In this document: positions 1 through 64,000 of the stretch, one piece after another
Layout of the letters: each line of letters opens with the position of its first letter
Numbering within the stretch: position 1 is the first letter of the stretch
From: Streptomyces djakartensis
Lineage (GTDB): Bacteria > Actinomycetota > Actinomycetes > Streptomycetales > Streptomycetaceae
Assembly: GCF_014651075.1 (NCBI RefSeq)
Contig: NZ_BMWE01000004.1
Location: forward strand, 62,001 to 126,000
Reading direction: 5' to 3'
Length of the DNA: 64,000 bases
Program-made: the position numbers and the translations under genes
Notes under the pieces: generated by a model
Seen by the model: the letters and a program-made list of their open reading frames with translations, nothing else
Database searches by the model: none
What the model was told of the DNA's origin: nothing

Positions 1-765
1 GGACTGCTGCCCGGCGCGGTGGCCGAGATCCCCGGGGTGCGCAGCGCCCTCGTCTACGAGCCGTACGACAAGGGCGGGCCCAGCGGCGACTTCTACGACC
101 TGTTCCCGGCCGGCGACGGCCGCTGGTGCTTCGCCGTCGGCGACGTCCAGGGCAAGGGCCCCGAGGCCGCCGTCGTGATCGGCCTGGCCCGGCCCTGGCT
201 TCGGCTGCTGGCCCGCGAGGGCTACCGGGCCGCCGACGTCCTCGACCGCCTCAACCAGCTCCTGCTCGACGACGCCACGGAGGCCGCCGACGCCGCGGCC
301 CGTGCGCTGGTGGCGGCCGGTGCGCGGCCGACCGCGCCCGGGGACGGCCCCCAGACGCGCTTCCTGTCCCTGCTGTACGGCGAGCTGGTCCCCTTCGACG
401 GCGGCATCCGCTGCACCGTCGCCTCCGCCGGGCACCCGCTGCCCCTGCTGCTCGGCGCCGGCGGAGAGGTCCACACGGCCGCGCGGCCCCAGACCCTCCT
501 GGGCGTCGTCGAGGACGCCACCTACACCAGTGACACCTTCGAGCTGCGCTCCGGCGACACGCTCCTCTGCGTCACCGACGGGGTGACCGAGCGCCGCTCG
601 GGCTCCCGCCAGTTCGACGACGAGGACGGGCTGGCCACGGCGCTGGCAGGCTGCGCGGGGCTGGACGCCGAGCTGATAGCCGAGCGGATCAAGCGGCTGG
701 TGCACGAGTTCGGGGCCCGGCCCCCGGCGGACGATCTGGCACTGCTGGTGCTCCAGGCCGAGTGA
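1..765 (+). CDS. PP2C-type (SpoIIE) serine phosphatase, C-terminal part
   Basis: The reading frame is open from base 1, so the true start is upstream and only the catalytic end is seen. It shows the PPM/SpoIIE signatures: a GDFYDLF metal-binding stretch, GDVQGKGPEAA, a SAGHPLPLLL block, the late LCVTDGVTE motif and a terminal DDLALLVL. In streptomycetes such domains usually follow PAS, GAF or membrane sensor domains and dephosphorylate anti-anti-sigma factors in partner-switching pathways. The sensor part lies outside the window. The family is clear; the substrate is unknown. Confidence 0.9.
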   Translation, partial: GLLPGAVAEIPGVRSALVYEPYDKGGPSGDFYDLFPAGDGRWCFAVGDVQGKGPEAAVVIGLARPWLRLLAREGYRAADVLDRLNQLLLDDATEAADAAARALVAAGARPTAPGDGPQTRFLSLLYGELVPFDGGIRCTVASAGHPLPLLLGAGGEVHTAARPQTLLGVVEDATYTSDTFELRSGDTLLCVTDGVTERRSGSRQFDDEDGLATALAGCAGLDAELIAERIKRLVHEFGARPPADDLALLVLQAE

Positions 766-783
766 CCGCGGTGGTGCTGGACA

Positions 784-2025
784 ATGGGAGACATGCCTTC
801 CGCACTCCCCGACGGCGAGCCCGTCCCCGACGACGGCGCGCTGCCCGCGTCCGCCCTCGCCGGGGCCGCCGACCGCCCGCTCGGGTTCTACCTGCACGTT
901 CCGTACTGCGCGACCCGCTGCGGCTACTGCGACTTCAACACGTACACGGCGACCGAGCTGCGCGGGACCGGCGGAGTGCTCGCCTCGCGGGACAACTACG
1001 CCGAGACGCTCGCCGAGGAGGTCCGTCTGGCCCGGAAGGTACTGGGTGACGACCCGCGGCCCGTCCGCACGGTGTTCGTGGGCGGGGGCACGCCGACGCT
1101 GCTGGACGCGGGCGATCTCGTACGGATGCTGGGCGCGATCCGCGACGAGTTCGGGCTGGCGGCGGACGCCGAGGTCACGACGGAGGCCAACCCGGAGTCG
1201 GTCGATCCGGCGTATCTGGCCGCCCTGCGTGAGGGGGGCTTCAACCGGATCTCGTTCGGGATGCAGAGCGCCAGGCAGCACGTGCTGAAGGTGCTGGACC
1301 GTACGCATACGCCGGGGCGGCCCGAGGCCTGCGTGGCGGAGGCACGGGCGGCGGGCTTCGAGCACGTCAACCTGGATTTGATCTACGGCACGCCGGGGGA
1401 GAGCGACGAGGACTGGCGGGCGTCGCTTCAGGCGGCGCTCGGGGCCGGGCCCGACCACGTCAGCGCGTACGCCCTGATCGTGGAGGAGGGCACGCAGCTG
1501 GCCCGCCGGATCCGCCGGGGCGAGGTGCCGATGACCGACGACGACGTGCACGCGGACCGGTACCTGATCGCCGAGGAGATGCTCTCGGCGGCGGGCTTCG
1601 AGTGGTACGAGGTGTCGAACTGGTCGACGTCTGCGGCCGGACGGTGTCTGCACAACGAGCTGTACTGGCGGGGGGCCGACTGGTGGGGGGCCGGACCGGG
1701 GGCGCACAGCCACGTGGGCGGGGTGCGGTGGTGGAACGTCAAGCATCCTGGGGCGTACGCCGGGGCGCTGGCGGCGGGGAGGTCGCCGGGGGCCGGGCGT
1801 GAGGTGCTGTCGGAGGAGGACCGGCGGGTCGAGCGGATTCTCCTGGAGCTGCGGTTGCGGGAGGGGGTGCCGTTGGGGCTGCTGCGGGAGGCGGGGCTCG
1901 CTGCCTCGCGCAGGGCGTTGTCGGAGGGGCTCCTGGACGCCGGTCCGTATGAGGACGGGCGGGCTGTGCTGACGCTGCGGGGGCGGTTGCTGGCCGATGC
2001 GGTGGTGCGGGACCTGGTGGACTGA
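784..2025 (+). CDS. hemW: Radical SAM heme chaperone HemW (coproporphyrinogen III oxidase-like)
   Basis: A radical SAM protein of 413 aa. The 4Fe-4S cluster motif is CATRCGYC, with Cys42, Cys46 and Cys49, followed by the FVGGGTPTLL segment that contacts S-adenosylmethionine. The next segments, RISFGMQS and LIYGTPGES, are typical of HemW. Family members were long called oxygen-independent coproporphyrinogen oxidase, but HemW binds heme and acts as a heme chaperone. It starts 18 bases after the phosphatase. An in-frame ATG at 793 is an equally plausible start. It lies just upstream of the hrcA-dnaJ block, as in other streptomycetes. Confidence 0.92.
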   Translation: MGDMPSALPDGEPVPDDGALPASALAGAADRPLGFYLHVPYCATRCGYCDFNTYTATELRGTGGVLASRDNYAETLAEEVRLARKVLGDDPRPVRTVFVGGGTPTLLDAGDLVRMLGAIRDEFGLAADAEVTTEANPESVDPAYLAALREGGFNRISFGMQSARQHVLKVLDRTHTPGRPEACVAEARAAGFEHVNLDLIYGTPGESDEDWRASLQAALGAGPDHVSAYALIVEEGTQLARRIRRGEVPMTDDDVHADRYLIAEEMLSAAGFEWYEVSNWSTSAAGRCLHNELYWRGADWWGAGPGAHSHVGGVRWWNVKHPGAYAGALAAGRSPGAGREVLSEEDRRVERILLELRLREGVPLGLLREAGLAASRRALSEGLLDAGPYEDGRAVLTLRGRLLADAVVRDLVD

Positions 2026-2175
2026 CCTGTGCTCGGCGTCGGTGCCGGGGGCGGGGGGTTTCGCAGCCCGGCGTGGCGGGGTGCCGCTGCGCCCACCCGT
2101 GCCGCCCCAGCGGCACGACTGCCCGCAGCGGCGGCGGCACGACTGGCCGCAGCTGAGCGGCGCGACGGCCCGCAG

Positions 2176-2979
2176 TTAAGCCGTGACGAAGTCGATCAGT
2201 TCTTCCACGCGTCCCAGAAGCTCTGGTTCCAGGTCCTTGTAGGACTCCACCTGCTGCAGGATCGCCTGCCACACCGCCCCGGTGTTCTCGGACGGCCAGC
2301 CCAGTGCCCGGCACACCCCCGTCTTCCAGTCCTGGCCGTGCGGGATCCGGGGCCACGCCTCGATGCCGAGGGACGACGGCTTCACCGCCTCCCAGATGTC
2401 GATGTACGGGTGGCCCACCACCAGGGCGTGCTCGCTCGTCACCGACTCGGCGATGCGCCACTCCTTGGTGCCGGGGACCAGATGGTCGACCAGCACACCC
2501 AGCCGCGCGTCCGGCCCGGGTGCGAATTCGGCCACGATGGACGGCAGGTCGTCCACGCCCTCCAGGTACTCCACCACCACGCCCTCGATGCGCAGGTCGT
2601 CGCCCCACACCTTCTCGACCAGCTCGGCGTCGTGCCGGCCCTCGACGTAGATCCGGCCGGCGCGGGCCACGCGTGCGCGTGCGTTCGGGACGGCCACCGA
2701 GCCCGACGCCGTACGGGCAGGACGTGCGGGTGCCGCCCCCGACGGCCGGACCAGGGTCACGACTTTCCCCTCCAGCAGGAACCCGCGCGGCTCCAGCGGG
2801 AACACCCGGTGCTTGCCGAAGCGGTCCTCCAGCGTCACCGTGCCGGCCTCGCAGCGGATCACCGCACCGCAGAAACCGGTCCCGGGCTCCTCGACCACCA
2901 GCCCCGGCTCCGCCGGAACCTCCGGCACCGGCTTCGGCTTCTTCCACGGCGGGGTCAGGTCCGGAGAGTACTGGCGCAT
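2176..2979 (-). CDS. DUF3097 family protein
   Basis: A protein of 267 aa matching the actinobacterial DUF3097 family by its ordered segments: an N-terminal MRQYSPDL, a small beta-rich region, then RIYVEGRHDAELVEKVWGDD, VLVDHLVPGTKEWRI and GHPYIDIWEAVKP. The Toprim-like flavour (VEGRHDAELV, an acidic VDHL segment) suggests a nucleic-acid-related role, but no function is established. It starts 31 bases beyond the end of the upstream MBL-hydrolase gene, so the two probably share a transcript. No strong ribosome binding site precedes the ATG. Confidence 0.85.
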   Translation of the reverse strand: MRQYSPDLTPPWKKPKPVPEVPAEPGLVVEEPGTGFCGAVIRCEAGTVTLEDRFGKHRVFPLEPRGFLLEGKVVTLVRPSGAAPARPARTASGSVAVPNARARVARAGRIYVEGRHDAELVEKVWGDDLRIEGVVVEYLEGVDDLPSIVAEFAPGPDARLGVLVDHLVPGTKEWRIAESVTSEHALVVGHPYIDIWEAVKPSSLGIEAWPRIPHGQDWKTGVCRALGWPSENTGAVWQAILQQVESYKDLEPELLGRVEELIDFVTA

Positions 2980-3010
2980 TCGGATGACGATAGGAGAAGG
3001 CGTACGGCGA

Positions 3011-3742
3011 TCACCGCGACACGCCGAAACGCGCCGCCAGCGCGTCCCGCTGGGCCCGGACGAACGCCGCGTCCACCACCGCTCCGTGACCGGGCACGTA
3101 CAGCGCGTCCTCGCCGCCCAGGTCGAGAAGCCGGTCCAGGGCGGCCGGCCAGTGCGACGGCAGGGCGTCGGGACCCGCCTGCGGATCGCCGGACTCCTCG
3201 ACCAGGTCACCGCAGAAGACGACCTCGGGGTCGCCCGGTACCAGGACGGCCAGGTCGTGCGCGGTGTGCCCCGGGCCAACGTTCGCCAGCAGCACCTGCC
3301 GCCCGCCGCCCAGGTCGAGGGTCCACTCCCCGGAGACCAGGTGGCGGGGCGGGGACAGCAGGTCCACGGCCTCCGCCGCGGTGGCCTGCGCCAGGCCGTT
3401 GCGCACGGCGTCCGCGCGCAGCTCCTCCCGGTCCCTCACCCGCGTCAGCACCCCGTCCACGCCGACAGCGCCGAACACCTCCGCGTCGGTGAACGCCGCA
3501 ACCCCGAAGACGTGGTCGAAGTGGGGGTGGGTCAGGGCGAGATGTGTCACACGGTGACCGGTGATCGCCCGCGCCTGCTCGCGCAACCGCGCGCCCTCGG
3601 ACGGGCTCGACCCCGCGTCGATCAGCAGGACCGCGCCCTCACCGGCGACCAGCCCCGCCGTGCAGTCCCACACCGGCAGGCGGCACCGCCCCACCCCCGC
3701 GGCCACCCGCTCCCACCCGAGGTCTTCCCAAGTCACCGTCAT
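3011..3742 (-). CDS. MBL-fold metallo-hydrolase
   Basis: A metallo-beta-lactamase-fold hydrolase of 243 aa. The zinc motif THPHFDH lies at residues 71-77, followed by GPGHT, a CGDLVEE acidic ligand and a final PGHG. These are the usual metal ligands, in order. There is no signal peptide, so it is cytoplasmic. The short length resembles glyoxalase-II-like or housekeeping MBL hydrolases rather than true beta-lactamases. It is transcribed divergently from hrcA, with a 170-base gap that holds the CIRCE operator. The substrate is unknown. Confidence 0.88.
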
Positions 3743-3795
3743 ACGGCGACGCTAGCGGTGACACCCGCCACCGGCACGACAGCGCGCGACCAGCC

Positions 3796-3826
3796 TTGCC
3801 GGGGGTGTACCCCACCGCCGTACACT
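3796..3826 (+). promoter_or_regulatory. Possible vegetative promoter of hrcA-dnaJ
   Basis: A TTGCCG hexamer (3796-3801) and a TACACT hexamer (3821-3826) are separated by 19 bases, directly upstream of the CIRCE element. This spacing suits sigma-HrdB promoters, and the arrangement would put the operator over the transcription start. It is inferred from sequence only. Confidence 0.4.
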
Positions 3827-3839
3827 GGGCCGGGGAATG

Positions 3840-3866
3840 CTGGCACTCGCACGCGCAGAGTGCCAG
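3840..3866 (+). promoter_or_regulatory. CIRCE operator (HrcA binding site)
   Basis: CTGGCACTC (3840-3848), nine bases, then GAGTGCCAG (3858-3866): a perfect 9-9-9 inverted repeat matching the CIRCE consensus TTAGCACTC-N9-GAGTGCTAA apart from the outer bases. It lies 46 bases before hrcA, as expected for HrcA autoregulation. Confidence 0.95.
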
Positions 3867-3912
3867 GCTCGACAGTCAGGACACGGGCGGACGACTTCTG
3901 GAGGTGTGCGCG

Positions 3913-4929
3913 ATGCTCAGTGAACGCAGGCTTCAGGTGCTGCGCGCCATCGTCCAGGACTACGTCGGCACCGAGGAGCCGGTCGGCTCCAAGGCCCTCA
4001 CCGAGCGGCACAACCTCGGCGTCTCCCCGGCCACCGTCCGCAACGACATGGCGGCCCTGGAGGACGAGGGGTACATCGCCCAGCCGCACACCAGCGCCGG
4101 GCGGATCCCCACGGACAAGGGCTACCGGCTGTTCGTGGACAAGCTCGCCGGCGTCAAGCCGATGACCGCGCCCGAGCGGCGCGCGATCCAGAACTTCCTC
4201 GAGGGCGCCGTCGACCTCGACGACGTAGTGGCGCGCACGGTACGGCTGCTCGCGCAGCTCACGCGGCAGGTCGCCGTGGTGCAGTACCCGTCGCTGACCC
4301 GGTCGACCGTGCGGCATGTGGAGTTGCTCGCCCTCGCGCCCGCGCGGCTGATGCTCGTGCTGATCACGGACACCGGGCGGGTCGAGCAGCGCGTGGTCGA
4401 CTGTCCGGCGCCCTTCGGCGAGGCCTCGCTCGCGGATCTGCGCGCGCGGCTCAACAGCCGTGTGGCGAACCGCCGTTTCGCGGATGTGCCGGGTCTGGTG
4501 GAAGATCTACCCGAGGCGTTCGAGCACGAGGACCGGGGTACGGTTTCCACGGTGCTCTCCACACTTCTGGAGACGCTCGTCGAGGAGAACGAGGAGCGGC
4601 TGATGATCGGCGGCACCGCCAATCTGACCCGCTTCGGGCATGACTTTCCCCTCACGATCCGGCCGGTGCTGGAGGCGCTGGAGGAGCAGGTCGTGCTCCT
4701 CAAGCTGCTCGGCGAGGCCAAGGATCCGGGCGTGACCGTACGGATCGGTCATGAGAACGCCCACGAAGGACTCAACTCCACGTCCGTCGTGTCGGTCGGC
4801 TACGGTTCGGGCGGCGAGGCAGTCGCCAAGCTCGGCGTGGTCGGACCGACCCGCATGGACTACCCGGGAACGATGGGAGCGGTACGCGCAGTGGCACGGT
4901 ACGTCGGACAGATCCTGGCGGAGTCGTAG
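3913..4929 (+). CDS. hrcA: Heat-inducible transcription repressor HrcA
   Basis: HrcA represses class I heat-shock genes by binding CIRCE elements and is itself activated by GroEL. The protein is 338 aa. An N-terminal winged helix (about residues 1-75) contains [18 protein letters not shown], followed by [13 protein letters not shown] and the long dimerisation region ending in [17 protein letters not shown]. The start is the ATG at 3913, preceded by GGAGGTG at 3900-3906. The open frame extends further upstream only because it runs through the CIRCE site. The TAG stop shares one base with the dnaJ start, implying translational coupling. Confidence 0.96.
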
Positions 4930-6065
4930 TGGCCACGGACTACTACGCCGTACTCGGCGTGCGCCGCGACGCGTCGCAGGAAGAGATCAAGAAGGCCTTC
5001 CGGCGGCTCGCCCGCGAGCTGCACCCGGACGTCAACCCCGATCCGAAGACCCAGGAGCGGTTCAAGGAGATCAACGCCGCTTACGAGGTGCTGTCGGACC
5101 CGCAGAAGAAGCAGGTCTACGACCTCGGCGGCGACCCGCTCTCGCAGGCCCAGGGCGGCGGCGCGGGCGGCTTCGGCGCCGGCGGCTTCGGGAACTTCTC
5201 CGACATCATGGACGCGTTCTTCGGCACGGCGTCGCAGCGCGGACCGCGCTCGCGCACCCGCCGCGGCCAGGACGCGATGATCCGTATCGAGGTGGAGCTC
5301 GACGAGGCGGCCTTCGGCACGACCAAGGACATCCAGGTCGACACGGCGGTCGTCTGCACCACGTGCAGCGGCGAGGGGGCCGCGCCCGGCACCTCCGCGC
5401 AGACGTGTGACATGTGCCGCGGCCGCGGTGAGGTGTCGCAGGTGACCCGGTCCTTCCTGGGCCAGGTCATGACGTCCCGCCCCTGCCCCCAGTGCCAGGG
5501 CTTCGGCACCGTGGTGCCCACGCCGTGCCCGGAGTGCGCGGGCGACGGGCGCGTGCGGTCCCGCCGTACGCTCACGGTCAAGATCCCGGCCGGTGTCGAC
5601 AACGGCACGCGGATCCAGCTGGCCGGCGAGGGCGAGGTCGGGCCCGGTGGCGGTCCCGCCGGCGACCTCTACGTCGAGATCCACGAGCTCCCGCACTCCA
5701 CGTTCCAGCGGCGCGGCGACGACCTGCACTGCACGGTGACGATCCCCATGACGGCGGCGGCCCTCGGCACCAAGGTGCCGCTGGAGACGCTCGACGGCAT
5801 GGAGGAGGTCGACATCCGCCCGGGCACCCAGTCCGGCCAGTCCATCCCGCTGCACGGCCGGGGCGTCACGCACCTGCGCGGCGGCGGACGCGGCGACCTC
5901 ATCGTCCACGTCGAGGTCCAGACCCCGACCAAGCTCGACCCCGAACAGGAACGCCTCCTGCGCGAGCTGTCCAAGCTGCGCGGCGAGGAGCGTCCCACGG
6001 GCCAGTTCCAGCCGGGGCAGCAAGGGTTGTTCTCCCGCCTGAAGGACGCGTTCAACGGGCGCTGA
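4929..6065 (+). CDS. dnaJ: Chaperone protein DnaJ (type I, second copy type)
   Basis: A DnaJ co-chaperone of 378 aa. It has an N-terminal J domain with His32-Pro33-Asp34, which stimulates DnaK ATPase, and a Gly/Phe linker around 75-95. Four CxxCxGxG zinc repeats lie between residues about 143 and 207 ([32 protein letters not shown]), followed by a C-terminal substrate-binding domain. It starts with GTG one base into the hrcA stop codon, so it is under CIRCE/HrcA control. Streptomycetes usually carry another dnaJ in the dnaK operon; this is the hrcA-linked copy. Confidence 0.96.
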
Positions 6066-6142
6066 GCCCGGGCGTGCATCTGGTCTATGCCAGTCGGCAG
6101 GGCGGTTTCGGAATGGTTCGGAGGACGTGACAACATGCGCTC

Positions 6143-7216
6143 ATGTCCTCCGCACTGACCGATCTCTTCCCCCACCCGATCGTGCAGGCCCCCATGGCGG
6201 GCGGAGTCTCCCTGCCGCGGCTCGCCGCCGCCGTGTGCGAGGCGGGCGGGCTCGGTTTCCTCGCCGCCGGGTACAAGACCGCCGACGGGATGTACGAGGA
6301 GATCAAACAGCTCCGGAGCCTCACCGGCAGGCCGTTCGGCGTGAACCTCTTCATACCGCAGCCGGAGTACGCCGACCCGGCCGCCATCGATGGCTACGCC
6401 CACCAGCTGGCCGGCGAGGCCACCTGGTACGAGGCCGAGCTCGGTGATCCGGAGAGCGGCCGCGACGACGGCTACGAGACCAAGCTGGCGGTGCTGCGCG
6501 ACAACCCCGTGCCCGTGGTGTCGTTCCACTTCGGCGCGCCGAGCCGGGACGTCGTCGACGCCCTGCACCGCGTCGGCACCTTCGTCCTCGCCACCGCCAC
6601 CACCCCTGACGAGGCGCGGGCCGTCGAGCGCACCGGCGCGGACGCGGTCATCGCGCAGGGAGTCGAGGCGGGCGGCCACCAGGGCACCCACCGGGACGTC
6701 CCGGAGAGGGACGGTTCCGGCATCGGGCTGCTGTCACTGGTCGCCCAGGTCCGGGAGGCCGTGAGCATCCCGGTCATCGCCGCCGGCGGCATAATGCGCG
6801 GCGGTCAGATCGCCGCCGTGCTCGCGGCGGGCGCCAGCGCGGCCCAGCTCGGCACCGCGTTCCTCGCGACGTCCGAGTCGGGCGCGCACGCCCTGCACAA
6901 GCAGGCACTGACCAACCCCCTGTTCGTCCGCACGGAGCTGACCCGGGCGTTCTCGGGCCGGCCGGCGCGCGGCCTCGTCAACCGCTTCGTCCGCGAGCAC
7001 GGCCCCTACGCGCCCGCCGCCTACCCCGAGATCCACCACCTCACCGCACCGCTGCGCAAGGCCGCCGCCAAGGCCGGCGACGCGCAGGGCATGGCACTGT
7101 GGGCCGGGCAGGGCCACCGCCTGGCACGGGAACTGCCCGCGGGGCAGCTCATGGAGGTGCTGTTGGGTGAACTCGCCGCGTCCACCACGGCGTTGACGAA
7201 CGGAGGCGTTCGATGA
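6143..7216 (+). CDS. Nitronate monooxygenase (2-nitropropane dioxygenase family)
   Basis: An FMN-dependent TIM-barrel enzyme of 357 aa. It has the family landmarks: an N-terminal HPIVQAPMAGGVS, the central QGVEAGGHQGTH segment with the catalytic His, PVIAAGGI, and GASAAQLGTAFLAT that binds the FMN phosphate. Such enzymes oxidise alkyl nitronates such as propionate-3-nitronate, protecting respiration. Translation begins at ATG 6143. The stop overlaps the rsmE start by four bases (ATGA), so the two are co-translated. Confidence 0.9.
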   Translation: MSSALTDLFPHPIVQAPMAGGVSLPRLAAAVCEAGGLGFLAAGYKTADGMYEEIKQLRSLTGRPFGVNLFIPQPEYADPAAIDGYAHQLAGEATWYEAELGDPESGRDDGYETKLAVLRDNPVPVVSFHFGAPSRDVVDALHRVGTFVLATATTPDEARAVERTGADAVIAQGVEAGGHQGTHRDVPERDGSGIGLLSLVAQVREAVSIPVIAAGGIMRGGQIAAVLAAGASAAQLGTAFLATSESGAHALHKQALTNPLFVRTELTRAFSGRPARGLVNRFVREHGPYAPAAYPEIHHLTAPLRKAAAKAGDAQGMALWAGQGHRLARELPAGQLMEVLLGELAASTTALTNGGVR

Positions 7217-7953
7217 CGGCGCCGGTCTTCGTGGTCGAGCACTTCGACGCGGGGCGTGGCGGCCGCTACGTCCTCGACGGCCCCGAAGGGCGGCACGCCG
7301 TCTCCGTGAAGCGGCTGCGTCCCGGGGAGGACATCGTCCTCACGGACGGGGCCGGACGCTGGGCGGACTGTGTCGTGCTCGACACCGAGGGCAAGGACCG
7401 GCTGGTCGTCCGGCTCGGCTCGGTGGCCGAGGAGCCGCCGGAGGAGCCCCGGGTCACCGTCGTCCAGGCGCTGCCCAAGGGCGACCGCGGGGAACTGGCC
7501 GTGGAGACCATGACGGAGGTCGGCGTCGACACGATCGTGCCGTGGGCGGCGGCGCGCTGCATCACGCAGTGGAAGGGCGACCGCGGGCTGAAGGCGCTGG
7601 GCAAATGGCGGGCGACGGCGCGGGAGGCCGGCAAGCAGTCCCGCCGGGTGCGCTTTCCAGAGGTCGCGGACGCCGCCACGACCAAGCAGGTCGCCGCGCT
7701 GCTGGCCGGCGCGGACTTCGCCGCCGTGCTCCACGAGAGCGGGGACGAGCCCCTGGCGACGGCCGAACTGCCTTCGTCCGGCGAGATCGTGCTGGTCGTG
7801 GGGCCCGAAGGCGGTGTGGCGCCGGAGGAGTTGACGCTGTTCGAGACGGCCGGGGCGAAGGCGTACCGCCTCGGGCGCAGTGTGCTGCGCACATCGACTG
7901 CCGGGACGGCCGCCGCGGCCGTGCTCCTGGCTCGCACCGGCCGATGGTCCTGA
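7213..7953 (+). CDS. rsmE: 16S rRNA (uracil-1498-N3)-methyltransferase RsmE
   Basis: A SPOUT-class methyltransferase of 246 aa that methylates U1498 near the decoding site of 16S rRNA. There is an N-terminal PUA-like part (residues 1-70, with GRHAVSVKRLRPGE). The C-terminal trefoil knot carries VVGPEGGVAPEEL and LGRSVLRTSTA, which form the S-adenosylmethionine pocket. The ATG overlaps the stop of the preceding nitronate monooxygenase. The actinobacterial pairing with the HIT and rnz genes is interrupted here by the tricorn protease region. Confidence 0.93.
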   Translation: MTAPVFVVEHFDAGRGGRYVLDGPEGRHAVSVKRLRPGEDIVLTDGAGRWADCVVLDTEGKDRLVVRLGSVAEEPPEEPRVTVVQALPKGDRGELAVETMTEVGVDTIVPWAAARCITQWKGDRGLKALGKWRATAREAGKQSRRVRFPEVADAATTKQVAALLAGADFAAVLHESGDEPLATAELPSSGEIVLVVGPEGGVAPEELTLFETAGAKAYRLGRSVLRTSTAGTAAAAVLLARTGRWS

Positions 7954-7972
7954 CCACTTCGGAGGCACCGCG

Positions 7973-8139
7973 GAACTCGCACAGGTTCGACTTCTCGTCG
8001 ACGACTTCGCCGCCTGCTACCGCTTCTGCGACGAGGTCACGGCCCGGCACCCATGACGGACCGCACGCGAGTGGCCCACCTCAAGGACCCTGAGGGCAAC
8101 CTGGTGGAGCTTCAGGAGCGGCTCCTGCTGCGCGCCTGA
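7973..8139 (+). pseudogene. Glyoxalase/VOC-family protein, decayed remnant
   Basis: Two fragments of a vicinal-oxygen-chelate (glyoxalase/bleomycin resistance) protein abut in different frames. The first reads ELAQVRLLVDDFAACYRF up to a TGA at 8054-8056. The second, from the ATG at 8053, reads VAHLKDPEGNLVELQERL and stops at 8139. These match the first and last strands of a VOC domain. The roughly 70 central residues are missing, so this is an internal deletion plus frameshift rather than a functional small gene. A GGAGG precedes the first fragment, but no start codon remains at the expected place. Confidence 0.75.
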
Positions 8140-8188
8140 CGCCTTTGCGCCCTACCGCGCGACCTCCGTCAGTGGCAGGCTGCCCTCC

Positions 8189-8740
8189 ATGGGGGCTTTG
8201 AGGAGGATCGGGCGGGGCGCGCGCGGTCGGCGGACGGCTGTCGCGGCGGTGTTCGCGGTCGTCGCCGCGGGTGGCGCCGCCGCGTGTGAACCCGGCGGCA
8301 TCAGCTCGGCGACCGTCGCGTACACCACCGACGAGACCGTCACCAGGGAGCTCGACCGGCAGAAGGCCGACGTGCGCTGGCTGACCTGCACCGCTTCCTA
8401 CGGGGACTCGGGCAAGGGCGGGAAGCCGTCGCCCTCGGCGAGTGAGAAGACCGTCGCCACGGTCGACTGCGACGGGGAGACCAAGGACGGCAAGGACATC
8501 ACCGTCACCGGCAAGGTCACCCACGCGGTGGACGGGGCCTGTGTGCGCGGGAACATCACCGCCAAGGTGGACGGCAAGGTGTGGTTCCAGGTCGACGGGC
8601 TCGGCGACTGCGGCGCGACCCCGTCACCCGTGGGCGGCGGACCGGCGAACGGGCGGCCCGGCCCCACCGTCACCGTGACCGTCACACAGACCATCTGGTG
8701 CGACCGGTACCCGGACTGCCGCCCCGTCGAGGGCAAGTGA
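8189..8740 (+). CDS. Putative secreted lipoprotein, function unknown
   Basis: A protein of 183 aa with an N-terminal arginine-rich segment, a short hydrophobic stretch (residues 17-31) and a lipobox-like AAAC with Cys33, pointing to a lipid-anchored exported protein. The mature part contains VRWLTCTASYGDSG, a paired cysteine region (TVDCDGE, DGACVRGNITAKVDG, GLGDCG) and a Pro/Gly/Thr-rich tail with IWCDRYPDC. The conserved cysteine spacing suggests disulfides. It lies just upstream of the tricorn gene. I do not recognise a functional family. Confidence 0.75.
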   Translation: MGALRRIGRGARGRRTAVAAVFAVVAAGGAAACEPGGISSATVAYTTDETVTRELDRQKADVRWLTCTASYGDSGKGGKPSPSASEKTVATVDCDGETKDGKDITVTGKVTHAVDGACVRGNITAKVDGKVWFQVDGLGDCGATPSPVGGGPANGRPGPTVTVTVTQTIWCDRYPDCRPVEGK

Positions 8741-8785
8741 TCCGAACTCTGTCCGCGCGGCGTCGTCCCTGCATAGGGTGATCGG

Positions 8786-11700
8786 GTGACTCAGTCCCCA
8801 GCGCCTGCTTACCTCCGGTTCCCCCACGTGCACGGTGACCTGGTCGCCTTCACCGCTGAGGACGACGTGTGGCTCGCTCCTCTCGACGGCGGCCGGGCCT
8901 GGCGGGTCAGCGCCGACAACGTGCCGGTGACCCACCCGCGCATCTCGCCCGACGGCACCACCGTCGCCTGGACCTCCACCCGGGACGGCGCCCCCGAGGT
9001 GCACATCGCCCCGGTCGACGGCGGCCCCGCCAAGCGGCTGACCTACTGGGGCAGCCTGAAGACCCAGGTGTGCGGCTGGACCCCCGACGGCGAGGTGCTG
9101 GCGATCAGCACCCACGGGCAGGCCAGCCTGCGCCGCACCTGGGCGCGTGCCGTCCCGCTCGACGGAGGCCCGGCCACCACCCTGCCGTACGGACCGGTCG
9201 GCGACATCGCCTACGGTCCGCACCCGGTGCTCCTGTCCGCCCCGATGGGACGCGAGGCCGCCTGGTGGAAGCGGTACCGCGGGGGCACGGCGGGCAAGTT
9301 GTGGATCGACCGGGAGGGCGACGGGGAGTTCGTACGGCTCCACGAGGAACTGGACGGCAACATCGAGTACCCGGTGTGGGTGGGGGAGCGCGTCGCCTTC
9401 CTGTCCGACCACGAGGGCACCGGTGCGCTCTACTCCTCCCTCGCCGACGGATCGGACCTGCGGCGCCACACACCACTCGACGGCTTCTACGCCCGGCACG
9501 CCGCCACCGACGGCACCCGCGTCGTCTACTCCAGCGCCGGTGAGCTGTGGGTGCTGGACGACCTGGACGGGGCCGAGCCACGGCGGCTCGACGTGCGGCT
9601 CGGAGGGCAGCGCGTCGATCTGCAGCCGTTCCCGGTGAACGCCTCCCGCTGGTTCGGGTCGGCGTCCCCGGACCACACCGCGCGCGGCAGCGCCGTCTCC
9701 GTCCGCGGCTCCGTCCACTGGGTGACCCACCGCTCCGGCCCGGCCCGCGCCCTCGCCTCGACGCCCGGCGTACGGGCCCGGCTGCCCAGGGCGTTCCGCG
9801 CCGACGGCGAGGAGTGGGTGGTGTGGGTGACGGACGCCGAGGGCGACGACGCCCTGGAGTTCGCGCCCGCCACCGGCCTCACCCCGGGGGCGACGCCGCG
9901 CCGGCTCGCCGCCGGGCAGCTCGGCCGGGTACTGGATCTCGCCATGGCTCCCGACGGCAGCCGGGCCGCCGTGGCCTCCCACGACGGCCGCCTGCTGCTC
10001 GTCGAGCGGGAGTCGGGCGAGGTGCGGGAGGTGGACCGCAGCGAGAACGGCGACGTGTCCGGGCTGGTCTTCTCGCCCGACTCGTCCTGGCTGGCCTGGT
10101 CCCACCCCGGCCCGCGGCCCCTGTCCCAGCTGAGGCTCGCCAACACCACCGACCTGTCGGTCACCGAGGCGACCCCGCTGCGCTTCCAGGACTACGCGCC
10201 CGCCTTCACCACGGACGGCAAGCACCTCGCCTTCCTGTCGACCCGCTCCTTCGACCCGGTCTACGACGAGCACGTCTTCGACCTGGCCTTCGTGGAGGGC
10301 GCCAGGCCGCACCTGATCACGCTCGCGGCCACCACCCCCTCCCCGTTCGGGCCGCAGCGGCACGGCCGGTCCTTCGAGACACCCGACCGGGAGGAGACCC
10401 CGGACAGCGAGGGCACCCCCACCACCCGCATCGACCTGGAAGGCCTCGCCGACCGCATCGTGCCGTTCCCGGTCGAGGCCGCCCGCTACTCCAACCTGCG
10501 CGCCGCCAAGGACGGCGTCCTGTGGCTGCGGCACCCGGTCGCCGGTGTCCTCGGCGCGTCCCGGGCCAACCCGGACGACCCCGAGCCCAAGTCCGAGCTG
10601 GAGCGCTACGACCTCGCCCAGCAGCGGGTCGAGCATCTCGCCGCCGACGCCGACCACTTCGAGGTCAGCGGCGACGGCAAGCGGGTGCTGCTCTGGACCG
10701 ACGGGCGGCTGAAGGTCGTTCCCAGCGACCGGCGGGCCTCCGGCGACGACGACAGTGACAGCAACATCACCGTCGACCTCAGCCGCGTACGCCAGTTCAT
10801 CGACCCGGCCGCCGAGTGGCGGCAGATGTTCGACGAGAACGGCCGGATCATGCGCGACCACTTCTGGCGGCCGGACATGAGCGGCGTCGACTGGGACGGG
10901 GTCCTCGACCGCTACCGTCCGGTCGTGGACCGGTGCGCCACCCACGACGACCTGGTCGACCTGCTGTGGGAGGTCCAGGGCGAACTCGGCACCTCGCACG
11001 CCTACGTCACTCCGCGCGGCGGCTTCGGAGGCGGCCCCCGCCAGGGTCTGCTCGGCGCCGACATCTCCCGCCACGAGGACGGCAGTTGGCGCGTCGACCG
11101 CATCCTGCCCTCCGAGACCTCCGACCCGGACGCCCGCAGCCCGCTGGCCGCGCCCGGTGTGGCGGTACGTCCCGGGGACGCGATCCTCGCGGTCGCCGGG
11201 CAGCCGGTCGACCCGGTGACCGGCCCCGGCCCGCTGCTGATCGGCACGGCGGGCAAACCGGTCGAGCTGACCATCTCCCCGTCCGGCGGCGGCGACCCGC
11301 GGCACGTCGTCGTCGTCCCCGTCGCCGACGAGGAGCCCCTGCGCTACCACGCCTGGGTCGCCGACCGCCGCGCCTACGTCCACGAGAAGTCCGGCGGCCG
11401 GCTCGGCTACCTGCACGTCCCGGACATGCAGGCCCCCGGCTGGGCCCAGATCCACCGCGACCTGCGCGTCGAGGTCGCCCGCGAGGGCCTGGTCGTCGAC
11501 GTCCGGGAGAACCGCGGCGGCCACACCTCCCAGCTGGTCGTGGAGAAACTGGCCCGGCGCGTCGTCGGCTGGGACCTGCCCCGGGGCATGCACCCCGAGA
11601 GCTACCCGCGTGACGCGCCCCGCGGCCCGGTCGTCGCCGTCGCCAACGAGTTCTCGGGCTCCGACGGCGACATCGTCAACGCCGCCATCAAGGCCCTGGG

Positions 11701-11989
11701 CATCGGCCCCGTGGTCGGCACCCGCACCTGGGGCGGCGTCATCGGCATCGACAGCCGCTACCGCCTGGTCGACGGCACCCTCGTCACCCAGCCGAAGTAC
11801 GCCTTCTGGCTGGAGGGTTACGGCTGGGGCGTGGAGAACCACGGCGTGGACCCGGATGTGGAAGTGGTGCAACGCCCGCAGGACTACGCGGCGGACAGGG
11901 ACACCCAACTGGACGAGGCGATCCGACTGGCACTTGAGAGTCTGGAGGCCAGTCCGGCAAAAACGCCTCCGGCTCTGCCTACTTCTTAG
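8786..11989 (+). CDS. Tricorn-type S41 core protease
   Basis: A protein of 1067 aa with the tricorn architecture. N-terminal seven- and six-bladed beta-propellers span roughly residues 1-650 (repeated SPDG-type blades). A C1 helical domain follows with FDENGRIMRDHFW, then a PDZ domain (about 750-850, with GVAVRPGDAILAVAG) and the C2 catalytic domain. The nucleophile is Ser959 in NEFSGSDGD. VDVRENRGGHTS provides the substrate groove. Tricorn degrades oligopeptides released by the proteasome, which fits an actinomycete. It begins with GTG at 8786. No signal peptide is seen, so it is cytoplasmic. Confidence 0.95.
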   Translation: MTQSPAPAYLRFPHVHGDLVAFTAEDDVWLAPLDGGRAWRVSADNVPVTHPRISPDGTTVAWTSTRDGAPEVHIAPVDGGPAKRLTYWGSLKTQVCGWTPDGEVLAISTHGQASLRRTWARAVPLDGGPATTLPYGPVGDIAYGPHPVLLSAPMGREAAWWKRYRGGTAGKLWIDREGDGEFVRLHEELDGNIEYPVWVGERVAFLSDHEGTGALYSSLADGSDLRRHTPLDGFYARHAATDGTRVVYSSAGELWVLDDLDGAEPRRLDVRLGGQRVDLQPFPVNASRWFGSASPDHTARGSAVSVRGSVHWVTHRSGPARALASTPGVRARLPRAFRADGEEWVVWVTDAEGDDALEFAPATGLTPGATPRRLAAGQLGRVLDLAMAPDGSRAAVASHDGRLLLVERESGEVREVDRSENGDVSGLVFSPDSSWLAWSHPGPRPLSQLRLANTTDLSVTEATPLRFQDYAPAFTTDGKHLAFLSTRSFDPVYDEHVFDLAFVEGARPHLITLAATTPSPFGPQRHGRSFETPDREETPDSEGTPTTRIDLEGLADRIVPFPVEAARYSNLRAAKDGVLWLRHPVAGVLGASRANPDDPEPKSELERYDLAQQRVEHLAADADHFEVSGDGKRVLLWTDGRLKVVPSDRRASGDDDSDSNITVDLSRVRQFIDPAAEWRQMFDENGRIMRDHFWRPDMSGVDWDGVLDRYRPVVDRCATHDDLVDLLWEVQGELGTSHAYVTPRGGFGGGPRQGLLGADISRHEDGSWRVDRILPSETSDPDARSPLAAPGVAVRPGDAILAVAGQPVDPVTGPGPLLIGTAGKPVELTISPSGGGDPRHVVVVPVADEEPLRYHAWVADRRAYVHEKSGGRLGYLHVPDMQAPGWAQIHRDLRVEVAREGLVVDVRENRGGHTSQLVVEKLARRVVGWDLPRGMHPESYPRDAPRGPVVAVANEFSGSDGDIVNAAIKALGIGPVVGTRTWGGVIGIDSRYRLVDGTLVTQPKYAFWLEGYGWGVENHGVDPDVEVVQRPQDYAADRDTQLDEAIRLALESLEASPAKTPPALPTS

Positions 11990-12030
11990 GGGCGCGGGGA
12001 ACTGCGCGACCAGCCACAACGCACCCGCAC
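11989..12030. repeat. Dispersed Streptomyces intergenic repeat (GGGGCGCGGGGAACTGCGCG type)
   Basis: Immediately after the tricorn stop comes GGGGCGCGGGGAACTGCGCG followed by ACCAGCCACAACGCACCCGC. I recognise this as a short sequence repeated many times between streptomycete genes. It can fold as GCGC...GCGC and may assist termination. It separates tricorn from the HIT gene. Confidence 0.6.
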
Positions 12031-12086
12031 CCGACGACGATACGATGCCCGAGTCGGACCAAATTCGGCCAACCCCCGGAGGGAAC

Positions 12087-12440
12087 ATGGCAGGGGAACC
12101 CCAGGACGACTGCCTCTTCTGCAAGATCGTCGCAGGCACCGTCCCGGCGACCATCGTCCGCCAGACGGAGACGACCGTCGCGTTCCGCGACATCAACCCC
12201 CAGGCCCCCACCCACGTCCTGGTCATCCCCAAGGCGCACTACGAGAACGCCGCCGCCCTCGCCGCCGCCGACCCGGGGCTCACCGCGGACGTGCTCCGTG
12301 AGGCCCAGGCCGTCGCGGACGAGGAAAAACTGGACAGCTACCGCCTCGTGTTCAACACCGGCAGCGGCGCCGGCCAGACGGTCTGGCACGTGCACGGCCA
12401 CATCCTCGGCGGCCGCGGTCTCGAGTGGCCCCCGGGGTAG
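12087..12440 (+). CDS. HIT-family nucleotide-binding protein
   Basis: A histidine-triad protein of 117 aa of the HINT/PKCI branch. CLFCKIVAG with a Cys pair (residues 9, 12) is followed by DINPQAPTHVLVIPK and the triad HVHGHI at residues 101-106. These proteins hydrolyse nucleoside phosphoramidates and bind nucleotides. The start ATG at 12087 has CGGAGG upstream; the much longer open frame in this region is antisense-like extension into tricorn. It is followed six bases later by rnz, so the two are probably one transcript. Confidence 0.94.
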   Translation: MAGEPQDDCLFCKIVAGTVPATIVRQTETTVAFRDINPQAPTHVLVIPKAHYENAAALAAADPGLTADVLREAQAVADEEKLDSYRLVFNTGSGAGQTVWHVHGHILGGRGLEWPPG

Positions 12441-12446
12441 TCCGCC

Positions 12447-13352
12447 TTGTCCGTACGTGAACTGGTGGTCCTCGGCACCGCCAGCCAGGTTCCCACCCGG
12501 CACCGCAACCACAACGGCTATCTGCTCCGCTGGGACGGCGAGGGCATCCTGTTCGACCCCGGCGAGGGCACGCAGCGCCAGATGCTGCGCGCCGGGGTCG
12601 CCGCGCACGACCTGAACCGGATCTGCGTCACGCACTTCCACGGCGACCACTCCCTCGGCCTGGCCGGTGTGATCCAGCGCATCAACCTCGACAAGGTGCC
12701 CCACGAGATCACCGCCCACTACCCCCGCTCCGGCCAGCGCTTCTACGACCGGCTCCGGTACGCCACCGCCTACCGGGAGACCGTCGACATCACCCAGTCG
12801 CCCGTCGCAACCGACGGCACCCTCGCCCGTACGGACGGCTACACGCTCCAGGCCCGGAAGCTGTCCCACCCGGTGGAGTCCTTCGGCTACCGGATCGTCG
12901 AACACGACGGGCGCCGCATGCTGCCCGAACGGCTCGCCGCGCACGGCGTCAAGGGCCCGGACATCGGCCGGATCCAGCGCGAGGGCTCGCTCGGAGGGGT
13001 CTCGCTCGAGGACGTCAGCGAGGTGCGGCGCGGGCAGCGCTTCGCGTTCGTCATGGACACCAGGCTGTGCGACGGGGTGTACGCGCTCGCCGAGGGCTGC
13101 GACATGCTGGTCATCGAGTCGACGTTCCTCGACGAGGACGAGGCACTCGCCGTCGAGCACGGGCACCTGACGGCGGCTCAGGCGGCCCGGGTGGCCCGGG
13201 ACGGCGGGGTGCGGCACCTCGTGCTGACCCACTTCAGTCAGCGCTACGGCGACCCGGAGGAGTTCGAGCGGCAGGCGCGGGCCGCCGGGTACGACGGGGA
13301 GCTGACCGTGGCGCACGATCTACTGAGAGTGCCGGTTCCGAAGCGTCGATGA
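12447..13352 (+). CDS. rnz: Ribonuclease Z-like MBL-fold nuclease
   Basis: An MBL-fold protein of 301 aa starting with TTG. It has an N-terminal [20 protein letters not shown], the zinc motif THFHGDH at residues 62-68 and the later [30 protein letters not shown] and [14 protein letters not shown] are characteristic of ribonuclease Z, which removes 3' trailers from tRNA precursors. The length is that of the short (ElaC-type) form. It follows the HIT gene by six bases and overlaps the next gene by four (ATGA), giving a tight three-gene run. Confidence 0.9.
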
Positions 13353-14365
13353 AACGGCCGTACGATGAATTGATGTCCCTCCCCAAAGCCGAACTGCACC
13401 TTCACATCGAAGGCACCCTGGAACCGGAACTGGCCTTCGAGCTCGCCGCGCGGGGCGGCGTCACCCTGCCCTACGCGGACACGGACGAGCTGCGCGAGGC
13501 GTACCGGTTCGAGGACCTGCAGTCCTTCCTGAACCTGTACTACGAACTCATGGCCGTCCTGCGCACCGAGCGGGACTTCGAGGACCTCGCGAACGCGTAC
13601 CTCGCACGGGCCGCCGCGCAGGGCGTGCGGCACGCGGAGATCTTCTTCGACCCGCAGGCCCACACCAGCCGCGGTCTCGAGCTCGGCACCGTCGTCGAGG
13701 GGCTGTGGCGCGCGCTGGGGACCAGCGAGGCGAACCACGGCGTCTCGACCCGGCTGATCCTGTGCTTCCTGCGCGACGAGTCCGCCGAATCGGCCCTGGC
13801 GACCCTGGACGCGGCCAAGCCGTACCTGGACCGGATCACGGGCGTCGGCCTGGACTCGGCCGAGGTCGGACACCCGCCGGCGAAGTTCCGCGAGGTGTAC
13901 GAGGCCGCCGCCGCGCTCGGGCTGCGGCGGGTCGCCCACGCCGGTGAGGAGGGCCCGCCGGAGTACATCACCGAGGCGCTGGACGTGCTCGGGGTCGAGC
14001 GGGTCGACCACGGGCTGCGCTGTGTCGAGGACCCGGCGCTGGTGGAGCGGCTGGTGCGGGACCGGGTGCCGCTGACCCTGTGCCCGCTGTCGAACGTCCG
14101 GCTGCGCACCGTCGACACCCTCGCCGACCATCCGCTGCCCGCGATGCTGGACGCCGGCCTCATGTGCACGGTGAACTCCGACGACCCGGCGTACTTCGGC
14201 GGATACGCCGGTGACAACTTCGACGCCGTGCGCGCCACCCTCGGCCTGAGCGAGGAGCGGCTGCGCGAGCTGGCCCGCAACTCCTTCCTCGCCTCCTTCC
14301 TCCAGGACGACGAGGAGCTGCGGGCGCGGTATCTCGCCGAGGTGGAGGCCTACACCTTCGCGTAG
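13349..14365 (+). CDS. Adenine/adenosine deaminase family protein
   Basis: A metal-dependent aminohydrolase of 338 aa. The first metal motif is HLHIEG (His17, His19), followed by [41 protein letters not shown] and the metal ligand stretch [12 protein letters not shown]. Streptomyces annotations usually say adenosine deaminase. The FFDPQ, SEVGHPP and GEEGPPEY segments are those I associate with the characterised bacterial adenine deaminases of this superfamily, so adenine may be the true substrate. The start ATG overlaps the rnz stop; an ATG at 13373 is possible. Confidence 0.88.
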
Positions 14366-14385
14366 GCCTCTCGCGCAAAGGGCCC

Positions 14386-15699
14386 TCAGAAGACCTCCGA
14401 CCCCGCCTTGTCGTAGTCGCGCTGGGCGGGGACGGCCGGGGTGTCCACCGGGATCTCCACCACCGGCTGTTCCGGGGCGCCGATCTCGGGGACCGCGCCG
14501 GTGGGGGTGGCCGGGGCGGCGGCGACCAGGGCGGCCGGGTGGCCGCCGCGGCGGCGGATCGCGCCGGGCAGCAGCGGGCGCCCGCCGGTGTGCAGCGCCA
14601 CGGCGGTCATCGGCAGGGCGACGACCAGCAGGCCGGCGGCGAGGATGGTGCCCATGACCGGGAACCCGGCCTGCGCCGACAGCACACTGCCGGTCAGCGG
14701 CCCGGCGGCCGTGCCCAGTGAGGACGCCGAACCGACGAGCACCGCCCAGCGGCCGCGCGGGTCGAGCGAGGCGGCGAGGCCGATCAGGTACGACAGCACC
14801 ACCGGGTAGAGCGTGTTCCAGGCGATCTCACCGGCCGCGAAGCTCGTCAGGCCGGTCGCGGAGGCGCTCAGCACGACGCAGCCGGCGATGAGGACGGTGC
14901 CCGCCCCGATCGGCACCGCGCGTCCCAGCCGCGCCCCGAGGGCGCCCGCCGCGAGCACGCCGGTCAGCCCGGCGACCAGGGCGACGGCGAAGACTGCGCC
15001 GACCGTGGCCTCACCGAGGCCCGCCTGCGTCAGACCGATCTGCCCGCTCACGCCCCACAGGGAGTTCTGGGCGAGCGACCAGCACAGCATGGCGGCGGCC
15101 AGCACCAGCCCCGAACGGGCATGCGGCAGCCGGGCCTTGTGGTGCCGCGCGGGTGCGGCGGGGGCGGCGGCGGGGAGACGGCCGGTGAGCGGCCAGACGG
15201 CCAGGGCCGTGAGGGCGATCGCGGCCAGCGGCAGGCCGTGGCCGGGGCCGAGGTGCGGCACCGTCAGGTACACGGCGCCCGCGAGGGCGGAGACACTGAG
15301 CAGACCGGCGGTGGAGGCCCGGTGCGGATCGCGCTGCGCCGCTATCAGGGTGGCGGCGACGGTGGTGGCCGTGCCGGATCCGAACCCGCCGACCATCGCG
15401 CCCGCCACGACGGCGGGCACGGCCGTGGCCAGCGCGGCGGCGCCGTAGCCGAGCAGGGCCAGAGCGAGGCCGAGCCGGGCGAGGGTGCGGGCGCCGATCC
15501 GTTCGACCCGCGAGGCGAGGGCGAACCCGGCGGTCGCCGAGCTCAGCAGCAGCGCACTGCCGACGGCACCGGCCTGTGTGACGGAGAGCGGAAGCCCCGA
15601 ATCGAGTCGGCCGACGGTGGTCGGCAGCAGATACGGAGCGAGGTACCCGGCCGTGAAAAGGGCGACGAGGGGCCAGGGGGTGGTGCGAGGGGCGAACAC
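14386..15699 (-). CDS. MFS transporter
   Basis: An integral membrane protein of 437 aa with about 12 hydrophobic segments, beginning WPLVALFTAGYLAPYLLPTTVGRL, a charged loop SRVERIGARTLARLGL after TM2, and a central basic loop (about residues 175-190) splitting the halves. This is the general topology of major facilitator exporters. The GTG at 15699 preceded by CTGGGA is the likely start; a TTG-started extension to 15795 would add 32 polar residues. It converges on the deaminase gene 20 bases away. The substrate is unknown. Confidence 0.85.
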   Translation of the reverse strand: MFAPRTTPWPLVALFTAGYLAPYLLPTTVGRLDSGLPLSVTQAGAVGSALLLSSATAGFALASRVERIGARTLARLGLALALLGYGAAALATAVPAVVAGAMVGGFGSGTATTVAATLIAAQRDPHRASTAGLLSVSALAGAVYLTVPHLGPGHGLPLAAIALTALAVWPLTGRLPAAAPAAPARHHKARLPHARSGLVLAAAMLCWSLAQNSLWGVSGQIGLTQAGLGEATVGAVFAVALVAGLTGVLAAGALGARLGRAVPIGAGTVLIAGCVVLSASATGLTSFAAGEIAWNTLYPVVLSYLIGLAASLDPRGRWAVLVGSASSLGTAAGPLTGSVLSAQAGFPVMGTILAAGLLVVALPMTAVALHTGGRPLLPGAIRRRGGHPAALVAAAPATPTGAVPEIGAPEQPVVEIPVDTPAVPAQRDYDKAGSEVF

Positions 15700-15903
15700 G
15701 GGCGTTCCCAGGGCATGCGAAAGGAGCGGGGAAAAAGGGGGATTGGGCGACGACCGTCGACGGACAGGAACGCGCGGGCAATTTGTATCAAGCAAGCAGT
15801 CGCAGACGAGAACCCGGGGGGCGTGATCTAAAGCACATCGTGTTTGGTGCGGTGAAGTCCGGGTAAACGCTGGTGTTTCCTGCGGCGTTGAGGGTCCTGT
15901 CCC

Positions 15904-16236
15904 TTACCGCCGGCGCACCGCGCCGCCGCCTGCGGGGGCCGTCGCCTCGGCCTTGGCCCGGATGTCCCGCATCACTGCGATGATCCGCTCCTGGTGCCCC
16001 GGCGTGAGGCGTGCCACCGGCACCGAGCAGCCGCGAGGCGCTGACCCCGAACTCGCACACCAGCCGGGAGTCACTGGCGGCCGATCTCGCCGACGGAGTC
16101 GAGATAGCTCGTTCCGGCGAGCAGGGCGTGGATACCGATGCCGTACAGGGAGCCGGTGACGTCGGTGCGGCCCCAGCCGCGCGAGATCAGGGTCTGCCGC
16201 GGACTTCACCTCGCGGGCGCCCCCTGTGTCTGACAT
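15904..16236 (-). pseudogene. IclR-family regulator, collapsed remnant
   Basis: Three pieces of an IclR-type regulator lie in order but in different frames. A start MSDTGGAREVKSAA (16236-16195) is typical of the N-terminus. A second piece (16196-16071, ending TGA) reads QTLISRGWGRTDVTG and then LYGIGIHALLAGTSYLDS, the end of the winged helix and the linker helix. A third piece (about 16035-15904) reads CSVPVARLTPGHQERI and then IRAKAEATAP, the C-terminus. The recognition helix and nearly all of the effector domain are deleted. It faces glucarate dehydratase divergently, so it was probably that gene's regulator. Confidence 0.8.
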
Positions 16237-16302
16237 GCGCCGAGCGTAGACGGGCTGCGGCGAGCCGTTGACGTTCACCTACCCGACCTACATTCTCATA
16301 CA

Positions 16303-16315
16303 TAGATGACATCTA
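16303..16315. promoter_or_regulatory. Palindrome TAGATG-A-CATCTA upstream of glucarate dehydratase
   Basis: A perfect 6-1-6 inverted repeat only a few bases before the ribosome binding site of the dehydratase gene, between it and the IclR remnant. Its place suggests an operator for the lost regulator or a paralogue. Confidence 0.5.
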
Positions 16316-16330
16316 CATGAGGAGATGCCC

Positions 16331-17620
16331 GTGCGCCTCGCCATCGCAGACGTCCGGCTGACGCCGATCCTGGTCGCCGACCCGCCGCTGCTGAACACCC
16401 AGGGCGTCCACCAGCCGTACACGCCACGGCTGATCGTCGAGGTCGTCACGGGGGACGGCGTCACCGGCGTGGGGGAGACCTACGGCGACACCAAGTACCT
16501 GGAGCTGGCCCGGCCCCTCGCCGAGCGGCTGAAGGGGCGGCAGGTCAGCGATCTGGGCGGCCTGTTCACGCTCATGGACCAGATCACGGTGCACGCGTCC
16601 CGGGTGGACAACGCCGTCGACGTGGGCGGACTGCGCGGCGTGCAGACCGCCGACAAGCTGAGGCTCTCCGTCGTCTCCGGCTTCGAGGTGGCCTGCCTCG
16701 ACGCCCTCGGCAAGTCCCTCGGACTGCCCGTGCACGCGCTGCTCGGAGGCAAGGTGCGGGACGCCGTCGAGTACAGCGCCTACCTGTTCTACAAGTGGGC
16801 CGGCCACCCGGACGGCGTCGCCTGCGAGAAGGACGACTGGGGGGCCGCCGTCGACCCGGCCGGGGTGGTGGAGCAGGCCCGCCGGTTCACCGAGCGGTAC
16901 GGCTTCACGTCCTTCAAGCTCAAGGGCGGCGTCTTCCCGCCCGACGAGGAGATCGCCGCGGTCAGGGCGCTGGCGGCGGCCTTCCCGGGACACCCGCTGC
17001 GGCTGGACCCCAACGGCGCCTGGTCCGTGGAGACCTCGCTGAAGGTGGCGCGGGAGCTCGGAGACCTCCTCGAGTACCTGGAGGACCCGACCCTCGGCAC
17101 CTCCGGCATGGCCGAGGTCGCCGAACGCACCGGGGTGCCGCTCGCGACCAACATGTGCGTGACGACGTTCGCCGAGATCAAGGAGGCGTTCACCAGGAAC
17201 GCCGTCCAGGTCGTGCTCTCCGACCACCACTACTGGGGCGGGCTGCGCAACACCCAGCAGCTCGCCGCCGTCTGCCGCACCTTCGGCGTCGGCGTGTCCA
17301 TGCACTCCAACACCCACCTGGGCATCTCGCTGGCCGCGATGACCCACGTGGCGGCCACCGTCCCGAACCTGCACCACGCCTGCGACTCCCACTACCCCTG
17401 GCAGTCGGAGGACGTGCTCACCGAGCGGCTCGCCTTCGAGGGTGGCCGGGTTGCCGTGTCCGACGCGCCCGGGCTCGGCGTGGAGCTCGACCGCGAGCGC
17501 CTCGCCGTGCTGCACCGGCGCTGGCTGGACGACGACGGCGCGCTGCGGGATCGCGACGACGCGGCGGCGATGCGGGTCGCCGATCCCACGTGGGTGACGC
17601 CCTCGATGCCCCGCTGGTGA
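16331..17620 (+). CDS. gudD: Glucarate dehydratase (enolase superfamily)
   Basis: An enolase-superfamily protein of 429 aa. The N-terminal capping part carries DPPLLNTQGVHQPYTPR and GVGETYGD, landmark segments of glucarate dehydratase, which converts D-glucarate to 5-dehydro-4-deoxyglucarate. The barrel contains the catalytic SFKLKGG (Lys-x-Lys), metal ligands in LRLDPNG, LEDPT and LATNMCV, and a His in MHSNTHLGI. GTG at 16331 is the likely start because GAGGAG at 16319-16324 sits at proper spacing for it; an ATG at 16325 abuts that site. Upstream lie a palindrome and the ruined IclR gene. Confidence 0.9.
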   Translation: MRLAIADVRLTPILVADPPLLNTQGVHQPYTPRLIVEVVTGDGVTGVGETYGDTKYLELARPLAERLKGRQVSDLGGLFTLMDQITVHASRVDNAVDVGGLRGVQTADKLRLSVVSGFEVACLDALGKSLGLPVHALLGGKVRDAVEYSAYLFYKWAGHPDGVACEKDDWGAAVDPAGVVEQARRFTERYGFTSFKLKGGVFPPDEEIAAVRALAAAFPGHPLRLDPNGAWSVETSLKVARELGDLLEYLEDPTLGTSGMAEVAERTGVPLATNMCVTTFAEIKEAFTRNAVQVVLSDHHYWGGLRNTQQLAAVCRTFGVGVSMHSNTHLGISLAAMTHVAATVPNLHHACDSHYPWQSEDVLTERLAFEGGRVAVSDAPGLGVELDRERLAVLHRRWLDDDGALRDRDDAAAMRVADPTWVTPSMPRW

Positions 17621-17634
17621 CGCCTGTGTAGCAT

Positions 17635-17648
17635 GTGACCGGCGTCAC
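17635..17648. promoter_or_regulatory. Inverted repeat GTGAC-CGGC-GTCAC before the PfkB kinase gene
   Basis: A 5-4-5 inverted repeat 15 bases after the dehydratase stop and 60 bases before the kinase start. It could be an operator or part of a promoter region; nothing identifies the binding protein. Confidence 0.3.
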
Positions 17649-17707
17649 GTGGCAGCTGGTGTGGTGCAGACTGGGCAGATCAGAACCACCGTGTCAGGGA
17701 GCGCATC

Positions 17708-18844
17708 GTGACCGCGTCCACCGCCCAGGCAGCCAAGCGCCCGGCCGGGAAGGGATCGCACCGCCAGACCCAGGTCGATCCCCTCGCCCCGCTGCGCGAG
17801 CCGGACGACCCGCCCTGGGACGTCTACCTCACCGGCACCGTCTTCCTCGACATCGTCTTCACCGGGCTCGACACCGCCCCGGTGCGCGGGACCGAGTCCT
17901 GGGCACGCGGGATGGGGTCGAGCCCCGGCGGCGTCGCCAACATGGCCACCGCGCTGGCCCGCCTCGGCCTGCGTACGTCCCTCGCGGCGGCCTTCGGCGA
18001 CGACCACTACGGCGACTACTGCTGGGACGCCCTGGAACACGGCGAGGGCATCGACCTCTCCCCGTCGCGCAGGGTGCCCGGCTGGCACTCCCCGGTGACC
18101 GTCTCCATGGCGTACGAGGGGGAGCGCACGATGGTCTCGCACGGCCACGAGCCGCCCCCGGAGGAGCCGGCCCCCGAGTGCCCGCCCCGCGCCCGGGCCG
18201 CCGTCGCCTCGCTGGCGCCCGGCGTGAGCGCGCCCTGGATCGCCCAGGCGGCGAGCCGGGGCACCCGGGTCTTCGGCGACGTGGGCTGGGACGACACCGG
18301 CGCGTGGGACCTGGCGGCGCTGCCCGACCTCAGGCACTGCGAGGCGTTCCTGCCGAACGCGCAGGAGGCCATGCGGTACACGGGCGCGGACTGCCCGCGG
18401 GCCGCCGCGCACGCCCTGACCGAGCACGTGCCCGTCGCCGTGGTCACCCTCGGTGCGGACGGGGCGTACGCGGTGGACCGGCGTACGGGGGAGACGGCGG
18501 AGGTGCCGGCGATCGACGTGGAGGCGCTCGACCCCACCGGGGCGGGGGACGTGTTCGTCGCCGGGTTCGTGACCGGCACGCTGGCGGACTGGCCGCTGGC
18601 GGACCGGCTGGCCTTCGCCGGGCTGACGGCGGCGCTGTCGGTGCAGGAGTTCGGGGGGTCGTTGTCGGCGCCCGGGTGGGCGGAGATCGCGGGGTGGTGG
18701 CGGCGGGTGCAGTCGGTGCGGGGGCAGTCGCCGGCGGCGCTGCGGCGGTACGGGTTCCTGGCGGGGCTCGTGCCGGAGGAGTTGGTGAGGCCCTGGCCGT
18801 TGCGGCGGGCCGTGCCGACGATCGGGTTCCGGCGCTCGGCGTGA
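17708..18844 (+). CDS. PfkB-family carbohydrate kinase
   Basis: A ribokinase-like sugar kinase of 378 aa starting with GTG. It has a basic, disordered N-terminus of about 35 residues. The first PfkB region (SSPGGVANMATALARLGL, about 75-92) follows, and the ATP/catalytic motif DPTGAGD is at 275-281, where the final Asp is the base. The substrate cannot be read from sequence. It is encoded next to glucarate dehydratase, but separated by its own leader, so a shared aldarate pathway is only a guess. A strong hairpin follows the stop codon. Confidence 0.88.
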   Translation: MTASTAQAAKRPAGKGSHRQTQVDPLAPLREPDDPPWDVYLTGTVFLDIVFTGLDTAPVRGTESWARGMGSSPGGVANMATALARLGLRTSLAAAFGDDHYGDYCWDALEHGEGIDLSPSRRVPGWHSPVTVSMAYEGERTMVSHGHEPPPEEPAPECPPRARAAVASLAPGVSAPWIAQAASRGTRVFGDVGWDDTGAWDLAALPDLRHCEAFLPNAQEAMRYTGADCPRAAAHALTEHVPVAVVTLGADGAYAVDRRTGETAEVPAIDVEALDPTGAGDVFVAGFVTGTLADWPLADRLAFAGLTAALSVQEFGGSLSAPGWAEIAGWWRRVQSVRGQSPAALRRYGFLAGLVPEELVRPWPLRRAVPTIGFRRSA

Positions 18845-18859
18845 CCTCCCGGCCTGCCG

Positions 18860-18874
18860 GGGGGCTCCGCCCCC
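18860..18874 (+). terminator. GC-rich hairpin after PfkB kinase
   Basis: GGGGG (18860-18864), loop CTCCG, CCCCC (18870-18874), followed by further C/G-rich complement. It has no T tract, as is usual in streptomycetes. It lies 15 bases after the kinase stop. Confidence 0.6.
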
Positions 18875-19065
18875 TGAGCCCCCGGCCTCTGTCCCCCCCC
18901 ACCGCCCGAATCGCTCGGTCAAGAAGAACCGTCGCCTAGGATTCCGGCACCGCCACCAAAACCCCTACGGCGTTGTCAGTGCCCCGTCGTACCCTGGGAA
19001 TCGCGAGGCCGCCCTCAGCTACGCGGCCGTGACGAGGAGGAACCGCAGGCCTTCAGCGCCGGCCC

Positions 19066-20133
<1,068 letters not shown>

Positions 20134-20147
20134 ACAAGCACAACACC

Positions 20148-20645
20148 ATGTCGATCGACGTCAACAACGAGTCCGGCACCGAGGTCGACGAGCAGGCGAT
20201 CCTCGACATCGCCCGCTACGCGCTCGCGCGGATGCGCATCCACCCGCTCTCCGAACTCTCGGTGATCGTCGTGGACGCCGACGCCATGGAGCAGCTCCAC
20301 ATCCAGTGGATGGACCTGCCCGGCCCCACGGATGTCATGTCCTTCCCGATGGACGAGCTGCGCCCGCCGTCCAAGGACGACGACGAGCCGCCGCAGGGGC
20401 TGCTCGGCGACATCGTGCTGTGCCCCGAGGTCGCCGAGAAGCAGGGCAGGGAAGCGGAGACGCAGCACACCATGGACGAGGAGCTCCAGCTGCTCACCGT
20501 CCACGGCGTGCTGCACCTGCTGGGCTACGACCACGAGGAACCGGACGAGAAGGCCGAGATGTTCGGCCTCCAGGCGGCCATCGTGGACGGCTGGCGCGCG
20601 GAGCGGGGCCTGACGGGCCCGTCCCCGGCGCCGACGGTCTCGTAA
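20148..20645 (+). CDS. ybeY: Endoribonuclease YbeY (rRNA maturation factor)
   Basis: A 165-aa metalloprotein needed for 16S rRNA 3'-end processing and 70S quality control. Zinc is bound by the three histidines of [11 protein letters not shown]. The preceding segment [13 protein letters not shown] is the other YbeY hallmark. It is situated between phoH and the CNNM/CBS transporter gene as in most actinobacteria, with short gaps (14 and 9 bases) implying one operon. Confidence 0.95.
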
Positions 20646-20654
20646 CGCCCGCCG

Positions 20655-21959
20655 ATGAGTCCGCAACTCGCCCTGGGCGCGATCGCCCTGGTCGTCGTGG
20701 CCTGGCTCGCCGCCTGCGCGGAGGCGGGCCTCGCGCGCGTCTCCAGCTTCCGGGCCGAGGAGGCCGTGCGCTCCGGCCGCCGGGGCAGCGCCAAGCTCTC
20801 CCAGGTCGCCGCCGACCCGACCCGCTATCTGAACGTGGCGCTGCTGGTCCGCGTCGCCTGCGAGATGGCCGCCGCAGCGCTGATCACCTACGGCTGCCTC
20901 AAGGAGTTCGACGGCACCACCGAGGCGCTGCTGATCGCCATCGCCGTCATGGTCCTGGTGTCGTACGTCGCCGTCGGCGTCTCCCCGCGCACCATCGGCC
21001 GCCAGCACCCGATGAACACCGCGACGGTCTCGGCCTACGTCCTGGTGCCGCTGGCCCGGATCATGGGCCCGATCCCGTCGCTGCTGATCCTCATCGGCAA
21101 CGCGCTCACCCCCGGCAAGGGCTTCCGCCGTGGCCCGTTCGCCTCCGAGGCGGAGCTGCGCGCCCTGGTCGACCTCGCCGAGAAGGAGTCGCTCATCGAG
21201 GACGAGGAGCGCCGTATGGTGCACTCGGTCTTCGAACTGGGCGACACCCTGGTCCGGGAGGTCATGGTCCCGCGCACGGACCTGGTGGTCATCGAGCGTT
21301 TCAAGACCATCCGCCAGGCCCTCACCCTCGCCCTGCGCTCCGGCTTCTCCCGCATCCCGGTGACCGGCGAGAGCGAGGACGACATCGTCGGCGTGGTGTA
21401 CCTGAAGGACCTGGTCCGCAAGACGCACATCAGCCGCGAGGCCGAGTCCGAGCAGGTGTCCACGGCGATGCGCCCGGCGTTCTTCGTGCCCGACACCAAG
21501 AACGCCGGCGACCTGCTGCGCGAGATGCAGAAGCAACGCAACCACGTCGCCGTCGCCGTCGACGAGTACGGCGGCACCGCCGGCATCGTCACCATCGAGG
21601 ACATCCTCGAGGAGATCGTCGGCGAGATCACCGACGAGTACGACCGCGAACTGCCCCCGGTGGAGGACCTCGGCAAGGACCGCTACCGGGTCACGGCCCG
21701 CCTCGACATCAGCGACCTGGGCGAGCTGTACGGCCTGGAGGAGTTCGACGACGAGGACGTCGAGACGGTCGGCGGCCTGCTGGCGAAGGCCCTGGGCCGC
21801 GTGCCCATCGCCGGGGCGTCGTCCGTCGTCGCCCTCCCCGACGGCCGGGAACTGCGCCTGACCGCGGAGGCGGCGGCCGGCCGCCGCAACAAGATCGTGA
21901 CGGTGCTGGCGGAGCCGGTGGACCCGGTGGACCCACAGGAGGAGGAGAAGCCGGAGTGA
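20655..21959 (+). CDS. CNNM/CorC-type membrane protein with CBS pair
   Basis: A protein of 434 aa. The N-terminal DUF21/CNNM domain has about four membrane segments (residues 1-140: LALGAIALVVVAWLAACAEAG; LLIAIAVMVLVSYVAVGV; VPLARIMGPIPSLLILIGNAL). It is followed by a cytoplasmic CBS-domain pair (about 195-320, including VMVPRTDLVVI and VAVDEYGGTAGIVTIEDILEEIVGEI) and a CorC_HlyC transporter-associated domain at the end. The family moves or senses magnesium and related ions. It overlaps the next gene by three bases. Confidence 0.92.
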   Translation: MSPQLALGAIALVVVAWLAACAEAGLARVSSFRAEEAVRSGRRGSAKLSQVAADPTRYLNVALLVRVACEMAAAALITYGCLKEFDGTTEALLIAIAVMVLVSYVAVGVSPRTIGRQHPMNTATVSAYVLVPLARIMGPIPSLLILIGNALTPGKGFRRGPFASEAELRALVDLAEKESLIEDEERRMVHSVFELGDTLVREVMVPRTDLVVIERFKTIRQALTLALRSGFSRIPVTGESEDDIVGVVYLKDLVRKTHISREAESEQVSTAMRPAFFVPDTKNAGDLLREMQKQRNHVAVAVDEYGGTAGIVTIEDILEEIVGEITDEYDRELPPVEDLGKDRYRVTARLDISDLGELYGLEEFDDEDVETVGGLLAKALGRVPIAGASSVVALPDGRELRLTAEAAAGRRNKIVTVLAEPVDPVDPQEEEKPE

Positions 21960-22315
21960 CCCCACAGGAACTGCGCGCGTTCTGCCTGTCCTTCAACGCG
22001 GCGGTGGAGGACTTCCCCTTCAGCCCGGAGATCTCGGTCTTCAAGGTCCAGGGGAAGCTCTTCGCGCTGTCGCACCTCGACGCACGCCCCCTGAAGGTCA
22101 ACCTCAAGTGCGACCCGGACGACGCCATCCGGCTGCGCCGTGAGCACGAGGGGCTGATCGTGCCGGGCTGGCACATGAACAAACGGCACTGGAACACCGT
22201 CACGGCCGACGGCGACCTCCCCGACCAGCTGGTCCGGGAGCTCGTCGAGGACTCCTACGACCTCGTCGTGGCGGGCCTGCCCCGAGCGGACCGCCTGCGC
22301 CTCGACCGCCCCTGA
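21956..22315 (+). CDS. MmcQ/YjbR family protein
   Basis: A 119-aa protein of the MmcQ/YjbR fold (double-wing DNA-binding-like). It begins TPQELRAFCLSFNAAVEDFPF and contains VFKVQGKLFAL, LNLKCDPDDA-type VNLKCDPDDAIRLR, GWHMNKRHWNTV and a terminal EDSYDLVV, in the family order. The GTG start at 21956 lies inside the stop of the CNNM gene, with AGGAGGAGG ahead of it, so expression is coupled. Function is not established for the family. Confidence 0.88.
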   Translation: MTPQELRAFCLSFNAAVEDFPFSPEISVFKVQGKLFALSHLDARPLKVNLKCDPDDAIRLRREHEGLIVPGWHMNKRHWNTVTADGDLPDQLVRELVEDSYDLVVAGLPRADRLRLDRP

Positions 22316-22335
22316 CGCTTCCGTATGCTCGGATC

Positions 22336-22689
22336 ATGACCGACAGCAGCGCGCTCGACCCCGAGGACCGCAAGATCGTCACCCTGGCCCGTTCCGCGCG
22401 GGCCCGCAACGGTGTGCCCGAGGGGGCGGCCGTACGCGACGAGACCGGCCGCACCTATGTCGCCGCGACCGTGGCCCTCGACTCCCTGAAGCTCAGCGCC
22501 CTTCGGACGGCGGTGGCCATGGCGGTGGCCTCCGGCGCCACGTCGCTGGAGGCCGCGGCGGTCGTGACCGAGTCGGAGACCGCTTCCGCGGAGGACCGGG
22601 CGGCGGTACGGGACCTCGGTGGCGCGCAGACGCCCGTGCTGGTGGCGGGGCCCGACGGGGTCGTTCGGCTTACGGTCTCGGCGGGCTGA
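22336..22689 (+). CDS. Cytidine-deaminase-like protein lacking the zinc site
   Basis: A 117-aa protein with the cytidine deaminase fold order: an N-terminal helix LVTLARSARARNGVPEGAAVRD-like stretch, then TYVAATVALDSLKLSALRTAVAMAVASGA. The HAE and PCxxC motifs that bind catalytic zinc in true cytidine deaminases are absent (LSALRTA stands at the HAE position). It is often annotated as cytidine deaminase in this position before era, but deaminase activity is unlikely. It may have become a structural or regulatory partner. A hairpin lies just after the stop. Confidence 0.8.
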   Translation: MTDSSALDPEDRKIVTLARSARARNGVPEGAAVRDETGRTYVAATVALDSLKLSALRTAVAMAVASGATSLEAAAVVTESETASAEDRAAVRDLGGAQTPVLVAGPDGVVRLTVSAG

Positions 22690-22693
22690 GGTC

Positions 22694-22714
22694 CTGGGGG
22701 CTGCGCCCCCCCAG
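22694..22714 (+). terminator. Hairpin terminator after the phoH-CDA-like run
   Basis: CTGGGGG (22694-22700) and CCCCCAG (22708-22714) form a 7-bp stem with a 7-base loop, five bases after the stop. More C-rich sequence follows; there is no T run. Confidence 0.65.
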
Positions 22715-22732
22715 CCCCCCGTCGGCCTTGGC

Positions 22733-22762
22733 GGCCTCGTCCTCAAACGCCGGACGGGCTGG
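22733..22762. repeat. Dispersed Streptomyces repeat (CCGTCCGGCGTTTGAGGACG type, reverse orientation)
   Basis: Read on the minus strand this is CAGCCCGTCCGGCG followed by TTTGAGGACGAGGCC, a sequence I recognise as recurring between many streptomycete genes, often beside terminators, as here. The rest of the 387-base gap to era holds only a weak minus-strand open frame (about 22890 downward, reading VIPKTVIRSEPKASRHARWE) of unknown family that runs into this repeat and is not convincingly a gene. Confidence 0.55.
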
Positions 22763-23076
22763 TCGATGACCGACAGGCCGTCCGGGTCAGCCTGGCTGAA
22801 TTCGCTGTAACCGTCGGTAATAAGGCCGGATTCCCACCTTGCGTGCCTGGAGGCCTTCGGCTCGCTGCGGATGACCGTCTTCGGTATCACCATCCCCCTG
22901 CACGGCGGCCGGGCCGCAGTCGCCGGGCCCGTTCGTTCTCGACTGATCCCGCCCGGCTGATCCCGGCGGGTCCGGGCGCGATCCACGGCGCGTCCGGCCC
23001 GCGCCCGCCCTGGCAGCCAGGAGGGGTGCGCGGGGGCTGTGCTCAGAGGCCTCGTGGATCAGGGAGAATGGGCGGC

Positions 23077-24030
23077 ATGAGCGTTCGCACCCAGTCATCC
23101 GAAGAGTCGGGCGAGACCGTCCACCGTGCCGGCTTCGCCTGCTTCGTCGGCCGCCCCAACGCGGGCAAGTCGACCCTGACGAACGCTCTGGTCGGCCAGA
23201 AGGTGGCGATCACAGCGAACCAGCCGCAGACGACGCGGCACACCGTGCGCGGCATCGTGCACCGCCCGGACGCGCAGCTGATCCTGGTCGACACCCCGGG
23301 GCTGCACAAGCCGCGCACGCTGCTGGGCGAGCGGCTCAACGACGTCGTCCGCACCACCTGGGCCGAGGTCGACGTGATCGGCTTCTGCCTGCCGGCGAAC
23401 GAGAAGATCGGTCCCGGTGACCGTTTCATCGCCAAGGAGCTCGCGGGGATCAAGAAGTCGCCGAAGGTCGCCATCGTCACCAAGACGGACCTCGTCGACT
23501 CCAAGAGGCTGGCCGAGCAGCTCATCGCGATCGACCAGCTGGGCAAGGAGCTGGGCATCGAGTGGGCGGAGATCGTCCCGGTGTCGGCGGTCGGCGACAA
23601 GCAGGTCGAGCTGCTGGCGGACCTCCTGGTCCCGCTGCTTCCGGAGGGTCCCGCCCTCTACCCCGAGGGTGACCTCACGGACGAGCCCGAGCAGGTCATG
23701 ATCGCCGAGCTGATCCGCGAGGCGGCCCTGGAAGGCGTCCGCGACGAGCTGCCGCACTCCATCGCGGTGGTGGTCGAGGAGATGCTCCCCCGCGAGGACC
23801 GCCCCGCCGACAAGCCCCTCCTCGACATCCATGCCTTCGTCTACATCGAGCGCCCCAGCCAGAAGGGCATCATCATCGGCCCCAAGGGCAAACGCCTGAA
23901 GGACGTCGGCATCAAGTCCCGCAAGCAGATCGAGGCGCTCCTCGGCACTCCCGTGTTCCTGGACCTCCACGTGAAGGTCGCCAAGGACTGGCAGCGGGAT
24001 CCGAAGCAGTTGCGCCGGCTCGGGTTCTGA
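23077..24030 (+). CDS. era: GTPase Era
   Basis: A 317-aa essential GTPase that binds the 3' end of 16S rRNA during 30S assembly. G1 is GRPNAGKS (residues 25-32), then the TTRH switch region, G3 DTPG, G4 TKTD and G5 VSA. The C-terminal KH domain carries IIIGPKGKRLKDVGIKSR. The ATG at 23077 is preferred because AGGGAG at 23061-23066 is about ten bases upstream; the in-frame ATG at 23068 is too close. It converges with the next gene, 24 bases away. Confidence 0.96.
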   Translation: MSVRTQSSEESGETVHRAGFACFVGRPNAGKSTLTNALVGQKVAITANQPQTTRHTVRGIVHRPDAQLILVDTPGLHKPRTLLGERLNDVVRTTWAEVDVIGFCLPANEKIGPGDRFIAKELAGIKKSPKVAIVTKTDLVDSKRLAEQLIAIDQLGKELGIEWAEIVPVSAVGDKQVELLADLLVPLLPEGPALYPEGDLTDEPEQVMIAELIREAALEGVRDELPHSIAVVVEEMLPREDRPADKPLLDIHAFVYIERPSQKGIIIGPKGKRLKDVGIKSRKQIEALLGTPVFLDLHVKVAKDWQRDPKQLRRLGF

Positions 24031-24054
24031 GCCCCGGTCGCTGGTGCCGCGTCA

Positions 24055-24498
24055 CTAGGAGGCGGTGGCCAGGCTGGCCCAGACCGCGTTGCCGCCCGTG
24101 AGCGGGGAGCGGACGATTCCCCAGCTGACGGCTATCTCGCTGACGAGCAGGAGCCCGCGGCCGTGCTCGTCGTCGGGGCCGGGGCGGCAGTCGGGTATGC
24201 GGTGGCCCGTGAGGTCGCCGTCGTGCACCTCCAGCCGGAAGTGGTCGTCGGTCAGCCGGCCCACACCGCACAGGATGTGCTCGCTGAGAGTGTGCAGGAC
24301 GGCGTTGGTCACCAGCTCGGACACCAGCAGCACGGCGTTCGCGCACGCCTCGTCGGGCACCCGCCACGAGGTCAGCCGGGCCTGCGTGGCGTGACGGGCG
24401 ACTCTGGCACTGGTCCGGTGGGGCGGCAGTTCCAGCCAGTGCGTGCGGCCCGGGCGCACCGCGTCCAGGAAACGGGGAGAAGTCGTGTGGGGGGACAC
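24055..24498 (-). CDS. ATP-binding anti-sigma-factor-like protein (RsbW/SpoIIAB type)
   Basis: A 147-aa protein consisting of a single HATPase_c_2 domain: the N box is ELVTNAVLH, the G1 region is DDEHGRGLLLV, and the final strand contains GGNAVWASL. Streptomycetes carry dozens of these small ATPases, some of which act as anti-sigma kinases. The GTG at 24498 has GGAAGG at proper spacing; the longer frame to 24618 adds residues unlike the family. No anti-anti-sigma partner is adjacent. Confidence 0.85.
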   Translation of the reverse strand: MSPHTTSPRFLDAVRPGRTHWLELPPHRTSARVARHATQARLTSWRVPDEACANAVLLVSELVTNAVLHTLSEHILCGVGRLTDDHFRLEVHDGDLTGHRIPDCRPGPDDEHGRGLLLVSEIAVSWGIVRSPLTGGNAVWASLATAS

Positions 24499-24645
24499 GG
24501 CGGTCGCCTTCCGTGGGGGTGGGCGAGGCAGGCAACGGAACGGCCGGAAAGTGGACTTCGGACTTCCGGAGCCCTGTTCGCACAAGTAACTATGCTCGCA
24601 GAGCAGTTGATACCGCAACCATCAGGGTGTGAACCGGGACGGAAA

Positions 24646-25968
24646 TCAGGCCGTGGACCCCTGGGCCCGCAGCATCTCCCGGTACCAGCGGTACGACGCC
24701 TTCGGGGTCCGCTCCAGGGTGTCGAAGTCGACGTGGACCAGGCCGAAGCGGCGGGCGTAGCCCTCCGCCCACTCGAAGTTGTCCAGCAGGGACCACACGA
24801 AGTAGCCCCGCACGTCGACGCCCGCCGCCACGGCCCGGTGCAGGGCCCGGACGTGGCCGTCGAGGTAGGCGATGCGGTCCTGGTCGTCGACGCCCGGGTA
24901 GGAGCAGCCGTTCTCGGTGATGACGACGGGCGGGAGACGGTCGCCGTAGCGGTCCCGGAAGCCGGTGAGGAGTTCGGTGAGACCCTCGGGCACGACCGGC
25001 CAGCCGAAGTCGGTGACCGGGTGCCCTTCGATCTGCCGCACCGAGAAGGGGAGTCCGGCGGGCATGCTGACACCGCCGAACTCGATCTCCGTGCCCTGCG
25101 GGGCGCCCACCCGGGTCGGCGCGTAGTAGTTGATCCCGTACCAGTCGAGCGGCTCGGCGATCACCTTCAGGTCGGCCTCGACGTCCCCGGGCATCAGCTC
25201 ACCGATGCCGTCCGGGTACCGGCCCAGCAGCAGCGGGTCCGCGAACAGGCGGTTCAGCAGGAGGTCGTAGAAGTCGGCCGCCTCGACGTCCGCCGCCTCG
25301 GTGGACGCCGCCCAGGTCGGGCCGTGCGAGTTGGCGATGCCGATGTCCGTGGCGCCCGTGGCGCGCAGGGCACGGACGGCCAGGCCGTGGGCCAGCAGCT
25401 GGTGGTGGGCGGCCGGGAGCGCGTCGAACAGCAGCCGCCTGCCCGGTGCGTGGACGCCCAGGGCGTGGCCGAGCAGGGTGTGCTCGGCCGGCTCGTTCAG
25501 GGTGATCCACTTCGTCACGCGGTCACCGAGGCGGCCGGCCACCAGCGACACGTACTCGGCGAAGCGATCCGCCGTGGAGCGCTCCAGCCAGTCCAGGTCC
25601 GTCGGCAGGTCCCAGTGGAACAGGGTCGGCACCGGGCGGACGCCCGCCGCGCACAGGTCGTCCACCAGCCGGTCGTAGAAGTCCAGGCCCTTCTCCGACC
25701 GCGTCCTCGGCCAGGAGACCGAGAAACGGTACGCGTTCACCCCCAGATCGGCCAGGAGCGCCACGTCCTCCCGGTGGCGGTGGTAGTGGTCGCAGGCCAC
25801 CGCCGCCGTCGAGCCGTCCTTCACCCGTCCGGGCTCGGCCGTGAAGGCGTCCCACACGGACGGCTCGCGCGTCTGAGCAGCACCCTCGATCTGGTGCGCC
25901 GAGGTGGACACGCCCCAGAGGAAGCCGGCCGGGAAACGGGGGATCGGGGTGCCTGCGTCAGTCGCCAT
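24646..25968 (-). CDS. GH1 beta-glucosidase
   Basis: A glycoside hydrolase family 1 enzyme of 440 aa, which cleaves beta-linked glucosides or galactosides from the non-reducing end. The acid/base Glu159 is in TLNEP and the nucleophile Glu352 in ITENG. FLWGVSTSAHQIEGA near the N-terminus and YFVWSLLDNFEWAEGY near the C-terminus bind the sugar. There is no signal peptide, so it is intracellular. ATG 25968 is taken as the start; a TTG at 26004 would add 12 residues. It lies 57 bases after emfourin on the same strand and may be read through from it. Confidence 0.93.
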   Translation of the reverse strand: MATDAGTPIPRFPAGFLWGVSTSAHQIEGAAQTREPSVWDAFTAEPGRVKDGSTAAVACDHYHRHREDVALLADLGVNAYRFSVSWPRTRSEKGLDFYDRLVDDLCAAGVRPVPTLFHWDLPTDLDWLERSTADRFAEYVSLVAGRLGDRVTKWITLNEPAEHTLLGHALGVHAPGRRLLFDALPAAHHQLLAHGLAVRALRATGATDIGIANSHGPTWAASTEAADVEAADFYDLLLNRLFADPLLLGRYPDGIGELMPGDVEADLKVIAEPLDWYGINYYAPTRVGAPQGTEIEFGGVSMPAGLPFSVRQIEGHPVTDFGWPVVPEGLTELLTGFRDRYGDRLPPVVITENGCSYPGVDDQDRIAYLDGHVRALHRAVAAGVDVRGYFVWSLLDNFEWAEGYARRFGLVHVDFDTLERTPKASYRWYREMLRAQGSTA

Positions 25969-26025
25969 GCGCGGATCATCCGTACCAGCGGTAACGGAAG
26001 TCAACAGGCCGCTGCCGAGGACCTG

Positions 26026-26292
26026 TTACGCCCCGTCCCTCAACACCCGAGAGATCAGCTTCCGCTGCTCCTCGGTGAGCCGGGGGTCCGCGCAGTACAC
26101 CGTCCTGCCGTCCACGGTGATCTGGTAGCTGAAGCCGTCCGGGACCCCGACCGGCGGGGTGGTCCGGCCGGCGGCGACCGCCCGCTCGGCCAGGGCGTGC
26201 CACTCGGAGGCATCGAGGCGGCCCGAGGTGTCCACCTCGGCGAACCGCTCGATGCCCGCGAACCCGCCCGTGCGCCTCACCTGAATCCGCAT
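26026..26292 (-). CDS. Emfourin-like protealysin inhibitor
   Basis: An 88-aa protein matching the emfourin family: MRIQVRRTGGFAGI, then an ASEWHALAERAV helix and FSYQITVDGRTVYCADPRLTE-type strands with Tyr66/Cys67. Emfourin is the cytosolic inhibitor encoded beside protealysin-like M4 peptidases. Here the peptidase gene ends 21 bases upstream on the same strand, which strongly supports the assignment and a two-gene operon in which inhibitor and protease are co-produced. Confidence 0.88.
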   Translation of the reverse strand: MRIQVRRTGGFAGIERFAEVDTSGRLDASEWHALAERAVAAGRTTPPVGVPDGFSYQITVDGRTVYCADPRLTEEQRKLISRVLRDGA

Positions 26293-26312
26293 GGCACCTG
26301 TCTAGTACGGAA

Positions 26313-27374
26313 CTACAGGGTCCGCACCCCGACCTGCTCCCAGGCCTTCGACACGGCGTCCAGCTCGTCCCCGTCGCCGTACCGCTCCCGCGCGGCCTTG
26401 ACGGTGAGCGTGGCGAAGTCGACGAACATCGCCTGCTCCCTCAGCTCACCGCCGGTCAGCACGTCGTACCAGATCTGTCCCGCACGCTCCCAGGCGTAGC
26501 CGCCGAGGGCCGTGGCAGCGAGGTAGAAGGCGTGGTTCGGGATGCCCGAGTTGATGTGGACACCGCCGTTGTCGCGGCCGGTGCGGACGAAGTCGTCCAT
26601 CGTCGCGGGCTGCGGATCCTTGCCGAGGACGTCGTCGTCGTACGCCGTGCCCGGCTCCTTCATGGAGCGCAGCGCCACGCCCGTCACCCGCGGGGCGAGC
26701 AGGCCCGCGCCGATCAGCCAGTCGGCCTCGGCGGCGGTCTGGCCGAGGGTGTACTGCTTGATGAGCGAGCCGAAGACGTCCGACACCGACTCGTTCAGCG
26801 CGCCCGGCTGGCCGAAGTAGGTGAGGTTGGCCGTGTACTGGGTGACGCCGTGCGCGAGTTCGTGCCCGATGACGTCGATCGGGATGGTGAAGTCGAGGAA
26901 GATCTCCCCGTCCCCGTCGCCGAAGACCATCTGCTCGCCGTTCCAGAAGGCGTTGTTGTAGTCGCGGTCGTAGTGGACCGTCGCGTCCAGCGGCAGCCCG
27001 TTCCCGTCGATCGAGTCGCGCCGGTACGCCGTGAGCAGCAGCTCGAAGGTGGCGCCGAGGCCGGCGTAGGCGCGGTTGACGGTGGCGTCCCTGCCGGGGT
27101 CCTCGCCCTCCCCGCGGACCTTGCGGCCGGGCAGGTCGGTGCCGTTGCCGGCGTCGTGGATCGTGCGCCGCGGTTTGCCGTCGGCGACCGAGGCGACGGC
27201 GGCGGCGCCGATGACCGTGGTGAGGCGGCGCTGGGTGCGCTCGTAGGCGTCGCGCTGCAGGGTGCGGCGGGCGGGACCCGCCAGCGCGGGGTCCTCGGCC
27301 TGGGCGAGCTTGTCGAGGACGTGGGGCGGGACGATGGTGCAGAAGACGGGCTCGAAGCCCCCGTGAGTCGTCAT
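26313..27374 (-). CDS. M4 (thermolysin-family) metallopeptidase, protealysin type
   Basis: A zinc metallopeptidase of 353 aa. The zinc site is HELAH at residues 171-175 with Glu195 in NESVSD, and the catalytic His273 is in GVHINSG. Calcium-binding acidic loops follow the family. It has no signal peptide and no long secreted-type propeptide. Instead it has a short N-terminus with CTIVPPHVLDKLA, the protealysin-type precursor motif whose Cys or Pro residues keep the enzyme latent. The protein is therefore probably intracellular or released without Sec export. It is followed by its putative inhibitor emfourin. Confidence 0.92.
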   Translation of the reverse strand: MTTHGGFEPVFCTIVPPHVLDKLAQAEDPALAGPARRTLQRDAYERTQRRLTTVIGAAAVASVADGKPRRTIHDAGNGTDLPGRKVRGEGEDPGRDATVNRAYAGLGATFELLLTAYRRDSIDGNGLPLDATVHYDRDYNNAFWNGEQMVFGDGDGEIFLDFTIPIDVIGHELAHGVTQYTANLTYFGQPGALNESVSDVFGSLIKQYTLGQTAAEADWLIGAGLLAPRVTGVALRSMKEPGTAYDDDVLGKDPQPATMDDFVRTGRDNGGVHINSGIPNHAFYLAATALGGYAWERAGQIWYDVLTGGELREQAMFVDFATLTVKAARERYGDGDELDAVSKAWEQVGVRTL

Positions 27375-27394
27375 GTCCGGCACCTTTGCACTGT

Positions 27395-27410
27395 GTGACG
27401 ACACTGTCAC
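27395..27410. promoter_or_regulatory. Inverted repeat GTGAC-GACACT-GTCAC before the M4 peptidase gene
   Basis: A 5-6-5 inverted repeat 20 bases upstream of the peptidase start codon, in the divergent region shared with leuA. It is a candidate operator; the binding protein is unknown. Confidence 0.35.
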
Positions 27411-27505
27411 TAGTCGCCACCATGATTGGTGAAATACCGGGACAACGATCCTCACTCTCCGTGGTGAGGTGGTATGGGGAAGTGGTATAGCGCACTTTTT
27501 GTCCC

Positions 27506-27529
27506 GTATGCGCAGCCGGTCCCGCATAC
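27506..27529. promoter_or_regulatory. Inverted repeat GTATGCG-N10-CGCATAC upstream of the leuA leader
   Basis: Two 7-base arms (27506-27512 and 27523-27529) lie about 40-60 bases before the leader peptide. The arms are 17 bases apart, so they fall on nearly the same DNA face. It may be a binding site at the leuA promoter. Confidence 0.35.
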
Positions 27530-27566
27530 TGATACGGACCGGCGCATCCGGAGGGCCTCGGCTAGC

Positions 27567-27626
27567 ATGCTGCGCATCATGCGTTTCGGGCTGCTTCTCC
27601 TTAGCTGCCGCGGCGAGGGCCTGTAG
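27567..27626 (+). CDS. leuA leader peptide with four consecutive Leu codons
   Basis: A 19-codon open frame (15 if begun at the second ATG, 27579) reads MLRIMRFGLLLLSCRGEGL and stops at 27626. The four adjacent leucine codons CTG CTT CTC CTT (27591-27602), two of them rare in this genome, are the mark of a leucine attenuator. GGAGGG at 27550-27555 suits the first ATG. The stop codon sits inside a potential hairpin: CCGCGG and GAGGG (27608-27619) pair with CCCTC and CCGCGG (27639-27650), around an inner AGTCG-AGGC-CGACT stem. Confidence 0.8.
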   Translation: MLRIMRFGLLLLSCRGEGL

Positions 27627-27650
27627 TCGAGGCCGACTCCCTCCCCGCGG
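27608..27650 (+). promoter_or_regulatory. Attenuator hairpin of leuA
   Basis: The pairing is CCGCGG (27608-27613) with CCGCGG (27645-27650), GAGGG (27615-27619) with CCCTC (27639-27643), and AGTCG with CGACT in the apex. A ribosome stalled on the leader Leu codons would cover the 5' arm, so leucine supply can alter the fold. The exact mechanism (terminator or start masking) is inferred. Confidence 0.6.
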
Positions 27651-27692
27651 AGCTTGGTGCTGCGTCGTCGGCCGTCCATCCGGACACTCTGA

Positions 27693-29429
<1,737 letters not shown>

Positions 29430-29451
29430 CCAGCCCTGGAGGCGGTTTCGA

Positions 29452-29486
29452 GGGCTCCGTCCGCTGTTGTCCGGCGGGCGGAGCCC
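29452..29486 (+). terminator. Strong hairpin terminator after leuA
   Basis: GGGCTCCGTCCGC (29452-29464) pairs with GCGGGCGGAGCCC (29474-29486): 13 bp with one G-T pair, and a 9-base loop, 22 bases after the leuA stop. Confidence 0.75.
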
Positions 29487-29616
29487 CGTCACATACCGGC
29501 CAATCCCTGTGAGGGTCACGGAAAGGTCTCCTCCGGGGTACTGACTCCTCCTCATGGATGTGGCTAACATCACGCAAGCGCGGCGACGCCGCCGTGCGGC
29601 GTGACGGAGGTGCGAC

Positions 29617-30315
29617 GTGCTGCCAGGACGGGGACGAAACGGCCATGCCGCCAGGGGTTCGCGCATCCTGGGCACCCGTATCGCATGGACGGCCGCCGGC
29701 GACGGGGAGTTCTTCTGCCCCGGCTGCGGCGGCGACCGCAACTACCAGCGGCTGACCGGACAGCGCCGCTTCACCCTGCTCGGCCTGCCCGTGCTGCCGC
29801 GCGGCGAGACCGGCCCGGTGGTGGAGTGCGCCGCCTGCCGCCGCCACTTCGGCACGGACGTCCTCGACCATCCGACCACCATCCGCTTCTCCGCGATGCT
29901 CCGCGACGCCGTGCACACCGTCGCCCTCGCCGTGCTGGCGGCGGGCGGCGCCGGTTCGCGCACCGCGCTGGAGGCCGCCGTCCTCGCCGTGCGCGCCGCC
30001 GGATTCGACGACTGCACGGAGGAGCAGCTGGCCGCCCTCGTCGAGGCGCTGGAGGCGGACACCGGGCGGATCACCGGCGAGCCCTGCGGTACGGGTCTCG
30101 CCATAGAGCTGCACGAGGCGCTGGATCCGCTCGCCCCGCACCTCGCCACCGTCGGCCGCGAATCGATCCTGCTCCAGGGGGCGCGGATCGCCCTGGCGGA
30201 CGCCCCGTACACCCCGGCCGAGCGGGACGTCCTCGCGACGGTCGGGGCCGCGCTCACCATCTGCTCGGACGACGTGACGCGGCTGCTGGCGGCGGCCGCG
30301 CGTACACCGTCGTAA
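29617..30315 (+). CDS. TerB-like protein with N-terminal zinc ribbon
   Basis: A 232-aa protein starting with GTG. A short basic leader is followed by a zinc ribbon (Cys34, Cys37 in CPGC; Cys71, Cys74 in CAAC). A helical TerB domain (about 90-228) follows with acidic motifs such as DAPYTPAERDVLATVGAAL. TerB domains bind metal ions and occur in tellurite-resistance and stress systems, though other ter genes are absent here, so a resistance role is not implied. It ends just before the palindrome and response-regulator fragment. Confidence 0.82.
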   Translation: MLPGRGRNGHAARGSRILGTRIAWTAAGDGEFFCPGCGGDRNYQRLTGQRRFTLLGLPVLPRGETGPVVECAACRRHFGTDVLDHPTTIRFSAMLRDAVHTVALAVLAAGGAGSRTALEAAVLAVRAAGFDDCTEEQLAALVEALEADTGRITGEPCGTGLAIELHEALDPLAPHLATVGRESILLQGARIALADAPYTPAERDVLATVGAALTICSDDVTRLLAAAARTPS

Positions 30316-30328
30316 GACTCGCCCCGCG

Positions 30329-30346
30329 CTACTCCCCGGGGAGTAG
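30329..30346. promoter_or_regulatory. 18-bp perfect palindrome CTACTCCCCGGGGAGTAG
   Basis: A complete dyad of 9+9 bases with no spacer, 36 bases before the LuxR-type fragment. It probably served as the operator or promoter element of the original two-component gene. Confidence 0.55.
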
Positions 30347-30381
30347 TCCCCGGCCCGTACCGCCTTTGGCTGTAACCCCCG

Positions 30382-30663
30382 ATGTCGCCCGGGCCCACGG
30401 CACGGCTGATCGAGCGGTTCCTGCGCAGCCCCTCCGCACCGGAGACCGGCCGGCCGGAGTGCCTGTCGGACCGGGAGCGGCAGGTGCTCGCGCTGGTCGC
30501 GCGCGGCATCGACAACACCGAGATCGCCGAGGCGTTGGGACTCAGTCCCCTCACCGCGAAGACCCACGTCAGCCGCATCATGGGCAAGCTGACGGCGCGG
30601 GACCGGGCGCAGCTCGTCATCGTCGCCTGCGAGTCGGGGATCGTGACACCGGGGAACATCTGA
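30382..30663 (+). pseudogene. LuxR/NarL-type response regulator reduced to its DNA-binding domain
   Basis: The 93-residue product begins SPGPTARLIERFLRS, the linker that normally follows the receiver domain. It then gives an intact LuxR helix-turn-helix (LSDRERQVLALVARGIDNTEIAEAL, then SPLTAKTHVSRIMGKL) and the usual end QLVIVACESGIVTPG. No phosphoacceptor receiver exists upstream: the linker is joined directly to a promoter-like region with a palindrome. The receiver was therefore probably deleted. An ATG is present, so a free DNA-binding domain could still be made. No sensor kinase gene is adjacent. Confidence 0.7.
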
Positions 30664-30699
30664 CGGACAGGCACGGCCCGACGCTCTCCTGGGAGAAGG

Positions 30700-31878
30700 A
30701 TGAGACTCCTCAGCCGCACACTCCTCGTCACCTCGGCGCTCCTCGCCCCCCTCACCGTCGCCACCCAAGCCTCGGCCGCCCCCGGCTGCGCCTCCTCCGT
30801 CCCGTACGTCTCGGGCGAGGGCGGCTACGACACGTACCGCATCCCGGCCACGGTCGTCACCCGCAGGGGGACCGTCCTCGCCTTCGCCGAAGGGCGACGC
30901 GGTGGCGCGGGCGACACCGGCGCCATCGACGTCGTCCTCAGGCGCTCGACGGACGGCGGCTGCACCTGGGGCCCGCTCACCGTCGTCGCCGCCGGGGACG
31001 GGGACACCCGGGGCAACCCGGCCCCCGTCGTCGACCCGCGCACCGGAGCGGTGGTGCTCCTCACCTCCTACAACAGCGGCAAGGTGACCGAAGCCCAGAT
31101 CATGCGCGGCGAGGTGACGCCCGAACAGAGCCGCCGGGTGTTCGTGCAGCACAGCCGCGACGACGGTCGGCACTTCAGCCCGCCCCGCGAGATCACGGCG
31201 CAGGTGAAACGCCCCTCCTGGCGCTGGTACGCGACCGGCCCCGGCCACGCGATCGCCCTGACCCGGGGTCCGTACGCGGGCCGCCTGGTCGTCCCCGCCA
31301 ACCACTCGGCCGCCCCGCCCGCCGGTTCCCCGGACACCGGCCAGGAGCCCCGGCACTACGGCGCCCACGCGCTCCTCAGCGACGACGGCGGCCGGACCTG
31401 GCGACTGGGCTTCGTCGACGACTCCTACGACGGCGTGGACAACGCCAACGAGTCGACCGCCGCCGAGCTACCTGACGGGAGGGTGTACTTCAACGCCCGC
31501 GACCAGCACGGCACCAGCGTCGGCAACCGCCTCGACAGTCATTCGAGCGACGGCGGCTCGTCCCTCGACCGGCCCTACGCCGTGCAGCCGGCCCTGGACG
31601 AGGTCCCGGTCGTCCAGGGCAGTGTCCTCCGACTCCGGGGAGGGCCGTTGCTGTTCTCCGGCCCGTCCGTCCCCACCGCCCGCCGGGCCATGGCCGTCTG
31701 GCGCAGCACGGACGGCGGCTCCGGCTTCACCAAGGCCCGGACGCTCTCCCAGCAGCCCGCGGCCTACTCCGACCTGGTGCCGCTCGGCCGGCGAACGGTG
31801 GGGATCCTGTACGAGACGGGAACGCGGGGGGCCTACGAGACGATCGAGTTCCGCCGCCTGTCCGTCGACGAGCTCTAG
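30700..31878 (+). CDS. Secreted exo-alpha-sialidase (GH33)
   Basis: A sialidase of 392 aa that releases terminal sialic acid from glycoconjugates. A Sec signal peptide is seen (MRLLSRTLLVTSALLAPLTV, cleavage near ASA-AP at about residue 27). The YRIP motif with its active-site Arg is at about 46-49. Asp boxes follow (STDGGCTW, SRDDGRHF, SDDGGRTW, SSDGGSSL, STDGGSGF), and YETG near the end holds the nucleophilic Tyr region. GGGAGAAGG lies just upstream of the ATG. It converges on, and overlaps by four bases, the aldolase gene of the ABC operon. Confidence 0.93.
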   Translation: MRLLSRTLLVTSALLAPLTVATQASAAPGCASSVPYVSGEGGYDTYRIPATVVTRRGTVLAFAEGRRGGAGDTGAIDVVLRRSTDGGCTWGPLTVVAAGDGDTRGNPAPVVDPRTGAVVLLTSYNSGKVTEAQIMRGEVTPEQSRRVFVQHSRDDGRHFSPPREITAQVKRPSWRWYATGPGHAIALTRGPYAGRLVVPANHSAAPPAGSPDTGQEPRHYGAHALLSDDGGRTWRLGFVDDSYDGVDNANESTAAELPDGRVYFNARDQHGTSVGNRLDSHSSDGGSSLDRPYAVQPALDEVPVVQGSVLRLRGGPLLFSGPSVPTARRAMAVWRSTDGGSGFTKARTLSQQPAAYSDLVPLGRRTVGILYETGTRGAYETIEFRRLSVDEL

Positions 31879-32807
31879 TGCAGCCCGGCCGCCGCCAGGT
31901 ACTTGCCCACCCGAGCCACCTCGTCCTGCTCCAGCGGCACCTGAGGCTCCGCCGTGGCCGGGCAGTCGATCACGCCCCGCAGGTGCAGGGCCGCCTTGAA
32001 GGCACCGAGCGCCGAGGAGCCGGGGCCCATGCGCGCCGGGTCCGCGACGGTCACCATGCCGAACAGGGCGCACAGCCGCTCCTGTTCGGCACGGGCCCCG
32101 TCCCAGTCCCCGGAGCGGCACAGGTCGTGGAGGCGGACGTAGCCGTGCGGGTCGACGTTGGCGAGGCCGGGCACCGCGCCGTCCGCGCCGGCCGCGAGCG
32201 CGGAGTCGACGATCAGCTCGGAGCCGGTCAGCACACTGAAGCCGCTGATGCCCTGGCCCCGGGCGCCGGTCACGACCTTGCGGAAGGCCGCGAGGTCGCC
32301 GCTGGAGTCCTTCAGCCCGGCCAGGACGCCGTCGGCGGCCAGCTTCAGGACGACGTCCGCCGGCAGCTTCGTGTGGACGGCGACGGGGATGTCGTAGGCG
32401 ACGACCGGGACCGGGCTCGCCGCCGCGACCGCCCGGTAGTGGCGGGCGATCTCCGCCGGATGGGTGCGCGCGTAGAACGGCGCGGTGACGACGACCCCGT
32501 CCGCGCCGGCCGCCGTCACCGACGCGACATGGTCCAGCACCCGGGGCGTCGTCATGTCGATGGCCCCGGCCAGCACCGGGAGCCGTCCGCCGACATGGGC
32601 CGTGACCGACTCGACCACCAGCCTGCGCTGTCCGTCCGTCAGATAGGCCGCCTCCGACGACGACCCGAGCACGAACAGGCCGTGCACTCCGCCGGCCACC
32701 AGATGGTCGACCAGCCTGAGCAGCGAGGGGACGTCCACCTCGCGATCCGGTGTCAGGGGCGTGCAGACGGGCGGGATGACACCGCTCAGCGGGGTGATCG
32801 TCGTCAT
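31875..32807 (-). CDS. Dihydrodipicolinate synthase / N-acetylneuraminate lyase family aldolase
   Basis: A class I aldolase of 310 aa. The phosphate/carboxylate loop is LGSSSEAAYLT, the catalytic Tyr is in VVAYDIP and the Schiff-base Lys in AGLKDSSGD. DapA and NanA share this fold. The departure from the GTTGES loop of true DapA, and the place at the end of a transporter operon facing a sialidase, favour cleavage of sialic acid or a related 2-keto acid. The ATG overlaps the preceding ATPase stop by four bases. Confidence 0.85.
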   Translation of the reverse strand: MTTITPLSGVIPPVCTPLTPDREVDVPSLLRLVDHLVAGGVHGLFVLGSSSEAAYLTDGQRRLVVESVTAHVGGRLPVLAGAIDMTTPRVLDHVASVTAAGADGVVVTAPFYARTHPAEIARHYRAVAAASPVPVVAYDIPVAVHTKLPADVVLKLAADGVLAGLKDSSGDLAAFRKVVTGARGQGISGFSVLTGSELIVDSALAAGADGAVPGLANVDPHGYVRLHDLCRSGDWDGARAEQERLCALFGMVTVADPARMGPGSSALGAFKAALHLRGVIDCPATAEPQVPLEQDEVARVGKYLAAAGLH

Positions 32808-33823
32808 GAGGCCTCCATCGGGTCGCTCCGGCGGACGAGATCGCGGGTCGACTCGTCCTCCTGGACAGGATGGTGGCAGCGGAAGCGGTGCGCGGGGGCC
32901 GACGCGGCCGAGAAGTCCGGCATCACCTCCGCGCACGACTCGTCCGCCTTCCAGCAGCGGGTCCGGAACGGGCAGCCACTCGGCGGGCGCGTCGCGGACG
33001 GGACCGGGCCGGCCAGCGGGATCGGGTCGATCGGGTCGAGCAGTCCGGGCGTGGCGGAGAAGAGAGCGCGGGTGTACGGGTGCCGGGCCCGGCCGGTGAC
33101 CAGGGCGGCCGGGGTCTCCTCCACGATCCGGCCCAGGTACATGGTGATCATGCGGTCGCTCATCCGCCGCACGGTCTGGATGTCGTGCGAGACGAACACC
33201 AGGGCCAGACCCAGGCGTTCCTTCAAATCGAGGAGGAGGTTGAGGATCTGCGCCCGGACCGAGACGTCCAGGGCGCTGGTCGGCTCGTCCGCCACGACCA
33301 GGTCCGGGTCGAGCGCCAGCGCCCGGGCGATCGCGACGCGCTGCCGCTGCCCGCCCGACAGCTGACCCGGCAGGGCGTCGGCGAGGGCCCGGGGGAGGCC
33401 GACGAGGGACATGAGCTCCCGGACCCGCTCGTCGCGCCGGCTTCTCGTACCCCGGGCGTGCACGTCCAGCGGGTCCCGCAGGATCTGCCGGACGGTCAGG
33501 CGGCGGTTCAGGGCCGTCGACGGGTCCTGGAAGATCATGCCGGTGCCTCCGCCGACGGCCCGGCGGCGCTCGGCGGCCGGCATCGCCCACAGGTCGCGGC
33601 CCCGGAACGACACCGTCCCCCGCGTCGGCCGCTCCACCCCCACCAGGACCTTCGCCAGGGTCGACTTCCCGCAGCCCGACTCACCGACCACCCCGACGGT
33701 CTCGCCCGGGGCGATGGCCAGATCGGCGCCGGTCAGGGCGTACACCCGGTCGCGGGTGAAGAGGCCGCCGCTGCGGGCCCTGTGCACGACGTGTGCGTCG
33801 GACACCTCCACCAGGGCGCTCAC
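32804..33823 (-). CDS. Peptide-type ABC transporter ATP-binding protein (DppF/OppF-like)
   Basis: A 339-aa ATPase of the dipeptide/oligopeptide/nickel import family. Walker A is GESGCGKS at residues 48-55, the signature is LSGGQRQR, Walker B is LVVADEPTSALD and the switch is VSHD. The oligopeptide-type C-terminal extension has a cluster-like Cys pattern (GCPFRTRCWKADESC). GTG at 33823 forms a GTGA overlap with the upstream fused gene. Walker motifs are intact, so it should pair with the second ATPase half of that fusion. Confidence 0.92.
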   Translation of the reverse strand: MSALVEVSDAHVVHRARSGGLFTRDRVYALTGADLAIAPGETVGVVGESGCGKSTLAKVLVGVERPTRGTVSFRGRDLWAMPAAERRRAVGGGTGMIFQDPSTALNRRLTVRQILRDPLDVHARGTRSRRDERVRELMSLVGLPRALADALPGQLSGGQRQRVAIARALALDPDLVVADEPTSALDVSVRAQILNLLLDLKERLGLALVFVSHDIQTVRRMSDRMITMYLGRIVEETPAALVTGRARHPYTRALFSATPGLLDPIDPIPLAGPVPSATRPPSGCPFRTRCWKADESCAEVMPDFSAASAPAHRFRCHHPVQEDESTRDLVRRSDPMEAS

Positions 33824-35805
33824 GACACCGCCTCGGGCTCGGCCGTCACCAGATCGACAGCCGGGTGATGGCAGGCAGCCGTGTGCGCCGAGGTCCCGGC
33901 GAGGACGGGAACCGTCGTCCGGCACACCCCGCTCGCCCGTGGACACCGGTCGGCGAACCGGCACCCCGCCGGGAAGTCCGCCGGGGACGGCACGACCCCC
34001 TCGATCTGCGTCATCCGCTCCTGCCCCGACTCCAGCGACAGCACACTGCCGAGCAGGCCGCGCGTGTAGTGGTGGGCCGGAGCCTCCACCAGGTCGGCGG
34101 TCACACCCGACTCCACGATCTGTCCGCCGTACATCACCACCACCCGGTCGGTGACGTCCGCGACCAGCGCCAGGTCGTGCGAGACGAGGATCAGCGCGAA
34201 GCCCAGCTCCTCGCGCAGCCGCAGCAGCAGCTCCACGACCTGCGCCTGCACCGTGACGTCGAGGGCGGTCGTCGGTTCGTCGGCGACGATCAGCTTCGGA
34301 TCGCGTGACAGGGCCATCGCGATCAGGACGCGCTGGCGCTGCCCACCCGACAGCTCGTGCGGGTAGCTGCGCAGGGTGCGCTCGGGGTCGAGGCCCACCA
34401 TCGTCAGCAGCTCGGCCGGACTGCGCCGGCCTCCGCGCCGGACGACCTGTTTCAGCTGCGCGCGGATCGTCATCGCCGGGTTCAGCGACGACAGGGCGTC
34501 CTGGTAGATCATCGCCATCTCGTGACCCAGCAGCCTGCGGCGTACCCGCATCGGCTCGGCGAGCAGATCCCGCCGGCCGAAGCGCACTCGGCCCCTGACG
34601 CGCGCGCCCTTCGGCTCGAGCCCCATGATCGCGAGCGCCGTCAGCGACTTGCCGCAGCCCGACTCCCCGACCAGCCCGAGCACCTCACCGGGGTGCACCT
34701 CGAAGCAGATGCCGTCCACGATGTCCACGCCGCCGTGCCGCGCCTCGAAGCCGATGGCGAGGTTCTCGACCGCGAGCACCGGCTGCCCGTCCCGGGCCAG
34801 ATGGCGGGCCCGGGCCCGCAGCCGCCGCGCCGCCTCCGCGAGACCGGGCAGCTGCACGACCTCCCCGCTGCCGGGCTCCGGCGCCTCCTCCCGGTCGTCG
34901 CCGGGGGCCTCCACCTCCCGGGCAGACGGGGCCGCCCACGCGTCCGACACCCCCTCGGACAGGATGTTCAGCGACAGCACCGTGACCAGCATCAGCAGCC
35001 CCGGGAACACGGTCGCCCACCATCCGCCGGTCAGCACCATGTTCTTGCCGTCCGCGATGACACTGCCCCAGGACGGGTCGGGCGGCCGTACGCCCGCCCC
35101 GATGAAGGACAACGACGCCTCGAAGACGATCGCCTCGGCGACCTGCACCGTGCAGAACACCAGCACCGGCGCGGCGCAGTTGATCGCCACGTGCTTCAGC
35201 ACGATGTGCGGCGTCCGGGCGCCGATCACCCGTTCCGCCGTCACATAGTCCTCGCCGTACTGGTCGAGGACGTTCGCCCGGACCACCCGCGCCACCGGCG
35301 GGGTGAAAAGGAACGCGATCGCGCAGATCAGCACCGTGATACCACCGCCGAACACCGCCACCAGCACAGCGGCCAGCGCGATGCCCGGGAACGCCATCAC
35401 CACGTCCAGACAGCGCATCAGCGTCTCGTCGACCGCCTTACGGGAGGTGGCCGCGACCGCCCCGAGGAGCGCGCCGGCCAGCAGGGCGAGCCCGGTCGCG
35501 CCGAGCCCGATGGCGAGCGACCAGCGCGCCCCGTACATCAGCCGGCTCAGGATGTCCCGGCCCAGGCTGTCCTGGCCCATCCAGTGCCCGGCGGACGGAT
35601 GCCCGGTGCCGTCGACCGGCGGCTGCTGGTCGAGCGGATCGTGCGGGGCGAGGAGCGGCGCGAGCAGCGCCATCAGCACGACGACCGCCAGGAAGCAGAC
35701 GGCGACCTTCGACGGCGGCGGCAGCCGGCGCCAGCCACGCAGCCGGACCCCGGGCCGGGACATCGCCTCGGTGAGGCCCTTACGGGTCATCATGCGGGTG
35801 ATCAT
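33820..35805 (-). CDS. Fused peptide-type ABC permease and ATPase (DppC-DppD)
   Basis: One 661-aa chain. The N-terminal 290 residues form a DppC-type permease (about six membrane segments, [14 protein letters not shown], the EAA-like loop [14 protein letters not shown]). A charged linker of about 55 residues follows, then a complete DppD-type ATPase with GESGCGKS (about residue 370), [20 protein letters not shown] and the terminal [14 protein letters not shown]. In most relatives these are two proteins. The fusion fixes permease-to-ATPase stoichiometry. Its ATG overlaps the stop of the other permease gene. Confidence 0.93.
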
Positions 35806-36764
35806 GTGGTCGCATCCCTCAGTCGCGGGTTGACCAGCAGGTAGAGAACGTCGATGACGAGGTTCACGACGACGAACCCGGCCGCCGTGGTCAGGACGAC
35901 GCCCTGGACGACGGCCGGATCCCCGTTCCTCACGGCGTCGATCATCAGCTTGCCCATGCCGGGCAGCGAGAAGATCGTCTCGATGACGACCGCGCCGCCC
36001 AGGAGATAGCCGACGCGCAGACCGAGCACGGTGAGCGGATTGATCAGGGCGTTCCGCAGCACGTTCCGCCCGACCACCACCCGGGGCGGCAGGCCGCTCC
36101 CGATCGCCGTCCGTACGTAGTCCTTGTCCAGCTCCTCCACCACGGCCGTCCGCACGATCCGGGTCAGCTGCGCCGCCACCGGGAGGGAGAGGGCGAGGGC
36201 GGGGAGCGTCATCGTCCTCAGCCAGCCGGTGAAGGAGTCGGCCGGGTTGACGTACCCGCCCGTCGGGAACCAGCCCAGCTCGACCGCCAGGTACTGGATC
36301 ATCAGCAGCGCCAGCCAGAAGCCGGGCGTCGCGACGCCGGTCAGCGACACGACCCGGATGATCTGGTCGGGCAGCCGGTCCCGGTGGATCGCGGCGGTCA
36401 CCCCACCCAGCAGGGCGAGGACGACCGCGATGCCCAGCCCCAGGAACGTCAGCTGCAGGGTGAGCGGCAGCGCGGTGGTGACCTGGTCGATCACCGGCGC
36501 CCGGGTCAGCGCGCTGGTGCCCAGGTCGCCGTGGAGCAGGTCGGCGACGAAGGCGGCGTAGCGCACGGGCAGCGGGTCGAGCAGGCCGTGTTCCTCGCGG
36601 AAGTCGTGCAGCTGCTGCGGTGTCGGGTTGGCGCCCTGGAAGAACGCGGACGCCGGGTCGACGTCCGAGAACCGCATCACCAGGAACACGAACAGGACGA
36701 TGCCGAGCATCAGCGGCACGAGCAGGGCGACACGGCGGAGCAGGATCCGCAGGACGGCCGTCAT
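35802..36764 (-). CDS. Peptide-type ABC transporter permease (DppB-like)
   Basis: A 320-aa integral membrane protein with six predicted segments, beginning LLRRVALLVPLMLGIVLFVFLVMRF and including the family loop AIGSGLPPRVVVGRNVLRNALINP. The N-terminal periplasmic-type loop PTPQQLHDFREEHGLLDPLPVRY is typical of DppB/OppB. It lies four bases after the binding-protein gene and overlaps the fused permease-ATPase by four bases, so it is co-translated with it. Confidence 0.93.
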   Translation of the reverse strand: MTAVLRILLRRVALLVPLMLGIVLFVFLVMRFSDVDPASAFFQGANPTPQQLHDFREEHGLLDPLPVRYAAFVADLLHGDLGTSALTRAPVIDQVTTALPLTLQLTFLGLGIAVVLALLGGVTAAIHRDRLPDQIIRVVSLTGVATPGFWLALLMIQYLAVELGWFPTGGYVNPADSFTGWLRTMTLPALALSLPVAAQLTRIVRTAVVEELDKDYVRTAIGSGLPPRVVVGRNVLRNALINPLTVLGLRVGYLLGGAVVIETIFSLPGMGKLMIDAVRNGDPAVVQGVVLTTAAGFVVVNLVIDVLYLLVNPRLRDATT

Positions 36765-36768
36765 GCCG

Positions 36769-38400
36769 CTAGGCCCACTTGGCCTGGAGCAGGTTGATTC
36801 CCGGGTACGGCTGGGCCCTTATCCCGCTGAGCCGCTTCGGGTCCCAGGCCGTCATCAGCTCGTTGTGGACGACCGGGTACAGCACCGCCTGCTCGGCGAC
36901 GACGTCGATGTAGTCCTGGACCATCGCCTTCTTCTTCTCGGCGTCCGGCTCCCGGGTGGCCCGGTCCATGTCCTTGAAGAGCGCCTTGGCGACGGAGTCA
37001 CCGGCCCAGCGCGTGTACTGCATCCACAGGTTCGCGGGCCCGTAGTTGTAGTGCATGATCAGGTCGGCGTCGAGGCCGAACTGGTTGGGGTTCGAGGCGG
37101 CGGCGACGACCTGGTAGTCCTGCTTCTGGTCCATCTTGGTGAACACGGCCGTGGTCTCCTGCGGGGACAGGGTGGTACGGACCCCGATCGCGTCCCAGGA
37201 CGCCTTGATGGTCGGCAGGCAGTCGACGATCCAGCTGACGTTCACGGCGAGGATGTCGATGCTCAGCCCCTTGACCCCGGCGGCCTTCAGCAACGCCTTC
37301 GCCTTGTCCGGGTCGTAGTCGTAGACCGTCTTCGCCCGGCGGTAGGACGGATTGCCCTCGTCGAGGAACGAACTCGACGGTTTCCCGTGGCCCTTGAGCG
37401 CCACCTCCACCATCTTCCCGGTGTCGATGGCGTAGTGCAGCGCCTGGCGCACGCGCACGTCGTCGAACGGCTTGTGCTGGGTGTTGAACATCAGGAACAG
37501 GTTGTTCATCCCGGCCCCGCCGGCGACCGCGAGCCCGCCGCTCTCCAACTGCCCGATGTTGGCGTAGGGGATGTTGTCCGCGATCTGCGCGCCCGCGCTC
37601 GACCCGGAGATCTTCGCGACGCGGGGCGCCGCGTCCACGATCGTCAGCCAGTTCATCCTGCGGAAGGCGGGCGGCCGCGGGCCGTTGTAGCCGTCGAACG
37701 CCTCGAAGGTCGTGTTCGACTTGGGGTGGTGCGCGGTCTGCCGGTACGGCCCCGAGCCGATCGCCTTGCCCTTGATGGCGTCGTCCCAGGCGCCCGGCTT
37801 CGAGAAGACGTGCCTCGGCATGATCTTGGCGAGCGTCAGCCGGGAAAGCCCGTCCGGGAAAGGGAACTTGAGCACCAGCTCCACGTTCCGCGCGTCGATC
37901 TTCCGGGCCTCCTTCAGCCAGCTCGCGAAGAAGCCCTTGGCGAGGGTCTGGGTGTCCGGGTCGAGGATCCGCTCGAAGACGAAGACGACATCGTCCGCGG
38001 TGACGGGCTTGCCGTCGTGGAACGTGGCCCCGGCACGCAGCTCGAACCTCCACGACGTGCTGTCCGGGTCCTTCGGCACCTCGGTCGCCAGGGCCGCGTA
38101 CGGCTCGCGGGAAATCGGGTCGGTGTCCAGCAGACCCTCGTAGATGTGGTTGTTGGCGGCCATGCAGAACGCGGACGCCGTCTGCGTGGGGTCCCAGCTG
38201 CCGTCGTTGCCGTAGCCGATCACCGCGGTGAGTGTCCGGTCCGCCCCGCCGCTGCCGCCGCCGGTGTCGTTCGTGGACTCCGGGCCCGCCGAACAGGCCG
38301 ACAACGACGCGGAGGCGGCGGCGGCCGCACCCAGCGCGCCGGTGTACTTCAGGAGCGTCCGGCGCCGCAGCGCCGGCACGTCAAAGGTCACGTCGCGCAC
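36769..38400 (-). CDS. ABC transporter substrate-binding lipoprotein (family 5)
   Basis: A 543-aa solute-binding protein of the oligopeptide/nickel cluster. The N-terminus has a twin-arginine-like RRRTLLKYTGA and a lipobox LSAC with Cys36, so it is probably exported folded and lipid-anchored. The SBP_bac_5 fold shows FELRAGATFHDGKPVTADDVVFVFERI, IGSGPY and VRQALHYAIDTGKMV. It heads the five-gene operon (binding protein, permease, fused permease-ATPase, ATPase, aldolase), starting with GTG behind GGAGGA. Family 5 proteins bind peptides, nickel, or in some bacteria sialic acid. Confidence 0.92.
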   Translation of the reverse strand: MRDVTFDVPALRRRTLLKYTGALGAAAAASASLSACSAGPESTNDTGGGSGGADRTLTAVIGYGNDGSWDPTQTASAFCMAANNHIYEGLLDTDPISREPYAALATEVPKDPDSTSWRFELRAGATFHDGKPVTADDVVFVFERILDPDTQTLAKGFFASWLKEARKIDARNVELVLKFPFPDGLSRLTLAKIMPRHVFSKPGAWDDAIKGKAIGSGPYRQTAHHPKSNTTFEAFDGYNGPRPPAFRRMNWLTIVDAAPRVAKISGSSAGAQIADNIPYANIGQLESGGLAVAGGAGMNNLFLMFNTQHKPFDDVRVRQALHYAIDTGKMVEVALKGHGKPSSSFLDEGNPSYRRAKTVYDYDPDKAKALLKAAGVKGLSIDILAVNVSWIVDCLPTIKASWDAIGVRTTLSPQETTAVFTKMDQKQDYQVVAAASNPNQFGLDADLIMHYNYGPANLWMQYTRWAGDSVAKALFKDMDRATREPDAEKKKAMVQDYIDVVAEQAVLYPVVHNELMTAWDPKRLSGIRAQPYPGINLLQAKWA

Positions 38401-38629
38401 GGGTCCTCCAGCGAGAGGTCTGAGGGGGGAGAGGAGGCGGGAGGGAGACGGACTGACTGAGGAGATACGACGTCCTATGTCCTGCGGTCAGCGGGACCTT
38501 AGGAGGGCCCGTGGGGGCGGTCAAGGGAGTGAACACGAATGGCGGTATCTGCCACCGGTCCGACCAATGGTGCCGTGGGTGACACGAGTTGACGTCTTGT
38601 CAGCCTGCCGGGAAAAGGGAGCGAAGAGC

Positions 38630-39079
38630 ATGATGAGGGACGTGAGTGAGCTCTGGAGCGAGAGTGACGCCGGCGTCCTGCGACTGCCTTCCGGTCGGCT
38701 GGTGCGGGGCCGGGGCCTTTGCCGGCCCCTGGACCCCGCAGCGCCCCTCCCCGCCTACGGTGTCTACCTGCTCGGCCGGCAGCCACCCGAGGCGCCCTGG
38801 GAGTCGGACTGGATCCGCTGGCCCGACTTCCGCCTCCCCGCGGACCGGGCAGCGGCCCGGGTGGCCCTGACAGGGGCATGGGAGCGGGCCGCCGGGGAGC
38901 GAGTGGAGATCGCCTGCGGGGGTGGCCGGGGCCGGACGGGCACGGCCCTGGCCTGCCTGGCGGTGCTGGACGGCGTACCGGCGGAGGAGGCCGTGGCGTA
39001 CGTCCGCGAGCACTACGACCGGCGGGCGGTGGAAACGCCCTGGCAGTCGCGGTACGTGCGCCGGTTCGGCGAGAGGTGA
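38630..39079 (+). CDS. Dual-specificity-like protein tyrosine phosphatase
   Basis: A compact 149-aa phosphatase. The P-loop is CGGGRGRTGT, with nucleophile Cys96 and Arg102 (C-x5-R), and a candidate general acid is Asp66 in RWPDF. The His that normally precedes the catalytic Cys is an Ala (IACGGG). There are no membrane segments. It is divergent from the ABC operon with a 229-base gap. A GTG at 38642 with GAGGG just upstream is an alternative start. The substrate, protein or nucleotide/phosphoinositide, cannot be inferred. Confidence 0.82.
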   Translation: MMRDVSELWSESDAGVLRLPSGRLVRGRGLCRPLDPAAPLPAYGVYLLGRQPPEAPWESDWIRWPDFRLPADRAAARVALTGAWERAAGERVEIACGGGRGRTGTALACLAVLDGVPAEEAVAYVREHYDRRAVETPWQSRYVRRFGER

Positions 39080-39219
39080 GCCGCTCTCTTCCGGCGCGGC
39101 ACCTCATAGCTTGGTGGCGCTGCCGTTGACCGACGGCCGACAGCGGGACGGAGCGCCCGCTCGGCACAGTGGGCGGCATGGAAGGGCCCAAGGGGAGAAA
39201 GCAAGCGAAAGGGATCAGC

Positions 39220-39395
39220 CGGGCGACGTTTTTGGGGTGGTCGTCGGGGTCGTACAGGCTCTCCAGCATGGTCTGGCGCAGGACGGTGCCGTTCAGCTCC
39301 GCCGGGTTGGCACCGGGCCATGGGATGGGCTCGTGGTCGAGCCGCTCAGCCAGCCGCAGGAAGAGGGGGCGTACGTCCGCGGCCTTACGGGCCAC
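39220..39395 (-). pseudogene. Unrecognised coding remnant
   Basis: On the minus strand a GTG at 39395 opens a frame reading MARKAADVRPLFLRLAERLD, then PIPWPGANPAELNGTVL and QTMLESLYDPDDHPKNVARL. Third codon positions are almost all G or C over about 55 codons and then lose that bias, although no stop appears. This looks like a truncated gene, between the phosphatase and the repeat elements. I do not recognise the family. Confidence 0.4.
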
Positions 39396-39470
39396 CCGTT
39401 GCGGGTTCCCGGGCCGGGACGATAGGGGGTTTACCCCCTGCCCCGTTCGCCCTCCAGGGGCGCTGTCGTC

Positions 39471-39607
39471 GGGCCGCCCGCTTCCTTGCCAGTGTCGTGA
39501 TTCCGTGGGCCGAGTAAAGGGCGCTGCGCGTCGGCTTCGCCGATCGGCCTCCGGCCGACCCTTGACTCGGCCCACGGAATCACGGGAGAGAAGCGAGCGG
39601 GCGGCCC
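39471..39607 (+). repeat. 137-nt cruciform-forming element, copy A
   Basis: Nested pairing: an outer stem GGGCCGCCCGCT (39471-39482) with AGCGGGCGGCCC (39596-39607), and a central perfect 19-bp stem GTGATTCCGTGGGCCGAGT (39497-39515) with 39565-39583. Two inner hairpins follow: TCGGC-TTC-GCCGA (39531-39543) and TCGGCC-TCC-GGCCGA (39544-39558). The same layout recurs inverted at 40041-40177 with compensatory changes. It is noncoding apart from a short tail frame ARFLASVVIPWAE. Confidence 0.85.
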
Positions 39608-39723
39608 GGAAAGGCGGGTGGCCAAGGACTGATCGCGGACCTCGGCCCGTCGTGTCGCCGACCGGCGTGGACGGGCGCGGCCGCGCCTCGCATGCACGCC
39701 GGCCGGTCTCGGCGGCTGACGGC
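39608..39723 (+). repeat. Flanking arm of the inverted duplication, copy A side
   Basis: This stretch (for example GCCGACCGGCGTGG, GGCCGGTCTCGGCGGCTGAC) is a diverged inverted copy of about 39930-40040. The duplicated unit is therefore about 250 bases on each side, including the 137-nt element. Confidence 0.65.
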
Positions 39724-39929
39724 CTGTTCCGGGTGGGGCGGGTGCGATGTGGGGCGGAGTGGGGTGTGAGTGGAGCGTTTGGGTCAGGAATGGCCCATGG
39801 ATAGCGGGTTGGAGTGGCCCGATCGCTCCACTCGCGGGCTCATCGGGCGCTGCGGAGAATTTGTATGCCGTCCGCGCTCGTGCTCGTACTCGTTGCGGCA
39901 TTGTGCCAGCGGACCACCACGTGCCGACG
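39724..39929. other. Central spacer of the inverted duplication
   Basis: About 200 bases between the two arms, with no convincing gene. It contains its own inverted repeat, GAGTGGAGCG (39768-39777) and CGCTCCACTC (39824-39833), 46 bases apart, and a slightly lower G+C patch near 39860. No transposase or recombinase frame is seen. Confidence 0.5.
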
Positions 39930-40040
39930 GTCAGCCGCTGAGACCACCCGGCGTGCCGCCGAGGCGCGGGTGCGCCCGCCGATGCCGGTCAGCCACGCAG
40001 GCGACCCAAGCGTCGCCCGGCCTGGGACCCCGCTTTCCCC
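39930..40040 (-). repeat. Flanking arm of the inverted duplication, copy B side
   Basis: The reverse complement (GGTGGTCTCAGCGGCTGACC, GCTGACCGGCATCGGCGGGC) matches the arm at 39608-39723 with scattered substitutions and small gaps. Confidence 0.65.
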
Positions 40041-40177
40041 GGGCCGCTCGCTCGCTTCTCTCCCGTGCCGGAGCGAGCCGAGTCAAGGGTGGCCCGCAGG
40101 GCCATCGCCGAAGGCGACGCGCAGCGCCCTTTACTCGGGTCGTGGAGGCACGACACTGGCAAGGAAGCGGGCGGCCC
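40041..40177 (-). repeat. 137-nt cruciform-forming element, copy B
   Basis: An inverted copy of the element at 39471, exactly the same length. Outer stem: GGGCCGCTCGCT (40041-40052) with AGCGGGCGGCCC (40166-40177). Inner hairpins on the plus strand: TGGCCC-GCA-GGGCCA (40090-40104) and TCGCC-GAA-GGCGA (40105-40117). Both inner stems differ from copy A by paired changes that keep base pairing. Its end supplies the last codons and stop of the DUF397 gene. Confidence 0.85.
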
Positions 40178-40370
40178 CGACCGTACCTATGAACGCCCTC
40201 CAGGCGTCCGGCCCGACCAGGAGTACGGGTCCGCCGTCGGGTGTCAGCTTGCTGTCCCGGACGGGGACCAACCCGGGGGTTCCGTCGGCGACTTCGACGC
40301 AGTTGCCGCCGTCGCCGTTGCTGTGACTGCTCTTTCGCCAGTGGGCGTTGCTCAGGTCGTACTCGCGCAT
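40131..40370 (-). CDS. DUF397 domain protein
   Basis: A 79-aa protein with the DUF397 pattern: WRKSSHSNGDGGNCVEVAD, then VPVRDSKLTPDGGPVLLV and DAWRAFIGTV. Such proteins are partners of XRE/DUF5753 regulators in streptomycetes, as with Scr1/Scr2 or WhiJ-like loci. Its start lies within the 3' end of the regulator gene (19-base overlap). The normal C-terminus is followed by AARFLASVVPPRPE, which is encoded by repeat element B, so the repeat has replaced the original stop region. Whether this affects function is unknown. Confidence 0.88.
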   Translation of the reverse strand: MREYDLSNAHWRKSSHSNGDGGNCVEVADGTPGLVPVRDSKLTPDGGPVLLVGPDAWRAFIGTVGAARFLASVVPPRPE

Positions 40371-41182
40371 CGTCTGAAGTCCTCAGCCGCCGATCGGACC
40401 AGGGCGAGGGACGCCTCCGGCGACAGTGCGGCGCCCCTGAGCAGATCGTAGGCGCGCTCCGCACGCTTCACCATGGCCGGATCATCGACCAACGTCCCTG
40501 AGAACGACGTCTCTGTATAGGCGACCGGCGGCGCGTCCTGGAACTCCATGAGCCGTAGCGAGCCGTTGTTGGCAGGGGCCCCGGCGGAGAACGGAAGCAC
40601 CTGCAACACCACCTTGCGCGCGTCCGCGAGGTCGGCCATGTGGTCGAGAGCCCGGGCCGTGACAGCCGGCCCACCCACCGGTACGCGCAGTACGGTCTCG
40701 TGGACAACGACCCAATACACCAGCCCTGTAGCGCCACCGAGGATCTGGGCGCGTTCCACGCGGGCGGCGACTCTCTCCTCGACGAACTCGTCCGTCGCGA
40801 ATGGATGCGTCGCCAGAGTGAGAGCTCTCGTGTACGCCGGTGTTTGGAGGAGCCCTGGCACCACGGTCGGTTCGAACTCGCAGATCGCCGTAGCCTGCCC
40901 CTCCAGCTCCACAACCCCCGCGAAATACTCCGCATACCGGTTGTCGTCAATCAGCTTCCTGCACAACCGCTCGAAAATACCGCCGGTTTGCAGCACGCCG
41001 TCGATCCGCTGGGCCACATCCAACTGTGGTTTGCGAATGGCCTGTTCGAACTGGCCGATGTAGCCGCCGGAGACGAATACCCGGGAGCCCAGCTCCACCT
41101 GGGTGAGGCCGGTGTCCTCCCTCTGCCGTTTCAGCTCCGTTCCGAAGAACTCCCACGCCGCCTGCCGAGAACCGTTGGCCAT
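40352..41182 (-). CDS. XRE-family regulator with DUF5753 domain
   Basis: A 276-aa regulator. The N-terminal helix-turn-helix (about residues 12-65) contains LKRQREDTGLTQVELGSRV and FVSGGYIGQFEQAIRKP. The DUF5753 part contains EFEPTVVPGLLQTPAYTRAL, VYWVVVHETVLRVPVGG, VLPFSAGAPANNGSLRLMEF and YTETSFSGTLVDDP. It pairs with the downstream DUF397 gene, with which it overlaps. In Streptomyces such pairs influence antibiotic production and development. ATG 41182 is the start that fits the domain; the longer frame is spurious. Confidence 0.92.
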   Translation of the reverse strand: MANGSRQAAWEFFGTELKRQREDTGLTQVELGSRVFVSGGYIGQFEQAIRKPQLDVAQRIDGVLQTGGIFERLCRKLIDDNRYAEYFAGVVELEGQATAICEFEPTVVPGLLQTPAYTRALTLATHPFATDEFVEERVAARVERAQILGGATGLVYWVVVHETVLRVPVGGPAVTARALDHMADLADARKVVLQVLPFSAGAPANNGSLRLMEFQDAPPVAYTETSFSGTLVDDPAMVKRAERAYDLLRGAALSPEASLALVRSAAEDFRRCASTT

Positions 41183-41298
41183 TACCGGACCCCTCTGCGC
41201 TGCCCCGTAGTTGTAGGGCTCCGCCCCCTCCCGAGTGTAGGCGCGGAGCGTCATCGTGGAGACACGAAGAGTAAAACCGGAAGGGGAAGGGGAGCACG

Positions 41299-41505
41299 GT
41301 GGAGGCACGACACTCGGCGCTCTGCGCCGAAGAAGCGGAGGACGTGGTGAAAGAATTGCGGGCCGAACTCGCCAAGGCCGGAGTTGTCCTGCCCTCATTG
41401 GGACTCGACCCGGTAAGTCTTGCGCGGGAAGCGCCCTGCCCGCTCGTGGAATTGGGCCGGTGTTCCGTGGAGACCGCCCGGCGCCTCGCGGCGGCTCTGC
41501 GATGA
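41299..41505 (+). CDS. Small protein of a WhiJ/AbaA-type locus, function unknown
   Basis: A 68-aa protein starting with GTG behind GGGGAAGGGGAG. It is largely helical (EEAEDVVKELRAELAKAGVVLPSLGLDP) with a second helix CSVETARRLAAALR. It is divergent from the XRE regulator and overlaps the next small gene by four bases. Similar short proteins commonly sit beside XRE/DUF397 pairs in streptomycetes. No known fold is recognised. Confidence 0.72.
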   Translation: MEARHSALCAEEAEDVVKELRAELAKAGVVLPSLGLDPVSLAREAPCPLVELGRCSVETARRLAAALR

Positions 41506-41717
41506 GGCTCCCGCTCGGTGCGTACGTCGTGGACATGAGCAGTGGACGCGTCGGGATCGTCATGGGGCATGAGGGGCCCTATGTGCAGTTGAGGCCGCAC
41601 GGGGGTGGCAGGGAGTGGGACGTCGACCCCGGTGCCGTCCGGTACGCCACCCCGGCCGAGCGGCTGCGCGCGGCGACCGCGTATGCCAACGCACGCAGCA
41701 GGGGCGAGGTCCCCTGA
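41502..41717 (+). CDS. Small conserved streptomycete protein, function unknown
   Basis: A 71-aa protein beginning LPLGAYVVDMSSGRVGIVMG, then PYVQLRPHGGGREWDVDPGAVR and a helix PAERLRAATAYANAR. The beta-rich N-terminus resembles a small barrel. Its ATG overlaps the stop of the preceding 68-aa gene (ATGA), so the two are translated together. It probably belongs to the same regulatory locus as the XRE/DUF397 pair. recO follows 26 bases later but is a separate function. Confidence 0.75.
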   Translation: MRLPLGAYVVDMSSGRVGIVMGHEGPYVQLRPHGGGREWDVDPGAVRYATPAERLRAATAYANARSRGEVP

Positions 41718-41743
41718 CGTGACGGCCCTGCGAGAATGGCGCC

Positions 41744-42490
41744 ATGAGTCTGTTCCGCGACGACGGCATCGTGCTGCGCACCCAGAAGCTGGGTGAGGCG
41801 GACCGGATCATCACGCTGCTCACTCGCGGTCACGGTCGGGTACGGGCGGTGGCCCGGGGCGTGCGCCGGACGAAGTCCAAGTTCGGCGCGCGCCTCGAAC
41901 CGTTCTCCCACGTCGACGTCCAGTTCTTCGCGAAGGGGAGCGAGCTCGTCGGGCGCGGGCTGCCGCTGTGCACGCAGAGTGAGACGATCGCGCCCTATGG
42001 TGGCGGGATCGTGAGCGACTACGCCCGGTACACCGCGGGGACCGCGATGCTGGAGACCGCCGAGCGGTTCACCGATCACGAGGGGGAGCCGGCCGTCCAG
42101 CAGTACCTGCTGCTCGTCGGCGGGCTGCGCACCCTCGCCCGGGGTGAGCACGCGCCGCATCTCGTGCTCGACGCGTTCCTGCTGCGGTCCCTCGCCGTCA
42201 ACGGGTACGCACCAAGCTTCAGTGACTGCGCCAAGTGCGGTATGCCGGGACCGAACCGGTTCTTCTCGGTCGCGTCGGGCGGCTCCGTCTGCGTGGACTG
42301 CCGGGTGCCCGGCAGCGTCGTACCCTCGCCGCAGGCCCTGGAACTCCTCGGCGCGCTGCTTACGGGAGACTGGGAGACCGCGGACGCCTGCGAGGCGCGG
42401 TACGTCCGGGAGGGAAGCGGGCTGGTGTCCGCCTATCTGCACTGGCACATGGAGCGCGGGCTGCGCTCCCTGCGCTACGTCGAGAAGTAG
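41744..42490 (+). CDS. recO: DNA repair protein RecO
   Basis: A 248-aa RecO that loads RecA in gap repair together with RecF and RecR. The N-terminal OB fold begins SLFRDDGIVLRTQKLGEADRII. A helical middle follows, then a zinc-binding C-terminus with CAKCG and CVDC (residues about 163-186). The length and motif order are normal. It heads a conserved recO-uppS pair. Confidence 0.94.
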   Translation: MSLFRDDGIVLRTQKLGEADRIITLLTRGHGRVRAVARGVRRTKSKFGARLEPFSHVDVQFFAKGSELVGRGLPLCTQSETIAPYGGGIVSDYARYTAGTAMLETAERFTDHEGEPAVQQYLLLVGGLRTLARGEHAPHLVLDAFLLRSLAVNGYAPSFSDCAKCGMPGPNRFFSVASGGSVCVDCRVPGSVVPSPQALELLGALLTGDWETADACEARYVREGSGLVSAYLHWHMERGLRSLRYVEK

Positions 42491-42556
42491 AGCAGCAGAG
42501 AAGTGCAGAGAGCACAGCTGCACAGAGGCAAGCGAGCACGAGGAGACGAGAGACAC

Positions 42557-43390
42557 ATGGCCGTACGCGGGATCCTGGGGCGGCAGCGCCGGGAGTACAG
42601 GACGCCGGAGCCGCACCCGTCCGGCGCGCGGCCGCCGAAGCTCCCCGCGGAGCTCGTACCGAAGCATGTGGCGATCGTCATGGACGGCAACGGGCGGTGG
42701 GCCAAGGACCGGGGGCTGCCGCGCACCGAGGGCCACAAGGTCGGCGCCGAGCGGGTGCTCGACGTGCTGCAGGGCGCCATCGAGATGGGCGTCGGCGCCA
42801 TCTCCCTGTACGCCTTCTCCACGGAGAACTGGAAGCGGTCGCCGGACGAGGTCCGCTTCCTGATGAACTTCAACCGGGACTTCATCCGCAAGACCCGCGA
42901 CCAGCTCGACGAGCTGGGCATCCGGGTGCGCTGGGTGGGCCGTATGCCCAAGCTGTGGCGCTCGGTCGCCAAGGAGCTCCAGATCGCCCAGGAGCAGACC
43001 AAGGGGAACGACCGGCTCACGCTGTACTTCTGCATGAACTACGGGGGGCGGGCCGAGATCGCCGACGCGGCGCAGGCGCTGGCCGAGGACGTGAAGAGCG
43101 GGAAGCTCGACCCGTCGAAGGTCAACGAGAAGACCTTCGCCAAGTACATGTACTACCCGGACATGCCGGACGTCGACCTGTTCCTGCGTCCCAGCGGCGA
43201 GCAGCGCACCTCCAACTACCTGCTCTGGCAGAGCGCCTACGCGGAGATGGTCTTCCAGGACGTGCTGTGGCCGGACTTCGACCGGCGTGACCTGTGGCGG
43301 GCGTGCCTGGAGTTCGCCTCCCGGGACCGGCGGTTCGGCGGTGCCATCCCGAACGAGGAGCTGCTGGCCATGGAGGGCAAGCAGCAGTAG
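42557..43390 (+). CDS. uppS: Isoprenyl transferase (undecaprenyl/decaprenyl diphosphate synthase)
   Basis: A cis-prenyltransferase of 277 aa that makes the polyprenyl diphosphate carrier for cell-wall synthesis. The catalytic Asp43 is in VMDGNGRWA, followed by [22 protein letters not shown] and [18 protein letters not shown]. The ATG at 42557 follows AGGAG. The longer frame from 42503 adds non-conserved residues. It lies 66 bases after recO. Confidence 0.95.
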
Positions 43391-43601
43391 GCCGGGCGTA
43401 GCCGTCGGCCGCGCGTCCGGGTCGCGGTTCGGCGGCCGGCCCGGACGCGGTGGACGGCCACCGTCGGCGGGATCCTCACCGGCGGTGTGCTGGGCACGCT
43501 GCTGCTGGTGCCGCTCGGCACCGGGCGGGCGTTGCTCGTCATCGCGGCGGTCACGCCGGCTCTGCCGCCGCGAGCGGACACCCCCCAGGGCGCCCGGAAC
43601 G
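43391..43601 (+). pseudogene. Possible remnant of a membrane protein
   Basis: The 211-base gap between uppS and zur reads, in one plus-strand frame, WTATVGGILTGGVLGTLLLV then PLGTGRALLVIAAV, resembling one or two membrane helices of an MFS or membrane spermidine-synthase-like protein. No start signal or continuation is seen. It is weakly supported. Confidence 0.25.
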
Positions 43602-44018
43602 TCACTTCGCCGCGGCCGCGCAGTCCGCGCAGGTGCCGAAGATCTCCACCGTGTGGGCCACGTTCACATAGCCGTGCTCGGCGGCGATGGACTCCGCCCA
43701 TTTCTCCACCGCCGGGCCCTCCACCTCGACGGCCTTGCCGCAGCCGCGGCACACCAGGTGGTGGTGATGGTCGTCGGTGGAGCAGCGGCGGTAGACGGAC
43801 TCGCCGTCGGCGGTGCGCAGGACGTCGACCTCGCCGGCGTCGGCGAGGGACTGGAGGGTGCGGTAGACCGTGGTGAGCCCGACCGAGTCGCCCTTGTGCT
43901 TGAGCATGTCGTGCAGTTCCTGCGCGCTGCGGAACTCGTCGACCTCCTGCAGGGCCGCCGCCACAGCGGCCCGCTGCTTGGTGGCGCGGCCCTTCACGGA
44001 CGGTCCAGCGGTCGTCAC
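43602..44018 (-). CDS. zur: Zinc uptake regulator Zur (Fur family)
   Basis: A 138-aa Fur-family repressor. The winged helix includes LTTVYRTLQSLADAGEVDVLR. The metal-binding part has YRRCSTDDHHHHLVCRGCGK (His cluster, Cys90, Cys93) and a terminal CADC (Cys130, Cys133), the structural zinc site. It is the last gene of the znuACB-zur group (58 bases after znuB), and Zur-type boxes lie ahead of znuA. The context makes zinc rather than iron sensing most likely. Confidence 0.93.
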   Translation of the reverse strand: MTTAGPSVKGRATKQRAAVAAALQEVDEFRSAQELHDMLKHKGDSVGLTTVYRTLQSLADAGEVDVLRTADGESVYRRCSTDDHHHHLVCRGCGKAVEVEGPAVEKWAESIAAEHGYVNVAHTVEIFGTCADCAAAAK

Positions 44019-44076
44019 CGTTGCCTCCTCACGTCTGCCTTGCCCGGGCCATTGTGCCAGTCCGGGGTGGGGGCGG

Positions 44077-44979
44077 TCAGACGCCGACTTCGTCGGACGT
44101 CCCCCGGGTGGCCGGAATCGCGCACTCCGCCGGGTCCGTGGTGCCCTGAGCGGCGGACCGGGCGCGGGCGCGGCGGCGGGCCAGCGGGGCCGCGAGCGCC
44201 GTCAGCACGATGAACGCGCCGATGGTCAGCAGCACGATCGTCGCGCCGGGCGGCACGTCCTGGTAGTACGAGGTGACCGTGCCGCCGATGGTCACGCTCA
44301 CGCCGATGGCGACGGCGATCGCGAAGGTGACGGCGAAGCTGCGGCCGATCTGCTGGGCGGCCGCGACCGGCACCACCATCAGCGCGCTGATCAGCAGCAG
44401 GCCCACCACGCGCATCGCCACGGTCACCGTGACGGCCGCGGTGACCGCAGTGAGCAGGTTCAGGGCGCGCACCGGCAGGCCCGTCACCCGGGCGAACTCC
44501 TCGTCCTGGCTGACGGCGAAGAGCTGCCGGCGCAGGCCGAGGGTGACCAGGACGACGAAGGCGGCCAGCACGCAGATCGCCGTGACGTCCGACTCGGACA
44601 CCGTCGACAGGGAGCCGAACAGGTACGACGTGAGGTTGGCGTTGGAGCCGGTCGGCGCGAGGTTGATGAACATCACACCGCCGGCCATGCCGCCGTAGAA
44701 CAGCATCGCGAGGGCGATGTCGCCGCGGGTCCTGCCGTACCAGCGGATCAGCTCCATGAGGACCGCGCCGAGGACGGAGACGAGGGCCGCCATCCACACC
44801 GGGGACCAGGTCAGCAGGAAGCCGAGGCCGACGCCGGTCATCGCGACGTGGCCGATGCCGTCGCCCATCAGGGCCTGGCGGCGCTGGACCAGGTAGATCC
44901 CCACCGAGGGGGCGGTGATGCCGACCAGGACGGCGGCGAGCAGGGCCCGCTGCATGAAGGCGTAGTCGAGGATGTCCAT
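44077..44979 (-). CDS. znuB: Zinc ABC transporter permease ZnuB
   Basis: A 300-aa integral membrane protein of the ABC-3 metal permease family with eight or so segments, beginning MDILDYAFMQRALLAAVLVG and containing GIYLVQRRQALMGDGIGHVAMTGVG-like coupling loop residues. Its ATG shares one base with the znuC stop. A charged C-terminal tail follows the last helix. The operon position identifies zinc as the cargo. Confidence 0.94.
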   Translation of the reverse strand: MDILDYAFMQRALLAAVLVGITAPSVGIYLVQRRQALMGDGIGHVAMTGVGLGFLLTWSPVWMAALVSVLGAVLMELIRWYGRTRGDIALAMLFYGGMAGGVMFINLAPTGSNANLTSYLFGSLSTVSESDVTAICVLAAFVVLVTLGLRRQLFAVSQDEEFARVTGLPVRALNLLTAVTAAVTVTVAMRVVGLLLISALMVVPVAAAQQIGRSFAVTFAIAVAIGVSVTIGGTVTSYYQDVPPGATIVLLTIGAFIVLTALAAPLARRRARARSAAQGTTDPAECAIPATRGTSDEVGV

Positions 44980-45746
44980 CAGCTCAGCAGTCCCGTGCGG
45001 AGGGGTTCTGCGCCCGCGGGTGCGTGCGGGTGCACGTGGTCGTGGCCGGGCAGGGCGTGCTGCCCGACGGCCTTCGGGGGCGGGCCGTCGTGGACGACGC
45101 AGCCGTCGCGCAGGACGACCGCCCGGTCGATGAGCGGCTCCAGGGGGCCCAGTTCGTGCAGCACGAGCAGCACGGTCGTGCCCCGGCCGACCTGCTCCCG
45201 CAGGGTGTGCGCGAGCACCTCCTGGCTGGCCAGGTCGACGCCGGCCATCGGCTCGTCCATGATCAGCAGTTCGGGTTCGGAGGCGAGGGCGCGGGCTATC
45301 AGGACGCGCTGGTGCTGGCCGCCGGAGAGGGCGTCGACCGAGTCCTTGGCCCGGTCCGCCATGCCGACCAGCTCCAGGGCCCGCCGTACGGCCGCGTGGT
45401 CCGCCTTGCGCAGCATGCCGAAGCGGGCCCGCGACAGGCGGCCGGAGGAGACCACCTCGGTCACGGTGGCGGGCACGCCGCCGGCGGCCGTGGTGCGCTG
45501 CGGGACGTAGCCCACCCGGTGCCAGTCGCGGAACCGCCTGCGGTCCGTGCCGAACAGCCGGATCTCGCCGGCGCCGGTCTGCACCTGGCCGATGACGCTG
45601 CGCACGGCCGTCGACTTGCCGGAGCCGTTCGCGCCGAGCAGGGCGACGACCTCGCCGCGCCGCACGGTGAGGTCGATACCGCGCAGGACGGGGCGTGAGC
45701 CCAGGTCAGCGCGGACGCCGCGCAGGGATATGACGGGCTCGGTCAT
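44979..45746 (-). CDS. znuC: Zinc ABC transporter ATP-binding protein ZnuC
   Basis: A 255-aa ATPase with Walker A GANGSGKST, the Q-loop VPQR, the signature LSGGQHQR, Walker B LLIMDEPMAGVD and the switch His in LHE. The C-terminus is histidine-rich (GHDHVHPHA), consistent with zinc handling. It starts 20 bases after znuA and overlaps znuB by one base. Confidence 0.94.
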   Translation of the reverse strand: MTEPVISLRGVRADLGSRPVLRGIDLTVRRGEVVALLGANGSGKSTAVRSVIGQVQTGAGEIRLFGTDRRRFRDWHRVGYVPQRTTAAGGVPATVTEVVSSGRLSRARFGMLRKADHAAVRRALELVGMADRAKDSVDALSGGQHQRVLIARALASEPELLIMDEPMAGVDLASQEVLAHTLREQVGRGTTVLLVLHELGPLEPLIDRAVVLRDGCVVHDGPPPKAVGQHALPGHDHVHPHAPAGAEPLRTGLLS

Positions 45747-45766
45747 GCCGTCCTCCGATGGGTCGA

Positions 45767-46729
45767 TCACTTGGCTCCCAGAGCTGCCTGAAGCGCCTTG
45801 AGGTTGGATTCCATGACCTGGAAGTAGTCGTCGCCGCGGGACTTGCCGGTGATGCCCTCGAGCGGGTCGAGGACGTCCGTCTTGAGGTTCGCGTCCTTGG
45901 CGAGGGTCTTCGCGGTCTTGTCGGAGACCAGTGTCTCGTAGAAGACGGTGGTGACGCCGTCGGCCTTGGCCTCCTGCTGGAGCTCCCTGACCCGGGCGGC
46001 GCTGGGCTCGCTCTCGGGGTCGAGGCCGGAGATGGCCTCCTGGGTGAGGCCGTAGCGCTCGGCGAGGTAGCCGAAGGCGGCGTGGTTGGTGAAGAAGACC
46101 TTGGTCCTGGTGTTCCTCAGGCCGTTCTCGAAGTCGCTGTTCAGCCCGTTCAGCTTCTTGACCAGGGCCTCGGTGTTCTTCTTGTAGTCGGCCGCGTGGT
46201 CGGGGTCGGCCTTCTCGAAGGCCTTGCCGACGCCCTGGGCGACCTCGGCGTACTTCACCGGGTCGAGCCAGACGTGCGGGTCGCGGGCGTGCTCCTCCTC
46301 CTCGGAGGGGGCCTCCTGGGTGTGGCCTTCCTCCCCCTCGTGGCTGTGGCCGCCGGTGCCGTGGTCCTCGAGGTGGGTCAGGGAGGCCGCGTCGATCTTC
46401 GTCTTGATGCCGGTCTGCGAGACCGCCTCGTCGACGGCGGGCTGGAGGCCCTTGAGGTAGAGCGCCGCGTCGGCCTCCTCGAGCTGCGCCCGCTGCTGGG
46501 TGCTGATCTCCAGGTCGTGCGGCTCCTGGCCGGGCTTGGTCAGGCTGGTGACGTTCGCGTGGTCGCCGCCGATCTGCTCGGCGAGGAAGGCCATCGGGTA
46601 GAACGACGCGACGACGTCGAACTTGTCCGTGTTGCCCGTCGCCGCGCTGTCGCTGGAGCAGGCGGTGAGGGCGCCGAGGCCGAGAGCGGAGGCCAGGGCG
46701 GCGGGTATGAGGCGTCGTCGTACGTTCAT
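45767..46729 (-). CDS. znuA: Zinc-binding lipoprotein ZnuA (cluster A-I)
   Basis: A 320-aa metal-binding lipoprotein. The signal and lipobox LTAC give Cys24. The zinc site includes His in QEPHDLEIS, RDPHVWLDP and FFTNHAAFGY, and Asp/Glu near FYETLVSDKTA. A mobile His/Glu-rich loop (HGTGGHSHEGEEGHTQE) is typical of zinc-specific members. Starts at 46729 or 46738 are both possible, and both lie inside or next to a Zur-like box, so repressor binding would block initiation directly. Confidence 0.94.
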   Translation of the reverse strand: MNVRRRLIPAALASALGLGALTACSSDSAATGNTDKFDVVASFYPMAFLAEQIGGDHANVTSLTKPGQEPHDLEISTQQRAQLEEADAALYLKGLQPAVDEAVSQTGIKTKIDAASLTHLEDHGTGGHSHEGEEGHTQEAPSEEEEHARDPHVWLDPVKYAEVAQGVGKAFEKADPDHAADYKKNTEALVKKLNGLNSDFENGLRNTRTKVFFTNHAAFGYLAERYGLTQEAISGLDPESEPSAARVRELQQEAKADGVTTVFYETLVSDKTAKTLAKDANLKTDVLDPLEGITGKSRGDDYFQVMESNLKALQAALGAK

Positions 46730-46743
46730 GACACTCATTTTCA
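46729..46743 (-). promoter_or_regulatory. Zur-box-like site 1 (overlaps znuA start)
   Basis: Plus strand TGACACTCATTTTCA, a 7-1-7 imperfect dyad (5 of 7 pairs) of the streptomycete Zur type. Confidence 0.65.
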
Positions 46744-46750
46744 ACAAATA

Positions 46751-46765
46751 TGGAAACCGTTGTCA
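46751..46765 (-). promoter_or_regulatory. Zur-box-like site 2 upstream of znuA
   Basis: Plus strand TGGAAACCGTTGTCA, a 7-1-7 dyad (5 of 7 pairs), centred 22 bases from site 1, giving tandem sites two DNA turns apart ahead of znuACB-zur. Confidence 0.65.
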
Positions 46766-46900
46766 ACAAAGGGTCGGCGCAGGACCTTGAGGTCCATGGA
46801 GGGGGAGCGATTTGATTGAGGGGGCGTCCCCGCCGGTAACCTGAAGCATTCGCTGGAAGCAACTCGCTCCGCCGCCCGTCGTCGTAATGAAGAGAGCACC

Positions 46901-48283
<1,383 letters not shown>

Positions 48284-48299
48284 TCACTCGCCTGTACCG

Positions 48300-48335
48300 C
48301 GGTGCCGGGTTCCTCCTCGAAAGGGCCCGGCACCG
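48300..48335 (+). terminator. Hairpin terminator after glyS
   Basis: CGGTGCCGGG (48300-48309) and CCCGGCACCG (48326-48335), a perfect 10-bp stem with a 16-base loop, 17 bases after the stop. Confidence 0.8.
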
Positions 48336-48351
48336 TGCGTTCCGGCCTGTT

Positions 48352-48640
48352 TCAGAGGTCGAGGTCCGCGTGGACGGCGGCGTGGTCCGAGGCGCGGTTC
48401 CACTTCGAGGGTGACGGTGTCGAAGGACTTCACCGTCGAGGGCGCCCAGACGCCCCGCCGTTCGACCTCCACGTGCTGCACCTGATCCCGCAGCGGCGGC
48501 GGCGGCATCGTGGCTCATCACCTCCCGCAGGCCGGTGCCCAGCAGGGCTCGGATCGCCTCGCTGGACGGCTCGTCGTTCAGGTCCCCGGCGACCACCACG
48601 TGCCAAGACCGCTCCAGTGCGGACCGGGGTGCGGGCGCCG
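48352..48640 (-). pseudogene. Endonuclease/exonuclease/phosphatase family remnant
   Basis: On the minus strand, WHVVVAGDLNDEPSSEAIRA then LLGTGLREVMSHD carries the GDLND motif of EEP nucleases/phosphatases. Two frame changes later, NRASDHAAVHADLDL with the SDH motif ends at a TGA (48352-48354). The N-terminal two thirds are missing and the middle is frameshifted, so the gene is dead. It lies between glyS and the GNAT gene. Confidence 0.72.
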
Positions 48641-48740
48641 CGGACACGGGGGATCGCCGTACCGCGTGCGCCCCGGGCCTGAGAAGCACAGGATGGGAAG
48701 CGAGGGGGTGGGTCGCCGCACGGGACGTGCTGAGAAGGGG

Positions 48741-49607
48741 ATGGCGATCGTGGATCTCACACTGCGTCCGGGCACCGCGGACGATGCCGCGGAGTGCGGC
48801 AGGATCTGCTACGAGGCCTTCGCCGACATCGCCGGGAAGCACGCGTTCCCACCTGACTTTCCGAGCCCCGACGTGGGTGTCGCACTGATCGAGGGCGCCC
48901 TGACCCACCCGGGCTTCTACAGTGTCGTCGCTGAACTCGACGGGCGGATCCTGGGCAGCAACTTCCTCGACGAACGCTCGGCCGTCGTCGGCGTCGGGCC
49001 CGTCACCGTCGACCCCACCGTGCAGAACGCGGGCGTGGGGCGCCGTCTGATGCTGGACGTCATGGACCGGGCGGTCGAGCGCGGGGCACCGGGCATCCGG
49101 CTGTTGCAGACGGGCTACCACAACAGGTCGTTCTCCCTGTACGTGAGCCTGGGCTTCGCCTACCGGACCACGATGGCCTGCGTGCAGGGCCCGCCGATCC
49201 GGCGAGCGATGCCCGGATTCGCGGTGCGGGAGGCCACGGACGCGGACCTCGGCGCCTGCAACGACGTGTGCCGGCAGGTCCACGGCGTCGACCGTGGCGG
49301 CGAGGTCGCCGACGCGCTCAAACAGGGCACCGCCCGGGTCGTCGAGCGCGCGGGACGTGTCACCGGCTATGCGACCGACCTGGCCTTCTTCGCGCACGCC
49401 GTGGGCGAGACCACGCCCGACCTGCAGGCTCTGATCGCGGCGGCCCCGCGGTTCGGCGGCCCCGGCATCCTCGTACCCGCGAGCGACAGCGTGCTGCTCA
49501 AGTGGTGTCTGTCCAACGGCCTCAAGGTCGTGCAGCTGATGAGCCTGATGACCATCGGCCTGTACAACGAGCCCGACGGGGCGTACCTGCCCTCGATCCT
49601 CTACTAG
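48741..49607 (+). CDS. GNAT N-acetyltransferase with two domains
   Basis: A 288-aa protein with a complete N-terminal GNAT domain (about 5-145). Its acetyl-CoA loop VDPTVQNAGVGRRLM contains the Q/RxxGxG/A-type signature, followed by LYVSLGFAYR. The C-terminal half (about 150-288) looks like a second, degenerate GNAT-like domain with FAVREATDADLGACN. The substrate is unknown. A GTG at 48750 is at better distance from AAGGGG (48736-48740) than the ATG at 48741 and may be the true start. Confidence 0.87.
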   Translation: MAIVDLTLRPGTADDAAECGRICYEAFADIAGKHAFPPDFPSPDVGVALIEGALTHPGFYSVVAELDGRILGSNFLDERSAVVGVGPVTVDPTVQNAGVGRRLMLDVMDRAVERGAPGIRLLQTGYHNRSFSLYVSLGFAYRTTMACVQGPPIRRAMPGFAVREATDADLGACNDVCRQVHGVDRGGEVADALKQGTARVVERAGRVTGYATDLAFFAHAVGETTPDLQALIAAAPRFGGPGILVPASDSVLLKWCLSNGLKVVQLMSLMTIGLYNEPDGAYLPSILY

Positions 49608-49717
49608 CGCCGCTGCTGCGACGTTCGCCCCGTCGCGGCGCCCGGCACGCACCGGACGCCGCTTCTCGACGGGCAAAGCCCCGGCACTGGGCCTGCCGCC
49701 GGGGTTCGTGACCCCTC

Positions 49718-49924
49718 TCAGACCGCCGCCGGGTTCACCGTCGCCTGATGGGCCTCCGTCAGGTGCTCCTCCGCCTTGAGCCACGGCAGGAACTGTGCGC
49801 CCCGCCGCCAGCCGCAGGTGCCGCATCTGATGGTGCGTTGCACGCCCGTGCGTTGTATCCGCACCACGTGCTCCCGCCCGTGCTGGTCCCAGCGGCTGAC
49901 CTTGCTCGTGTCGATCTGTGGCAT
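49718..49924 (-). CDS. Small conserved streptomycete protein with Cys pair
   Basis: A 68-aa protein: MPQIDTSKVSRWDQHGREHV, then RTIRCGTCGWRRGAQFLPWL and a helix KAEEHLTEAHQATV. The CGTCGW motif with a distal His may bind zinc, giving a small zinc-finger-like fold. AGGGAGGG precedes the ATG. It lies downstream of, and co-directional with, the MFS gene, but 160 bases away. Function is unknown. Confidence 0.72.
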   Translation of the reverse strand: MPQIDTSKVSRWDQHGREHVVRIQRTGVQRTIRCGTCGWRRGAQFLPWLKAEEHLTEAHQATVNPAAV

Positions 49925-50084
49925 GACCCTCCCTCGTCCACGGATCCGGCGGATCCGGTCCGCTCGCAGCAATGAGTGTGCGGCAAGACCAACATCGACA
50001 GGGTTTCCCCGGGAGCGAGTTATCAGTCCGTGAGGGAGCGCGGCCGCCCAACAGCGTTGGGGGCAGGGCGCTTCCGGTCCACGC

Positions 50085-51539
50085 TCAGCCGCTTGTCCCG
50101 ACCGCCTGCCGTACCTCCGCCGATTCCAGTCGCTCGGCCGTCCGCTCGGCGGTCCGGCGGGCCCACCGCCCACTCGTCACCGCTCCCAGCGCCAGCACCG
50201 CGGCACCGCACGCGGCGATGATCCACCATCCCGGCCGCGCGGCCGGCACGAAGCTCTCCCGGTACGACGACGCGGCCACGCCCGAGGCGAGCACCGCGCC
50301 GACCACCGCTACGCCCAGGGTCTGGCCGAGTTGACGGCTCGTGGAGGCGACCGCCGCGGCCACGCCCGCCTGGGCGCGCGGCATGCCGGAGACCGCCGTG
50401 TTGGTGACGGGGGCGTTGACGAAGCCGAAGCCGACGCCGAAGAGGACGTAGCCGGCGAACAGGGTGGTGTTCGAGGTCTGCGCGTCGAACGCGGCGAAGA
50501 GCACGCCGCTGGTCGTCATCGCGCCGCCCGCGATCAGCAGCGGCAGCCGGGGGCCGAGCGTGCCCACCAGGCGGCCGGAGAGCGGGGCGCACAAGAACGT
50601 CGGGACCGCCATCGGCAGCATCCACAGCCCCGCCTCCAGGGCGGTCAGACCGCGCACGTTCTGCAGGTACAGCGTGGAGAGGAACAGGAAGCCGCCGAGC
50701 GCGGCGAACGCGCTGACCGCGATGACCGTGGCCCCGCTGAACGGCGCCGAGCGGAAGAAGCGGAGGTCGATCAGGGGCTCCGCGCGGCGGGGCTCGTAGC
50801 GGAGCAGTCCGGTGAGGGCGGCCAGGGCGATCACGGCCGGCGGGGCGATCGAGGTGAACGGCGTCGAGGGCGCCTCGATGATCGCGTACGTCAGGGAGCC
50901 GAACAGGGCGATCACCAGGAGCTGTCCGACCGGGTCGGGGCGGCGGGCCCGCCCGGCGCGGGACTCCGGGACGAAGCGCAGGGTGAGCAGGAGGGCGGCG
51001 AGCCCCACGGGCAGGTTGATCCAGAAGATCGAACGCCAGCCGACCGATTCCACCAACAGGCCCCCGACCAGTGGGCCGGCGGCCATCGATATGCCGACCA
51101 CCGCGCCCCACGCGCCGATCGCACGGGCACGCTCACGCGGGTCCGTGAAGGTGTTGGTGATGATCGACATCGCGACCGGGTTCAGCATCGAGCCGCCCAC
51201 CGCCTGCACCATGCGGAAGGCGACCAGCGCCTGAAGGTTCGGTGCGAGGGAGCACAGCACCGAGCCGAGGGTGAAGACCACCAGTCCCGCCATGAAGACG
51301 CGCTTGCGGCCGATCCGGTCGGCCGTGGAGCCCGCGAGCATCAGCAGCGAGGCCAGGACGAGCGTGTACGCGTCGATCGTCCACTGCAGGCCGGACGTGC
51401 TCGCGTGCAGGTCCTGCTGCATGGACGGCAGGGCCACGTTCAGGACGGTGTTGTCCAGGCTCACGATCAGCAGGCTCATGCAGCAGATCGCGAGCACCAG
51501 CATGCGGCGGCGGGGGCTGAGCTCGGGCATGGGCTCCAT
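50085..51539 (-). CDS. MFS drug transporter (DHA2, 14-TM type)
   Basis: A 484-aa efflux protein of the EmrB/QacA group. Family motifs are LDNTVLNVALPSM (motif D1 in TM1), GSTADRIGRKRVF in loop 2-3, and GPLVGGLLVESVGWRSIFWINLPVG (motif C region in TM5). About 14 segments can be counted. Proton-driven multidrug export is the family role. The gene is divergent from dusB, with a MarR-type dyad in the 69-base gap, but no MarR gene is adjacent. Confidence 0.92.
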   Translation of the reverse strand: MEPMPELSPRRRMLVLAICCMSLLIVSLDNTVLNVALPSMQQDLHASTSGLQWTIDAYTLVLASLLMLAGSTADRIGRKRVFMAGLVVFTLGSVLCSLAPNLQALVAFRMVQAVGGSMLNPVAMSIITNTFTDPRERARAIGAWGAVVGISMAAGPLVGGLLVESVGWRSIFWINLPVGLAALLLTLRFVPESRAGRARRPDPVGQLLVIALFGSLTYAIIEAPSTPFTSIAPPAVIALAALTGLLRYEPRRAEPLIDLRFFRSAPFSGATVIAVSAFAALGGFLFLSTLYLQNVRGLTALEAGLWMLPMAVPTFLCAPLSGRLVGTLGPRLPLLIAGGAMTTSGVLFAAFDAQTSNTTLFAGYVLFGVGFGFVNAPVTNTAVSGMPRAQAGVAAAVASTSRQLGQTLGVAVVGAVLASGVAASSYRESFVPAARPGWWIIAACGAAVLALGAVTSGRWARRTAERTAERLESAEVRQAVGTSG

Positions 51540-51555
51540 CGTACGCCGATTTCGA

Positions 51556-51570
51556 TAGTTGGGCTAACTA
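51556..51570. promoter_or_regulatory. Dyad TAGTT-GGGCT-AACTA between the MFS gene and dusB
   Basis: A 5-5-5 inverted repeat in an A/T-rich patch, 17 bases upstream of the MFS start. It resembles MarR/TetR-type operators, as is common for efflux genes. Confidence 0.5.
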
Positions 51571-51608
51571 ATGAATTTTGCCTTCTCATTGCACGGCACA
51601 ATGGAGGA

Positions 51609-52742
51609 ATGTCCACGCCCCTCCAGATCGGCCCGCACACCGTCCAGCCCCCCGTCGTCCTGGCCCCCATGGCCGGGATCACCAACGCGCCCTTCCGCAC
51701 CCTGTGCAGGGAGTTCAGCGGTGGCAAGGGCCTGTTCGTCAGCGAGATGATCACCACTCGGGCGCTGGTCGAACGCAACGAGAAGACCATGCAGCTCGTT
51801 CACTTCGACGCGAGTGAGCGCCCCCGGTCCATCCAGCTGTACGGCGTGGACCCGGTGACGGTCGGCAAGGCGGTCCGCATGATCGCGGAGGAGGACCTGG
51901 CCGACCACATCGACCTCAACTTCGGCTGCCCCGTGCCGAAGGTCACCCGCAAGGGCGGCGGCTCCGCGCTCCCGTACAAGCGGAACCTGCTGCGCGCCAT
52001 CCTGCGGGAGGCGGTCAGCGGCGCCGGCGACCTGCCCGTGACGATGAAGATGCGCAAGGGCATCGACGACGACCACATCACCTACCTCGACGCCGGCCGG
52101 ATCGCCGTCGAGGAGGGCGTCACCGCCATCGCCCTGCACGGCCGCACCGCCGCCCAGCACTACGGCGGCACCGCCGACTGGGACGCCATCGCCCGGCTGA
52201 AGGAGCACGTGCCGGAGATCCCGGTACTCGGCAACGGCGACATCTGGTCCGCCGAGCACGCCCTGCGGATGGTCCGGGAGACCGGCTGCGACGGAGTGGT
52301 CGTAGGCCGCGGGTGCCTCGGGCGGCCGTGGCTGTTCGCGGACCTGGTCGCGGCCTTCGAGGGCCGCACCCAGGACATCGCCCGCCCCGCCCTGCGCGAG
52401 GTCGCCGACGTCATGGTCCGGCACGCCACGCTGCTCGGCGAGTGGATCGGCGACGAGTCCAAGGGCGTCGTCGACTTCCGCAAGCACGTCGCCTGGTACC
52501 TGAAGGGCTTCGCGGTCGGCTCCGAGATGCGCAAGCGCCTCGCCATCACCTCCTCGCTGGAGGAGTTGCGGGCGGGCCTGGACGAACTGGATCTCGACCA
52601 GCCCTGGCCGGCCGGTGCCGACGGGCCCCGGGGCCGTACGTCCGGCAACAACCGGGTGGTGCTGCCGGACGGCTGGCTGAAGGACCCCTACGACTGCGCG
52701 GGCGTCGGCGAGGACGCGGAGCTGGACACCTCGGGCGGCTGA
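51609..52742 (+). CDS. dusB: tRNA-dihydrouridine synthase (DusB type)
   Basis: A 377-aa flavoenzyme that reduces uridine to dihydrouridine in tRNA. The FMN barrel begins VVLAPMAGITNAPFR. The catalytic Cys107 is in DLNFGCPVPKVTRKGGG, and ALHGRTAAQHYGG, VLGNGDIW and VVGRGCLGRPWLF follow. The only GGAGG lies one base before the ATG at 51609, unusually close. The last 55 bases overlap the opposing amine oxidase gene, which runs into it from the other strand. Confidence 0.93.
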   Translation: MSTPLQIGPHTVQPPVVLAPMAGITNAPFRTLCREFSGGKGLFVSEMITTRALVERNEKTMQLVHFDASERPRSIQLYGVDPVTVGKAVRMIAEEDLADHIDLNFGCPVPKVTRKGGGSALPYKRNLLRAILREAVSGAGDLPVTMKMRKGIDDDHITYLDAGRIAVEEGVTAIALHGRTAAQHYGGTADWDAIARLKEHVPEIPVLGNGDIWSAEHALRMVRETGCDGVVVGRGCLGRPWLFADLVAAFEGRTQDIARPALREVADVMVRHATLLGEWIGDESKGVVDFRKHVAWYLKGFAVGSEMRKRLAITSSLEELRAGLDELDLDQPWPAGADGPRGRTSGNNRVVLPDGWLKDPYDCAGVGEDAELDTSGG

Positions 52743-53929
52743 TCAGCCCTTGGGGGTGCGTCAGGCTCCTGCCCGGTCGCTGCCTGCCTGGTCTTGAACC
52801 GGTCGGGGCGCACGAAGTCCAGGCCGTCGACGGTCTGCTTGCCGAGCGCCTCGTGTGCGGCTATGTGGCCGTAGCCGGTGGCCATCTTGAAGCCCTTTCC
52901 GGAGAATCCGGTGGCGCAGTAGACCCTGCTGTTCTCGTCCAGCCAGCCGAGGAGGGGGTGCCTGTCCGCGGTGAAGAGGTCGGGAAAGGCGTCGGAGCGC
53001 GCGACGGTGGGGATCAGGCCGGGGAGGAACTCGGTGACGACATCGGTGACCTTCTCGGTTTCCTCCCTGGTGATCTCCCTGGGAACGGAGTCCGGGTCGG
53101 GGGTTTCCCTTCCGCGCCCGTCCAGCGGTCCGTCCACCGATGCCTTGACCGTCACGCCGTCGACGGCGGGTGCGCCGTACAGGGAGCGCTCGCCGTGCAG
53201 CCGGCTGAAGACGGGGAAGTTCTCCGGCGAGAACTCTGCGCCGTCCTGGGCGATGAACCAGGTCAGGACCAGCCGATGGGTTTCCGTGACGGCTCTGAGG
53301 TGGCCGGGCATGAGCCTTCGGGACCAGCCGCCCGAGGCGACGATGACCTTCTCGAAGGTCCAGGTTCTGTCGCCCGACGTGACGACGACGCCGTGGTCGG
53401 TTTCGGTGACGCTGTCCACGGGTGTGTTCTGAAGGACGGTGGCGCCGTTGGCCTGGGCCGCCGCGACGGCGGCGCTGACGGCCCGGTCGGTGCGCAGAAC
53501 GCCGGCGTGGGGGTCGTAGACGGCGCAGTCGTCGGGGCGGAGGTTGTGCTGGGGGTAGCGTTCCGCCAAGTCCTTCCGGGTGAGGACGCGGTGCTCGGCT
53601 CCGGTGATGCGTGTCGTCTCCAGGAGGCTGGTGATGAAGCCGCCGTTGGCCGTCCCGATGGACAGCCCCCCGGTGGGGGTGAGGATGTCCTGCCCGGTTT
53701 CCGCTTCGAGTTCGGCCCAGAGGCCACGGGAGCGTTCGATGATGGGGTGGTACTCGGGCCTGCCGAGGTAGACCATGCGGAACAGGCGGGTGTCTCCCCC
53801 CACGGCACTGCGGCCGTGGGCGGGGGTCGCGGCCTCGAATCCCACTACCGAGTCGGACAGCCGGGAGGCCTGCCACAGGGCCATGCTTCCGATGCTGCCC
53901 AGGCCGATGACGGCGAGTTTCGCGTCCAT
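52688..53929 (-). CDS. FAD-dependent amine oxidase (monomeric sarcosine / N-methyltryptophan oxidase-like)
   Basis: A 413-aa FAD-dependent oxidase. The Rossmann motif is IGLGSIG (residues 8-14), followed by EAATPAHGRSAVGGDTRLFRMVY as in sarcosine and N-methyltryptophan oxidases. VIVASGGWSRRLMPG and a C-terminal YCATGFSGKGFKMATGYG complete the fold; the Cys here may bind flavin covalently. The last about 25 residues (low-complexity APPRADQPPEVSSSASS) are encoded opposite the dusB end. Expected products are an imine, hydrogen peroxide and, after hydrolysis, an aldehyde or keto acid. Confidence 0.88.
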   Translation of the reverse strand: MDAKLAVIGLGSIGSMALWQASRLSDSVVGFEAATPAHGRSAVGGDTRLFRMVYLGRPEYHPIIERSRGLWAELEAETGQDILTPTGGLSIGTANGGFITSLLETTRITGAEHRVLTRKDLAERYPQHNLRPDDCAVYDPHAGVLRTDRAVSAAVAAAQANGATVLQNTPVDSVTETDHGVVVTSGDRTWTFEKVIVASGGWSRRLMPGHLRAVTETHRLVLTWFIAQDGAEFSPENFPVFSRLHGERSLYGAPAVDGVTVKASVDGPLDGRGRETPDPDSVPREITREETEKVTDVVTEFLPGLIPTVARSDAFPDLFTADRHPLLGWLDENSRVYCATGFSGKGFKMATGYGHIAAHEALGKQTVDGLDFVRPDRFKTRQAATGQEPDAPPRADQPPEVSSSASSPTPAQS

Positions 53930-53943
53930 CACTTTCCTTGTCC

Positions 53944-55347
53944 TTACTCGTGAAGTCCGGCGAGTCCGCCGCCGAGTCGGGCCAGGAGTGAGGTCCTGCC
54001 GGAGCCCCTGCGCTCTTCCCACCGGTCGGCGATACCGAAGAGCCGGTACATGGCGTGCACGCCCAGCCAGCGGAAGGGCTCCGGCTCCCACTTGCGTGCC
54101 CGGTAGCCGACCCAGGGAAGGGTGGTCCGCTCGGTTTCCCTCTCGAAGGCGAGCTCCACGAGAGTCCTGCCGCCGACATAGGCCGACGTGACACCGTGTC
54201 CGGCGTAGCCGGTGGACGATCCGATCCCCGATGCGGGGTCCCAGTGCACGCCGCCGTTCCAGTCCCGCGTGACGCCCAGGACTCCCGACCAGGCGTGCTC
54301 CACCTCGAAGGGAACGCCCGGGAAGAAGGAACCGAGCTTGTGCGAGATCAGGTCGATGGTGGACCGGGCGGTCGCACCGGCTCCCCCGGTGCCGGACCCG
54401 AACCGGTAGGGGACACCGCGGCCTCCCATGGCGATACGGCCGTCCGCCGTGCGCTGGGCGTAGATGAACGTGTGCGCGGAGTCGCTGAGGCACTGCGGCC
54501 CGTCCCAGCCGATCCGCTGCCATGCCTCCTCCGGCAGGGGCCTGGTCACGATCAACGAGGAGTTGACCGGGATCAGGCTCCGGCGGCCGAGCAGCGGTCC
54601 CGAATAGCCCTCGGTGCAGATGAACGTCCTGGCCGCGGTGACGCGTCCGTCGGCCAGGGTGAGTGTCCCGCCCGCGACACCCTCCACCCGGCTGTCCTCG
54701 TAGATCCTGACCCCCATGGAGGTCAGGGTCTCGGCGAGGCCGTAGACGAGTTTCGCGGGGTGGAACCGCGCGCAGTGCTTGTAGAAGAGCCCGCCGTGGA
54801 CGGTGGAGATGTCGATCCGGCTGCGGAACTCCTCCCGGCCGAGCATGTGGACTTCGTCCTCCGTCAGCCCGTACTTCAGGTCGGCGTCACGCCTGGCGAC
54901 GAGCCGGCCCAGCCCCGCCTCCGTGTGGGCGGCGACGAGCGCGCCCCCCTTGTGCTGATCGGCGTCGATGCCCTCGGCGGCGAGGATGTCAAGGACCGCG
55001 TCGACGCCGGCGACGAACTCCCGCTGCAGCGCCCGGCTTGCCTCCAGCCCTCCCCCGGCGCGGGCGAAGGTGGCGCGGTTTCCCGGAGGCATCGCCGACA
55101 GCCAGCCACCATTGCGTCCTGATGCGCCGTAACCCACCTGTTCGGCCTCGAAGACCGCGACCGAGAGCGACGGTTCGAGCTTCTTGGCGAAGTACGCCGC
55201 CCACAGGCCGGTGTAGCCACCGCCGACGATGGCCACGTCGACGGTGTCCTGGCCGGTGAAACGGGGGAATGACGGCCTTTTGCCGACCAGTTGGGCCACC
55301 CAGAAGCCGAGCTCTCCGTTCCGGGGTGGTGCCGCGGGGGCGTTCAT
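53944..55347 (-). CDS. FAD-dependent oxidoreductase (gamma-glutamylputrescine oxidase/DAO-like)
   Basis: A 467-aa DAO-fold flavoenzyme: AIVGGGYTGLWAAYFAKKL, then VFEAEQVGYGASGRNGGWL (the usual second FAD contact). It ends with GYAGHGVTSAYVGGRTLVEL and a C-terminal region beginning PLPWVG-type TLPWVGYRARKWEPEP. This architecture is typical of PuuB-like amine oxidases. It lies 14 bases upstream of the second oxidase and 32 after the HAD gene, so the three form one operon read from the GntR-facing promoter. Confidence 0.88.
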   Translation of the reverse strand: MNAPAAPPRNGELGFWVAQLVGKRPSFPRFTGQDTVDVAIVGGGYTGLWAAYFAKKLEPSLSVAVFEAEQVGYGASGRNGGWLSAMPPGNRATFARAGGGLEASRALQREFVAGVDAVLDILAAEGIDADQHKGGALVAAHTEAGLGRLVARRDADLKYGLTEDEVHMLGREEFRSRIDISTVHGGLFYKHCARFHPAKLVYGLAETLTSMGVRIYEDSRVEGVAGGTLTLADGRVTAARTFICTEGYSGPLLGRRSLIPVNSSLIVTRPLPEEAWQRIGWDGPQCLSDSAHTFIYAQRTADGRIAMGGRGVPYRFGSGTGGAGATARSTIDLISHKLGSFFPGVPFEVEHAWSGVLGVTRDWNGGVHWDPASGIGSSTGYAGHGVTSAYVGGRTLVELAFERETERTTLPWVGYRARKWEPEPFRWLGVHAMYRLFGIADRWEERRGSGRTSLLARLGGGLAGLHE

Positions 55348-55379
55348 GTGTGTCCCTCTTCTCTTCCGTGGAGCTCCGC

Positions 55380-56066
55380 TCAGGCGGCAGGGCGCGGCAG
55401 GCCGAAGAGGACGGGGAGGTCGGCGATGTCGGTGATCCGCTCGTAGCCGAGCCAGTGCTCGTCGTGCTCGAAGCCGCGGTCGACGTACACCTTGTTCTCG
55501 ATGCCCATGACGGCCGCGGAGCGATGGTCGTACATCGGGCTCGCGGAGACGTGCACGAGCTCGTCGGGTGTCACGCCGAGCTTGTCGAACGCGTACTCGA
55601 ACGCGGCGAGCCGTGGCTTGTAGACGCCCATCTCCTCGGCGCTGATGACGACCTCGAACGGTGCCTTGAGGTTCTCGGCGAGGCGCACGGCGTGCGCGGT
55701 GTCGCTGTTCGTGATGATGACGAGCGGGACTTCCTCGGCCAGGCGGTTCAGTGCCTCGGTGACACCGGGGTACGGGCCCCACGTGGGGATGCGCTCGTAC
55801 ACCGCCCGCGCCTCGTCCTCGCGGTACTCGAGGCCGACCCGACGGGAGGCGCGTTCCATGGAACGCGCGACGACCTGATGGAACGGCTGGTACGGGCCCG
55901 TGCACTCGTCGATCCGGTACGCCTTGCAGATCCGCAGGTACTCGTCGGCGACCTCGGCCGGCAGCCGGTCGCCCAGGACCTCGCGCATCGCGTCGTTGAT
56001 GCTGAACCTGATCAGCGTTCCGTTCATGTCGAAGGTCACGAACTTGGGCTTGACCTCGAATCCCAT
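55380..56066 (-). CDS. HAD-superfamily hydrolase (haloacid dehalogenase type II-like)
   Basis: A 228-aa HAD hydrolase. Motif I is FDMNGTL with nucleophile Asp13; the usual second Asp is Asn15, as in dehalogenase-type members rather than phosphatases. Motif II is ITNSD, motif III is the Lys in GVYKPRLAAFEYA, and motif IV is HVSASPMYDHRSA. Similar enzymes accompany amine oxidases and RidA in catabolic clusters of other bacteria. GGAGGAGGAG precedes ATG 56066. Two operator copies lie directly upstream. Confidence 0.87.
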   Translation of the reverse strand: MGFEVKPKFVTFDMNGTLIRFSINDAMREVLGDRLPAEVADEYLRICKAYRIDECTGPYQPFHQVVARSMERASRRVGLEYREDEARAVYERIPTWGPYPGVTEALNRLAEEVPLVIITNSDTAHAVRLAENLKAPFEVVISAEEMGVYKPRLAAFEYAFDKLGVTPDELVHVSASPMYDHRSAAVMGIENKVYVDRGFEHDEHWLGYERITDIADLPVLFGLPRPAA

Positions 56067-56081
56067 GACTCCTCCTCCAGT

Positions 56082-56096
56082 GGTCGATTGTCGACC
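56082..56096. promoter_or_regulatory. GntR operator copy 1
   Basis: GGTCGATTGTCGACC, a perfect 6-3-6 palindrome, 15 bases before the HAD start codon. It is the first of four related sites in this island. Confidence 0.8.
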
Positions 56097-56106
56097 ATCC
56101 ATGTCT

Positions 56107-56121
56107 GGTCGATTGTCGACC
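56107..56121. promoter_or_regulatory. GntR operator copy 2
   Basis: An identical GGTCGATTGTCGACC placed 25 bases from copy 1, in the divergent region between the HAD operon and the GntR gene. Confidence 0.8.
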
Positions 56122-56203
56122 GTCCGCTCGTCGGCTGTCAATCACGTCTGCCTGTGGAGCGGGTCATCGATGTGAGGTGCTGGTCCAAAACCGGCGGAGG
56201 TAC

Positions 56204-56218
56204 AGTCGACAAACGACC
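56204..56218. promoter_or_regulatory. GntR operator copy 3
   Basis: AGTCGACAAACGACC, two changes from the reverse complement of copies 1 and 2, 33 bases before the GntR start, suggesting autoregulation. Confidence 0.7.
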
Positions 56219-56251
56219 AAGTGGTCGGCAATGGCCAGGGAGGGCGTCGGG

Positions 56252-56938
56252 GTGGACCACAAGTTCGAGTGGCAGGAGCAGCGGACGACGACGCCGGACG
56301 GCGTGTACCGCACACTGCGTGCCGCCATCCTCGACGGTGCGGTGCCTCCTGGCGGACAGCTTCGCGAGGCGCACATCGCCGGGGATCTCGGGATCAGCCG
56401 GTCCCCGCTGCGTGAGGCGCTGACCAAGCTGGAGGAGGAAGGGCTCGTCGTACGGATCCCCTACCGGGGGGCGTTCGTCGTCGAGGTGAGCGCTCGTGAG
56501 ATCGCCGAGATCGACTCGGTCCGGCTGCGCGTCGAGCCGTATGCCGCCGAACTCTCGGCCGCGGCTCTGCGCGGTCCCGAGCGGCCACGGCTGCTGCGGA
56601 CCGTCGAGGATCTCCGCCGGGCGGTCGAGGAGAACGACATCCCGGCCGGCGTCGACGCCCACCTTCGCTTCCACGGGCTCTTCTACGAACTCTCGGGGCA
56701 TCGCGTCCTGCAGAGCCTGTGGAACGGCTGGGAAACCAAGCTGCGCCTCTACCTCAACGTCGATCACCGCACATACACCGAGGATCCGCATCTCCTGGTC
56801 CGCGAGCACGAGAGGTTGGCCGCGGTCGCCCTGGAGGGCGACACCGACGCGTTCCTCCGGGAACTGGCTGCCCACTTCCCCGTGGGGCTGGGAGCCCAGA
56901 CGAAAGATCAAGGGGACGCGCGCGCTCCGCGTGCATGA
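56252..56938 (+). CDS. GntR-family regulator (FadR/FCD type)
   Basis: A 228-aa regulator. The winged helix (about 12-80) has VYRTLRAAILDGAVPPGGQLRE, then LGISRSPLREALTKLEEEGLV. The helical FCD ligand domain carries the metal/ligand-binding DAHLRFHGLFYELSGHRVL and HERLAAVALEGDTDAF. The GTG at 56252 is preferred because AGGGAGGG (56237-56244) is eight bases upstream; the ATG at 56231 has no site. It sits between the two operons of the island, each with matching operator copies, so it most likely controls both. Confidence 0.9.
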   Translation: MDHKFEWQEQRTTTPDGVYRTLRAAILDGAVPPGGQLREAHIAGDLGISRSPLREALTKLEEEGLVVRIPYRGAFVVEVSAREIAEIDSVRLRVEPYAAELSAAALRGPERPRLLRTVEDLRRAVEENDIPAGVDAHLRFHGLFYELSGHRVLQSLWNGWETKLRLYLNVDHRTYTEDPHLLVREHERLAAVALEGDTDAFLRELAAHFPVGLGAQTKDQGDARAPRA

Positions 56939-57031
56939 GGTCAGCCGCTGCCGGAGCACGCCTGACAGCTCGTCCGCACCGGATCGAAGTCTGTGAAGTC
57001 TGTATTGACAGTGCTCGATAGGCGCTCATAT

Positions 57032-57046
57032 GGTCGACAAACGACA
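57032..57046. promoter_or_regulatory. GntR operator copy 4
   Basis: GGTCGACAAACGACA, two changes from the copy 1/2 reverse complement, upstream of the short ORF-RidA-aldolase-SDR operon. Confidence 0.7.
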
Positions 57047-57112
57047 ATCTGGTGGCGCTTTTGAGCCACCATGCGGCGTTTCTCCGCCACTGTTACTCGA
57101 GAGGAGACCCGA

Positions 57113-57169
57113 GTGCAGATGATCAAGACTCGTTTGTGCCCTGTGCCGTCCGCAGAGGTGGCGCGATGA
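57113..57169 (+). CDS. Short 18-aa ORF coupled to the RidA gene
   Basis: From GTG 57113, with GAGGAG (57101-57106) well placed ahead, the frame MQMIKTRLCPVPSAEVAR ends at a TGA (57167-57169) overlapping the RidA ATG (ATGA). It is the first open frame of the transcript behind operator copy 4. It could be a leader peptide that couples translation, or the stump of a lost gene. It has no homology that I can name. Confidence 0.45.
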   Translation: MQMIKTRLCPVPSAEVAR

Positions 57170-57651
57170 GCGGGCCCGCGACCGCCACAGCGCCCACCGG
57201 CTCGGCCACCGATCGGCTTCAAGCCTTGGGGCTGGACCTTCCCGAACTCCCTGACAACCCGTACTACGCGCACCACCGGGCGGTGGACTCCAGCATCCAC
57301 ATCTCGGGCCAACTGCCCTACAAGGACGGTTGGCTGATGGGTCAGGGCATCGTCGGCCGGGACGTGGATCTGGAGACGGCGCGGGAGCTCGCGCGCCATG
57401 CCGCGCTCAACGCCCTCGCCGCCGCCGTGCAGGCGGTGGGCGAGCTGGACCGGGTCCGGATCGTGCAGATGCTGGTCTTCGTGGCCAGTACGCCGGACTT
57501 CGGTGAACAGTCACAGGTCGCCAACGCGGCCGGCGAACTGCTCATCGAGGTGCTGGGCGAGAACGGACGGCACGCCCGCACCGCGATCGGTGTCGCCGGG
57601 CTGCCGGTCAACAGTCCGGTCGAGATCCAGATGGTCTGCACCGCGGTGTAG
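57166..57651 (+). CDS. RidA-family enamine/imine deaminase
   Basis: A 161-aa protein of the RidA/YjgF fold: HHRAVDSSIHISGQLPYKDG, then ETARELARHAALNALAAAVQ, VFVASTPDFGEQSQVANAA and RTAIGVAGLPVNSPVEIQMV. The Arg of RTAIG and Glu of VEI occupy the active-site positions. RidA proteins hydrolyse reactive enamines and imines, which amine oxidases and PLP enzymes of the same island would release. Its start overlaps the short upstream ORF. Confidence 0.9.
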   Translation: MSGPATATAPTGSATDRLQALGLDLPELPDNPYYAHHRAVDSSIHISGQLPYKDGWLMGQGIVGRDVDLETARELARHAALNALAAAVQAVGELDRVRIVQMLVFVASTPDFGEQSQVANAAGELLIEVLGENGRHARTAIGVAGLPVNSPVEIQMVCTAV

Positions 57652-57678
57652 GGCGGATCGGGCGGCGGTACAGGCAAG

Positions 57679-57705
57679 CGCGCGCGATGTCGCGGGCCGC
57701 GCGCG
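57679..57705 (+). terminator. GC hairpin between RidA and the aldolase gene
   Basis: CGCGCGCG (57679-57686) and CGCGCGCG (57698-57705) with an 11-base loop lie in the 120-base gap. It may attenuate readthrough or stabilise the upstream transcript. Confidence 0.4.
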
Positions 57706-57771
57706 TCCGGTAGCAGGGGGCCAGTACCCGCACCCCTCGATCATCCCGGATGGAACCACAAGGAGGGCAGC

Positions 57772-58878
57772 GTGAACCGGCTGCAACGAGCACTCGACGC
57801 TCTGGTCGAGCGGATCGACACCCCTGCGCCGATCGTGCTGGTCGACGTCATGCAAGGCAACATCGACCGCGTACAGGGCTTCGCCGACCAGCACAACCTC
57901 AAGGTCAGACCGCACGTCAAGACGCACAAGTGCGTGGAGATCGGGCGACGTCAGATCGAGGCCGGCGCGGTCGGAATCACCGCCGGCAATGTCGGGGAGG
58001 CCGAGGTCTTCGCCGCGGCCGGATTCGACGACATCTTCCTCGCCTACCCGATCTGGGCCGCGGGCACGAAGAAGGCCCGGATCCGCCGGCTCGCCGAGTC
58101 CGCCCGGCTGCGGGTCGGCGTCGACAACATGCCGGCGATCGAGGCCCTCGCCGACGCGATGGGAGACGAACCGGACCGGCTGCGGGTCGTGATCGAGGTC
58201 GACTGCGGCGCCCGTCGTTCCGGGGCGCCGCCCGATGCCGCGGGCGACCTCGCGCGCGCCGCCCGCAAGCGCGGTCTGGTGCCGGTGGGTGTCTTCACCT
58301 ACCCAGGCCACGGCGGCGCCGGCCGGGACGCTCGCCGGCGCGCCGCGCAGGACCAGGAGGCCGCGCTCGTCACCGCGGTACGCAGCCTCGCCGACGTCGG
58401 GGTCACCGCCGAGGTGGTCAGTGCCGGGTCCACTCCCACCCTCGAGTTCTCCACCAGCGGCGTGATCAACGAGATCCGTCCCGGCGAGTACGTCTTCGGC
58501 GATCTGAACAACGCCCGGCTGGGCTCCTGCACGGACGACCAGATCGCGCTGTTCGTCGCCGCCACCGTGGTCAGCGACTGGGTCCCCGGCCAGGTCATCC
58601 TCGACGTGGGCACCAAAGCCCTCAGCCGTGAGGGCAGCCCCGAGCTCGGCTACGGCGGCATCGCCGGCACCGACGCGGTGCTGGCCAAGCTCAACGAGTA
58701 CCACGGGTTCCTCCCGCTGCCGGACGGCGAGTTCCGCCCCGGCGTCGGCACCGTCGTACCGGTGGTGCCGAACCACGTATGCCCGGTCGTCCTCGGTTTC
58801 GAGGAACTGATCGCCACCGACAGCACGGGCACGTCGCTGCAGCGGTGGCCGGTCGACGCCCGCGGATTCCTCAACTGA
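57772..58878 (+). CDS. PLP-dependent D-threonine aldolase / D-serine dehydratase-like enzyme
   Basis: A 368-aa fold-type III PLP enzyme. The PLP lysine is probably Lys50 in RPHVKTHK, after TPAPIVLVDVMQGN. EVDCGARRSG and VSAGSTPTLE bind cofactor phosphate. The C-terminal NHVCPV supplies the His and Cys metal ligands characteristic of D-threonine aldolase and eukaryotic-type D-serine dehydratase. It acts on a D-beta-hydroxy amino acid, giving glycine plus aldehyde or a keto acid. GTG start behind AGGAGGG. Confidence 0.88.
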   Translation: MNRLQRALDALVERIDTPAPIVLVDVMQGNIDRVQGFADQHNLKVRPHVKTHKCVEIGRRQIEAGAVGITAGNVGEAEVFAAAGFDDIFLAYPIWAAGTKKARIRRLAESARLRVGVDNMPAIEALADAMGDEPDRLRVVIEVDCGARRSGAPPDAAGDLARAARKRGLVPVGVFTYPGHGGAGRDARRRAAQDQEAALVTAVRSLADVGVTAEVVSAGSTPTLEFSTSGVINEIRPGEYVFGDLNNARLGSCTDDQIALFVAATVVSDWVPGQVILDVGTKALSREGSPELGYGGIAGTDAVLAKLNEYHGFLPLPDGEFRPGVGTVVPVVPNHVCPVVLGFEELIATDSTGTSLQRWPVDARGFLN

Positions 58879-58909
58879 CCGGCCCCCAGCCCGTAAAGGA
58901 ATGTATGAC

Positions 58910-59644
58910 ATGAGACTCGGCAACATGACGGCCCTGGTGACCGGCGCCGGCAGCGGAATCGGGGAGGCGGTGAGTTCCCGCCTCCGCCGCGAGGGCGCGC
59001 GACTGCTCCTCACCGGCCGCCGGGAACGGCTCGACAGCGCCGAGCCCGACGACCTGTATGTTCCGGGAGACCTCAATGACGAGGCGTTCGTCGAGCACCT
59101 GGCCAAGCAGGCCGCCGAGTCCTTCGGCACAGTCGGCGTCGTCGTCCTCAACCACGGCCTGCAGGCGTCCAGTCCGCTCACCGAGATGGCCTACGACGAC
59201 GCGAGGAACGTGCTCGAGAGCAACCTGCTCAGCTCGTTCCTGGTGATGAAGCACTTCGCGCCGCTGATGCCCGGGACAGGGGGATCGTTCGTCTGCGTCG
59301 GCTCCCGGCTCGGCATGGTCGGCAAGCCCGGGGAAGTCCTGTACTCCGCCGCCAAGGGTGGCCTCATCATGCTGGCCAAGGGCGCGGCGATCGAATGGGC
59401 ACCGCGCAACATCCGCGTCAACGTCGTCGCCCCGGGGCTGACCGCCACCCCGGTCATCGAGGCGTCGTTCCAGCGCCGCCCCGACCCCGAGGCCTACCGC
59501 CGCGAGCGCGAGAGCCAGATCCCGCTGCAACGCCTCGCCACCCCCGAAGAGATCGCCGACGCGGTCCTCTTCTTCGCGTCGTCGGAGTCGTCCTACGTCA
59601 CCGGATCGGTCCTGACCGTCGACGGCGGGTACACCGCTTTCTGA
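58910..59644 (+). CDS. Short-chain dehydrogenase/reductase
   Basis: A classical SDR of 244 aa. The NAD(P) motif TGAGSGIG is at 11-18, with Asn105 in ESNLLSS, Ser132, Tyr145 and Lys149 (YSAAK) as the catalytic set, and ends VTGSVLTVDGGYTAF. The acidic-versus-basic residue after strand 2 (TGRRER) favours NADP. ATG 58910 is preferred since AAAGGA (58895-58900) touches the earlier ATG at 58901. It could reduce or oxidise the aldehyde/ketone formed by the aldolase 31 bases upstream. Confidence 0.9.
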   Translation: MRLGNMTALVTGAGSGIGEAVSSRLRREGARLLLTGRRERLDSAEPDDLYVPGDLNDEAFVEHLAKQAAESFGTVGVVVLNHGLQASSPLTEMAYDDARNVLESNLLSSFLVMKHFAPLMPGTGGSFVCVGSRLGMVGKPGEVLYSAAKGGLIMLAKGAAIEWAPRNIRVNVVAPGLTATPVIEASFQRRPDPEAYRRERESQIPLQRLATPEEIADAVLFFASSESSYVTGSVLTVDGGYTAF

Positions 59645-59691
59645 ACACCCCGCTGGGCACCACCACCAGCAATGGACGAGGAAACGGCGTC

Positions 59692-61587
59692 TCAGGAAGG
59701 GTGCGGTGTGGAACCGAACGCCTTGAGGAAGCGGTCGCGGAAGGAGTCCATCCGCCACACGGGTGTGCCGCGGTCCGGCTTGAGGCCCTCCGCCCAGTCC
59801 CAGTCGCTGATCTTCTCAAGGACCTTCGGGTCCTTCGCGACGATCGACACGGGCACGTCCCGGCTGGCGCGCTCGCCGCTCACCCGGGCGATGGGCTGGT
59901 GGTCGCCGAGGAAGACCAGGACGGTGTCGTCGGTGCCGTAACGCTGAAGCCACTGGGTGAGGCTGGTGACCGAGTACTGGATGGACTTGCCGTACTCCTG
60001 CCGGGACCTGGTGGTGTCGGTGATGATGTCCGACGCCTTGTTGCCGGCCTTCTGGACGGCGTCGAAGACCGAGCCGTCGCCGAGCTCGTCCCAGCCGACC
60101 ATCTTCGGGATCGGCGCCCAGGGCTGGTGACTGGAGGTCAGGATGACGAACGACATCAGCGGCTTGTCATGCTTCCTGCCGTGCACCCGGCGCTGGAACG
60201 CCTCCAGCGCGTACTGGTCGGGCATGGTGGACCAGCTGAACTTCGGGCCCCGGTAGCCCAGGTCGAAGGCGTCGTAGACCTTGTCGAGGCCGTACCACTT
60301 CTCCTCCGGCCAGCCCTTCTGCACGCCCGGCATGACGCCGACCGTGTCCCACGCGCCGGTCTTCTGGAACGCCTTGGTGAGGGTGAGGTGATCCCCGGCG
60401 GTGACCGTGCGGTAGCGGCGCTGGTTGTCGATCCACAGTCCGGACATGGTCGTGGAGTGCCCGAGCCAGCTGCTGCCGCCGTAGGTGGCCGAGGTCAGCC
60501 AGCCGCTGCGGGCGGCGAAGCCGGCTTTCTCCAGGGCCTTGGTGCTCGTGTCGAGGGTCCGGTCGACGCCCGGCGCCATGACCGGGTCCTCGACGGCGCT
60601 GCGGCCGTAGCTCTCGATGAAGGTGAAGATGACGTCCTTGCCGCGCAGGTCCGGCAGCAGCTGGTCGGGCGGGGTGTTGCCGAAGCTGTCCGCCTTCGAC
60701 TGCTTCACGAACGCCGCCTCGTCCCGCAGCGACTCCACCGTCCGCTGCGCGTGCACCCGGAGAGCCCCCGCGCCGCGCTCGGAGGCGATCGGCCCGCCGA
60801 AGAGCGTCAGGCCCAGAGCCGAGCAGGTGATCCAGGCGGTGCCGGCGATCAGCGCGCCCCGGGCCGCCCTGGGCCGGTGGCGGACCAGGAGGCCGCTGAG
60901 CCGGAGCGTCGCCAGGACCATGACGACCGCCAGGAGCAGGACGAGGACGACCGCGCCGACCGCGGCGGCGATCGCGACGCCGCCGCCCAGGGTGTCCTCG
61001 ACGTAGGCGTGCGCGTCGGGCAGCAGATCCCAGTCGAGGGCGGCGTTGAAGCCACGGCCCAGGTACTCGTTGAACCCCATGTCGAGCAGGTTCACGGCGG
61101 TCAGCGCGGCGAGACCGAGCCCGAACAGCACCGCCACGGCCTGCCGGGGGCGGTGCGGGAGCCCCAGTACGAGGACCGCTCCGATGATCGCCTCCGCGGG
61201 GATCCTCGTGAAGCTCCTCGGCTCGACGGCGGGGAGGGTGTTGGGCAGCAGCAGGGCGCCGAGGACCAGAGCGGCGGCGAGAGCGGTGGTGATCCAGGAG
61301 AGGACACGGGTGGCTTCTGGGTGGCGGGTGCGCAGGTGGGTGATGCCGCTGAGGCGGGCGAGCCGGGACCCGGGCGTGGCGCGGCGCGCGGCCGCGCCGG
61401 GTTCGGGCGTGGCGGACTCGGGCGTGACGGGTACGCCTCCCGTGGCGGGAGTCGTCGAGGCGGACGCGGACTCCGGCTCCGATGCCGCCTCGGACCCCGT
61501 CTCCGCACGCGGCGTCTGTGATACGGCCTCTGAGGGCGGGTCACCAGGCCCCGGTGACTCGCTGAAGCGGCGTGTGAAGACAGGCAC
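59692..61587 (-). CDS. Membrane sulfatase/LTA-synthase-like phosphotransferase
   Basis: A 631-aa protein. It has a disordered Ser/Pro/Ala-rich N-terminus (about 1-90) and four or five membrane helices (about 95-270, including WITTALAAALVLGALLLPNTL and AVGAVVLVLLLAVVMVLATL). An extracellular alkaline-phosphatase-fold domain follows, with VIFTFIESYGRSAV, SATYGGSSWLGHSTT (candidate nucleophile Ser/Thr) and VLVFLGDHQP (metal ligands). Such proteins transfer phosphoglycerol or phosphoethanolamine to envelope polymers. GTG 61587 is taken as start; a GTG at 61674 would add 29 residues. Confidence 0.86.
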   Translation of the reverse strand: MPVFTRRFSESPGPGDPPSEAVSQTPRAETGSEAASEPESASASTTPATGGVPVTPESATPEPGAAARRATPGSRLARLSGITHLRTRHPEATRVLSWITTALAAALVLGALLLPNTLPAVEPRSFTRIPAEAIIGAVLVLGLPHRPRQAVAVLFGLGLAALTAVNLLDMGFNEYLGRGFNAALDWDLLPDAHAYVEDTLGGGVAIAAAVGAVVLVLLLAVVMVLATLRLSGLLVRHRPRAARGALIAGTAWITCSALGLTLFGGPIASERGAGALRVHAQRTVESLRDEAAFVKQSKADSFGNTPPDQLLPDLRGKDVIFTFIESYGRSAVEDPVMAPGVDRTLDTSTKALEKAGFAARSGWLTSATYGGSSWLGHSTTMSGLWIDNQRRYRTVTAGDHLTLTKAFQKTGAWDTVGVMPGVQKGWPEEKWYGLDKVYDAFDLGYRGPKFSWSTMPDQYALEAFQRRVHGRKHDKPLMSFVILTSSHQPWAPIPKMVGWDELGDGSVFDAVQKAGNKASDIITDTTRSRQEYGKSIQYSVTSLTQWLQRYGTDDTVLVFLGDHQPIARVSGERASRDVPVSIVAKDPKVLEKISDWDWAEGLKPDRGTPVWRMDSFRDRFLKAFGSTPHPS

Positions 61588-61740
61588 CCGGAGGTCCTTC
61601 CCGTACGAAACCCGGTGGAGCGGCGGACCCGCGTGGGGGTTCGGGTCCGCCTCAGTTCCGTACGGGGCGTTCACCAGGTGTGTTCAGCCCGCCGGGCCAG
61701 CGCTCGGCAAACACCCGGCAAACCGCGGGCCAACCGGGTC

Positions 61741-63678
61741 TCAGACGCCGCCGACCGCCGTCAGCAGCGCCAACGGGGCCGAGGCCGACCGGGATTCGCG
61801 CACGCACGCGTGCGGATAGGGCACCGGCTCCGGGTGGGTGTCGCGGCCGTAGCCCGCGATGACCTCCGGCAGCCGGTGGCCGGTGGCGGCCGCCGCGTCG
61901 ACCAGGCCGCCCGCGATCGCCCGCGCCTCGTCGTGCAGCCCGTAGCGAGCCAGACCCAGCGCGATGAGCGCGTTGTCGTGCGGCCAGACCGAGCCGCGGT
62001 GGTAGGAGAGCGGGTGGTAGGCCGGCTGGCCGGCGGCCAGGGTGCGCACGCCCCAGCCGGAGAAGAAGTCCGGCTCCAGCAGACGCCGGCCGACCTGCTC
62101 GCCGTACTCCTTGTCCAGCAGGCCCGACCACAGCAGATGACCGGCGTCGGAGGCGAGCGCGTCGACCTGGTCGCCGCGGCCGTCGAGGGCGAGTGCCGGG
62201 AAGGAGTGCTCCGGCATCCAGAAGTCCCGCTGGAAACGGTCGCGCAGGTCACCGGCCGCTTGTTCCAGCAGGTCCGCGTACGTGCCGTCCTGCCACACCG
62301 TGCGTGCGAGCCACGCCGTGCGGCGCAGCGCGTCGTACGCGTAGCCCTGGGCGCCCGCCGCGGTCACCGGGCCGTGCGGGCGGGTGCCTTCGGCGGAGCA
62401 GATCGCGCCGGGGGAGTCCTTCCAGTTCTGGTTGGCGAGGCCGCCCTGGTCGGCGCGGTAGACGAGGTAGCCGCGTGAGGTCAGGCCGCCGTGGTCGAGC
62501 ATCCAGCCGACGGCGGCGCGGGCGTGGGGTTCGAGGCGGCGGGCCAGGGCGGTGTCGCCGGTCTGCTCCACGTAGGCGCCGAGGAGGACGAGGAACAGGG
62601 GTGTGGCGTCGACCGAGCCGTAGTAGCGGCCGTAGGGGACCTGGCCGAAGTGCGCCAGTTCGCCGTGCCGCACCTCGTGCACGATCTTGCCCGGCTGGGC
62701 GACCTCGCTGACCGCGGCCTCCGTGGCCTGGGTCGCGGCGAGCGCGGGCAGTGTGGCGGCGGCCAGCCGTGGCCGGTAGGGCAGCGCGAACAGCGAGGTC
62801 AGCAGGGCGTCCCGGCCCAGCAGGGTCTGGAACCAGGGCGCGCCGGCCGCGGGGACGCGCAGTTCCTCGCCGTCCGGGCCGGTCGCCGGGACCTGGAGCG
62901 CGGCGAGGTCGGCGAGGCCCCGGGCGCAGGCCGCCGCCAGCTCCGGCCGGCCGCTGGGGAGGGCCACCCCCTCCATGAAATCGGCTTCCCGCGCGCGGAG
63001 TCGCTCCCGGAGGGCGGCGGGGGAGCGGGGCACACGCAGGGCGCGCTTGTCGCCGTGCGGGCGGGCGACGACCCGCAGGATCAGCTCGGCGGTGCCGTGC
63101 GCGGCGAGGTCCAGGGTCCACACCAGGCGGCGGGCGCCGGTGCCGGTCTCCTCCACGGCGTCCGGCCGCGGTTCGGCCGTCACGGACGTGACGGAACACC
63201 ACTCGCCCCGCCGGTAGGTGAACTCCACACCGTGCCCGAGGACCCGGCGGGAGCGGACCGCCCCGGGCTTGGTGTAGGTGCGGTGGTCGGCGCGCAGTTC
63301 GAACTGGTCGGTGAAGTCGGCGTCGGCGGTGACCGCGAGCCGCACCGTCGTCGGAACGGGACGGTTGCTGGTGACGCGCAGGGCCTCGACGAACGACGAG
63401 TCACCGACGGCCTGTTCGCGGAAGAGCGTGCAGGCGGGCGGTTCGTCGCGGCCGCCGCGCGGGACGAGGACGCACGACGCCGTGTCGCCGTCCGTGACCG
63501 GCGTCAGCGTGTCCGGCACGGCCCCGTCGACGGTGAGCTGCCAGCGGCTCAGATGCCGCGCGTCCCGTACGAACATGCCGTCCGGGGCGCTGCCGCCCCG
63601 GTAGCCGCTGATGTCGCCGCGGTCGCCGACGGCGGCGAACGTGCCGCCGTGCACGAGCAGATGATGCCGGTCCGTCAT
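61741..63678 (-). CDS. Glycogen-debranching-type (amylo-alpha-1,6-glucosidase N-terminal) glycosidase
   Basis: A 645-aa protein. The N-terminal beta-sandwich domain typical of GDE_N_bis (about 10-210) carries GMFVRDARHLSRWQLTVDG and FTDQFELR. An (alpha/alpha)6 barrel follows with PWFQTLLGRDALLTSLFAL, RYYGSVDATPLFLVLLG (acidic catalytic candidates), NQNWKDS and HRGSVWPHDNALIALGL. No signal peptide is visible. Enzymes of this type trim glycogen or related alpha-glucans. Its ATG overlaps the stop of the next gene upstream by four bases, so the pair forms an operon. Confidence 0.88.
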   Translation of the reverse strand: MTDRHHLLVHGGTFAAVGDRGDISGYRGGSAPDGMFVRDARHLSRWQLTVDGAVPDTLTPVTDGDTASCVLVPRGGRDEPPACTLFREQAVGDSSFVEALRVTSNRPVPTTVRLAVTADADFTDQFELRADHRTYTKPGAVRSRRVLGHGVEFTYRRGEWCSVTSVTAEPRPDAVEETGTGARRLVWTLDLAAHGTAELILRVVARPHGDKRALRVPRSPAALRERLRAREADFMEGVALPSGRPELAAACARGLADLAALQVPATGPDGEELRVPAAGAPWFQTLLGRDALLTSLFALPYRPRLAAATLPALAATQATEAAVSEVAQPGKIVHEVRHGELAHFGQVPYGRYYGSVDATPLFLVLLGAYVEQTGDTALARRLEPHARAAVGWMLDHGGLTSRGYLVYRADQGGLANQNWKDSPGAICSAEGTRPHGPVTAAGAQGYAYDALRRTAWLARTVWQDGTYADLLEQAAGDLRDRFQRDFWMPEHSFPALALDGRGDQVDALASDAGHLLWSGLLDKEYGEQVGRRLLEPDFFSGWGVRTLAAGQPAYHPLSYHRGSVWPHDNALIALGLARYGLHDEARAIAGGLVDAAAATGHRLPEVIAGYGRDTHPEPVPYPHACVRESRSASAPLALLTAVGGV

Positions 63679-64000
63679 CCCAGGTCCCCTCCCTTGATGG
63701 TCGTGACGCGGTTCCCGTCCCCCGTGGGCCGGTCGTGCAGCAGGTCGAGTGCGAGCGCGGCGGTCCAGCCGAAGCCGGTGGCGCCGCAGGGCTGTGCCGT
63801 GTACGGGTCGACGTACTCCGCGAAGCCGGAGGCGCCGGCGGCGTGCAGGATGCCCTTGCGCAGGGCGTCGGCCCGGCCGCGCTCGCCGTGCAGCCGCAGC
63901 CCGCGCTCCAGCAGCCAGCCGGTGTTGAACCAGGCCGGGCCGCGCCAGTAGCGGTGCGGGTCGAAGGCCTCGCCGAGCAGGTCGTAGCTGGGCACCAGGC
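63675..64000 (-). CDS. GH63-like / MGH1-type glycoside hydrolase, C-terminal part
   Basis: The frame is open to the window edge, so the N-terminus is missing. The visible 108 residues read PHRYWRGPAWFNTGWLLERG, then GFAEYVDPYTAQPCGATGFGWTAALALDLL. This is the end of the (alpha/alpha)6 barrel of GH63/MGH1-like glycosidases (glucosidase, or glucosylglycerate/mannosylglycerate hydrolase). An internal ATG at 63995 is unlikely to be the start. It overlaps the debranching-type gene by four bases. Confidence 0.85.
   Translation of the reverse strand, partial: LVPSYDLLGEAFDPHRYWRGPAWFNTGWLLERGLRLHGERGRADALRKGILHAAGASGFAEYVDPYTAQPCGATGFGWTAALALDLLHDRPTGDGNRVTTIKGGDLG

Follow-up and report, generated by a model that had tools for sequence, protein, structure and literature searches.

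A DNA hairpin resembling single-stranded DNA promoters, paired in Streptomyces chromosomes and carried on actinobacterial plasmids

Results

An inverted pair of structured arms beside an XRE-DUF397 gene pair

The window, by which we mean the whole 64,000-nucleotide stretch of Streptomyces djakartensis DNA analysed here, contains a noncoding inverted-repeat unit that lies next to a DUF397 gene and an adjoining XRE/DUF5753 regulator gene (Table 1). A first-pass annotation of this DNA had described its outer parts, copies A and B, as two separate elements. Both inverted copies exist as described, and our folds agree that the central stem is perfect in A and irregular in B. However, an inverted-repeat search of the window recovered A and B as one inverted pair (139 nt, 85% complementary) whose pairing extends inward, and the unit recurs as a whole elsewhere. 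A and B are two arms of one palindromic element, not two independent elements.

Each arm measures ~250–280 nt and comprises an outer domain, which is the hairpin reported earlier, and an inner block. The paired substitutions quoted for the small hairpins are real, but the tip of each arm carries three such hairpins rather than two, with loops TGC, TTC and TCC in A and TGC, TTC and TGC in B. Both arms contain the arrangement TTTACT-N16-GACACT.

Two local peculiarities accompany the unit. Immediately beyond each of its ends is a copy of an 11-nt direct repeat, CGCCCTCCAGG (39448-39458 and 40194-40204); no such repeat accompanies the other pairs, and this one may be accidental or left over from the end of the DUF397 gene. 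At 39496-39584, the central stem of arm A is an almost perfect palindrome, in contrast to the imperfect stems of nearly all relatives; parts of the change also occur at two other loci, L050 and L065. This looks like template-switch correction of a quasi-palindrome.

Table 1. Positions of the unit, its parts, its neighbours and its relatives in the same genome
Feature	Position	Strand	Remarks
Whole inverted-repeat unit (arm A, centre, arm B)	39471..40177	none	one of four paired units of its genome
Arm A outer domain	39471..39607	+	long interrupted hairpin, cloverleaf tip
Arm B outer domain	40041..40177	-	A inverted
Arm A inner domain	39654..39736	+	second conserved block; inner inverted pair
Arm B inner domain	39914..39996	-	inner inverted pair
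Centre, without gene	39737..39913	none	longest open frame 59 aa
Arm A cloverleaf tip	39514..39566	+	stem and three TNC-loop hairpins; covariance model R1, 73.7 bits, E 1.1e-18 (arm A is among the sequences used to build R1)
Arm B cloverleaf tip	40082..40134	-	R1, 78.6 bits, E 4e-20
Arm A -35-like TTTACT	39513..39518	-	GNA-loop strand; read from sequence; family consensus TTGAC
Arm A -10-like GACACT	39491..39496	-	16 nt past -35-like hexamer, internal loop; sequence and pairing profile
Arm B -35-like TTTACT	40130..40135	+	read from sequence
Arm B -10-like GACACT	40152..40157	+	16 nt past -35-like hexamer; read from sequence
DUF397 gene	40179..40346	-	flanking, outside unit; 3' end entering arm B; PF04149, 74 bits; C4:102179-102346
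XRE/DUF5753 regulator gene	40352..41563	-	flanking, adjoins DUF397 gene; PF19054, E 7e-51
Other paired unit, same genome	C10:269450-270279
Other paired unit, same genome	C1:661974-662887
Other paired unit, same genome	C4:363120-364023
Solo arm, same genome	C8:180808

Units are dispersed through Streptomyces as inserted DNA

The 7.67-Mb genome from which the window derives holds four paired units, that of the window included, and one solo arm. The three other paired units span 830–914 bp and occupy different sites, and their centres are 81–93% alike, which indicates that whole units have dispersed; the centre of the window unit is not conserved. We sampled 37 genomes of the genus and found strong matches (E < 1e-30) in 10, this one included, and 32 stretches in named Streptomyces contigs match a 21-nt pattern. 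Unit length ranges from 0.7 to 3.9 kb, solo arms are frequent among the copies, and the arms end sharply at GGGCC, accompanied by a weak outer motif, AAGTGACCGT. The first-pass annotation had itself named an absence of further copies, or substitutions that break the stems, as counting against it; copies exist in this and other Streptomyces genomes, and their stems are kept.

Two further subfamilies share this architecture but differ in stem sequence, one found in three sampled genomes (G004, G006 and G015) and the other in G196. The G196 pairs measure ~1–3.9 kb, and some enclose cargo genes (APH, NmrA, GntR, HAD and HTH). Several of these cargo units also encode a small YEYVPHRLLRRRVRDIASG-like protein of ~84–91 aa (L155 3383-3637, L156 1778-2032, L159 4611-4886), for which we found no Pfam match. 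At one G196 locus a unit adds ~2.9 kb between thiG and pknB, whereas relatives 93–96% identical at pknB have only 140–240 bp between the two genes and no insert. The units are therefore inserted DNA, and their insertion is lineage-specific.

Target-site duplications, proposed earlier as something to look for at the flanks, did not appear consistently: among 15 pairs, direct repeats at equal offsets were not enriched, the 11-nt repeat being confined to the copy in the window, and no exact duplication was found at the G196 thiG-pknB insertion. For the unit beside a DUF7848 gene in the genome of the window, orthologous loci mostly lack the unit, but their neighbouring genes differ and yielded no exact junction. 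As had been remarked from the window, no transposase is linked to the units; none lies between arms or among the G196 cargo, and we found no matching autonomous element. Of the earlier suggestion of a REP/MITE-like element, a MITE-like dispersed unit is supported; a REP is not, as the unit is an inverted pair of 0.7–3.9 kb with arms akin to a plasmid hairpin.

Individual copies carry marks of later events. An IS256-type insertion lies within the right arm of one unit (L051 1774-3192); it is the sole transposase seen and a later arrival in that arm, and we rejected an autonomous transposon. One locus has the same DUF7848 gene as L012 with only ~31–38 nt of one arm left (L086 353-390), a partial loss or an incomplete copy. 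The arm cores of the unit at L063 (6179-7202) are 100% identical to each other and at most 97% identical to other arms, which suggests conversion between arms of one unit. At L013 and L014, the arm is flanked by a piece resembling a DUF397 3' end, as though carried along from a parent copy that, like L011, adjoined a DUF397 gene. A phage origin was rejected, as searches for it gave no matches.

Most genes beside the arms are oriented toward them: 29 called cases read inward, and counting DUF397 genes adds at least three more, against ~10 that read away. Ten of 64 arms have a DUF397 gene no more than 500 nt away, compared with 9 of 398 control windows.

The arm fold is under selection as DNA

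Comparison of 24 diverged arm cores defined 41 base pairs, 11 of which have double (both-side) changes. Across these arms 98.1% of cells are paired, a value that falls to 34–47% when partners are slid by 1–3 columns. None of 500 shuffles reached the observed covariation score; of five covariation measures, four exceeded the values of every shuffle, and all five exceeded those of every slid structure. Selection on structure, which the first-pass annotation had deduced from two copies, is thereby borne out.

The annotation had left DNA and RNA as alternatives. About 112 of 120 tip hairpins close with a TNC triloop whose middle base is free (TTC 41, TGC 38, TCC 27, TAC 6), compared with 37 of 617 triloop hairpins (6%) in control sequence. 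On the complementary strand this is a GNA triloop closed by C-G, which makes a very stable single-stranded DNA mini-hairpin. GNA loops also close the palindromes of Streptomyces telomeres (PMC4513846). Moreover, G-U and A-C cells are equally rare (5 versus 7), a parity that RNA would not give; GNA-type loops and this lack of asymmetry together favour DNA over RNA. No Rfam covariance model matched the arms at E values up to 1. With loop type, absent G-U asymmetry and the Rfam result combined, we rejected a structured RNA family, and the stem register excludes RNA UNCG tetraloops. We thus confirm that the structure is under selection, as DNA.

The tip hairpin occurs alone on actinobacterial plasmids

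Searching plasmids with an arm as query identified the linear Streptomyces plasmid NZ_CP109028.1, which has a full arm ~415–435 bp from each terminus. The terminal palindromes of this plasmid (L102, L107) also have TNC/GNA loops, and its termini are possibly an uncommon telomere type. These ends suggested fused telomeres as the source of the units; we rejected this reading because unit centres hold no shared telomere-like palindromes, which leaves telomere fusion only as a possible origin.

A 63-nt tip consensus matches 31 plasmid records, mostly once per plasmid and in noncoding sequence, in many Actinomycetota and a few Alphaproteobacteria. Five MOBP plasmids place the tip 0.2–1.2 kb from mobC, on the side opposite the relaxase gene and always in one polarity, and a MOBF Pseudonocardia plasmid places it ~1.4 kb upstream of mobF. 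Most carriers are large, though plasmids of 1,579 and 3,459 bp have the tip as well. In 10 of 16 plasmids a plus-strand gene starts 120–310 nt downstream in the predicted direction of RNA synthesis; the other six have no such gene. A strict 18-nt pattern had matched no more than 3 of 396 genomes in the phylum, which prompted us to build a covariance model of the tip only; this model detected the hairpin in 60 of 297 genomes of the class and 21 of 114 genera.

The GNA strand is predicted to form a promoter-like fork

Read from tip to base, the GNA strand has TTGAC in the stem followed by nAnnnT at a fixed 16–17 nt. Among 17 plasmid copies, the hexamer 16 nt after TTGACN has A at position 2 in 10, T at position 6 in 11 and both in eight, so that about half of the copies lack nAnnnT at this distance; other spacings give 0–1, and the opposite strand shows no peak. 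An independent set of 19 loci from other genera was found with model R1, which excludes the -10 region and so makes this set a fair test: nAnnnT lies at 17 nt in 17 of the 19, with several loci related to one another and nine different hexamers fitting. The G196 arms depart from the pattern, having AAGGAC at 16 nt.

Folding with DNA parameters predicts that hexamer position 1 is paired in 0.97 of arms, 0.69 of plasmid copies and 0.89 of genomic copies, and position 2 in only 0.16, 0.19 and 0.22, respectively. The duplex edge thus falls between positions 1 and 2 in the predicted folds, with -12 paired and -11 to -7 open. Sigma reads A-11 and T-7 as flipped-out bases in the open strand and -12 as a pair, which would make this geometry an ideal fork substrate. 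Only A at -11 and T at -7 match a -10 element. T seldom occupies position 1, so the same sequence would be weak as a normal duplex promoter. As modelled, the tip hairpin looks like a half-opened promoter, or fork junction, for RNA polymerase on single-stranded DNA.

Discussion

We propose, with a probability of about 0.58, that each arm is a single-stranded DNA promoter or priming site similar to Frpo or sso, present here in a dispersed MITE-like inverted pair. The arm would be a DNA hairpin that works when its own strand becomes single-stranded in the cell. The GNA-loop strand would then fold, holding the -35-like TTGAC in duplex and the -10-like nAnnnT in a pre-opened internal loop with its fork at -12/-11. 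Binding of RNA polymerase holoenzyme to the fork would yield an RNA that extends beyond the hairpin base. On plasmids, such RNA would allow expression of the first genes or serve as a primer for the complementary strand, like Frpo of the F plasmid or a single-strand origin. The Streptomyces unit would be a non-autonomous inverted pair, dispersed by a presumptive moving enzyme, in which either single strand carries one active hairpin near its 3' end; RNA from that arm would read into the unit, making either strand primable.

Plasmid layout bears on this proposal in different ways. The MOBF carrier arrangement resembles F. In MOBP carriers the promoter-competent strand is the transferred strand only if transfer runs toward the relaxase genes, and it may be the wrong strand, which is the chief weakness of the proposal. 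In Streptomyces, conjugation by TraB transfers DNA in double-stranded form (PMC4170104), which counts against a ready source of single strands there. We are more tentative, at somewhat less than even odds, about a wider reading: that a single-stranded DNA promoter class peculiar to Actinomycetota is widespread among them, recognised by a pre-opened fork and GNA mini-hairpins, and that Streptomyces has mobile elements built from inverted pairs of it, sometimes with cargo, which move or copy via a single-stranded intermediate.

Could the arms instead be bidirectional terminators or 3' end stabilisers, lying at the 3' ends of convergent genes and acting as RNA hairpins that end both transcripts, with dispersal incidental? 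The predominant orientation of flanking genes into the arms fits such a role, as does a transcript map of S. clavuligerus, in which bidirectional transcript ends with long stems occur at 10 of 24 XRE-DUF397 pairs (PMC8269248), the gene type that flanks several arms here. We nevertheless consider it unlikely as the primary function. The TNC triloops sit in a register that excludes UNCG tetraloops, G-U asymmetry is absent, and on plasmids the hairpin stands by itself, with a single polarity beside mobilisation genes; nor would a terminator explain why -35 and -10 keep a fixed distance on the strand opposite to that of the transcript. Termination may be a side effect or secondary role, which the S. 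clavuligerus transcript ends also fit.

Slightly less probable still is an initiation site read by a protein other than RNA polymerase, such as a primase (a G4-type ssi) or a Rep-type nuclease (an HUH or telomere-binding protein that reads GNA hairpins), the -35/-10 match then being part of that protein's site. The GNA triloops and T-shaped tip recall the ends of parvoviruses and the 3' ends of Streptomyces telomeres (PMC4513846), arms lie near both ends of a linear Streptomyces plasmid, and the sso of pSN22 is reported to prime without RNA polymerase (PMC4170104). Such a site, however, predicts neither a fixed spacing of 16–17 nt nor opening exactly at -11. An ordinary duplex promoter that happens to include a hairpin, making outward RNA antisense to the flanking gene from double-stranded DNA, would account for spacing that is normal for a sigma-70-type promoter. 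We regard it as very improbable, since position 1 of the hexamer is so seldom T, a long covarying hairpin with GNA loops would be unnecessary, and opening of -11 to -7 requires the folded single strand.

Single-stranded DNA promoters account for the expression of protective genes as conjugative plasmids enter a cell, and they are known mainly from F-like plasmids of Gram-negative bacteria. If our reading is correct, a conserved actinobacterial version would reveal how plasmids become established in mycobacteria, Cutibacterium, Nocardia and Streptomyces, and would provide a sequence handle for finding leading-region genes in those bacteria. The Streptomyces pairs would then represent a type of mobile element with single-stranded DNA promoters as its ends, often located near XRE-DUF397 regulator genes that control antibiotic production.

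The arms share features with several known systems. Like MITEs, the units are dispersed, noncoding and transposase-free with terminal inverted repeats; unlike MITEs, they have very long structured arms, many solo arms and some cargo, and show neither a consistent target-site duplication nor the ends of an autonomous element. Streptomyces telomeres (Tap/Tpg) likewise have packed palindromes with sheared G-A GNA loops on the strand with the outward 3' end (PMC4513846), but the chromosomal copies described here are internal, and the linear-plasmid arms face the opposite way relative to the terminus. The sso/sti sites of rolling-circle plasmids such as pIJ101 are also orientation-dependent hairpins in single-stranded DNA, and the arms would similarly convert it to duplex via host factors. 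The carriers here are, in contrast, mostly large plasmids, and in a homology search of actinobacterial sso limited to pIJ101, the best-studied Streptomyces case, model R1 found no match.

The closest likeness is to Frpo and ssi, the single-stranded DNA promoters of F-like plasmids reportedly described by Masai and Arai in 1997. We know of no sequence relation between them and the arm hairpins. Frpo and ssi are noncoding hairpins in plasmid leading regions that present -35 and -10 elements in folded single-stranded DNA; the plasmid copies here are likewise hairpins close to mobilisation genes, often followed within a short distance by the start of a gene. The arms have the one-strand covarying hairpin, the fixed -35/-10 spacing and, in predicted folds, the open -10 region of this type. 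Unlike Frpo and ssi, they have three GNA-loop mini-hairpins at the tip, occur in Actinomycetota and a few Alphaproteobacteria, and also form chromosomal inverted pairs. A survey of single-stranded DNA promoters, which covers Frpo and ssi, names no actinobacterial case (PMC11541004), and our search found none in the open-access literature. Single-stranded DNA promoters as such are known; the proposed actinobacterial version would be new.
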